Assembly: GCA_021818865.1 (NCBI GenBank)
Contig: JAKASX010000035.1
Span: forward strand, 1 to 33,837
Length of the DNA: 33,837 nt
Reading direction: 5' to 3'
Source: Acidobacteriota bacterium
Lineage (GTDB): Bacteria > Acidobacteriota > Terriglobia > Acidiferrales > UBA7541
The notes under the pieces were generated by a model. The model did no database searches. It was given only the letters and a program-made list of their open reading frames with translations, and was not told where the DNA came from. Position 1 is the first letter of the stretch; every line of letters starts with the position of its first letter. The position numbers and the translations under genes were made by a program. Positions 1 through 33,837 of the stretch are shown one piece after another.

Positions 1-2783
1 ACGTTCATTCGTACGCCGAGCCGGACAACGAAAATTACGGCTTGCTGCGACTCGATTACTCGATCAATTCGCGCTGGCATCTGTTCGGCACCTATCGCGA
101 ACAGAAAATCCTGTTCTACACCCCCTCCCAGGTCGACATCATTCCCGGTCAACAGCAGCTCATCAGCGCAACTCCGGTGCAGCCGCACTTCGCCACGTTC
201 ATGCTGACCGGCCAGATCGGCTCGCACTTCACCATGCAGACGCATGGCTCCTACATGCGCGATTGGTGGGCGTGGAACCGCGCGACGCTGGCCAATCCGG
301 CGAACGTTCCGGGAATCGGGGGTACGCTGCAAGTTTCCGGCGAAGGAGCAACGGGAACCGGCGGCTCCGGCAAGCCGTTTGCCGATCCCATTAACTTCAA
401 CACCCAGCAGGCTCGCGCGCGCACTTGGGACGGCCGCGACTGGTATCTGGCAGAAGACGACAGCTGGTTGCACGGCAACCACACGTTCCAATTCGGCGCC
501 GCCTGGTACTACTGGAACATCACGCACATCCGCACCGACGACGTTCTGGGCGGTTTGACCGGTGGGCCAATCTACTGGGTCAGTTCGTCCAACGCCTCCA
601 GCGGATCGTACGCCGGTGTAGGGGCTAACTATATGCCTCCCACTTGCACGACGACGCTCACTACGAACTGCCTGCAGAGCAGCGACACGAGCCGTTGGGC
701 ATCCGAATACGCCGCAATGTTAGGGATGGTGGATCACACTTCGCAGGTGGCAACGCGGAACGGTTTGTTCCAAGCGAACCCGCTTGGCACGCCGCTGGCG
801 GACAACGTTCACATCGGCTCCTTCTACACTTACTGGCAGGACGTTTGGCAGGTGAAACCGACGGTTACCATCACCTATGGGCTGAGCTGGGGCCTGCAAT
901 TCCCGCCGGAGGAACTCAACGGGCTGCAGTCCGTAGCGGAATACTCGGCGAACGGACAGCCCATCTCAAACATCAACGCCTATTTCCAGGCAAGGCAGCA
1001 GGCGATGGATTCGATGAACTTCGCCGCCCTCCAGGGCCTCAATAATTTCCAATACGCGCCCATCCGCACCGTTCCCGGCGTTTCGCGTCCGCTCAGCACC
1101 TATTACGGTGCTCTCGGCCCGCGCTTCGCCGTGGCTTGGCAACCGTCATTTGACAACCCCTTCTTTGGCAACCGCCAGACGGTGATTCGCGCCGGTTACT
1201 CGATCGTGTGGAACCGGACGAACGCGGTGGGATTGGTCATGACCCCTCTGCTCGGCACCGGGCCGACGCAGATCGTGGGCTGCAACGCGCCGGCCATCAC
1301 CGGCGGCATCGGCGGCCCCGGCACGTTTGCCGGATGCACCGGGAGCAACACGAATCCGACGAACGCGTTCCGGATCGGTATCGACGGCAATTCGCTGCCG
1401 ATGCCCACTCCGACGAGTGGCTATCCGGTCAGCGTTTCCAGCCCGTTGGGTTCGACGTACGGATTCAACATGGATCCGGCGTGGACGCCCCCGTACTCGC
1501 ACAACGTCACGTTCGACATACAGCGTTCCTTCCCGAACAACTGGCTGGTGGACATCGGATACATCGGACGCTTCAGCCGGAACCTGGAAAACGGAGCCGA
1601 CTTGGGCGCTTCCGACATGTTTGCCAAGGATCCGATCTCGGGACAGACATTGGCTCAGGCCTTCGACAACATTTCGCAATTCGAACGCGCCGGTGGCACG
1701 GCGGCCAATGCTCCCACTCAACCGTTCTTTGAAGACATGATGGCGCCCGAAAATATAAACGGGACCATGATGGGCGGCACGGCACTGTGCGAATACCTCT
1801 ACAGCAGCACCTGCACGGTTGCCGCGACGGAAACGGCCGACTCGGTTGACCCAGGCGCGACGACGAACGGCAGCCTGGGCGGCTTCATGGAACTCGGCTA
1901 CAACCTCATCGCCAGCGTTCCGCTGGACCCGATGCAGTACCTCTTCAACTTCTGGAACTACGGCGGCGGCTATGCGAACTACAACGCCGGGTTCATTTCG
2001 GTGCACAAGGCGTTCAGCCAGGGCTTGAACTTCACGTTCAACTACACCTGGTCACACGCCCTCGGCACGCAGGCTTTGAACCAGGAATACATTATTTACG
2101 GCAACCCGTCGCCCTACCAGCAGTCGACCGGGTACGGCACCGCGGCATTCGACCGGCGGAACGTTTTCAACTCAACTTGGTATTACGTTCTGCCCTTTGG
2201 CCATGGCCAGCGCTTCGCGTCGAGCAACTCGTTCATCAACCGCATCATCGGCGGTTGGTACTCGTCGGGAATCTGGACCTGGCAGTCGGGCCTGCCGATC
2301 TGCATCGCCGCCGATGGTGATTACGGCGACCTGGGTTCGGGTGCGGTGAACCAGACCTGCGCGCAGGCGCCTTCTCAACTGTTCGGCCTTGCCGGCCAAT
2401 ACCGGAACGTTCCCGGTTCGGGCGGCATCGGCGTCGCCGGCGCTCCCGCCGGCGGCGGCAGCGGAATCAATATCCTGTCCGATCCCGCGGCCGTCTACAA
2501 CAGCCTCAGCCGTCCGCTGCTGACGCAAAACCTGCGGCCGTTCGACTTCAACTTCGTGCAGCCGCCGACTTGGAACGTGGACCTGTCGTTCGGAAAAAAC
2601 ATCATCGCGACCGAGCGCTACAAGGCCTATTTCACCGCGGATCTGTTCAACGCGTTCAACCTGTTCCAGCCCGATTGGGGCAACGTGTCGCTCGACATGA
2701 ACAATCCCGCTGCGTTCGGCGTGGTTACCGATCAGGGCAACCAGCCGCGCAGCATCCAACTCGGGTTGCGTTTCGAGTTTTGA
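1..2783 (+). CDS. TonB-dependent receptor, Oar-like, 3' part (5' end outside window)
   Basis: The reading frame is open from base 3, so the gene starts upstream and only about 926 C-terminal residues are here. What is visible is a long outer-membrane beta-barrel: alternating aromatic/polar strands (an early NYGLLRLDYSIN strand), many Asn/Gly/Tyr-rich loops, and a last strand LGLRFEF ending in Phe, the usual C-terminal signal for BAM-mediated insertion. The segment NVDLSFGKNI followed by a strand with FNAFNLFQ is typical of the large Oar/carboxypeptidase-regulatory TonB receptors that are amplified in Acidobacteriota. The plug and the N-terminal CarboxypepD_reg domain would lie upstream. The likely role is energised uptake of large substrates such as oligosaccharides, or adhesion; the substrate cannot be told. 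A strong hairpin follows the stop. Confidence 0.9.
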   Translation, partial: VHSYAEPDNENYGLLRLDYSINSRWHLFGTYREQKILFYTPSQVDIIPGQQQLISATPVQPHFATFMLTGQIGSHFTMQTHGSYMRDWWAWNRATLANPANVPGIGGTLQVSGEGATGTGGSGKPFADPINFNTQQARARTWDGRDWYLAEDDSWLHGNHTFQFGAAWYYWNITHIRTDDVLGGLTGGPIYWVSSSNASSGSYAGVGANYMPPTCTTTLTTNCLQSSDTSRWASEYAAMLGMVDHTSQVATRNGLFQANPLGTPLADNVHIGSFYTYWQDVWQVKPTVTITYGLSWGLQFPPEELNGLQSVAEYSANGQPISNINAYFQARQQAMDSMNFAALQGLNNFQYAPIRTVPGVSRPLSTYYGALGPRFAVAWQPSFDNPFFGNRQTVIRAGYSIVWNRTNAVGLVMTPLLGTGPTQIVGCNAPAITGGIGGPGTFAGCTGSNTNPTNAFRIGIDGNSLPMPTPTSGYPVSVSSPLGSTYGFNMDPAWTPPYSHNVTFDIQRSFPNNWLVDIGYIGRFSRNLENGADLGASDMFAKDPISGQTLAQAFDNISQFERAGGTAANAPTQPFFEDMMAPENINGTMMGGTALCEYLYSSTCTVAATETADSVDPGATTNGSLGGFMELGYNLIASVPLDPMQYLFNFWNYGGGYANYNAGFISVHKAFSQGLNFTFNYTWSHALGTQALNQEYIIYGNPSPYQQSTGYGTAAFDRRNVFNSTWYYVLPFGHGQRFASSNSFINRIIGGWYSSGIWTWQSGLPICIAADGDYGDLGSGAVNQTCAQAPSQLFGLAGQYRNVPGSGGIGVAGAPAGGGSGINILSDPAAVYNSLSRPLLTQNLRPFDFNFVQPPTWNVDLSFGKNIIATERYKAYFTADLFNAFNLFQPDWGNVSLDMNNPAAFGVVTDQGNQPRSIQLGLRFEF

Positions 2784-2810
2784 CCGCCCTTACTCGAAGC
2801 GAAGCCCAGG

Positions 2811-2849
2811 CAACCCGTTCCGCCACTCATCGAGCGGCGGAACGGGTTG
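2811..2849 (+). terminator. Hairpin after TonB receptor gene
   Basis: A perfect 14-bp inverted repeat (left arm CAACCCGTTCCGCC at 2811-2824, right arm at 2836-2849) with an 11-nt loop sits 27 bases after the receptor stop. It is followed by GCCCGTTTATAG rather than a long T run, so it is a probable but not textbook intrinsic terminator. Confidence 0.7.
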
Positions 2850-2939
2850 GCCCGTTTATAGGGAGATGAAATTGGAATGAATTGTCCGAGACATCGGTGA
2901 GATCGGGAGGCGAGGCGAGATTTTGGGGGGAAATCCCGC

Positions 2940-3407
2940 GTGAAACAGAAAACCGCAAAGACCATCCTGCTGGCCGCGCTCAGCGGAGCGGTACTGATCG
3001 ATCTGTTTTTGGGAATTGTCATTGCGCTGCGCGGCGGCGTGGCGATTTCGAGAGGACTCGAGGCGCTTTCGCAATGGGACGCTTCGAATTTTCTAGGCGC
3101 GGCGGCATTTCGCGAGGGCTGGCGAGCGGCGGGATTTGGATTCTGCTGCCATTTGGTCGTGAGCACCATCTGGGCCGCCATTTTCGTTTTCACAGCAAAG
3201 CGGTGGAAGGCGATGACCCGGCGCGCGATTGCCAGCGGCGGGGTCTTCGGAGCCCTCGTCATGTTTGTGATGCGGTACGCCGTGGTTCCGCTGGGTTCGG
3301 CCCAGGAAGCTCCATACACGCTGGTCACGTTCCTGCTCACGCTGGTGGCTCACGTGGTGTTCTTCGGGTTGCCGGTGGCTTTGATGACAAAAAAGCTCGG
3401 TCCTTGA
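2940..3407 (+). CDS. Small integral membrane protein, unknown function
   Basis: A 155-residue protein starting at GTG with a G-rich stretch (GGGGGGAAA) about 7-10 bases upstream. Four hydrophobic segments can be read, at about residues 7-32, 55-78, 95-112 and 122-148, with short basic loops (AKRWKAMTRR) and a basic end (TKKLGP). No catalytic motif is recognised. It lies between the receptor terminator and the M48 protease gene with about 210 bases before the latter, so co-transcription is possible but not shown. I do not recognise a named family. Confidence 0.65.
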   Translation: MKQKTAKTILLAALSGAVLIDLFLGIVIALRGGVAISRGLEALSQWDASNFLGAAAFREGWRAAGFGFCCHLVVSTIWAAIFVFTAKRWKAMTRRAIASGGVFGALVMFVMRYAVVPLGSAQEAPYTLVTFLLTLVAHVVFFGLPVALMTKKLGP

Positions 3408-3620
3408 CGGGCGAACGGTCCGCTCGCAGGCCATTGCCGGGCAGGGAAGCGGCGCAAACGCGCGCCTGCCGATTTAGGCGTCTCGCGTGCGGCACGCCAT
3501 CTGCTAGAATTTTCCCCAAGAGCCCAACGCTTCTTCAGCGCCGGAGCAAAGCGGCACGCCCGCGTGCGAGCAAGCGCCTTGGCTTTCGAGGCTGGACGGG
3601 GCAAAGGGAGACGCGCGGAG

Positions 3621-4514
3621 ATGGCGAGAGCGGCAAATCCGGCAAAGAAGAAAATGGATTTGCTGACCGCGGCGGTGGTGGTCGTCGTGGTGCTCGCGGC
3701 AGCGCTGCTTCCCGCATTTTCCGCCAGCCGAACCGTGCTCAAACCGGGCTGGGACCTTTTTTCTCCCGAGCAGGACATCGAAATCGGCCGGCGTCTGGCC
3801 GCCAAGGTGCCGACGCAGATGCCTATGCTTGAAAATCGCCGCGTGGACGACTATGTGAATGCGCTGGGCCAGCGCCTGGCCGCCCACGCGCCCGGCTACA
3901 AATTTCCCTATCAATATCGCGTGGTCAACAGCCCGGCGGTGAACGCGTTTGCGCTGCCCGGAGGCTTCATTTACGTGGATCGCGGCGCGATCGAGGCGGT
4001 TTCCACCGAGTCGGAGTTGGCGGGAATTCTGGCGCACGAAACGGCGCACGTGGCGCTGCGGCATGGCACGTCGCAGGCGACGAAGGCCTACGCGGCGGAA
4101 ATTCCGGCTGCGCTATTGAGCGCGTGGCTGGGCAGCAATTCGTCGCTCGGCTCGTCGGTGGTGCAGCTGTCGACCGGTTTCGTGCTGAATTCCGCGTTTC
4201 TGAAATATTCGCGCGAGGACGAAACCCAGGCCGATATTCTGGGCACGCAGATCCTCTACGATTCCGGCTACGATCCGCGCGCGCTGGCGCGATTTTTCGA
4301 AGCGATGGAAGCGAGGAACAAATCGCAGCCGATTGAATTTTTCAGCGACCACCCGAGTCCCGCCAACCGAGTGGAGCGCATCATGGAAGAGGTCGAAAAG
4401 CTCGGCGGGCCCGAGCCGGGATACAAGGAAGATTCACGGAAATTCCACGAGATACAGGATTATTTACGCAGGCTGCCGCCTCCGCCGAAGGACCAGAAAC
4501 CGCAGGTGCAATAG
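3621..4514 (+). CDS. M48 family zinc metalloprotease, membrane-anchored
   Basis: A 297-residue protein with a basic N-terminus (MARAANPAKKK), one transmembrane helix at about residues 12-33 and a periplasmic peptidase domain. The zinc-binding helix HETAH is at residues 139-143, and the third ligand glutamate is in the EDETQAD segment typical of M48. The spacing and the later DHPSPANRVERI motif match BepA/LoiP-like M48C peptidases, which handle misfolded outer-membrane proteins. That role is inferred, and an outer-membrane receptor gene lies just upstream. I chose ATG 3621 because GGGAG lies 10 bases upstream and the hydrophobic segment then begins close to the N-terminus. An in-frame GTG at 3564 would add 19 basic residues and is less likely. 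The C-terminus is proline-rich (LRRLPPPPKDQK). Confidence 0.88.
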   Translation: MARAANPAKKKMDLLTAAVVVVVVLAAALLPAFSASRTVLKPGWDLFSPEQDIEIGRRLAAKVPTQMPMLENRRVDDYVNALGQRLAAHAPGYKFPYQYRVVNSPAVNAFALPGGFIYVDRGAIEAVSTESELAGILAHETAHVALRHGTSQATKAYAAEIPAALLSAWLGSNSSLGSSVVQLSTGFVLNSAFLKYSREDETQADILGTQILYDSGYDPRALARFFEAMEARNKSQPIEFFSDHPSPANRVERIMEEVEKLGGPEPGYKEDSRKFHEIQDYLRRLPPPPKDQKPQVQ

Positions 4515-4643
4515 CGCGCGGGTCGCCAGTCGTCTTGCTTGGTCTCGCCGTCCCGGCCGCGCTCGGTGCGGTCTGCGGTGTTTGCGGTCCCCTAGAACTC
4601 GGCGTGGAGTTTCAGCTGTCTTGGGGTTGGGGCGGACGCGGCT

Positions 4644-6431
4644 CTAGACGCGAGATGGATTATCAAAGTTCCAGATCTGGACCACGTCCTTTGCGAGGCT
4701 GGTTGCGCGGCTGATGATGGTTTTCTCGTCCCAATGATCGTACTGGCTGGCGATCTTGCTTGTCATGACGACCTTGGATTCCTTAAAGCGTGGCCTTTTT
4801 TTGGGTATTCCGCGTTTGCGGCCTTGCGGTTCGCGCGTCTTCCGAAAATTGTTAGGTTACCGATGTGCCACGTGAGAGGCTCGAGTTTTTCCTGGTTCTC
4901 CGGCCCACCCCACTCATTCGCCGCCGGGTTCTGCGGATAGATATGTTCAATGTTCGTTTCCGATAGCCCGATCTGCTTTTCGGGGTCTTGCATGAAGCGT
5001 GCTAGGCGGGTGACCACGTACTTCGCGTCGGCTGCATCGAGCGTTGTGGCCTCGGAGGCGACTGCGTCTTTTACAGCCTTGTCCTCTGGGGCATTGGCCG
5101 CCAATTGCTCTTTGATGTATTTCGTCGCCTGCTGCGAGCCATTAGCGTCTTCGGCATCCTTTACCTTGGCGCGCAGCTCCCTCGCCAATTTGAAAAAAAG
5201 GTTTTCCATGCCCGCCGAGTCCCGGTTCCCGATAATCGAGTAACGGGTAATGAATACGAGCATGAACCTTACTACTCGCTCAAAATCCCCTGGCTGGAGG
5301 AGCGGGTACGCTGAGAGCAGCAGCGGCACGGCTGCTCTGGGGCTAAGCTCGCGGGTAATAGCGCGGACGAGCTCGTGTGAGTGTGCTGGGATTTGATCGT
5401 CGGCTGTGACGAGGTGGATGTAGTCGTCGCACTCATCGCCACATAGGCGGGCAAAGTCGCGGCTTTCGATTTTGTTGTCCTCGATATGTTTCTTTAGGGC
5501 GCTGAACAGGTCCTCTTTTAGGTCGCCATAACGCGACACCCAGAGTGCTCTCAGGAACGCTTCGATGTCATGCCCGCCCATCTTCTGTACCATCTCGGTC
5601 CATATGCTTCTGATATCCTTGCGGTCGCTTTCTGGAGCCTTTTCCATGAGAAAGGCCAGCAGCAGGTCTGGTGGGGACAGGCGCAGTCCCCGGTCGTTGA
5701 GCGTCGCAAAGATGCGAAATGCTGCCTCCTGGGAAGTGACCGGGATGCGCGCCATGACGAGGTCGTGCGTGACGGTCATTTTGTAGTCCTTCAGAAGCTG
5801 TACAGCCTTTGGGGAGTCCATCTTCTCGGATATTTTCTCTCCGATCGCAGCGGTTACCTTCTCATAGAGGGCCTCGCGTGCAGATTTGATGTTCCGGTGG
5901 GTCGCCTGTTTTGCCTTAGTGGCCGGGGCGTCGTCCTCGTCACGCTGGATTGTGTCCTTGAAATAGGTGACGTCCAGATCTCCCATTTCTATGGAGTAGA
6001 GCCCGTTCTCGTCGCGGATGAACTGGTTTTGCAGCAGGGCCGCGAAATCGTTCCCCGCTTTCGTCCCTGTTGCTTTGCTGATTTCGCGGCCTACGTCGCG
6101 TAGCACGCTGAATAAAATTGTTGCCGTGGCGAGCCGCTGCTGGCCATCAAGCAGGTAGATGACGCCCTCGTCGGGCTCCGCCATAGTTACGATCGGGCCG
6201 AAGAAGTGTGGGTCGGCCCCCTTCTTCTCGGCGGTGCGCTTTCTCTGACGGTCTAGGTCATCCCAGAATGCTTCGACGTGCTTTTTTTCACATGTAGCCG
6301 CGTTGGAATGCTGGGACGACGATGCGCTCCCGCTCGAGGGCGTTCGTAGACAGGAGTGTGTTAATCCGAGCGGGGCTTGAGGCGAAGGCTTCGGACACTG
6401 TTGTCGCTCCGCAGACGAGATGGCCAATCAT
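4644..6431 (-). pseudogene. GmrSD-type restriction protein (DUF262 + DUF1524), broken by two frameshifts
   Basis: Three reading frames together rebuild one protein of about 595 residues. The first frame (ATG 6431 to TGA 6288) gives 47 residues ending ERERIVVPAFQRGYM, the DUF262 signature FQRxYxW up to its tryptophan. The frame then shifts at the A7 tract 6282-6288 and continues EKKHVEAFWDDL, then LLDGQQRLATATI (the DGQQR nucleotide-binding motif), and near the C-terminus NIEHIYPQNP (the DUF1524 HNH-like nuclease motif). A second shift at the A7 tract 4796-4802 is needed to reach the family's normal ending (HWDEKTIISRA to TAG 4644); one extra A would restore it. The family cleaves modified (for example glucosylated hydroxymethylcytosine) phage DNA. 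The longest uninterrupted piece is 4763-6427, from a TTG. GC looks lower than in the neighbours, which suggests transfer. Sequencing error at homopolymers is the main alternative to a true pseudogene. Confidence 0.82.
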
Positions 6432-6740
6432 AGCTCGACCACTCGCCCATGGCGAGCCGCTGTGAGCTTTCGGGATTGGTGCCCAGCTTTCTACACAGCC
6501 GCGGGTGCGGACCGGGTCCGTGATGCGGACTTTTGGCCGGGCGGTGCTAAGGACGGCAGCCCTAGGGTTGCGGGGGTCCCCGTCCCTTTGGAAGAGCTCG
6601 GGGCCCTTTGTCCGAGGGTCGGGGGCTCAGTGTGGCGGGCGTTTTTAAGGGGCGGCGATAATGTGGAGGGCTCGCTGAAGAAGGGCGGGCCCCGGGCCAA
6701 GGCGTCTCAGTCAAGCCACTGAACCGCGACGACCAAGCGG
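6432..6740. other. 309-base GC-rich stretch without a convincing gene
   Basis: This stretch lies between the start of the restriction gene and the gcvPB stop. It is rich in G and C runs (GGGGGTCCCCG, GGGCGGGCCCCGGGCC). Open frames of 60-100 codons exist on both strands, but they are low-complexity (Pro/Ser/Gly/Arg), lack good ribosome sites and resemble no family I know. It could be the non-coding flank of the transferred defence gene, including its promoter. Confidence 0.5.
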
Positions 6741-8258
6741 CTATTCGGAGGGTTTCCAGCGGAGGATGGGTTTGCGGGCGGCGGCGACTTCGTCGAGGCG
6801 GCCGACGCGAGTGGAGCGCGGTGCCGATTTCACGAGGTTTGGATCGGTGGCGGCTTCTTCGGCGATCGAGCGCATCGCGTCCACGAACAGATCGCATTCT
6901 TCCCTGGATTCCGATTCCGTGGGCTCGATCATCATCGCGCCGTGGACGATGAGCGGAAACGCGGTGGTGTAGGGATGGAAGCCGTAATCGATCAGGCGCT
7001 TGGCGATATCGATCGTATTGACGCCGTTTTTGCGCTGGCGCGCGTCGCTGAAAACCACTTCGTGCATGGACGGCGTGGAATAAGGCAAATCGTAGGCGTC
7101 TTGCAGCTTCGCGCGCAGGTAATTCGCGTTGAGAACGGCGTCTTCGGTGGCCTGGCGAATGCCCGGGCCGTAGGCGAGGATATAAGCGAGCGCGCGGACG
7201 AGCACGCCGAAATTGCCACCAAAGGCCTTCACGCGGCCAACGGATTTCGGCCGCTCCGTATCGAGCCGCAAACGGCCGTCGGCTTCTTCGACGATCGCCG
7301 GCACGGGCAGGAACGGCTCCAGAATCTTTTTCACGGCCACGGGTCCCGCGCCCGGACCTCCGCCGCCATGCGGCGTGGAAAAGGTCTTGTGCAGGTTGAG
7401 GTGCATCACGTCGACGCCCAGATCGCCGGGGCGAACGACGCCGGCGAGCGCATTCATGTTCGCGCCATCCATGTAAAGGAGGGCGCCGCGCTCGTGGAGG
7501 ACCTGCGCGACGTCGGCGATGCGCTCCTCGAAGACGCCGAGCGTATTCGGGTTCGTCAGCATCAATGCGGCAACGTCTTCATTCACCAATCGGCGGAGTT
7601 CCTCGAAGTCGACCTGGCCTGAAGCATCGGAACGGATGTTTTCCACCGCGTAGCCGGTGAGCGCGACGCTGGCGGGATTGGTTCCGTGCGCGGAATCGGG
7701 AATCAGCACTTTCTTGCGCGGATGGCCGTCGCGGTCGCGCAGGTGAGCGTGAATCACGAGCAGGCCGGTGAGTTCGCCTTGGGCGCCAGCGGCCGGTTCG
7801 AGCGTGATGGCGTCCATGCCGGTGATGGCGAGCAGAGCGCGTTCGAGGTCGCGCAGAATGCGCAGGCAGCCCTGAGCGAGTTCCGCCGGCTGATAGGGAT
7901 GCTCGGTGGCAATTCCCTCGAGGCGCGCAACGAATTCATTGACCCGCGGATTGTATTTCATCGTGCACGAGCCGAGCGGATACATGCCGTAATCAATCGC
8001 GTAATTCCAGGTGGAAAGCCGGGTGAAGTGGCGCACGGCTTCGATTTCGCTGATTTCAGGGAAGCCCGAGACGTCGTCGCGCGTGAGATCCGCGCCGAGC
8101 GCTTCGGCAGCGGAAACCGCGGGAACGTCGAGCCGCGGCAGCGCCATGCCGCGCTTGCCGGGCGCGGAACGCTCGAAAATCAAGTCTTCGGACTGGTTGA
8201 CGTGGCTACGCGCCTTGCGAATCTGCTGATCGGACACCTTGCGTTTCTCCTCAGGCAC
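6741..8258 (-). CDS. gcvPB: Glycine dehydrogenase (decarboxylating) subunit 2
   Basis: A 505-residue protein, the C-terminal half of the P-protein in organisms that split it. It binds pyridoxal phosphate and, with GcvPA, decarboxylates glycine and passes the aminomethyl group to lipoyl-GcvH. The PLP lysine is K291 in the [18 protein letters not shown] motif, with the conserved glycine-rich run directly after it. The [17 protein letters not shown] segment near residue 95 is also diagnostic. The start is GTG 8258, which overlaps the end of gcvPA by 8 bases, so the two subunits are translationally coupled and likely made in equal amounts. It is the last gene of the gcvH-gcvPA-gcvPB run. Length is normal for the family. 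Confidence 0.97.
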
Positions 8259-9639
8259 GATGGCCGGCGGTGCGCGGCGCGGCGGCCGCGTCGTTCGTTT
8301 CGGAAGCGAGGATGCGTTCGAGCGAGCCAGCCAGGCGATCGATTTCCTCGCGGGTGGTGGTTTCGGTGACGCAAACCAGGCCGCACTTGGTGAGCTCGGG
8401 ATAGAACGGGCCGAGCGGAAACGGCCCGATGATTTTGTCGCGGAGCAGGCCTTCGTTCACCACGCGCACCGAGCGGGGAAGGCGGATGACGAACTCGTTG
8501 AAAACAGGCGCGGAAAAAATGCGCTGGACGCCGGGAATCACTTCGAGCCTGCTCCGCGCGTAGGTCGCTTTGGCTATGTTTTGCTCGGCGAGTTCGCGCA
8601 CGCCCTCGCGGCCGAGCAGCGCCAGGTGCATCGTCATCGCGAGCGCGCAGAGCGCCTGATTGGTGCAGATATTCGATGTGGCCTTTTCCCGGCGAATGTG
8701 CTGTTCGCGCGTGGCGAGCGTCAGGCAGAAGCCGCGACGACCGGCGGCATCGGTGGTCTGGCCGACCAGACGGCCAGGCATCTGGCGCACGAATTTTTCC
8801 CGCGTGGCGAGCACGCCGACGAACGGACCGCCGTAGGATGGCGGCAAACCGTAGCTCTGGCCCTCCATCGCAACGATATCGGCTTCGGAGGGGGCACGCA
8901 CGGCGCCGAGCGAAACCGCTTCGGCGATGGCGACGATGAGCAACGCTCCGGCCGCGTGGGCGATTTCGGCGGCTTCCGCGACCTGCTCGATCGAGCCGAA
9001 GAAATTCGGCGACTGGATGACGACCGCGGCGGTTTCCGGCGTGACGGCGGCGCGCAAGGCATCCGCGTCGAAGCGGCCGGAAGGCGCGTAGCCGACCGTC
9101 GAAATGGCCAGGCCGGCGTGCTGCGCGTAGGTTTCGAGCACATGGCGGTATTCAGGGTGCACCGAGCGCGTGACGGCGAGCCGATGGCGGCCGGTGAGCC
9201 GTTCGGCCATCAGCGCCGCTTCGGCCAGCGCAGTCGAGCCGTCGTACATCGAGGCGTTCGCAACTTCCTGGCCGGTGAGTTGGCTGACCATCGTCTGAAA
9301 TTCGAAAATCCACTGGAGCGTGCCCTGACTGATTTCGGCCTGATAGGGCGTGTAGGCGGTAAGAAATTCGCCGCGCTGGAGCAGCGCGTCGGCAACCACC
9401 GAGCGGACGTGCCGATAGACGCCGGCGCCGAGAAACGAGGAATAGCCGACGGAAGTTTCGCGCGCGCGATCGCGGAAATAGCCGATGATTTCGGATTCGG
9501 CGAGCGGGCCGGGAACGGCCAGCGCTTCTTTCAGGCGAAAACGCTCGGGAATCGCGGCAAACAGGTCTTCGATGGAACTGGCGCCGATGGCATCGAGCAT
9601 GGCGCGGCGCTCGGCGTCGCTTTTCGGCAAGTAACGCAT
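8251..9639 (-). CDS. gcvPA: Glycine dehydrogenase (decarboxylating) subunit 1
   Basis: A 462-residue protein, the N-terminal-half subunit of the split P-protein; it forms the heterotetrameric decarboxylase with GcvPB. Recognisable segments are [15 protein letters not shown] at the N-terminus, [35 protein letters not shown], and [14 protein letters not shown], all strongly conserved in GcvPA. The active-site lysine is absent here, as expected, because it is in GcvPB. The ATG at 9639 shares one base with the gcvH stop (TGATG), and the 3' end overlaps gcvPB, so this is a compact operon. Length matches bacterial GcvPA (about 440-460 residues). Confidence 0.97.
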
Positions 9640-10040
9640 CAGGCGGAGGCTTCCTCTTGCTGCTCGGCGATGTAGGCTTCGTAGGCGGCCGCGTCCATCA
9701 GCGCGGCCAGGTCAGCCTTGGCGTTCGAGGCGCGGATGCGCGCCAGCCACGCGGCGCCGTGCGCGTCCTGATTGATGGATTCGGGGTGGTCTGAGAGAGC
9801 GGCGTTCACCTCGACCACCTCGCCGGAGACCGGGCTGAAGATTTCGCTGACGGATTTCACCGATTCGACGGTGCCGAAGGCCTGCCCGGCTTCGACTTTC
9901 GTGCCCGGCGCGGGCAATTCGACGTAGACGACGTCGCCCAGTTCGTGCTGGGCGTAATCGGTGATGCCGACGGTGGCGACGTCGCCATCGAGCTTCACCC
10001 ATTCATGCTCTTTGGTGTAACGGAAGTCGGTTGGATACAT
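9639..10040 (-). CDS. gcvH: Glycine cleavage system H protein
   Basis: A 133-residue lipoyl carrier that shuttles the methylamine group from the P-protein to GcvT and then the reduced lipoate to dihydrolipoamide dehydrogenase. The lipoylated lysine is K62 in [20 protein letters not shown], the canonical context. The N-terminus [19 protein letters not shown] is also standard. It is the first gene of the coupled gcvH-gcvPA-gcvPB run (TGATG junction to gcvPA). The C-terminal end [10 protein letters not shown] is short and acidic. No lipoyl transferase or L-protein gene is in the window, so those must be elsewhere. Confidence 0.97.
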
Positions 10041-10117
10041 GGCTGGTTTCCAGTGCCACCTTTCCTGGCGCGGGCTCGGGCCTGCGCGAAACTCGTGGGT
10101 TTCAGCGATGTAGGAAC

Positions 10118-10153
10118 AGCAGATTCTTCGTTGCTTCGCTCCTCAGAATGACC
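10118..10153 (+). repeat. Dispersed intergenic repeat, AGCAGATTC...AGAATGACC type
   Basis: The sequence begins AGCAGATTCTTCG, has a CTTCGCTCC core and ends CAGAATGACC. A related copy is at 20574-20606, and a further relative (CTTCGCTTCGCTCAGGATGA) is inside the coding region at 29119-29148. It lies in the 327-base gcvT-gcvH gap. Confidence 0.6.
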
Positions 10154-10188
10154 AAGTTCTGCATTGTGCTGCCATCGCTGGCGCCCTC

Positions 10189-10246
10189 AGCGGCTGAAGC
10201 CGCATCCTGCGATTGCTGGCGTCGGCACGGCTGAAGCCGTGCCCTT
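10189..10246 (+). repeat. Paired small palindromes of the GCTGAAGC family
   Basis: Two imperfect palindromes lie close together: AGCGGCTGAAGCCGC at 10189-10203 and GGCACGGCTGAAGCCGTGCC at 10224-10243, followed by CTTA. The same types recur at 24351-24450, in the same order. They fold as short hairpins with a GAA loop. They fill most of the informative part of the gcvT-gcvH spacer (10041-10367), where I see no gene. Confidence 0.7.
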
Positions 10247-10367
10247 ACTGTCCTCGCTCGGTCAGCGGTTCCAACGGCCGCAGCTGCCTTTTCCCAGACT
10301 CCCTGGACGGAGCCACGCCCTTTCCAAAACGGGCGTTCGGCCGACGGGCTCGCTGAGAATTCCCAGC

Positions 10368-11489
10368 TTAGCGCGTCCGTTTGTAAAACGGCAGCGGAAC
10401 CACGCGCGCCAGCGCCTCGCGCCCACGCACGCTGATTTTCAATTCCGTGCCGGCCTCGGCCATGGCCGTCGGCACGTACGCCATGCCGATATTTTTCTTC
10501 AAAAAAGGCGCCGGTCCTCCGCTCGTCACGCGGCCGACGGGATCGGCTCCGCCCTGAGGATCGAGCACGGGATATTCCTCGCGGGCGATCGGTTTGTCCA
10601 CCATTTCGAAGCCGACCAGGCGGCGCGTGAGGCCGACCTCTTTTTGCCGGACGATCGGTTCGCGGCCGAGGAAATCGCCTTTGTCGAGTTTCGTGATCCA
10701 GCCGAGATTCGCTTCGAGCGGGGTGGTCGTTTCGTCGATTTCGTGGCCGTAGAGGCACATTGCCGCTTCCAGGCGCAGCGTATTGCGCGCGCCGAGGCCG
10801 CAGGGAACCAGACCCACCGGCTTTCCGGCTTCGAGCAGATCGTTCCAAAGCTTTTCGGAATGCTCGGGAGAAAAATAGAGTTCGACGCCGTCTTCGCCAG
10901 TGTAGCCGGTGCGCGCGACCAGGCAGTGGACCCCGTCCACGTTGCCGAGCGCAAAATGGTAGTAGCGAATCGCGGCCAGATCGAGAGTGGTGAATCGCTG
11001 GACGATTTCGAGCGCGCGCGGACCCTGAATCGCGAGTTGGGTGTAGCGCGAGCCGGCGTTTTCGAGTTCCGCGCCGAAGCGGTTGTGGCGCACGAAATGC
11101 TCGAAATCGCGATCCTGATTGGAAGCGTTCACGCAAAGGAAATAGTGCGTGTCGGAACGTTTGTGGACCAGCAGATCGTCCACGAAGCCGCCGCGCTCGG
11201 TCATCAAGCCGGAGTATTGAGCCTGGCCGACGACGAGTTTCGCGGCGTTGTTGCAGGTGACCCATTGAATGAGGTCGAGAGCGTGCGGGCCGCGCACTTC
11301 GATTTCGCCCATGTGGCTGACGTCGAAAATTCCGGCCGCGGTGCGGACGGCCAAATGTTCGGCGGCGATGCCGGAATATTCGACTGGCATGTCCCAGCCG
11401 CCGAAATTCACCATCTTCGCCCCCATGCGGCGATGGACGGGATTCAGTGCGGTTTTTCGGAGTGATGTTGTCGTGCCGGAGGCGCTCAC
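10368..11489 (-). CDS. gcvT: Glycine cleavage system aminomethyltransferase (T protein)
   Basis: A 373-residue tetrahydrofolate-dependent aminomethyltransferase that releases ammonia and forms 5,10-methylene-THF from aminomethyl-lipoyl-GcvH. Diagnostic segments are LRKTALNPVHRRMGAKMV, FGGWDMPVEYSGIAAEH, GIFDVSHMGEIEVRG and the later YTGEDGVELYFSPEH; the C-terminal barrel has VGRVTSGGPAPFLKKNIGMAYV. I chose GTG 11489 rather than the in-frame TTG at 11525. A good promoter (-10 at 11526-11531) would place the transcript start downstream of that TTG, and family members usually begin just before SLRKT. The gene is 327 bases upstream of gcvH on the same strand, so it may be co-transcribed with the others or run from its own transcript. 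Confidence 0.93.
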   Translation of the reverse strand: MSASGTTTSLRKTALNPVHRRMGAKMVNFGGWDMPVEYSGIAAEHLAVRTAAGIFDVSHMGEIEVRGPHALDLIQWVTCNNAAKLVVGQAQYSGLMTERGGFVDDLLVHKRSDTHYFLCVNASNQDRDFEHFVRHNRFGAELENAGSRYTQLAIQGPRALEIVQRFTTLDLAAIRYYHFALGNVDGVHCLVARTGYTGEDGVELYFSPEHSEKLWNDLLEAGKPVGLVPCGLGARNTLRLEAAMCLYGHEIDETTTPLEANLGWITKLDKGDFLGREPIVRQKEVGLTRRLVGFEMVDKPIAREEYPVLDPQGGADPVGRVTSGGPAPFLKKNIGMAYVPTAMAEAGTELKISVRGREALARVVPLPFYKRTR

Positions 11490-11525
11490 CGGTACCCGCG
11501 TCGTTTGAATTCGTGAAGAAATCAA

Positions 11526-11554
11526 AACGTAACACCCGCATTGTGGCCTGTCAA
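11526..11554 (-). promoter_or_regulatory. Sigma-70 type promoter for gcvT
   Basis: Read on the minus strand: TTGACA (11554-11549), a 17-base spacer, then TACGTT (11531-11526). The -35 is perfect and the -10 matches 4 of 6. The predicted start of transcription near 11519 leaves a leader of about 30 bases before GTG 11489. No glycine riboswitch is visible in or upstream of this leader. Confidence 0.6.
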
Positions 11555-13562
11555 GGAGCGGCCAGGACGGTCGCGGACCGCGTGGCGCCGAGTGCGATGC
11601 GGCTTCAAAAGCGGGGTTCAGGCGCCGATTTTGCCGATGAGCGCCTGGAAACGGGGATCAGAGCGAACCGCGTACACACAGACGGCCGGCGCGACAGTTC
11701 TTGCCGGCGGTACGTTTACTTTCAACGCGCCCACGCCGCCGGGCCCACCGAGCATTCAGGGCGGCGTCTTCTCCGGTTCGGGAACGGCGACGGGATCGGT
11801 GCTGAACCCCGGCGGCGCCGTCGCTCCAGGAACGTCCACGACGGTGGGCGCGATTGCAATCGCGAAGAGCACCATTCCAAGTAATTACACGCAGGGATCG
11901 GTGGGCGCATTCGACGTCAAGATCGGTGGAACGAGCGCCGGCCAGTTCGACACGCTGGCGATCGGCGGAGCGGCATCAATCAGCGGCGCGCTCAACATCA
12001 GCACTATCGGCGGATTCACGCCAACCGTAGGCCAGACGTTCGCCATTATGACGTATACGTCAGAGACGGGTACGTTTTCGTCAGTCACCTCCGGCTGGTG
12101 CGTCGCGTACAACAGCGCTTCGGCTGTGGCGACCTACGCGAATGCCAGTTGCAACGGGCATACTGGATTTGCGCTTACGGTGACGACTGCGGGTAACGGA
12201 ACTGGGACGGTGACGAGCAGTCCTGCGGGAATTGATTGCACAAGCGGCAGCGCAACGGGCTGCTCGGCCAGCTTTTCGAGCGGGACGAGCGTGACGCTCA
12301 CCGCAGCCCCTGCCTCCGGCTCCGTGTTCGCCGGTTGGAGCGGAAATTCGGCTTGCAGCGGGACCGGAACCTGCACGATCGGGATGAGCGCTGCGGAGTC
12401 AGTCACTGCAACATTTAATCCCACCTACGCGCTTACGGTGACGACTGCGGGTAACGGAACTGGGACGGTGACGAGCAGTCCTGCGGGAATTGATTGCACA
12501 AGCGGCAGCACGACAGGTTGCACGGCGAATTACGTGAGCGGGACGAGTGTGACGCTGACGGCGACGGCAGCATCAGGCTCCGTGTTTGCCGGTTGGAGCG
12601 GAAATTCGGCCTGCAGCGGAACGGGAACCTGCACGATTGCGATGACTGCTTCGGAAGCGGTCACCGCGACGTTCAACGCGGCAGCGCCTGCCGTGACGCT
12701 TTCCGTCAATAGCCTGACCTTCGGGCCGCAGGACGTGGGTTCGACGAGCGCGGCGCAATCGGTGACGCTGACCAATTCCGGCAACGCGGCGCTTTCCGTC
12801 AGCGGGGTCGCCGTCGGCGGAACGAATGCCGGCGATTTCGCGGAGACGAACACTTGTGGCACCAGCGTGGCCACCGGCGCGAATTGCACGATCACCGTGA
12901 CGTTCACCCCGAGCGCGGTTGGTTCGCGCAGCGCGAGCATCTCGATCGCCGACAACGCCAGCGGCAGCCCGCAAAGCATCTCGCTTTCGGGCACCGGCGT
13001 TGATTTCGCGGTTTCCGCCACGCCGGCCGACCAGCAGGCGAGCGCCGGCGGCACGGTCAGCTATGCCGTGACGGTGACGCCGCAGACGGGCGGCTTCCCG
13101 AACAGCGTGGCGCTGGCGGCTTCCGGTGCACCGGCTGGCGCGACGATTTCGTTTTCGCCGGCCGCCGTGACACCGGGTTCGAGCACAGCAACCAGCACGA
13201 TGACGGTTGTCTTGCCGGCAGCCTCGTCGGCACCGCCGGCAGTTGCCCCGAACGGATGGCCGCCGGGCGGGGTTGGCCTGGCGATGGTCGGGGCGGTGGG
13301 AATGCTACTGCTGCTCCTTCTGGTGGGAATCAGGCTAAAGAGCGGCGAAGGAAGTCCGCGCTTCACGCGAACGAGAGCGAAGCGTTTCGCGATGGGGTGC
13401 GTTCTGGCGTTGGCGCTGGGAGCGGGGCTGGCGGGTTGCGACGCCGGCTATCCGACTCCCACGCCGCCAGCGCCACAATCCACGAACTACACGGTGACGG
13501 TCACGGGGACTTCGGGCTCGCTCGATCACTCGGCGAGCGTAACGCTGACAGTGTCTCAGTAG
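11541..13562 (+). CDS. Secreted repeat protein (InlB-like repeats, choice-of-anchor D), 5'-truncated
   Basis: The frame encodes up to 673 residues but has no signal peptide. The first 45-50 residues are basic and look non-coding, and recognisable protein begins at YTQTAGATVLAGGTFT, the end of an autotransporter-like passenger. Then come two near-identical 86-residue InlB/Flg_new-type repeats (about 210-380, each with SVFAGWSGNSACSGTGTCTI), an ASH/choice-of-anchor D domain (about 384-487, SVNSLTFGPQDVGSTSAAQS), an Ig-like domain, a transmembrane helix (about 571-600) with a basic tail, and a second hydrophobic stretch ending in the lipobox-like LAGC (C633) before a Thr-rich beta tail TVTVTGTSGSLDHSASVTLT. 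The role is presumably cell-surface adhesion or structure. The only start is a TTG at 11541 that overlaps the gcvT promoter, so I read this as the 3' part of a larger gene cut off by rearrangement. Confidence 0.7.
   Translation: MWPVKERPGRSRTAWRRVRCGFKSGVQAPILPMSAWKRGSERTAYTQTAGATVLAGGTFTFNAPTPPGPPSIQGGVFSGSGTATGSVLNPGGAVAPGTSTTVGAIAIAKSTIPSNYTQGSVGAFDVKIGGTSAGQFDTLAIGGAASISGALNISTIGGFTPTVGQTFAIMTYTSETGTFSSVTSGWCVAYNSASAVATYANASCNGHTGFALTVTTAGNGTGTVTSSPAGIDCTSGSATGCSASFSSGTSVTLTAAPASGSVFAGWSGNSACSGTGTCTIGMSAAESVTATFNPTYALTVTTAGNGTGTVTSSPAGIDCTSGSTTGCTANYVSGTSVTLTATAASGSVFAGWSGNSACSGTGTCTIAMTASEAVTATFNAAAPAVTLSVNSLTFGPQDVGSTSAAQSVTLTNSGNAALSVSGVAVGGTNAGDFAETNTCGTSVATGANCTITVTFTPSAVGSRSASISIADNASGSPQSISLSGTGVDFAVSATPADQQASAGGTVSYAVTVTPQTGGFPNSVALAASGAPAGATISFSPAAVTPGSSTATSTMTVVLPAASSAPPAVAPNGWPPGGVGLAMVGAVGMLLLLLLVGIRLKSGEGSPRFTRTRAKRFAMGCVLALALGAGLAGCDAGYPTPTPPAPQSTNYTVTVTGTSGSLDHSASVTLTVSQ
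12171..12686 (+). repeat. Tandem 258-bp repeat inside the surface-protein gene
   Basis: The block beginning GCGCTTACGGTGACGACTGC occurs at 12171 and again at 12429, exactly 258 bases (86 codons) apart. The first 80 or so bases are identical and the rest is highly similar with mostly synonymous changes. The near-identity suggests recent duplication or gene conversion and a potential for copy-number change. Confidence 0.85.
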
Positions 13563-13584
13563 CGGATGGAGGGGGAGGAACGCG

Positions 13585-14169
13585 ATGAGGATCGGAGGCG
13601 GTGTGCTCGCGGCGGTGATGGCGGCTGCGTTTCTGGCGATGCCAGCAGCGGCACAACAGACGCCGAAGGTGGACGTGTCGCTGGGTTACAGCTACGTGCG
13701 GTCGAATCTGTTGCCCGATAACGGCTGCTGCTTCGGGATGAATGGAGGGTTCGGCTCAATCACCTACAACGTGAATTCGTGGCTGGGACTGACGGGGGAA
13801 GTCGGAGGTTATAACACGGGGAACGTGGAATCGACGGGAGCGGACCTGACGGTGGTTTCGTATTTATTCGGTCTCCAATTCACTCTGCGGCGAAGCAAGT
13901 ATTTCACTCCCTATGCGCATGTTCTGGTGGGGGCGGCGCACGTGGGAGGGACGCTGTACACGGGAACTGCGGGATCTCCGGGGTTGGGCGCGCAGACGGA
14001 TTTTGCGACGGCCATTGGCGGGGGAATCGACGCGAACGTAACGCGGCACGTGGCGATTCGGGTGTTTCAGGCCGATTATTTCTTCACGCAATTCGCGAAC
14101 GGCGTGAACGACCACCAAAACAGCCTGCGAATAAGCGTGGGCATCGTCTTCCATTTCGGCAAACGATAA
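13585..14169 (+). CDS. Outer-membrane beta-barrel protein (OmpA/OmpW-like small porin)
   Basis: A 194-residue protein with a clear signal peptide (GVLAAVMAAAFLAMPAAAQQ, cleavage after AAA or AQQ, about residue 25). It then has amphipathic strands typical of an eight-stranded barrel: VDVSLGYSYVRSN, ITYNVNSWLGLTGEVGGY, LQFTLRRSKYFTPYAHVLVGAAHV, HVAIRVFQADYFFTQFA, LRISVGIVFHFGKR. The arrangement matches the OMP_b-brl family. The ATG has GGAGG 7 bases upstream. It begins 22 bases after the surface-protein gene, so the two were probably one transcript; the truncation of the first gene leaves its promoter uncertain. Confidence 0.85.
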   Translation: MRIGGGVLAAVMAAAFLAMPAAAQQTPKVDVSLGYSYVRSNLLPDNGCCFGMNGGFGSITYNVNSWLGLTGEVGGYNTGNVESTGADLTVVSYLFGLQFTLRRSKYFTPYAHVLVGAAHVGGTLYTGTAGSPGLGAQTDFATAIGGGIDANVTRHVAIRVFQADYFFTQFANGVNDHQNSLRISVGIVFHFGKR

Positions 14170-14213
14170 CCGGCCGAGTGGGGCGTTTGAGGCCAAGAAG
14201 CCGCATCGTGAAG

Positions 14214-14252
14214 CTGTGGCGCTTGATTTAATCCTCAAAGCTCAAGCCGCAG
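14214..14252. terminator. Possible bidirectional hairpin between convergent genes
   Basis: CTGTGGCGCTTGA can pair with TCAAGCCGCAG with a two-base bulge and one G-U pair. The loop is AT-rich. It lies between the convergent barrel-protein and lipoprotein genes. There is no good T run, so support is modest. Confidence 0.35.
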
Positions 14253-14277
14253 ATCCGGGCCCGGAACGCCTTGCGAA

Positions 14278-16800
14278 CTAGCGCAAGGCGATTTCGATGA
14301 ACGGGTTCGGGAAGCCGGTTTGCTCGAGCGACAGGATAACGAGCTTGCCGGTGGTAACGATGTAGAAGATGGCGGCGTTGGGCGCTAGCGTGCCGCGGCC
14401 GTTGGACGAAACGACGTAGGCGCCGTTGATTTGGCTGGTGGTGACCACGCCGCCTTGCACCGAATCCAGCGTGCCGCTAAGACCGCCGGTGCCGTTGAAC
14501 GTCAAGATGCCAGAGGACGCGATCGGCGCTTGTGCGGCTGAGGGCGCCGAAACCAGCGGCTGAGTGCCGAAAAAGAGCGAGCCGTTGAGCGAGGCATTGC
14601 TGAACGCCTGATTGGCTTGCGGCTCGAACATCCCGAAGCTGGGACTCGACCCGGTGCCTTCGATGAACGCCTGATTCGAGCCGATCATGTAGCCGACGAC
14701 GGTGCTGGCGATGCCGCTGCCGGTCTGTGGGGCGAGCGTGAAGCGCCCGCTCGAATCGGTATTGAACGTTTCCGTGAACGTGGCGGAATTATTCGACGTA
14801 ATCGTGCCGCCGGCATCTTCGTCGTAGGCGAGCGTGGCCGTGCCGGTGGTGGTGGAGGAAAGCAGGCCCACCTGGCCATCGGGCGCCGGGCCGGACGTGG
14901 ATGACTGGGACTGATACACCATGTTTCCGTTGATCGAAGCGGTGGTGAACGGCGGCGGGCCCTGCTGCTCAACCACGCCGATGCGAACGGCTCCCGTCGT
15001 GGGGTCGCTGCCGATCGCAAACCATTCGTTGGTGGAAACAACGTAGAAATCGAAACTGCCTTCCGCGGAAGCGGAGGTCAGGGTGCCGCGGCCGTTCGAC
15101 GCGATGCTGAGCGTTCCAGTGAAGGCCTGGCTCGAGGACAGCGTGCCGGCGTCGTTTTCGTCGTAGAGGCCGTTCGAAACGGCGCCGCTCGTCACCGTGG
15201 CGCTGCCAATCACGACGTCGGGCTGAGCGGAAGCATCCCAACCCGACATACCGAAGGCATAGCCGCCGGACATGGCTGAAGTGGAGAAGACCTTAGTATC
15301 CTGCGCGGCGAGCGTGCCGGTGAAGTTTTCGCCGGTGGCGTCAGTTTCGGTCATGACGCCAATCGAAGCCGTGCCGGAAGAGATCGGGCCGAGCGCTAGA
15401 TTGAAATGGAACGTGTTGCCGCTCGCGTCGGTGAAGCTGAGCACGCCGCGATCGTCGCTGCCGACCGAATACGTGCCGGAGTTGATCGAAACGTTCGAGC
15501 CGGTGAGAGTGTGCGTCGCGTTTTCAATGTCTTCAACGCCGGTGGTGATGTTGCCGCTGCCGTCGGCGGTGAACGTGCCCGCCATGCCGGCGTCGTAGCC
15601 GCCGAGCAGGAAAGCGTATTGGCCGGTGAGCAGCGAATCCAGCGTCGGATTGATGGTGATCGAGAGCTGCTGGAGGGCCAGCGCCGCGGGCGTTTCGGAA
15701 TCGGTGGCCTGAACGGTGAACGTCGAGATCCCGGTGGCCGAGGGCGTGCCGCTGATCAGCCCGGCGGTGCTCAAGGTAAGGCCGGCGGGCAGCGAGCCGC
15801 TGGTGACGGTCCACGTGTACGGTGCCTGGCCGCCACTGACGGCGAGTTGGCTGCCGTAGGGAATGCTTTCAGTGCCGTTCGGCAGCCCCGTCGTGGTGAT
15901 GGAGAAGGGAACCGGATTCACAATGATGCTGAGCGGTTGCGTCAACGTGGCTGCGGTGGGCGTTTCCGAATCGGTGACTTGGACCGTGAAGCTCGCGGTT
16001 CCCGTGGCGGTGGGAACGCCGCCGATCACGCCGCTGTTGCTCAGGCTAAGGCCGGCGGGAAGCGAGCCGGCGACGACCCGCCACGAGTAGGGACCGACTC
16101 CGCCGGTGGCGACGAGGTTGACGGAATAACTGGTGTTGAGCGCGCCGTTTGGCAAGGAGGTGGTGGAAATGGCGAGCGCGGCGGGCGCGGCGATGCTGAT
16201 GCTGAGCGCCTGCGTGGCGGAAAGATTCACCGCGTCGGAAATCTGCACGGTGAACTGGAACGTGCCGGAGCCGGTGGGCGTGCCGCTGAGAATTCCGGAA
16301 GTGGTGTTCAGCGTGAGACCGGGCGGGAGCGCGCCAGAAATGACGCCCCAGGTGAAGGGTGCCGTGCCGCCGGCTTCAGTCATGGACTGGCTGTAGGCTG
16401 TGCCGGCGATTCCCGAGGGAAGCGTGGTAAGCGTAATCGAGGGCGGAGGATTCACAGCGATCGAGATCGCCGCTGTGTCGGCCGTGTTCGCGACGGCAGT
16501 GGCCGTGACGGTCACCGTCTGGGAGCTGGAAACCGACGTCGGGGCCTGGTAGGTGACGGTGTTGGTGGTCTGGCCGCTGAGCGTGCCCACCCCGCTCAAG
16601 CTCCAGGTGACGCCTTTATTCGAATTGTCGTTCGTCAGCGTGGCCGCGATATTGACGATCTGGCCCTGATCGATCGTCTGCGACGTGGCGGGAGAAAGCG
16701 TAATCGTGATGTCTGGCGCCGAACTGCCGCCGCATCCTGCCAGCAGAAGGAAAAGCAGCAAACTACCAATCAAAGCCAGTAAGGCGGAGGGCTTGCGCAC
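14278..16800 (-). CDS. Large lipoprotein with Ig-like (BIG2-like, He_PIG) domains and Acidobacteria-type C-terminal repeats
   Basis: An 840-residue protein starting at GTG 16800, with GGGAG 8 bases upstream. A lipoprotein signal (LLLFLLLAGCGG) puts the acylated Cys at about residue 23. A BIG2-like Ig domain (about 29-115) is followed by three He_PIG putative-Ig repeats (about 120-205, 210-295, 300-385), each with the pattern LPxGxxxxxYSxxxxxxGGxxPYTW...SGxLPAGLTLSxxGxIxGxPT. The last 450 residues consist of about four degenerate copies of a module seen as GQYAFLLGGYDAGMAGTFTADGSG followed by a strand ending in RGTL. I know this module only as an uncharacterised repeat in acidobacterial proteins. 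The protein is likely anchored in the outer membrane and surface-exposed or periplasmic; no enzymatic motif is seen. Confidence 0.85.
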   Translation of the reverse strand: MRKPSALLALIGSLLLFLLLAGCGGSSAPDITITLSPATSQTIDQGQIVNIAATLTNDNSNKGVTWSLSGVGTLSGQTTNTVTYQAPTSVSSSQTVTVTATAVANTADTAAISIAVNPPPSITLTTLPSGIAGTAYSQSMTEAGGTAPFTWGVISGALPPGLTLNTTSGILSGTPTGSGTFQFTVQISDAVNLSATQALSISIAAPAALAISTTSLPNGALNTSYSVNLVATGGVGPYSWRVVAGSLPAGLSLSNSGVIGGVPTATGTASFTVQVTDSETPTAATLTQPLSIIVNPVPFSITTTGLPNGTESIPYGSQLAVSGGQAPYTWTVTSGSLPAGLTLSTAGLISGTPSATGISTFTVQATDSETPAALALQQLSITINPTLDSLLTGQYAFLLGGYDAGMAGTFTADGSGNITTGVEDIENATHTLTGSNVSINSGTYSVGSDDRGVLSFTDASGNTFHFNLALGPISSGTASIGVMTETDATGENFTGTLAAQDTKVFSTSAMSGGYAFGMSGWDASAQPDVVIGSATVTSGAVSNGLYDENDAGTLSSSQAFTGTLSIASNGRGTLTSASAEGSFDFYVVSTNEWFAIGSDPTTGAVRIGVVEQQGPPPFTTASINGNMVYQSQSSTSGPAPDGQVGLLSSTTTGTATLAYDEDAGGTITSNNSATFTETFNTDSSGRFTLAPQTGSGIASTVVGYMIGSNQAFIEGTGSSPSFGMFEPQANQAFSNASLNGSLFFGTQPLVSAPSAAQAPIASSGILTFNGTGGLSGTLDSVQGGVVTTSQINGAYVVSSNGRGTLAPNAAIFYIVTTGKLVILSLEQTGFPNPFIEIALR

Positions 16801-17119
16801 GTGGACGCTCCCGAATCCTGTGAATCATTCCTATCCAGTATTTACGATGCCGGCGCCACCCCGCCAATTGCATGGCGCAACGGGCAACGCATCGTGAATT
16901 CTACCAGAGGAAACGCCACTCGTGGCGAGGAAGGCGGGGGAAATTGGAGGAAAAAGCGAGGGCCGGAAAGAGCTCGGCGGCAGACCAGGCGCCAGCCGTC
17001 CCTTTGCCAGAGCCATGTTTCGGGTGAAGGAATCGGGTGTGATGGCTGTCCCTCGCGGTCTATGATTTCCGCGCACTGCTCCGGCCATTTGCCACCGAGC
17101 AAGCCAAGGAGAAGGATGG
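16801..17119. other. 319-base divergent intergenic region
   Basis: This lies between the divergent lipoprotein (-) and small membrane protein (+) genes and must carry both promoters. On the minus strand a weak TTGGCG, 17 bases, TAAATA pair can be read about 50 bases before the lipoprotein GTG. I see no RNA gene or repeat, and the short open frames here have no family resemblance. Confidence 0.4.
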
Positions 17120-17509
17120 ATGGGAGTGTCCGGTTCACTGCTCCTTTTCATGCTGGCCGCGCTGGCTGATCTGGGATCGCCCGTGACCATCGTGTGGGGC
17201 TGGTCCCGGTGGAGGAAACGGCAACGGCCGGTAGGAAAGCTGGCGATGGCGTCGGCCGTGGGATTGGGTCTGGCGACGGCATCGGCGCTGCTCGCTGTGG
17301 GCGCGGCGGCCTACGCGCAGGCCATCGGAGGGTTTGCATTTTATGCGCCTCCTCTCATGCGAATCTACGTGGTCGGGGCTTTGCTCTCTCTGGCTGGGCT
17401 GGCGTTTGCGCTGGTGGGTGTTTGGCGTCGAAATCCGGTTCGCTGGCTGGCGATTGCCGCCGCGATCTGCACGCTGCTCTTTTGGCTGATTGCAGCAGGC
17501 AGCGAATAG
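17120..17509 (+). CDS. Small integral membrane protein, unknown function
   Basis: A 129-residue protein with four predicted membrane helices at about residues 4-25, 42-68, 76-99 and 107-125. Short basic loops (WSRWRKRQRPVGK, WRRNPVRW) sit on the putative cytoplasmic side. ATG 17120 follows an AAGGAG at 17106-17111; an overlapping ATG at 17116 is in another frame. I recognise no named family. It ends 120 bases before the convergent glnA stop, with a perfect palindrome between them. Confidence 0.6.
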   Translation: MGVSGSLLLFMLAALADLGSPVTIVWGWSRWRKRQRPVGKLAMASAVGLGLATASALLAVGAAAYAQAIGGFAFYAPPLMRIYVVGALLSLAGLAFALVGVWRRNPVRWLAIAAAICTLLFWLIAAGSE

Positions 17510-17587
17510 CCGGCGTGCGAGCCGAGCGCGGAGAGGTGGGAAGGCTGCCACAGGCAAGATGCCTGAGCCACGTTGAAGCGGAGCGGG

Positions 17588-17615
17588 GGTGGCACAGCCG
17601 CGCGGCTGTGCCACC
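17588..17615. terminator. Perfect 28-bp palindrome between convergent genes
   Basis: GGTGGCACAGCCGC at 17588-17601 is followed directly by its exact reverse complement to 17615. It lies between the convergent membrane-protein and glnA genes and could act as a bidirectional terminator. It also resembles the small GC-rich palindromes scattered in this genome, so it may be a repeat element recruited as a terminator. Confidence 0.6.
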
Positions 17616-17629
17616 GGCCCGTCAGGAAT

Positions 17630-19039
17630 TTAGATGTCGTAATACAGCTGGAATTCGTAGGGGTGGGGACGCATGCGGATGGCGTTCACCTCGTTGTTCA
17701 TTTTGTAATCGATCCAGAGGCGGACGACATCCTCGGTGAAAACGTCGCCCTTGAGCAGATAGTCGTGGTCCTTTTCGAGCGCGGAAAGCGCGGCTTCGAG
17801 CGAACCGGGAAGCGAAGGAACGTTTTTCAGTTCCTCGGGAGACATATCGTAAATATCCTTGTCGAGCGGCTCGCCGGGATCGATTTTGTTTTCGATGCCA
17901 TCGAGGCCGGCCATGAGCATGGCGGCAAAGGCCAAATAGGTGTTTGCGGAGGGGTCGGGCGGACGGAATTCGAGCCGCTTCGATTTGGGGCTGGCCGAGT
18001 ACATCGGGATGCGGACGGCGGCCGAACGGTTCCGGCGCGAATAGGCGAGATTGACCGGGGCTTCGAAGCCGGGAACCAGGCGCTTATAGGAATTGGTGGT
18101 GGGCGCGGCGAAGGCGACGATGCTGGCGGCGTGTTTCAGCAGGCCGCCGATGTACCACAGGGCGGTCTGGCTGAGCCCGGCGTACTGATCGCCGGCGAAG
18201 AGCGGTTTGCCCTTGAGCCAGAGCGACTGGTGGGTGTGCATGCCGTTGCCGTTGTCCTGGAAGAGCGGCTTGGGCATAAACGTGACGGTTTTGCCGTACT
18301 GATAGGCGACGTTCCGCACGATGTACTTGAAAAGCATCATGTTATCGGCGGAGCGGAGCATCGTGTCGAAACGAAGGTCGATTTCGGCCTGGCCGCCCGT
18401 GGCGACTTCGTGGTGGTGGCATTCGACGTTCAGGCCGCAGGACTCCATCTTCAGGGCCATGTCGGTGCGCAGGTCGAGGTAGTGGTCGGTGGGCGGAACG
18501 GGGAAATAGCCTTCCTTGTAGCGTGGGCGGTATCCGAGATTGTGCTCGGCGCGGCCGGAATTCCAGCGGCCCTCCTCGGCGTCGATGTGGTAGAAGCCCT
18601 CGTTCTGGCGCTGGTCGAAGTGAACGTTGTCGAATATGAAGAATTCGGCTTCGGCGCCAAAGAAGGCCTGGTCGGCGATGCCGCTGAAACCGAGGTAGGC
18701 TTCGGCTTTTCGGGCGACGAAGCGGGGATCGCGCGGATAGGACTGGCGGGTGATCGGGTCGACGACGTCCGCAATCATGACGAGCGTAAGGACGTCGCGG
18801 AAGGGATCCATGAACGCGGTCTTGGGATCGGGGACGAGGAGCATATCCGATTCGTGAATGGAAGCCCAGCCACGAATCGAGCTGCCGTCCATTCCGAATC
18901 CGTCTTCGAAGGAGCTTTCCTCGAGTTGATGGATGGGGAAACTGATGTGATGCCAGAGGCCGGGCAGGTCGGTGAAGCGAAGATCGAGGATCTTGGCTTC
19001 GTGTTTCCGGGCATATTCAAGTACACCTTTAGAATCCAT
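17630..19039 (-). CDS. glnA: Glutamine synthetase type I
   Basis: A 469-residue protein, full length for a GSI dodecamer subunit, that makes glutamine from glutamate, ammonia and ATP. Visible motifs are DGSSIRGW (near residue 50), the metal-binding [10 protein letters not shown], the catalytic [10 protein letters not shown] with the KPLF segment, and the [13 protein letters not shown]-binding segment. Tyr397 in DIYDMSPEE is at exactly the position adenylylated in enterobacterial GlnA, so this enzyme could be controlled by GlnE-type adenylylation. The ATG is preceded by a GGAGGAGG ribosome site and a strong sigma-70 promoter. It is on the same strand as the inositol-phosphate synthase gene but has its own promoter. 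Confidence 0.97.
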
Positions 19040-19080
19040 TCCTCCTCCGCGAAAGGGATTTCCGAGAATTTAAACGCGAA

Positions 19081-19109
19081 AAGATACAGGAATGCCGTTT
19101 CTGCGTCAA
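19081..19109 (-). promoter_or_regulatory. Sigma-70 promoter of glnA
   Basis: On the minus strand TTGACG (19109-19104), a 17-base spacer and TATCTT (19086-19081) precede glnA by about 40 bases. The AT-rich stretch just downstream (19062-19074) stands out in this GC-rich region. I see no sigma-54 -24/-12 element. Confidence 0.65.
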
Positions 19110-19140
19110 GCGTACTTTTGGGGTGCGAAATGGCCGCGGA

Positions 19141-20469
19141 TCAGTCGTAATATTCGCGGCCGAGGTGAGTGATCAGCGTTTCGCCTTTCATCCAGCGGAG
19201 CGTGTTTTTCAGCTTCATGAGCTGAATGAAGAGGTCGTGTTCGGGATAGAGCTGGGGCGCGCACATGGGCGATTTGAAATAAAAACTGAGCCATTCCTGA
19301 ACGCCATGCATGCCGGCGCGCTTGGCGAGATCGAGAAAGAGCGCGAGATCGAGCGCGAGCGGCGCGGCGAGGATGGAATCGCGGCAAAGGAAATCCACCT
19401 TGATCTGCATCGGGTAGCCGAGCCAGCCGAAGATATCAATGTTGTCCCATCCCTCCTTGTTGTCGCCGCGGGGAGGGTAATAGTTGATGCGCACCTTGTG
19501 GTGGATCTTGCCGTAGAGCTGCGGATAGAGGTGCGGCTGGAAAATGTATTCGAGCGAGCCGAGCTTCGATTCCTCTTTCGTTTTGAAAGAGGCCGGATCG
19601 TCCAAGACTTCGCCGTCGCGATTGCCGAGGATGTTGGTGGAAAACCAGCCATTCACGCCGATCATGCGGGCCTTGAAGCCGGGCGCGATGATCGTCTTCA
19701 TCAGGGTCTGGCCCGTCTTGAAGTCCTTGCCGGCCACGGGAACGCCGTTGTCGTGCGCGAGCTGTTCGAGCGCCGGAATATCGAGCGTAAGATTTGGCGC
19801 GCCGTTGGCGAACGGAACGCCTTCCTTGAGCGCGGCCCAGGCGTAGAGCATCGAGGGCGCGATGGCGGGGTGGTTCTGTTTCATCGCCCGTTCGAAACTT
19901 TCGAGCGTCTGATGGACTTTGTGCTGCTTGAGGAAAATTTCGGTGGACGCGCACCAGACCATGACGAGGCGCGAGGCGCCGGATTTGCGGTGGAACGAGC
20001 GAATGTCGTCGCGCAGTTGCTCGGCCAGGTCGAATTTGTTGCGCGCGCGCTTGACGTGAGGGCCGTCGAGCCGGCGAACGTAATCGCGTTGGAACGCCGC
20101 CTTCATCGGACGGATGTTTTCCAGGAAGCGCTTGACGTGATTGAGATGCGGCGCATCGAGCACGCCGGCCTTGACCGCGGCTTGATAGGCGTTATCGGGG
20201 AAAATGTCCCAGGCGCCGAAAACCAGACGGCTCGGATCGGCCAGCTCGATGAAATCGCGGATTTTGGGCGAGCGGCCTTCGGTGCGCTTGCCCAGGCGGA
20301 TGGTCCCGAGCTGGGTGAGCGAGCCTATTGGCTGCGCCGCTCCCTTGCGAACCAACTCCACGCCGGCCATGAACGTGGTCGCAACCGCGCCGAGTCCAAC
20401 GGTGAGCACGCCGAGCTTGCCGGTGGGCGGCGCAATTTCCGGCTTCGGCAATGTCTGGTCTTTCTCCAC
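19141..20469 (-). CDS. ino1: Inositol-3-phosphate synthase
   Basis: A 442-residue NAD-dependent enzyme that converts glucose 6-phosphate to 1L-myo-inositol 3-phosphate, the first step to inositol lipids, inositol solutes or inositol-based thiols. The N-terminal Rossmann motif is GVLTVGLGAVATTFMAG (about residues 19-35). Later conserved blocks are VFGAWDIFPDNAYQAA, NHPAIAPSMLYAWAAL, VAGKDFKTGQT with the catalytic lysines of the family, GWFSTNILGNRDGE and the C-terminal KVDFLCRDSILAAPLALDL. The start is GTG 20469 with GAGGGG 5-6 bases upstream. No inositol monophosphatase or phosphatidylinositol synthase gene lies nearby, so the end product cannot be told. Confidence 0.93.
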   Translation of the reverse strand: MEKDQTLPKPEIAPPTGKLGVLTVGLGAVATTFMAGVELVRKGAAQPIGSLTQLGTIRLGKRTEGRSPKIRDFIELADPSRLVFGAWDIFPDNAYQAAVKAGVLDAPHLNHVKRFLENIRPMKAAFQRDYVRRLDGPHVKRARNKFDLAEQLRDDIRSFHRKSGASRLVMVWCASTEIFLKQHKVHQTLESFERAMKQNHPAIAPSMLYAWAALKEGVPFANGAPNLTLDIPALEQLAHDNGVPVAGKDFKTGQTLMKTIIAPGFKARMIGVNGWFSTNILGNRDGEVLDDPASFKTKEESKLGSLEYIFQPHLYPQLYGKIHHKVRINYYPPRGDNKEGWDNIDIFGWLGYPMQIKVDFLCRDSILAAPLALDLALFLDLAKRAGMHGVQEWLSFYFKSPMCAPQLYPEHDLFIQLMKLKNTLRWMKGETLITHLGREYYD

Positions 20470-20573
20470 GGAAAACCCCCTCGATCGAGAGCAAAAGGAA
20501 CTATGATGCGCGAGCGTGGAAGCTTTTGCAAACGCGCGAGAGGGAATCGCGTGGAAAAACGGGCGGTACGAGA

Positions 20574-20606
20574 AGCAGATTCCTCCCTACGGTCGTCGGA
20601 ATGACC
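20574..20606 (+). repeat. Dispersed intergenic repeat, second copy
   Basis: It begins AGCAGATTCCTCCC and ends TCGTCGGAATGACC. It is related to the element at 10118-10153 and sits between the inositol-phosphate synthase and DUF4097 genes. A GC-rich hairpin (GGCGCGAGGGCGCC) follows at about 20637-20650. Confidence 0.55.
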
Positions 20607-20661
20607 AGAAGTGGCGATTGGGGAAAAGGGGAGCGCGGCGCGAGGGCGCCGCGCCCGTGCG

Positions 20662-21510
20662 TCAGTCGCCGCGCTCGATAGTGACGTCGCCGACGCCGGT
20701 GTGAATGCGCAGGGTCGGTCCGCCGGCGCCCAGGCGCCCGTTGACCGAAGAACCGGCCAGCGAGCCGGAAATGGTCACCGGGAATTTGGTCGCGATGTGG
20801 CCAACGCCGGTGGACGCGGAAAGTTCGGCGGAGATATCGGCGGGCAGCACGACGGTGATGGGCCCGACGCCCGTGCCGATCCGCCAGCCGGAAGCCATCT
20901 TCGACCCCGAAAGCGCGGTGACGTGAATCCCTCCGCGGCCGCTGTCCAGTTCGAGGGCGTCGAAGCGGCCGGACGCGTGAATCGCGCCGTTGCCGGTATG
21001 CACGTCGAGCGACCCGTCGAGGCCGCTCCCGTCGAACGATCCGTTGCCCGTGTGCATCGCCAGGTTGCCGCGCAAATCGCTGGCGTGAATGGTGCCGTTT
21101 CCCGTGGCCGCGCGCAGCGAACCGCCGAACGAGCTGAGCGTAACGTCGCCATTGCCGGTGGAGAGATCGAGATTGGCGGTCGGCGGCAGCGTGACGGAAA
21201 CCGCGATCGTCCCGCGGCTGAAACTGAACCAATGCTGCTGCTGGCGCACCTGAACTTCAATGGCGTTTCCTTGCTGCGACGGAATGATGTGAATGTCGTC
21301 GGGGATTTTCCAGCCGGTGGTGGTGACGGAAACAAAAACCTGATTCGCGACGCCGCGGTTGACGCTCACCTGGCCGTTATCGACCTGGAGCGTGAGCTGC
21401 GGCACGCCGCTTACGGAAAAGGTTTTCGACCACTGGTCGGCGCGGGCGGCCGGTGCGGCAACCAGCAGGGCCAGCGCGAGGGCGACCGTGGCGCAAAGGG
21501 TTCGAAGCAT
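20662..21510 (-). CDS. Secreted DUF4097 (putative adhesin / beta-helix) protein
   Basis: A 282-residue protein with a Sec signal peptide (MLRTLCATVALALALLVAAPAARAD, cleaved near residue 25). A DUF4097 domain of short repeating strands follows, carrying the recurrent motif TGNGxxxxS (STGNGDVTLSSFGG, ATGNGTIHASDL, HTGNGSFDGSGL, HTGNGAIHASGR) and later TGVGPITV and TGVGDVTIERGD. This is a regular right-handed beta-helix-like fold. AGGAGG 4-5 bases before ATG 21510 gives a strong start. DUF4097 proteins often occur near anti-sigma/RsiW or PspC envelope-stress genes, but none is visible here. Function is unknown; a periplasmic or surface location is inferred. Confidence 0.85.
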   Translation of the reverse strand: MLRTLCATVALALALLVAAPAARADQWSKTFSVSGVPQLTLQVDNGQVSVNRGVANQVFVSVTTTGWKIPDDIHIIPSQQGNAIEVQVRQQQHWFSFSRGTIAVSVTLPPTANLDLSTGNGDVTLSSFGGSLRAATGNGTIHASDLRGNLAMHTGNGSFDGSGLDGSLDVHTGNGAIHASGRFDALELDSGRGGIHVTALSGSKMASGWRIGTGVGPITVVLPADISAELSASTGVGHIATKFPVTISGSLAGSSVNGRLGAGGPTLRIHTGVGDVTIERGD

Positions 21511-21628
21511 GGTGCCTCCTTACCTTGGGCTTCCTTCAAGAGTACGCTGCCGCGCGGGAAAAAGTTCGCGGAGATATGAGCGCGGAGACGGACGCAGGCC
21601 GGAGGCCGTGGCGCGCGTCCGACGCGGA

Positions 21629-23413
21629 TCAGGCGGATTTACGCCGGTGCGGGGCGCGGGCGTGCGGGCCGGGCTTGGGGCGCAGGGAGGTCAGGAATTT
21701 TTCGTACGGGAGGGTATTCAGAACGTCCTTGCGCTCGATCCAACCGCGGCGGGCGGTATCGACGCCGTATTTCATGTAGACCAGATTTTTCGTGCTGTGG
21801 GAATCGGTGGAGATGGTGATTGTGACGCCGTGCTCCTTGGCCATGCGCAGATGGACGTCGTTGAGGTCGAGCCGGTCGGGATACGCGTTGGTTTCCATGG
21901 CCACGCCGTGGCGCCGCGCCGCTTCGAACACCTTTTCCATATCGAACGAATAGCCTTCGCGGCGCAGCAGCAAGCGGCCGGTGGGGTGGGCGACGATCTG
22001 GGTGTGGGGATTTTCGATGGCGGCCAGAAGGCGCTCGGTCATCGCCGCGCGATCCAGATTCATGAAGGAATGGATCGAGCAGAGGACAATGTCGAGCTGG
22101 GCGAGGACTTCGTCGTCGAGGTCGAGTTTTCCGCTTTTCAGAATATCCACCTCGCTCGAGGCGAGGATTCGAATGCCCTCGATTTTCCGGTTCGCTTCGT
22201 GGATTTTGCGGATCTGCTCGATGGTCTGCTTTTCGTCCAAACCTCCGGCCACGGTGACGGCTTTCGAATGGTCCGTAATGGCGATGTATTCATAGCCGAG
22301 CTTTTTCGCGGCGTGGGCCATTTCCTCGATCGTGTTGTGACCGTCGCTGGCGACGGTGTGCATCTGCAAATCGCCGCGAATATCGTCGAGCGTGACGAGA
22401 TGCGGCAGCTTGTCCTTTTCCGCCGCTTCGATTTCACCGGTGTTTTCGCGCAGTTCGGGCTCGATGTAGGCGAGTCCGAGCTTTTTGTAAATGGTCTCTT
22501 CGGTCTCGCTCGCCACCGGCTTTTCGTCGGGCAGCGTGGCCAGCGCGTATTCGCTTAGCGTGTAGCCCATTTTGTTCGCGCGGCCGCGCAGGGCGACGTT
22601 GTGTTCCTTCGAGCCGGTGAAATACATCAGCGCGGCACCGCGGTGTTTCGCTTCGAGCAGCCGCACGTCCACTTGCATGCCGGTTTCCAGGCGAAAGCTG
22701 ACTTTGTTCTCGCCGCGCGCGAGGATCTGTTCGATGCCGGGGAAGGCGAGGATGTGCTCGGTGATTTCGTGAATCGCTTTTTCGGTGCGTCGGCCGGCCA
22801 GCGTAACGAGCAGATCGAGGTCGCCGATCGTTTCCTTGCGCCGGCGCAGCGAACCGGCGAATTCCACGGCGTCGATTTTTTCGCCGAGCTTCGAGATGTA
22901 GGCGATGAGCGTTTCGGCGGCCTCATCGGCCGCGTGGATGAGGAAACGGCCGGCGGCTTTCTGAAACGTTTCCGCGGCGTGCAGGATGTTCTGCTCGCTT
23001 TTTTCGCCAAAGCCAGGGATATCGCGCAGTTTGCCTTCGCGGGCGAGCTTGGCGACGTCTTCGACGGTGCCGGCGTGGAATTTCTTCCAGATGAGCGCGA
23101 CTTTTTTAGGGCCGAGCGACTGGAGATCGAGGAGATGAAGGATGGTTTCGGGATATTTCCGAAGCAGTTTCTGGCGCAGGGAATAATCGCCGGTTTTGAG
23201 GATTTCCGTGATGTGGGCGGCGAGGCCTTCGCCGATGCCCGGCAATTCCATCAATTTTTCGGGATCCGTGGCCAGATCTTCCACGCGTTCGGAAAGGGAA
23301 TCGAGTAGTTCGGCAGCCTTCTCGTAGCTGCGGAAACGGCCGATCGGCGCGCCGTCGATTTCGAGCAGTTGCGCGGTTTCCCGAAGGATTCGGGCGACTT
23401 CGCGATTTTCCAT
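21629..23413 (-). CDS. polX: DNA polymerase/3'-5' exonuclease PolX
   Basis: A 594-residue family-X polymerase fused to a PHP exonuclease, used in base-excision and gap repair. Order of domains: an N-terminal 8-kDa/HhH region (NREVARILRETAQLLEI, then LPGIGEGLAAHI near residue 57 and IPGFGEKSEQNI near 133). The nucleotidyltransferase palm has the GSLRRRKETIGDLDLLV motif, with catalytic Asp near residues 197-199. Last is the C-terminal PHP domain from about residue 340 (GDLQMHTVASDGHNT, AITDHSKAV, HPTGRLLLRREGY, STDSHS) with its metal-binding His/Asp residues intact. Length is normal for bacterial PolX (570-600). ATG 23413 is the family's normal start. The C-terminus is basic. Confidence 0.96.
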   Translation of the reverse strand: MENREVARILRETAQLLEIDGAPIGRFRSYEKAAELLDSLSERVEDLATDPEKLMELPGIGEGLAAHITEILKTGDYSLRQKLLRKYPETILHLLDLQSLGPKKVALIWKKFHAGTVEDVAKLAREGKLRDIPGFGEKSEQNILHAAETFQKAAGRFLIHAADEAAETLIAYISKLGEKIDAVEFAGSLRRRKETIGDLDLLVTLAGRRTEKAIHEITEHILAFPGIEQILARGENKVSFRLETGMQVDVRLLEAKHRGAALMYFTGSKEHNVALRGRANKMGYTLSEYALATLPDEKPVASETEETIYKKLGLAYIEPELRENTGEIEAAEKDKLPHLVTLDDIRGDLQMHTVASDGHNTIEEMAHAAKKLGYEYIAITDHSKAVTVAGGLDEKQTIEQIRKIHEANRKIEGIRILASSEVDILKSGKLDLDDEVLAQLDIVLCSIHSFMNLDRAAMTERLLAAIENPHTQIVAHPTGRLLLRREGYSFDMEKVFEAARRHGVAMETNAYPDRLDLNDVHLRMAKEHGVTITISTDSHSTKNLVYMKYGVDTARRGWIERKDVLNTLPYEKFLTSLRPKPGPHARAPHRRKSA

Positions 23414-23527
23414 CGCGCCTATTATAGGAGCAAGCGGGCCGGGCGGACAGAGGCGCGCGCCAGTTTCACGCTCGCAAACGGCACGGCATCGCGCGGGCGC
23501 GCGGGAAGCGGCGGAATTTCCGATAGA

Positions 23528-23743
23528 TCAGGAAATTTTGATGACGTTCGCTGCCTGCGGCCCTTTTGGCCCCTGGACGATTTCGAATTCCACGGCTTCG
23601 CCCTCCTGCAGCGTGCGATAGCCGTCGCCGGTGATCGCGCTGTAGTGGACGAAAACGTCGTTCCCGCCGTCGCGGCCGATGAAGCCGTAGCCCTTGGCGT
23701 TGTTGAACCACTTGACCTGGCCGGTTACTCGCTGCTCGCTCAT
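23528..23743 (-). CDS. Cold-shock-domain protein (CspA family)
   Basis: A 71-residue single cold-shock domain that binds single-stranded RNA or DNA and acts as an RNA chaperone. RNP1 [11 protein letters not shown] and RNP2 DVFVHYSAI are both present, with [15 protein letters not shown] at the N-terminus. ATG 23743 has AGGAG 7 bases upstream; the open frame runs further upstream, but the domain begins right here. Its own promoter is at 23806-23833, giving a leader of about 55 bases, shorter than the long cold-responsive leader of E. coli cspA. Confidence 0.96.
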
Positions 23744-23805
23744 TCCTCTGCTCCTGATTTTCGTAGCCGCGGGAGGGTTCCCTGCGACGCAACGAAACGC
23801 GGGCG

Positions 23806-23833
23806 AGTGTACCAGACTTGTATAGAGTGTCAA
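23806..23833 (-). promoter_or_regulatory. Sigma-70 promoter of the cold-shock gene
   Basis: On the minus strand TTGACA (23833-23828), a 16-base spacer and TACACT (23811-23806). The -35 is perfect and the -10 matches 4 of 6. Just upstream (about 23841-23885) is a degenerate copy of the CTGAGCGAAG-type dispersed repeat (ACTGAGCGAGTCCAAAGA). Confidence 0.65.
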
Positions 23834-23922
23834 GATACCTATTTGCAAATCTTTGGACTCGCTCAGTACCACAGGATTCCTGTTTCGCCGGAACGGTGCC
23901 GCTCGCTGGAGAGAGACGCGGG

Positions 23923-24300
23923 CTAGAAAGTGCGGGCGGTGATGATGAGATATACGGCGAGAATGGCGCCGAAAACCGCGGTGGTGAGCCCGAGAAAAAC
24001 GATGACGCCGCGCGCCGGCTCGAATTGGCCCGATTCCAGGCGCTTGAGCGTGACGCGGTAACGCCACACCGCGACGATGGCCATGAAAATTCCCATCGCC
24101 ATGAACGCGACGCCCATGATGAGCGAGAGCCGCCCTTCCGTCGCGCCTTGGCCCCCGATGCGCAGCAGTTCACGTAGGAAAAAGCCGAATTTCGCCACAA
24201 CGAACCCGAAAACGACCACGCTGATGCTGGTGCGCACCCAGGCGAGGAAAGTGCGCTCGTTGGCCAGATGATCGCCGGCGCGGTCGGGTTTGTCGTTCAT
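23923..24300 (-). CDS. DUF202 (YidH-like) small membrane protein
   Basis: A 125-residue protein with the DUF202 signature [21 protein letters not shown] at the start of helix 1 (about 13-40), a second helix around 60-80 ([20 protein letters not shown]) and a third around 95-118 ([23 protein letters not shown]). I chose ATG 24300 because the family normally begins shortly before the NERTFLAW motif; the TTG at 24321 would add 7 residues. The ribosome site is weak with either start. The function of the family is unknown. It lies 179 bases upstream of the cold-shock gene on the same strand. Confidence 0.85.
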
Positions 24301-24350
24301 TGGGAGATCACTTTGACGCAAGGATCGGTTTTTGGCAATGGGCAGGCCTC

Positions 24351-24450
24351 AGCGGCTAAAGCCGCCTGTTTGCGCGGCGGCGACGGCACGACTGAAGTCG
24401 TGCCCTTCAGGAAGCGGGACGGGCGATGGCACGGCTGAAGCCGTGCCCTT
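24351..24450 (+). repeat. Cluster of three small palindromes of the GCTGAAGC family
   Basis: AGCGGCTAAAGCCGC (24351-24365), GGCACGACTGAAGTCGTGCC (24385-24404) and GGCACGGCTGAAGCCGTGCC (24428-24447) are spaced 19-23 bases apart. The second and third are both followed by CTT and then AGGAA. In the second, compensatory changes (GACTGAAGTC against GGCTGAAGCC) keep the hairpin. The first and third types also occur together at 10189-10246. Confidence 0.75.
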
Positions 24451-24483
24451 AAGGAATCGAGGCATTTGATGAATTCGAAGCAT

Positions 24484-25038
24484 TTATGAGCGGCGGGTGA
24501 TAAAGCGGAAATAATACAGCAGACCGGCGATGGTTTTGCCATCGCGAATCGCACCGGTGCGGATGCGGCGTTCGAGCACGGCGGGGGAAAATTTGCCGAC
24601 TTCGAGGTTCTCGTCGTCTTCGGGTTTCGCATGGCCCGGCGTGAGGCCCGTGGCGAGGTAGAGCCGCATCCGTTCGCTGAGAAAGCCGGGGGTGGGGAAG
24701 AAATCGAACAGATGGCGGAAACGACGCGCGGTGTAGCCGGTTTCCTCTTCGAGTTCGCGGCGAGCGGCCTTGGCGGGATCTTCGCCCCGCTCCACGTGGC
24801 CCGCAACGAGTTCCCAGAGGAATTCGTCGGCGGCGTGGCGATATTGGCGAACTAAAAGAATGCGGCCGTCGTCGAGCACGGGCAGCAGAACAACCGAGCC
24901 GAAATGGCGAATGACGTCGCGAACCGTTTCCACGCCGCCGGGCTCGCGGACGCGGTCGCGCCGGACTTCGAAGAGCGGGCCGCGATAGAGCAAGCGCGTC
25001 GAAAGGACGCGGGCCTTTCCGGGCGACGAACGTTTCAA
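24484..25038 (-). CDS. NUDIX hydrolase, ADP-ribose pyrophosphatase-like
   Basis: A 184-residue protein with a complete Nudix box, GHVERGEDPAKAARRELEEETGY (Gx5Ex7REUxEExGU, about residues 80-102). It is preceded by GRILLVRQYRHAADEFLWELVAG, the usual context of ADP-ribose/nucleoside-diphosphate-sugar pyrophosphatases of the NudF/MutT group. A proline lies soon after the box (FFPTPGFLSERM), as in ADP-ribose pyrophosphatases. It would hydrolyse ADP-ribose or related compounds to AMP and a sugar phosphate; the exact substrate is inferred. It is separated from dacB by 87 bases containing a perfect palindrome. Confidence 0.92.
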   Translation of the reverse strand: MKRSSPGKARVLSTRLLYRGPLFEVRRDRVREPGGVETVRDVIRHFGSVVLLPVLDDGRILLVRQYRHAADEFLWELVAGHVERGEDPAKAARRELEEETGYTARRFRHLFDFFPTPGFLSERMRLYLATGLTPGHAKPEDDENLEVGKFSPAVLERRIRTGAIRDGKTIAGLLYYFRFITRRS

Positions 25039-25075
25039 ACGATCCTCCGAACTGTGAGTGTAGCGGAAAACGGGC

Positions 25076-25097
25076 GGGGCGAGGCATGCCTCGCCCC
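25076..25097. terminator. Perfect 22-bp palindrome between dacB and the NUDIX gene
   Basis: GGGGCGAGGCA at 25076-25086 is followed by its exact reverse complement to 25097. It lies 3' of dacB and 5' of the NUDIX gene. It could end dacB transcription, although there is no T run, or it could be another dispersed palindrome. Confidence 0.45.
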
Positions 25098-25125
25098 TAC
25101 GAATCCGCCTGGGCTGGGCGATAAG

Positions 25126-26733
25126 TTATGGCCCGATTTCGTAAATGGCCGCGGCGATTTGGCCGAGCGTGCCACCGATAACCGTTTCGATCGAATCGAG
25201 CCCGCCGAGCGGGAGCGACACGTGATTGGCGTAGAGCGCGAAAGCGTAGCGGCGACCATTTTTCGCGACCAGATAGCCCGCGAGCCCTTTGCCCGTGACC
25301 ATCAGATCGTCGTTCAGCCGATCGTTGTCCATATAGGTGCCCGTCTTGGCGAAAACGTGCCCTGCCGCGGGCGAATGAACGCCGATGTTGAAAAGCGTGC
25401 CGTCCTTGCCGAGGATCGGCAACGCGCGCTCGAAAATCGGGAAATTCTTTTGCCGCGACATGTAGGCCAGGTAGTGGCACATGAAATCGGGCGTGAAAAA
25501 TGCCGCGCCCGAGCCGCCCGCGCCGTCCGATTGCGACGCGCCGGAAAGATCGAGCCCGGCTTTTTCGAGAAACGCGTGCTCGAGATTGAATCCTGCCTGC
25601 TCGATGTGATCGCGGGCATGCGCGAGAACAGCGCCCAGAATGTAGGGCACGAGGCTGGCGTGGAGATTCTGGCTGACTTTCAGCGTGACTTTTACGTCTT
25701 GCGAAAATGGCGGCGAAACGTGCTCGGCAACAACGTTGGCCGGCGTGTAATCGGCGGAAAGCGTGGCGAAATCCACGGGCGTTTTGTACGGCGAGAAATT
25801 CGCCTGGACGCCATCCTGGCGCAGCGCCTCCACCAGCGTCATTTCGGCAAAGCGGCTCGGCTGAGGAACGTCGTAGCTGTAAAGAATGCTCGGACTATCG
25901 GCAGGCATCGAGCCGATGACGGTGACAACGTGCGAGCCATCGGCCTTGAGCTTGTCCTGGCCCCAGTCGATCGTGTTCTTGGAGCCGGGAGCGCCCGTGG
26001 TGGCCTGATTGATGAATTGGGCATAGGCGGATTGCGGCGAAACGTGGATGTTCACCGGATCGCCAGGTTTCACGCCGGGCGTCACGGTGACGTCAATCAG
26101 ATTGTCATTCACGACCACGGGAGAAATGATCGCGCCGGTGCCGAGTTCTGCCGCACCCTCGGGGAAGAGGGTCGCGTCCACGAGCACCTGGCCGTCGATG
26201 CGCTTGATTCCCGCCGCGGCGATTTTCTTGGCCAGTTCGTGAATCACCAGCAACGGATCGCCGGGAACGGCGCGCGTGTAGCGGCTGCCGCCGTAGGTGT
26301 GGTCCCAATTTTCCCACGCCAGGGTGCCGTTCGGGCGAATGCGGCCGGAAAGATTGGGATCGCCGCTGCCGACGAGGATCAGATCGCCGTGCAGCGTGCC
26401 GTCCGCCGCAATCGGGCCGGTGCGATAGACGCGCGTGTGGAAACGGAAATTAGGGCCGAGCAGTTCGAGCGCCGTGCCTTCGGTAACGAGCTTGGTGGTG
26501 GAAGCAGGTGTAAAGAGTTGCTGGGCGTTTTTCGCGTAGACCACTTTGCCTGTATCGAGCGAATAGACTTCGATCCCAAACGTCGCATGACGGTAGAGCG
26601 GTTTCGAAATGATTTTGGCCACCTGGGCCGCGAATTCCGCTCGCCGCTGCGCGAAAACTGGGGTGCAGGCGGCGAGAAACAGGAGGGTGGCACCGAGAGC
26701 GTGACGAAACGAATGCGCGGCGATTTTTCTCAT
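25126..26733 (-). CDS. dacB: D-alanyl-D-alanine carboxypeptidase/endopeptidase (PBP4, peptidase S13)
   Basis: A 535-residue periplasmic enzyme that trims the terminal D-Ala from peptide stems and/or cuts D,D cross-links. The nucleophile motif S78-T-T-K81 is in LFTPASTTKLVTEGTALE, and the KTG box K463-T-G is in VFAKTGTYMDNDRLNDD. The large insert between the first motifs is the S13 hallmark, with ILVGSGDPNLSG and an AGGSGAAFFTPDFM segment near the expected SxN site. The N-terminus has a signal peptide whose end, LLFLAACTPVFAQ, could be read either as a lipobox (Cys about 23) or as a signal-peptidase-I site. Its ATG overlaps the stop of the VanX-fusion gene by 4 bases (ATGA), so the two are coupled. 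Confidence 0.93.
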   Translation of the reverse strand: MRKIAAHSFRHALGATLLFLAACTPVFAQRRAEFAAQVAKIISKPLYRHATFGIEVYSLDTGKVVYAKNAQQLFTPASTTKLVTEGTALELLGPNFRFHTRVYRTGPIAADGTLHGDLILVGSGDPNLSGRIRPNGTLAWENWDHTYGGSRYTRAVPGDPLLVIHELAKKIAAAGIKRIDGQVLVDATLFPEGAAELGTGAIISPVVVNDNLIDVTVTPGVKPGDPVNIHVSPQSAYAQFINQATTGAPGSKNTIDWGQDKLKADGSHVVTVIGSMPADSPSILYSYDVPQPSRFAEMTLVEALRQDGVQANFSPYKTPVDFATLSADYTPANVVAEHVSPPFSQDVKVTLKVSQNLHASLVPYILGAVLAHARDHIEQAGFNLEHAFLEKAGLDLSGASQSDGAGGSGAAFFTPDFMCHYLAYMSRQKNFPIFERALPILGKDGTLFNIGVHSPAAGHVFAKTGTYMDNDRLNDDLMVTGKGLAGYLVAKNGRRYAFALYANHVSLPLGGLDSIETVIGGTLGQIAAAIYEIGP

Positions 26734-29393
26734 TCCTTATTTTCGACCTCCTTTTTGGGCGCGCCCGGCGCGCGGCGGGAAAGCTGCTCGAACGTGAGAT
26801 TCAGGATCGGGTAATGCCGCCAGCCATGGTAATCGAAATGCCACCATTCGTAGAGATAAACGTGAAACCCTTCGCGGGCCATCGCGCGGCGCAGCAGGTC
26901 GCGGTCCCAGCGCTCGAGCTGCGTGCCGCCGGGATAAAAGGCGTAGGAGCGCTCGGTCATTTCGTCGTAATGGCCGGTCATCGGCACCTGTTTGCCGGTG
27001 GCGAGGGAATAGAGCGTGAGGTCAACCGCGCAGCCGCGATTGTGGCGCGAACCTTCGCGCGGATCGGCGACGAAAATGCGCAGATCGGGCGGCGTCGCGT
27101 CCCAGAAAATTTTCGTGACGTACCAGGGACGGTAGGCGTCGTGAATCAGCAGGCCGTAGCCTTGGCTTTCGAGTTCGTGCGCGACGCGAACGAGCGCCAG
27201 CGCGGCCGGACGCTCCAGAAATGCCTTCGCTTCGGTGTAAACGGGTGCGCCGAGAAAACCGTGGCTGGTGGCGTAGCGGATATCGAGATGGATTTTCGGA
27301 TCGAGCGCGGCAACGTCCACCAGATCCGGTTTCAGGAAATCGCCATGCTCGCGCGGGGGCTTTGCGCGCAAAGCTTCACGGCGAAGTTCAGCCACCGGCT
27401 TGAGCGGGTGAATGTGGAAAAAGGGTCCGGTCGAGCCGCCCAGCTTGCGGCGCGGAAATCGAATCCCTCCGAGCGTGAGCGAACGCGCAACGCCGCGCGC
27501 GTCGCGTTCGAAAACGATCTGTTCGGCGTCGTAAGGGCCGCTATGCGGAAAAGCGAAAACGGAAGGCGTGATTTGGGCGAGCGGCGCGTACGAGAGCGAA
27601 GGCAAAAGCGCGGTGAGGCGACCGTCTTTTTCGAGAATGTAGAGCGTGGCGTAGGGCCAGCCGTATTCGCCGATCAGGCCTTCCCACGGCGCGGGCGCGG
27701 GTTTGGGTTTCGGCAGCGTGTAGGAGGGAAAAATGGTGTCGCCGATGCGAATGCCGCCGGGAATCGGCGTGAGTTCGATGCCGTAGCCGAGCCGGCCGTC
27801 AGTGAGAAGCGAACGTCCGAGCTGCCGCAGGCGAACCATCGGACCGCCGGCGATGGGAAGAAAATAGAGCCGGCCTTCGCGTTCGATGAGGTCGAACGCG
27901 GTTGCCAGCGAACCGTAACGCCCGGCGAGCGAACGCGCGCTGGCCGCGGGCAAATCGCTCGAATCGGCGAGTTCCGGCGGGCGATGGCCGTGGCGCGCGG
28001 CGAGCATCCAGCGCAGGGCAGACCCGGCGATGTGGCCGGTTGCTCCATTCGCGCCGTCCACGTTCGTCGCTACGACCACCCCAAGCCGCTGGCCCGGCAG
28101 CGCAAGGATTTCCGCCGAGTAGCCGTAGAGCGAGCCGGAAGCGAACGCGAGCCGATGACGGGCGAAGCGGCCCACGCGAAAACCGAGCCCCATGCCGACG
28201 TCGGCGTCGGGATGAACGAATTGCGGCGTCCACATCTGGGCGACGGTCTGCGGCGCGAGGAGATTCGTGCGCGTGGGCTTTTCGGATTCGAAAAGAGCCG
28301 CGAGGAATCGGCCGAGATCTTCGACGGACGTATACAGGCCCACGGCGGGCGCAATGCTCGGCTGAAAATCCGGCGTCGGGATCGTACGGCCGTCGTAAGA
28401 CCACATTTCTCCATTGGCGAGTTCCGGCGCCAGATTCGGAGCGGGACTGGTGAAGGAGCTTTGGCTCATGCCGATGGGATCGAAAACGGTCCTGCGCACG
28501 TAGTTCGCGAAGCTCTGACCGGTTTCGCGCTGCAAGATTTCGCCGAGAACCGCGGCTCCGGCATCGGAAACTTTCTGGTGCGTGGCGGGCCAATAGAGCA
28601 GCTTCGTTTCGTTGAGGCTTTCAACGGTAGCGATGAGCGATGGCGAGGAAGAATCGTAGATGCCGCCGATCGGCGGCTCGCGCACCAGCCCGGCTCGATC
28701 GGCCATCAACTCGCGCAGGGTGATGGGTGCACTGAAAGGGTTCACGGGATGAAAGATGGGCAGGTAGCGGCTGGAGGGTGCGTCGAGATTGAGTTCGGCC
28801 CGATCCACGCGCTCGAGGATGGCTGCGTCCGTGACGAGCCGGGAAATCGCGCCCACGCGGTAGATAGTTTCGGCCGTGGCGGGGATTTTACGCGCGGCGT
28901 CGGCGTAGCCGAACCCTTGCGCCCAGACGATCTGGTTGTCGTCCACGAAAGCGATCGAAACGCCGGGCAGTTTTTCATGCCGCATCACGCGGAAAATCAG
29001 TCGCGCGGTAGCATCGGCGGCGGCGTGATAGCGAAGCGTGGGACCGACGGCCGCGGGGGCTGTTTCCTGCGCCTTTGGCGAAATTCGTCTCGCCGAATGG
29101 CCGGAGCGGGGAACGGCGGGATCCTTCGCTTCGCTCAGGATGACAGGGTTTGCTTTACGGGGCGGATCGTGGGAGGGAGGCCTTCGGAGCCAGAGTGGAG
29201 CGGCGCTGAGGGTGAGAAGCGCGGCGAACGCGAGGCACGTGCCGCGCGCGAGGCCGAAGCGAAGCGGCGTCCTGCTGCCCAGGTTCGTGCGCGACCTCAC
29301 CGGCGCGAGAGACCTCCGGCTCGCTTTGCGGCTCAGCCGTGCTTGCGGATGCGAAACGTGTGGCTTCCGGGCCGCGAATTGCCTATTGTACAT
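26730..29393 (-). CDS. Fusion: degenerate beta-lactamase-like domain + VanX-type D-Ala-D-Ala dipeptidase
   Basis: An 887-residue protein if it starts at ATG 29393. Upstream in-frame starts are unlikely because they would run into the divergent gene. A membrane/signal helix is at about residues 50-70 (LAFAALLTLSAAPLW). A serine beta-lactamase/class C PBP-like domain follows (about 130-480), but its SxxK box reads A182-I-S-R185 (YRVGAISRLVT), the YxN site reads VSD, and the HxG site is also not conserved, so it should be inactive. A middle beta-rich region (about 480-680) precedes a VanX/M15D domain: H784 and D791 in SRHNRGCAVD, and E849 and H852 in YEWWH. Both zinc-ligand spacings equal those of enterococcal VanX. 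The dipeptidase should be active and split D-Ala-D-Ala or related dipeptides in the periplasm. It is the first gene of a coupled pair with dacB. Confidence 0.87.
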   Translation of the reverse strand: MYNRQFAARKPHVSHPQARLSRKASRRSLAPVRSRTNLGSRTPLRFGLARGTCLAFAALLTLSAAPLWLRRPPSHDPPRKANPVILSEAKDPAVPRSGHSARRISPKAQETAPAAVGPTLRYHAAADATARLIFRVMRHEKLPGVSIAFVDDNQIVWAQGFGYADAARKIPATAETIYRVGAISRLVTDAAILERVDRAELNLDAPSSRYLPIFHPVNPFSAPITLRELMADRAGLVREPPIGGIYDSSSPSLIATVESLNETKLLYWPATHQKVSDAGAAVLGEILQRETGQSFANYVRRTVFDPIGMSQSSFTSPAPNLAPELANGEMWSYDGRTIPTPDFQPSIAPAVGLYTSVEDLGRFLAALFESEKPTRTNLLAPQTVAQMWTPQFVHPDADVGMGLGFRVGRFARHRLAFASGSLYGYSAEILALPGQRLGVVVATNVDGANGATGHIAGSALRWMLAARHGHRPPELADSSDLPAASARSLAGRYGSLATAFDLIEREGRLYFLPIAGGPMVRLRQLGRSLLTDGRLGYGIELTPIPGGIRIGDTIFPSYTLPKPKPAPAPWEGLIGEYGWPYATLYILEKDGRLTALLPSLSYAPLAQITPSVFAFPHSGPYDAEQIVFERDARGVARSLTLGGIRFPRRKLGGSTGPFFHIHPLKPVAELRREALRAKPPREHGDFLKPDLVDVAALDPKIHLDIRYATSHGFLGAPVYTEAKAFLERPAALALVRVAHELESQGYGLLIHDAYRPWYVTKIFWDATPPDLRIFVADPREGSRHNRGCAVDLTLYSLATGKQVPMTGHYDEMTERSYAFYPGGTQLERWDRDLLRRAMAREGFHVYLYEWWHFDYHGWRHYPILNLTFEQLSRRAPGAPKKEVENKE
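29119..29148. repeat. Dispersed repeat read in frame inside the VanX-fusion gene
   Basis: Plus-strand GGATCCTTCGCTTCGCTCAG continues into GATGACAGG. Read on the minus strand in the gene's frame it encodes VILSEAKDPA, in the linker between the membrane helix and the beta-lactamase-like domain. It is a relative of the intergenic repeats at 10118 and 20574. Confidence 0.65.
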
Positions 29394-29496
29394 GTCGTCA
29401 TACAAGTTCTTCGGCTTCGCTTGCCGCGCCACGGCGATGGATGGGCGGGAAGGGAAGCGACGATATTTTTTTATACGCGACGGAAAGGGGTGTCTT

Positions 29497-30678
29497 ATGG
29501 ACACCGGCGCGACGCTATCGTTCGACAAACGCTCGTATGAAGTGGCTCGGCTGGAACGGATTCTCACGCCGGCGCTGCTCGTCTACGCGGATTACGTTCG
29601 GCAAAACATTCAGACCACGCTCGGCCTAGTGGGCGGCGATGCGCGCAAGCTGCGGCCGCACGTCAAAACGGCGAAGCTGGCGTGGGTGGTGCGCGAAATG
29701 GCCAGTGCGGGCATTACGGATTACAAATGCGCCACCACGCTCGAATTGCTCACCGCGGCGACCTGCGGCGCGCGCGACGTTCTGGTGGCGTATCCCGCGA
29801 CCGGAGCGAACGCCGAACGCGTGCGGCAGATTGCCGCATCGTTTCCGGAGGTTGCGATTTCAGCGCTCGTCGAATCACCGGAGAGGATTGGCGAATGGGC
29901 GGGAAGCGGCGTCGGGCTCTTCATTGACGTGAATCCGGGGATGGACCGAACGGGGATCGGGCAGGAACGCACCGAAGCAATCGCGGAGATGGCGAAAGCA
30001 ATTCGGAAAGCGAAAATCGCGTTTCGCGGACTGCATTACTACGAGGGGCATCTTGGCTCGCTCGCGCTGGACGAGCGAACGAGCGTGGCGCATCGCGGTT
30101 ACGACCAATTGATGGAAATCGCCGCGGCGCTCAAAGCGGCGGGAGTTCCGGCGGAAAACGTGGTCACTTCCGGCACGCCGGCGTTTCCGTGCGCGCTGGC
30201 TTACGCCGGATTCCGCATGGCGCCCTTTCATCATCAGTTTTCGCCGGGAACGGTGGTTTTCAACGATCTGACCAGCCTTTCGCAATTGCCGCGCGAATGG
30301 GCGTATCGCCCCGCTGCTGTTGTGCTATCGCGCGTGGTGAGCCGGCCGCGGGCGAATATCGTGACGTGCGACGCGGGACACAAAAGCGTTTCCGCCGATG
30401 CCGGCGTGCCGAATTGCCGGGCGATCGGAAGGGAAGACCTGACTCCGCTCAAGCCGAGCGAGGAGCATTTGCCGCTCGAAGTGCCCGAAGGAGCAAGCGT
30501 GCCGGCAATCGGCGAATTTCTGTATCTGGTGCCGAAGCACGTTTGCCCGACGGTGAACAATTTCGACCACGCACTCGTCGTCGAGCAGGGAAAGGTCGCG
30601 CGGCTCGATCGCGTGGCCGCGCGCGGCCGGGAAAATCCGCTGGCGCTCTCGCTGCGCGGGCCGGAAGCCACGGGCTGA
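29497..30678 (+). CDS. D-threonine aldolase / D-serine dehydratase-like PLP enzyme
   Basis: A 393-residue alanine-racemase-fold (fold type III) PLP enzyme. The N-terminal TPALLVYADYVRQNI precedes the PLP lysine K57 in RPHVKTAK, and the C-terminal metal site is H348-x-C350 in PKHVCPTVNNFD, which marks the D-threonine aldolase / D-serine dehydratase (DSD1) group. It would cleave D-3-hydroxy amino acids to glycine plus aldehyde, or deaminate D-serine to pyruvate; sequence alone does not decide. ATG 29497 has AAAGGGG 6-7 bases upstream and is preferred over starts further upstream that overlap the divergent gene. It is divergent from the VanX-fusion/dacB pair, with an AT-rich patch (29462-29476) in the shared 103-base promoter region. 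Glycine produced here could feed the Gcv system. Confidence 0.92.
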   Translation: MDTGATLSFDKRSYEVARLERILTPALLVYADYVRQNIQTTLGLVGGDARKLRPHVKTAKLAWVVREMASAGITDYKCATTLELLTAATCGARDVLVAYPATGANAERVRQIAASFPEVAISALVESPERIGEWAGSGVGLFIDVNPGMDRTGIGQERTEAIAEMAKAIRKAKIAFRGLHYYEGHLGSLALDERTSVAHRGYDQLMEIAAALKAAGVPAENVVTSGTPAFPCALAYAGFRMAPFHHQFSPGTVVFNDLTSLSQLPREWAYRPAAVVLSRVVSRPRANIVTCDAGHKSVSADAGVPNCRAIGREDLTPLKPSEEHLPLEVPEGASVPAIGEFLYLVPKHVCPTVNNFDHALVVEQGKVARLDRVAARGRENPLALSLRGPEATG

Positions 30679-30725
30679 GCGCGGCACGCAGCGCAGCGGT
30701 CCGGAGCCGGACGATTCGAGACGTG

Positions 30726-31133
30726 CTATTGCAGGCTGCGCAATTCCTGCCGGAGCTTCATCATCTCCGCCATGATCTGAATGCGCTTGGCTGTTTTCGC
30801 GTCGGCGCTGGTGATGGTGATGACGGCGCCGTTGGCGATGGATTTCACCTCGACGTTTGCGCCGGAAACCATCAGCGGGCAACTGCCCATCATTCCGGTG
30901 CGCACGCGCATCGTGCGCGCTTGCATTCCCATCCCGCCAGCCATGCCCATATTCCCCAGACCCATGCGCATCATCGGGCCCTGGCCCATCATTCCCGGTT
31001 GCATACACTGACACGTGGCGGATGGCGCGGTTGGGGCTGCGGGTGCGGTCTGCTGCGCACGCGCGATGCCGAAGGCGGCGAGCGCGAACAGTGCGACGGC
31101 TGCGGCCGTGAAAACGAGTGTTTTGCCTCTCAT
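30726..31133 (-). CDS. Secreted Met-rich, Cys-containing small protein
   Basis: A 135-residue protein with a signal peptide (TLVFTAAAVALFALAAFGIARAQ, cleaved near residue 27) and an Ala/Pro spacer. A Met/Gly-rich segment follows (about 43-85: CQCMQPGMMGQGPMMRMG, then GNMGMAGGMGM and MGSCPLM) with three Cys. The C-terminal part, GANVEVKSIANGAVITITSA then AEMMKLRQEL, resembles a small uncharacterised domain that I recall from other periplasmic metal-related proteins. Met and Cys clusters of this kind bind Cu(I)/Ag(I) in known periplasmic copper proteins, so copper binding is a reasonable inference, not shown. GGAGG lies 9 bases before the ATG. No copper exporter or regulator gene is adjacent. 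Confidence 0.78.
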   Translation of the reverse strand: MRGKTLVFTAAAVALFALAAFGIARAQQTAPAAPTAPSATCQCMQPGMMGQGPMMRMGLGNMGMAGGMGMQARTMRVRTGMMGSCPLMVSGANVEVKSIANGAVITITSADAKTAKRIQIMAEMMKLRQELRSLQ

Positions 31134-31226
31134 GAAGGTGTCCTCCCTTGCAATTAAGATACTTGGAATGCCAGCGAGGAGCGAGGGTTTCGAGCGGGGT
31201 GCTCTGGAGACGCTGCCTGGGCCGTG

Positions 31227-32012
31227 CTAGGGCTTCGGATTTTCCGCCGCCCAGATGCGGTCGAGTTCGTAATAGTGATCGGGATATTGCGGCGTATAAC
31301 GGAGGAACGTCGGAATCGGATAGCGGATGCCGCCTTTGTGCGTGCCTTCGAGCCCCGCGACGAGTTCCTCCATTTTCGAACCGGGCAGCGTGAACGCCAT
31401 CTCCCAGTCTTCCGTCTGGCCGAAGACACGATCGCCGTAGCAGGGCAGAATCACCTGGTAATCGTCCTGAACGATTGTCCGAATGATTTCGTCCGAACAG
31501 TCGATGCGGCCGGTGAAGCTGCTGGTGAGCGCACCGCCGCGTTTCCACAGAGCGCCGGTGACCAGGCGCAGCACCTGCGCGGGATTCGCATAAATGATGA
31601 TCGCGTCGGGCGCGAAGTCCGCGCGCGCGGCGGGCGCGACCACCAGATGCTGGTATTTGCCCTGTGGCAGGCGGTCGGTGGCCTGCTCGGTGCGGCGGCC
31701 GGCTTCGAGCGTCTCGACGTACATCCCGCAGGCCAAATGGCCGCTTTCGTAATGCTCGGTGAGCGGGGCCAGGCCGAACGCGGTTTTCGTGAGGACGCAA
31801 TTCACGTCTTCCTCGCCGACGGCAATCGTCCAGCCGTAGCGGCGCGCCATGGCGACGGCCTGGCAGATGGCGATCTGAATCTTCATGTCTCGGTAGGGAC
31901 GCTTGGCCTTGGGCGGGAGCGGATCGCTTGGCGCGAGCAGTTTGGCGGCGACGGGAAACGTCGTGGGACGAACGTGGGTTTCGATTTCCTTGGCGAATGT
32001 TTTGGCGTCCAT
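31227..32012 (-). CDS. DUF169 family protein
   Basis: A 261-residue soluble protein of the DUF169 (COG2043) family. Recognisable are the early CQAVAMARRYGWTIAVGEEDVNC with conserved Cys, GLAPLTEHYESGHLACGMY, the central FAPDAIIIYANPAQVLRL and SFTGRIDCSDEI, and the DDYQVILPCYGDRVFGQTEDWEM block. Function is unknown; conserved cysteines hint at metal or cofactor binding. A strong GGAGG precedes ATG 32012 by 5 bases. It is followed by the Met-rich protein gene on the same strand, so the two may share a transcript. Confidence 0.88.
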   Translation of the reverse strand: MDAKTFAKEIETHVRPTTFPVAAKLLAPSDPLPPKAKRPYRDMKIQIAICQAVAMARRYGWTIAVGEEDVNCVLTKTAFGLAPLTEHYESGHLACGMYVETLEAGRRTEQATDRLPQGKYQHLVVAPAARADFAPDAIIIYANPAQVLRLVTGALWKRGGALTSSFTGRIDCSDEIIRTIVQDDYQVILPCYGDRVFGQTEDWEMAFTLPGSKMEELVAGLEGTHKGGIRYPIPTFLRYTPQYPDHYYELDRIWAAENPKP

Positions 32013-32063
32013 GCGGTCCTCCGGAGCAGCGAGCCATCATAGAACGGCTCCGATGGGCATGGT

Positions 32064-32141
32064 AAGGGCGGGCCCCGTAAGGCCATCCGGGACGCGCAAA
32101 CCGCGTTTGAAACCCGCCCTTGCGACCGCGTGAGCGCAAGG
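32064..32141 (+). other. Two mutually exclusive inverted repeats upstream of the LytTR gene
   Basis: Stem A pairs AAGGGCGGG (32064-32072) with CCCGCCCTT (32113-32121). Stem B pairs CCTTGCG (32118-32124) with CGCAAGG (32135-32141). They share bases 32118-32121, so only one can form at a time. This lies in the 248-base region between the divergent DUF169 and response-regulator genes; no T run follows stem B. Confidence 0.4.
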
Positions 32142-32260
32142 GACGCGTGAGTGGAAATAAACCGTGCCGGAAACCAGATTCTCGGAGCAAGATGCGAATG
32201 CGGCATTCGAGTCGCAGCGCGGGGTTGCATCGCCCGGCGGGCGAATCCTATACTCGCTTC

Positions 32261-33052
32261 GTGGCAGCGACGCAAACGGCGCAAATCAGCGTGCTGATCG
32301 TTGACGACGAAAAGCCCGCGCGGGACGAACTCGCCTTTCTGCTGAAGGGATTCACCGAAATCCGCGTGGTCGGGCAAGGAAAAAACGGGCTGGAAGCGGT
32401 CGCCCTGATCAAGGAACACGCGCCGGACCTGGTTTTCCTCGACGTGCAGATGCCTGGGCTCGACGGTTTCGGCGTATTGCGCAAACTGGTGGAGCGCAAG
32501 CTGCCGGTGCCGCACGTCATTTTCGCCACGGCGTACGACAGCTACGCCGTCCACGCGTTTGAAGTGAACGCCGTGGATTACGTCCTCAAGCCATTCGACC
32601 GCGACCGCATCGCCAAGGCTGTCGAGCGGGCGCGCCGCACGATTGAAGCGCACTCATCGCCTTCCGATCGTTTGGAATCGCTACTCGATCAGCTTTCCGC
32701 GCCCAAGACGGGCGCGCCGGTGAAGATGCTGCTGAAAGTCGCGGGCCGGCTGCTATTGGTTTCCGCCGATGAAATCGTCTGCGCGACGATCGAGGACGGA
32801 GTGATCAACGTTTCCACACGCGAGATCGAGGGCGTTACGAATTTCCGCACGGTCGAGGAATTGCAAACGGCGCTCGATTCGCAATCGTTCTGGCGCCCGC
32901 ACCGCTCGCACCTGGTGAATATCAACCACATCAAGGAAGTGGTGCCTTGGTTCAAATCGAGCTACATGCTGCGCATGGCCGACCGGCGGCAAACCGAAGT
33001 GCCGGTGAGCCGCACGCAGACGCGGCGCCTGCGCGAGCTTTTCAACTTGTAG
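32261..33052 (+). CDS. LytTR-type response regulator
   Basis: A 263-residue two-component regulator. The receiver domain (about 8-125) has the acidic pair in VLIVDDEKPARDE, phospho-acceptor D61 in LVFLDVQMPGLDG, T/Y switch residues in FATAYDSYAVHAF and the conserved lysine in DYVLKPFDRDR. A LytTR DNA-binding domain follows (about 155-262: RTVEELQTALDS, SFWRPHRSHLVNINHIKEV, VPVSRTQTRRLRELF). It would bind promoter DNA after phosphorylation by a LytS-like kinase, and none is in the window. GTG 32261 puts the receiver at the N-terminus as usual. The open frame extends up to 47 codons upstream, but that part is Arg-rich and unlike the family, and no good ribosome site decides the start. Confidence 0.9.
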   Translation: MAATQTAQISVLIVDDEKPARDELAFLLKGFTEIRVVGQGKNGLEAVALIKEHAPDLVFLDVQMPGLDGFGVLRKLVERKLPVPHVIFATAYDSYAVHAFEVNAVDYVLKPFDRDRIAKAVERARRTIEAHSSPSDRLESLLDQLSAPKTGAPVKMLLKVAGRLLLVSADEIVCATIEDGVINVSTREIEGVTNFRTVEELQTALDSQSFWRPHRSHLVNINHIKEVVPWFKSSYMLRMADRRQTEVPVSRTQTRRLRELFNL

Positions 33053-33193
33053 TCCGCGGTTCCGAACGCACGCGTCGAATTCCACCTAAGACCTAACACG
33101 GAGACCACAGAGACTGCGGCTCGCCTCGTGGCGGGATTTTTCGCGGCACGCAAGGCGCGGAGAAAATCTCCCGAACGCCCGGACCGCGGGCGA

Positions 33194-33837
33194 CTATGCT
33201 TTTGTCGCGACGATGGCCGGCGAATGGGAATCGATGTCGAGCGTTTCGATGCTCGTGAATCCGGCATTCGTGAGCCAGTCGCGATATTCCGCCATCGTGT
33301 AGGTATCGCCCTGGTCCGTCCCAACCAGCATATTCAGCGCGAAAAGCAAGGGAAACACCGGGCCGGTGCGCTCGTCGTTCGGGATCATGTCCAAAATGGC
33401 GAGGCGTCCGCCGGGAGCGAGCGCTCGATGGATGCGCTGGAAAAGGTCGTGCGCCACGGGTTCGCCTTCGCCGTGAACGATGTTGCCGAGAATCGCCAGA
33501 TCGTAGCGTCCGGCGGGAAATTGGGCCACGCGGAGATCGCCCGCAAGATAATCGAAGCGTTCGGCGACGCCTTCGCGCCTGGTGAATTCGCGCGTGGTTT
33601 CGAGCACCTTGGGATAATCGAACGCGGTGACGCGGGCTTCGGGATCCTCCTTGACGATGGCGATGCTCCAGACGGCTGAGCCGCAGCCGATATCGAGGAT
33701 GCGCAGGCCGGATTTCGCGCCGGGCGCGGCGATCTGCTCGGCCAGCCGCGCGGCGGGAGCGCTGTTCGTGACGTGCAGCGAGCGAATCAGGACCGGGAAA
33801 AATTCTTCCGCGATTTCCTGCTGACTAGAGGAGCGGC
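33194..33837 (-). CDS. SAM-dependent methyltransferase, partial (5' end outside window)
   Basis: The last 213 or so residues of a class I methyltransferase; the frame is open to the window edge. Motif I is LDIGCGSAVWSIAI, followed by VTAFDYPKVLETT (post I acid), the DYLAGDLRVAQFPAGRYDLAILGNIVHGE block and LAPGGRLAILDMIPND. This is the layout of Methyltransf_2-type O-methyltransferases, including the catalytic-helix region IVHGEGEPVAHDLF, and the missing N-terminus would be the winged-helix dimerisation domain. In cultured relatives such proteins modify small aromatic or polyketide substrates; the substrate is unknown here. The gene is convergent with the response-regulator gene. Confidence 0.87.
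   Translation of the reverse strand, partial: RSSSQQEIAEEFFPVLIRSLHVTNSAPAARLAEQIAAPGAKSGLRILDIGCGSAVWSIAIVKEDPEARVTAFDYPKVLETTREFTRREGVAERFDYLAGDLRVAQFPAGRYDLAILGNIVHGEGEPVAHDLFQRIHRALAPGGRLAILDMIPNDERTGPVFPLLFALNMLVGTDQGDTYTMAEYRDWLTNAGFTSIETLDIDSHSPAIVATKA

What the first reader, a model, noticed from the sequence alone, without database searches (positions are those of the whole stretch)
13250..13562. C-terminal tail with helix, basic loop, lipobox-like Cys and Thr-rich strand
The surface protein ends in a transmembrane helix (571-600), an Arg/Lys-rich loop, a second hydrophobic helix ending LAGC (C633) and a TVTVTGTSGSLDHSASVTLT strand. From memory, similar tails recur at the ends of acidobacterial choice-of-anchor D proteins. 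It looks like a dedicated anchoring or sorting signal, with an internal lipobox that could be lipidated after processing, but I know of no described sortase or exosortase partner.
Basis: partly seen in the sequence, partly recalled or inferred. Interest (0 to 1): 0.55.

Follow-up and report, generated by a model that had tools for sequence, protein, structure and literature searches.

The report
Lipid-anchor signal inside a split domain
Soil Acidobacteria end many secreted proteins with an immunoglobulin-like domain interrupted by a membrane hairpin that carries a lipoprotein signal, probably a way to put a lipid anchor near the far end of a protein; the tail already has a database name, but how it works has not been shown.

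Summary
In detail: TM helix, basic loop, second helix ending LAGC (C633), Thr-rich strand. The tail is not unique: it scores 57.8 bits against NCBIfam NF058595 ("lipo-invert putative C-terminal anchoring domain", cut-off 37), a family over cut-off in 88 of 151 sampled genomes of its class. The Cys is the only invariant column of 61 tails, with G/A/S before it in 61 of 61. No dedicated enzyme emerged: 29 of 86 tail-bearing genomes lack a detectable exosortase; LspA is single-copy in 20 of 20. Best reading: housekeeping Lgt, and probably LspA, act on the internal lipobox, and the Ig fold holds passenger and lipidated strands together. Lipidation and cleavage are inferred. The window copy lacks a visible signal peptide and has Asp after the Cys; it may be defective.

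The parts
11541..13562 (+). ORF of the tail-bearing protein: end of a beta-helix passenger, two InlB B-repeat-like domains, choice-of-anchor D domain, tail. No signal peptide visible; first ~50 residues look non-coding, so probably 5'-truncated.
   Evidence: homologue L180 has a signal-peptide-like start and several hundred residues of repeats before the matching part
13002..13226 (+). First part of the tail's Ig-like domain (profile positions 2-76)
   Evidence: profile match 50.5 bits; AF2 pLDDT block means 87-98
13275..13343 (+). TM1, predicted stop-transfer helix
   Evidence: hydropathy; AF2 helix 96-118 with modest confidence, block means 55-76
13344..13394 (+). Basic loop, predicted cytoplasmic; also the n-region of the internal lipoprotein signal
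   Evidence: loop net charge +3 or more in 61 of 61 tails
13395..13439 (+). TM2 / h-region ending in the lipobox LAGC
   Evidence: (AF2 pLDDT only 54-58 here)
13437..13439 (+). C633, the conserved Cys; predicted Lgt lipidation site and new N-terminus if LspA cuts
   Evidence: only invariant column of the 61-row alignment A1
13440..13478 (+). Linker after the Cys (begins DAG; Asp directly after Cys is seen in 1 of 108 tails, this one)
13479..13553 (+). Last strand pair of the Ig-like domain (profile positions 78-102)
   Evidence: profile match 20.2 bits in context, 24.9 bits alone; AF2 pLDDT block means 94-98
13585..14169 (+). OMP beta-barrel gene, 22 nt after the tail gene's stop; a recurrent neighbour
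   Evidence: PF13505 55.9 bits; homologue directly downstream of 11 of 86 tails

Best explanation
The tail is an NF058595 'lipo-invert' module: a single Ig-like domain interrupted, in the loop before its last two strands, by a membrane hairpin whose second arm is an internal type II (lipoprotein) signal. Proposed working: (1) the protein is exported by Sec through an N-terminal signal; (2) TM1 stops transfer, the basic loop stays in the cytoplasm, and TM2 starts transfer again, so that the Cys and the last strands come out on the same side as the passenger; (3) the two parts of the Ig domain join on the outer face of the inner membrane; (4) housekeeping Lgt lipidates the Cys and LspA probably cuts in front of it; (5) the chain is then cut, but the Ig fold holds the passenger to a 34-55-residue lipidated strand pair. 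The N-terminal lipoprotein machinery is thus used to place a lipid near the C-terminal end of a large protein. Shown here: recurrence, the invariant Cys, the charge pattern, the split Ig homology and the predicted joint fold. Inferred: topology, lipidation, cleavage, order of events and final location. As long as TM1 is uncut the passenger also keeps the hairpin, so release to the outer membrane would need a further cut that I did not find.
For: NF058595 over cut-off. Cys after TM2 with G/A/S at -1 in 61 of 61, basic loop in 61 of 61; Cys the only invariant column. A recalled PROSITE-type lipobox rule is met at this Cys by 46 of 61 and, in a second set, 36 of 47 tails. Gly 0.32 and Ser 0.17 in the 12 residues after the Cys. 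A profile of 22 uninterrupted domains matches the part before TM1 in 61 of 61, and the part after the Cys from position 60 or later in 59 of 61; median 20.5 bits against 2.1 for shuffles, each real part beating its own 20 shuffles in 61 of 61. Window: positions 2-76, an 84-residue gap, then 78-102. AF2 pLDDT 87-98 over both parts, and one contiguous 99-residue PDB Ig domain aligned with 97 residues of model 4..189, rmsd 2.1, Z 12.7. Weak NF058595 hits outside the class that I read were of two telling kinds in 6 of 10: uninterrupted Ig domains (L030, L032, L035) and ordinary N-terminal lipoprotein signals (L029, L036, L038). LspA in 20 of 20 tail-bearing genomes of the phylum sample, Lgt in 40 of 41 genomes of the family; lspA and lgt are neighbours in the window's genome. 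Signal-peptide-like start in 29 of 37 tail proteins whose 5' end is closed, by a crude rule without a control.
Against: No experiment shows lipidation or cutting. 15 of 61 and 11 of 47 tails miss the strict lipobox rule, chiefly at -2 or -3. AF2 has low confidence in TM2 and the loop (block means 46-61) and models no membrane. Writing the two parts as one string lifts the profile score little (median 42.1 against 41.5) and gives a hit running to position 100 or beyond in 29 of 61 by my count of the rows. Two tails (L073, L094) do not place the last part as expected. In alignment A3 the Cys column is only 90% or more, not invariant, by misalignment of rows that all have it. TM1 would stay attached to the passenger after an LspA cut.
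Confidence: 0.5

Rival explanations
1. Uncut hairpin anchor: the Ig domain sits on the inner membrane through TM1 and TM2, with the Cys diacylated by Lgt or unmodified, and no LspA cut.
For: Same anatomy. A hairpin alone would anchor the protein, and no second cutting motif is seen before TM1 (per-position counts).
Against: Does not by itself explain why the Cys is the only invariant column or the strict G/A/S at -1 in 61 of 61, the position next to the LspA cut.
Confidence: 0.27
2. A dedicated sorting protease (exosortase, sortase, rhombosortase or CPBP type) cuts before TM1, and the lipobox part is secondary.
For: TM1 followed by arginines resembles the TM-plus-basic part of tripartite sorting signals (described in passages of PMC11980579). 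The window's genome has 2 exosortases and 1 sortase.
Against: In 151 class genomes: 57 with tails and exosortase, 29 tails only, 32 exosortase only, 33 neither (from lists typed). Sortase in 21 of 41 family genomes. G253 and G312 have tails and neither enzyme detected. No sharp motif before TM1. Rhombosortase and CPBP enzymes were not searched.
Confidence: 0.13
3. The Cys serves another role (disulfide, metal or other modification), and the lipobox look is a side effect of a Cys after a hydrophobic helix.
For: No biochemical data exist to exclude it.
Against: The surrounding pattern (basic n-region, h-region, G/A/S at -1, Gly/Ser linker) is that of a lipoprotein signal, and the NF058595 profile picks up N-terminal lipoprotein signals in other classes (3 of 10 loci read). 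The neighbour gene in the window begins with a similar N-terminal signal ending LLAGCGGSS.
Confidence: 0.07

Closest known systems
NCBIfam NF058595 (invert_tail, lipo-invert putative C-terminal anchoring domain)
   Same: Window tail residues 550-671 match profile positions 1-112 of 113, 57.8 bits, cut-off 37.
   Different: The model starts just before TM1; the first part of the Ig domain (about 75 residues) lies outside it. I saw only its name and description line, not its curator comment.
MYXO-CTERM / myxosortase (MrtX)
   Same: C-terminal anchoring signal with an invariant Cys, predicted to be lipidated, with Lgt a leading candidate (passages of PMC11980579).
   Different: There the Cys precedes the TM helix, a basic cytoplasmic end closes the protein, and no defined lipobox exists (same passages). 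Here the Cys follows a second helix, in lipobox orientation, and 34-55 residues follow it.
LPXTG, PEP-CTERM and GlyGly-CTERM signals
   Same: Modular C-terminal signal with TM helix and basic residues on varied exported proteins.
   Different: Two helices instead of one, and the chain returns outside and ends in Ig strands. PEP-CTERM's enzyme family does not follow the tails.
Ordinary bacterial lipoproteins (Lgt/LspA substrates)
   Same: Basic n-region, h-region, lipobox, Cys, Gly/Ser linker.
   Different: The signal is internal, near the C-terminus (Cys 633 of 673 in the window), instead of at the N-terminus.
Ig-like linker domain of Micromonospora viridifaciens sialidase (PDB 2ber) and other uninterrupted bacterial Ig-like domains
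   Same: Same fold over 97 residues, rmsd 2.1, Z 12.7, 21% identity.
   Different: Those are uninterrupted.
GAIN and SEA domains (recalled, no call)
   Same: A cut inside a beta-rich domain whose pieces stay together without a covalent link.
   Different: Those cut themselves; here an outside peptidase would cut, and no relation is claimed.

Membership tests
NCBIfam NF058595 lipo-invert tail | Score over the curated cut-off (37 bits), near full profile coverage | tested here: met
   57.8 bits in P0001 and 61.6 in the tail alone, positions 1-112 of 113
NCBIfam NF058595 lipo-invert tail | C-terminal position on an exported protein | tested here: inconclusive
   C-terminal: yes. The window ORF has no visible signal peptide; 29 of 37 closed tail proteins elsewhere do, by a crude rule
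Lgt/LspA lipoprotein | Lipobox with G/A/S at -1, hydrophobic h-region and basic n-region before the Cys | tested here: met
   LAGC with 7 basic residues in the loop before it; recalled PROSITE-type rule met by the window
Lgt/LspA lipoprotein | Signal at the N-terminus | tested here: not met
   Cys is residue 633 of 673
Lgt/LspA lipoprotein | Lipid on the Cys and cleavage before it | not testable with these tools
   needs labelling or mass spectrometry
Tripartite sorting signals (LPXTG, PEP-CTERM, GlyGly-CTERM, MYXO-CTERM) | Motif, one TM helix, then a short basic end as the C-terminus | tested here: not met
   A second helix, Cys and 40 residues with two strands follow; no tripartite-signal model was reported for the window protein at E up to 1
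MYXO-CTERM | Invariant Cys before the TM helix | tested here: not met
   The conserved Cys follows TM2
Ig-like beta-sandwich domain | Complete set of strands packing as one sandwich | tested here: met
   By prediction only: AF2 plus VIA alignment to 2ber 404..502 with both parts; profile positions 2-76 and 78-102

The most novel reading that the evidence does not exclude
Acidobacteria make C-terminally anchored lipoproteins by cutting a protein inside one of its own domains: a lipoprotein signal is built into a loop of a terminal Ig domain, LspA severs the chain there, and the domain stays whole without the bond, so that a large passenger is held by a small lipidated strand pair. A further cut of TM1 would hand the complex to the outer membrane.
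Probability: 0.35. Interest if true: 0.85.

Novelty: new variant of a known kind. Interest (0 to 1): 0.62.

Why it matters
If the mechanism holds, general lipoprotein enzymes can anchor a protein by its far end, with no sortase, by using a domain as a non-covalent clamp. It would explain how a large and little-studied soil phylum fixes many adhesin-like proteins, glycosidases and peptidases to its envelope, would give a simple way to predict its surface proteins, and is directly testable with globomycin and Cys mutants in cultured Granulicella or Edaphobacter. It also tells annotators that the tail's real boundary lies about 75 residues upstream of the present profile.

Tried and rejected
Chance or unique tail: rejected by recurrence.

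Exosortase as partner: present in 89 of 151 class genomes but not following the tails. The tail list there has 86 genomes because I took rows with best E of about 1e-11 or lower from the printed table; the tool counts 88 over cut-off. Some absences may be assembly gaps, but G305 (1 contig) and G317 (6 contigs) also lack it. Sortase: 21 of 41 family genomes. A second LspA: not found in 20 of 20. A second Lgt: several family genomes have 2 to 4 matches, partly split hits, but the tail-rich G283 and G304 have 1. Rhombosortase, CPBP enzymes, Lnt and Lol proteins were not searched.

Conserved neighbour as processing enzyme: clustering 253 neighbour ORFs of 47 loci gave one group of 7 loci whose longest member is a large membrane protein, probably joined by a common signalling domain (not identified), the OMP barrel in 6 loci, and two groups of 3. 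No enzyme candidate.

Host-lipobox comparison: a script found only 7 N-terminal lipoprotein-like starts, most unconvincing, so no comparison was made.

Taxonomic spread: of 23 of 199 phylum genomes over cut-off, 20 are the window's genome and its class; the other 3 are not named by the tool, but the best remaining E-values belong to G066, G169 and G137, whose loci read as an N-terminal lipoprotein, an uninterrupted domain and an Arg/Gly-rich stretch. Four of the 10 outside loci read (L031, L033, L034, L037) show no tail anatomy. G268, in a family that otherwise gave weak or no hits, has a strong hit but 9% contamination. Tails on contigs labelled Betaproteobacteria (L112), Rhodanobacteraceae (L146) and Solirubrobacterales (L135) may be binning errors; untested.

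Literature: eight searches of an open-access library; none listed a paper on this tail, and NF058595, invert_tail and lipo-invert gave 0 papers. I read only search listings and passages of PMC11980579 and PMC9287161.

Selection limits: the 60 tails were chosen by me, mostly top-scoring rows of a cut list. The 47 tails of the second set came from a pattern that requires Y[TS][VI]TVTG and from a filter that requires G/A/S before the Cys, so their conservation there proves nothing; two candidates (L121, L127) with broken frames were dropped; 2 of the 47 repeat tails of the first set.

Full report
What was claimed and what is there. The ORF 11541-13562 has all of these, with the Cys at nt 13437-13439 (residue 633 of 673).

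It is a member of a named family. NCBIfam NF058595, 'lipo-invert putative C-terminal anchoring domain', matches at 57.8 bits over a cut-off of 37. Pfam gives only a sub-threshold DUF4131 hit there. The window's genome has five printed matches over cut-off. Named carriers include Granulicella, Edaphobacter, Terracidiphilus and Candidatus Sulfotelmatobacter records.

Anatomy across the family. I fetched 60 tails from 18 genomes. With the window, 61 of 61 have TM1, a loop with net charge of at least +3, a second hydrophobic stretch and a Cys with G (36), A (16) or S (9) before it; 34 to 55 residues follow, median 43. In the alignment of these 61 the Cys is the only invariant column. A lipobox rule recalled from PROSITE is met by 46 of 61; in a second, pattern-selected set by 36 of 47. 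The residue after the Cys is Gly in 44 of 61 and 35 of 47; Asp occurs once in the 108, in the window. In E. coli Asp there keeps lipoproteins in the inner membrane (recalled); whether Acidobacteria follow that rule is unknown.

The tail is one split domain. Another protein of the same genome carries uninterrupted tandem domains of the type '...STLTVxTxxxTPAGTYTVTVTGTSG...TVSLxV'. A profile built from 22 uninterrupted domains found in the fetched loci (102 positions; tails cannot enter because of a length limit) was run against the parts of each tail. The part before TM1 matched in 61 of 61 with a typical end near position 76; the part after the Cys matched from position 60 or later in 59 of 61, usually from about 73. 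The median score of the last part was 20.5 bits, against 2.1 for shuffled versions, and each beat its own 20 shuffles. Joined as one string the halves gave a hit to position 100 or more in 29 of 61 (my count), and the median score hardly rose (42.1 against 41.5), because linkers remain. In the window the two matches are positions 2-76 at nt 13002-13226 and 78-102 at nt 13479-13553, with 84 residues between.

Structure. AlphaFold2 on the window tail with 47 relatives gave mean pLDDT 81.2 and pTM 0.62; the Ig parts reach block means of 87-98, the hairpin only 46-76. A second tail (L101) gave the same order of strands and helices, mean 83.9. VIA-align placed 97 residues of model range 4..189 on residues 404..502 of a Micromonospora sialidase, Z 12.7, rmsd 2.1. 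Such a contiguous 99-residue partner can only be filled if both parts of the tail take part. Foldseek alone was weaker (best E 3.7e-4, TM-score by query length 0.41), as expected when half of the query is a hairpin.

Topology and machinery. The charge pattern puts the loop in the cytoplasm and both Ig parts outside. Of 47 named tail proteins, 37 have a closed 5' end and 29 of these a signal-peptide-like start by a crude rule without a control. Ten of the 47 were scanned with Pfam: SBBP propellers with ASH domains, NHL repeats, Big_3_5, PNGase A, arabinofuranosidase, Fn3-associated and kumamolisin pro-domains, so the tail is a generic module. LspA is present once in 20 of 20 tail-bearing genomes of the phylum sample, Lgt in 40 of 41 family genomes, the exception being 71% complete; in the window's genome lspA and lgt lie side by side between ileS-like and pseudouridine-synthase-like ORFs (the two flanking names are from my reading of the translations). 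Exosortase does not follow the tails: 57 both, 29 tail only, 32 exosortase only, 33 neither. Sortase is in 21 of 41. The window's genome has 2 exosortases and 1 sortase.

How it most likely works. Export of the passenger, a membrane hairpin within the terminal domain, lipidation of the Cys by Lgt, probable cut by LspA, and an Ig fold that keeps the pieces together. This would let the N-terminal lipoprotein pathway anchor a protein near its C-terminus. Steps up to the predicted joint fold rest on the calls above; lipidation, cut, clamp and final membrane are inference. TM1 remains attached to the passenger after such a cut, so a single LspA event does not free the protein from the inner membrane; either it stays there or a further protease acts. 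An uncut hairpin anchor is the main rival.

A recurrent neighbour. An OMP beta-barrel gene starts 22 nt after the window's tail gene. A homologue lies directly downstream on the same strand in 11 of 86 tails with enough sequence; two of the 11 (L149, L088) appear to be the same contig. Conversely at least 7 of 37 homologues of that barrel in 13 genomes lie 22 to 161 nt after a listed tail (positions compared by me). This is a subset feature and not needed by most tails, but in the window it suggests an outer-membrane partner.

The window copy. It has no signal peptide, its first ~50 residues look non-coding, and a homologue (L180) has a signal-like start and long repeats before the shared part. 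None of four other genomes of the genus had a match to the passenger. With the unusual Asp after the Cys this copy may be a remnant; the family argument does not rest on it.

Novelty. The family name and its anchoring idea are NCBI's. I found no paper for its names and none on an internal C-terminal lipobox in the listings I saw, in an open-access library only. New here, as far as I can tell, are the split Ig domain, the lack of a following exosortase, sortase or LspA copy, and the OMP neighbour.

Noticed in passing
window 13585-14169 (+): OMP beta-barrel gene (PF13505) 22 nt after the tail gene; homologues directly follow 11 of 86 tails (two of the 11 appear to be one contig) and at least 7 of 37 barrel homologues in 13 genomes follow a tail.
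   Followed up: partly
tails of window, L109, L111, L079, L088, L101, L103: Tails followed by the OMP barrel often have Gly then Phe/Tyr soon after the Cys (regex chosen after looking: 6 of 11 with barrel, 1 of 75 without). Post hoc, not a test.
   Followed up: no
window 11541-11700 (+): The tail gene seems 5'-truncated: no signal peptide, non-coding-looking start next to the gcvT-like gene; homologue L180 is longer at its N-terminus.
   Followed up: partly
L180 (G210:C25): A homologue of the window's passenger ends in what looks by eye like a PEP-CTERM instead of a lipo-invert tail; the NCBIfam hit is far below cut-off (19.9 of 85 bits). Possible exchange of anchors on one passenger type.
   Followed up: no
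window 14278-16800 (-): Neighbouring ORF begins with a classical N-terminal lipoprotein signal (RKPSALLALIGSLLLFLLLAGCGGSS) and carries Ig-like repeats; no NCBIfam match.
   Followed up: no
L112, L146, L135: Lipo-invert tails on contigs labelled Betaproteobacteria, Rhodanobacteraceae and Solirubrobacterales; binning errors or transfer.
   Followed up: no
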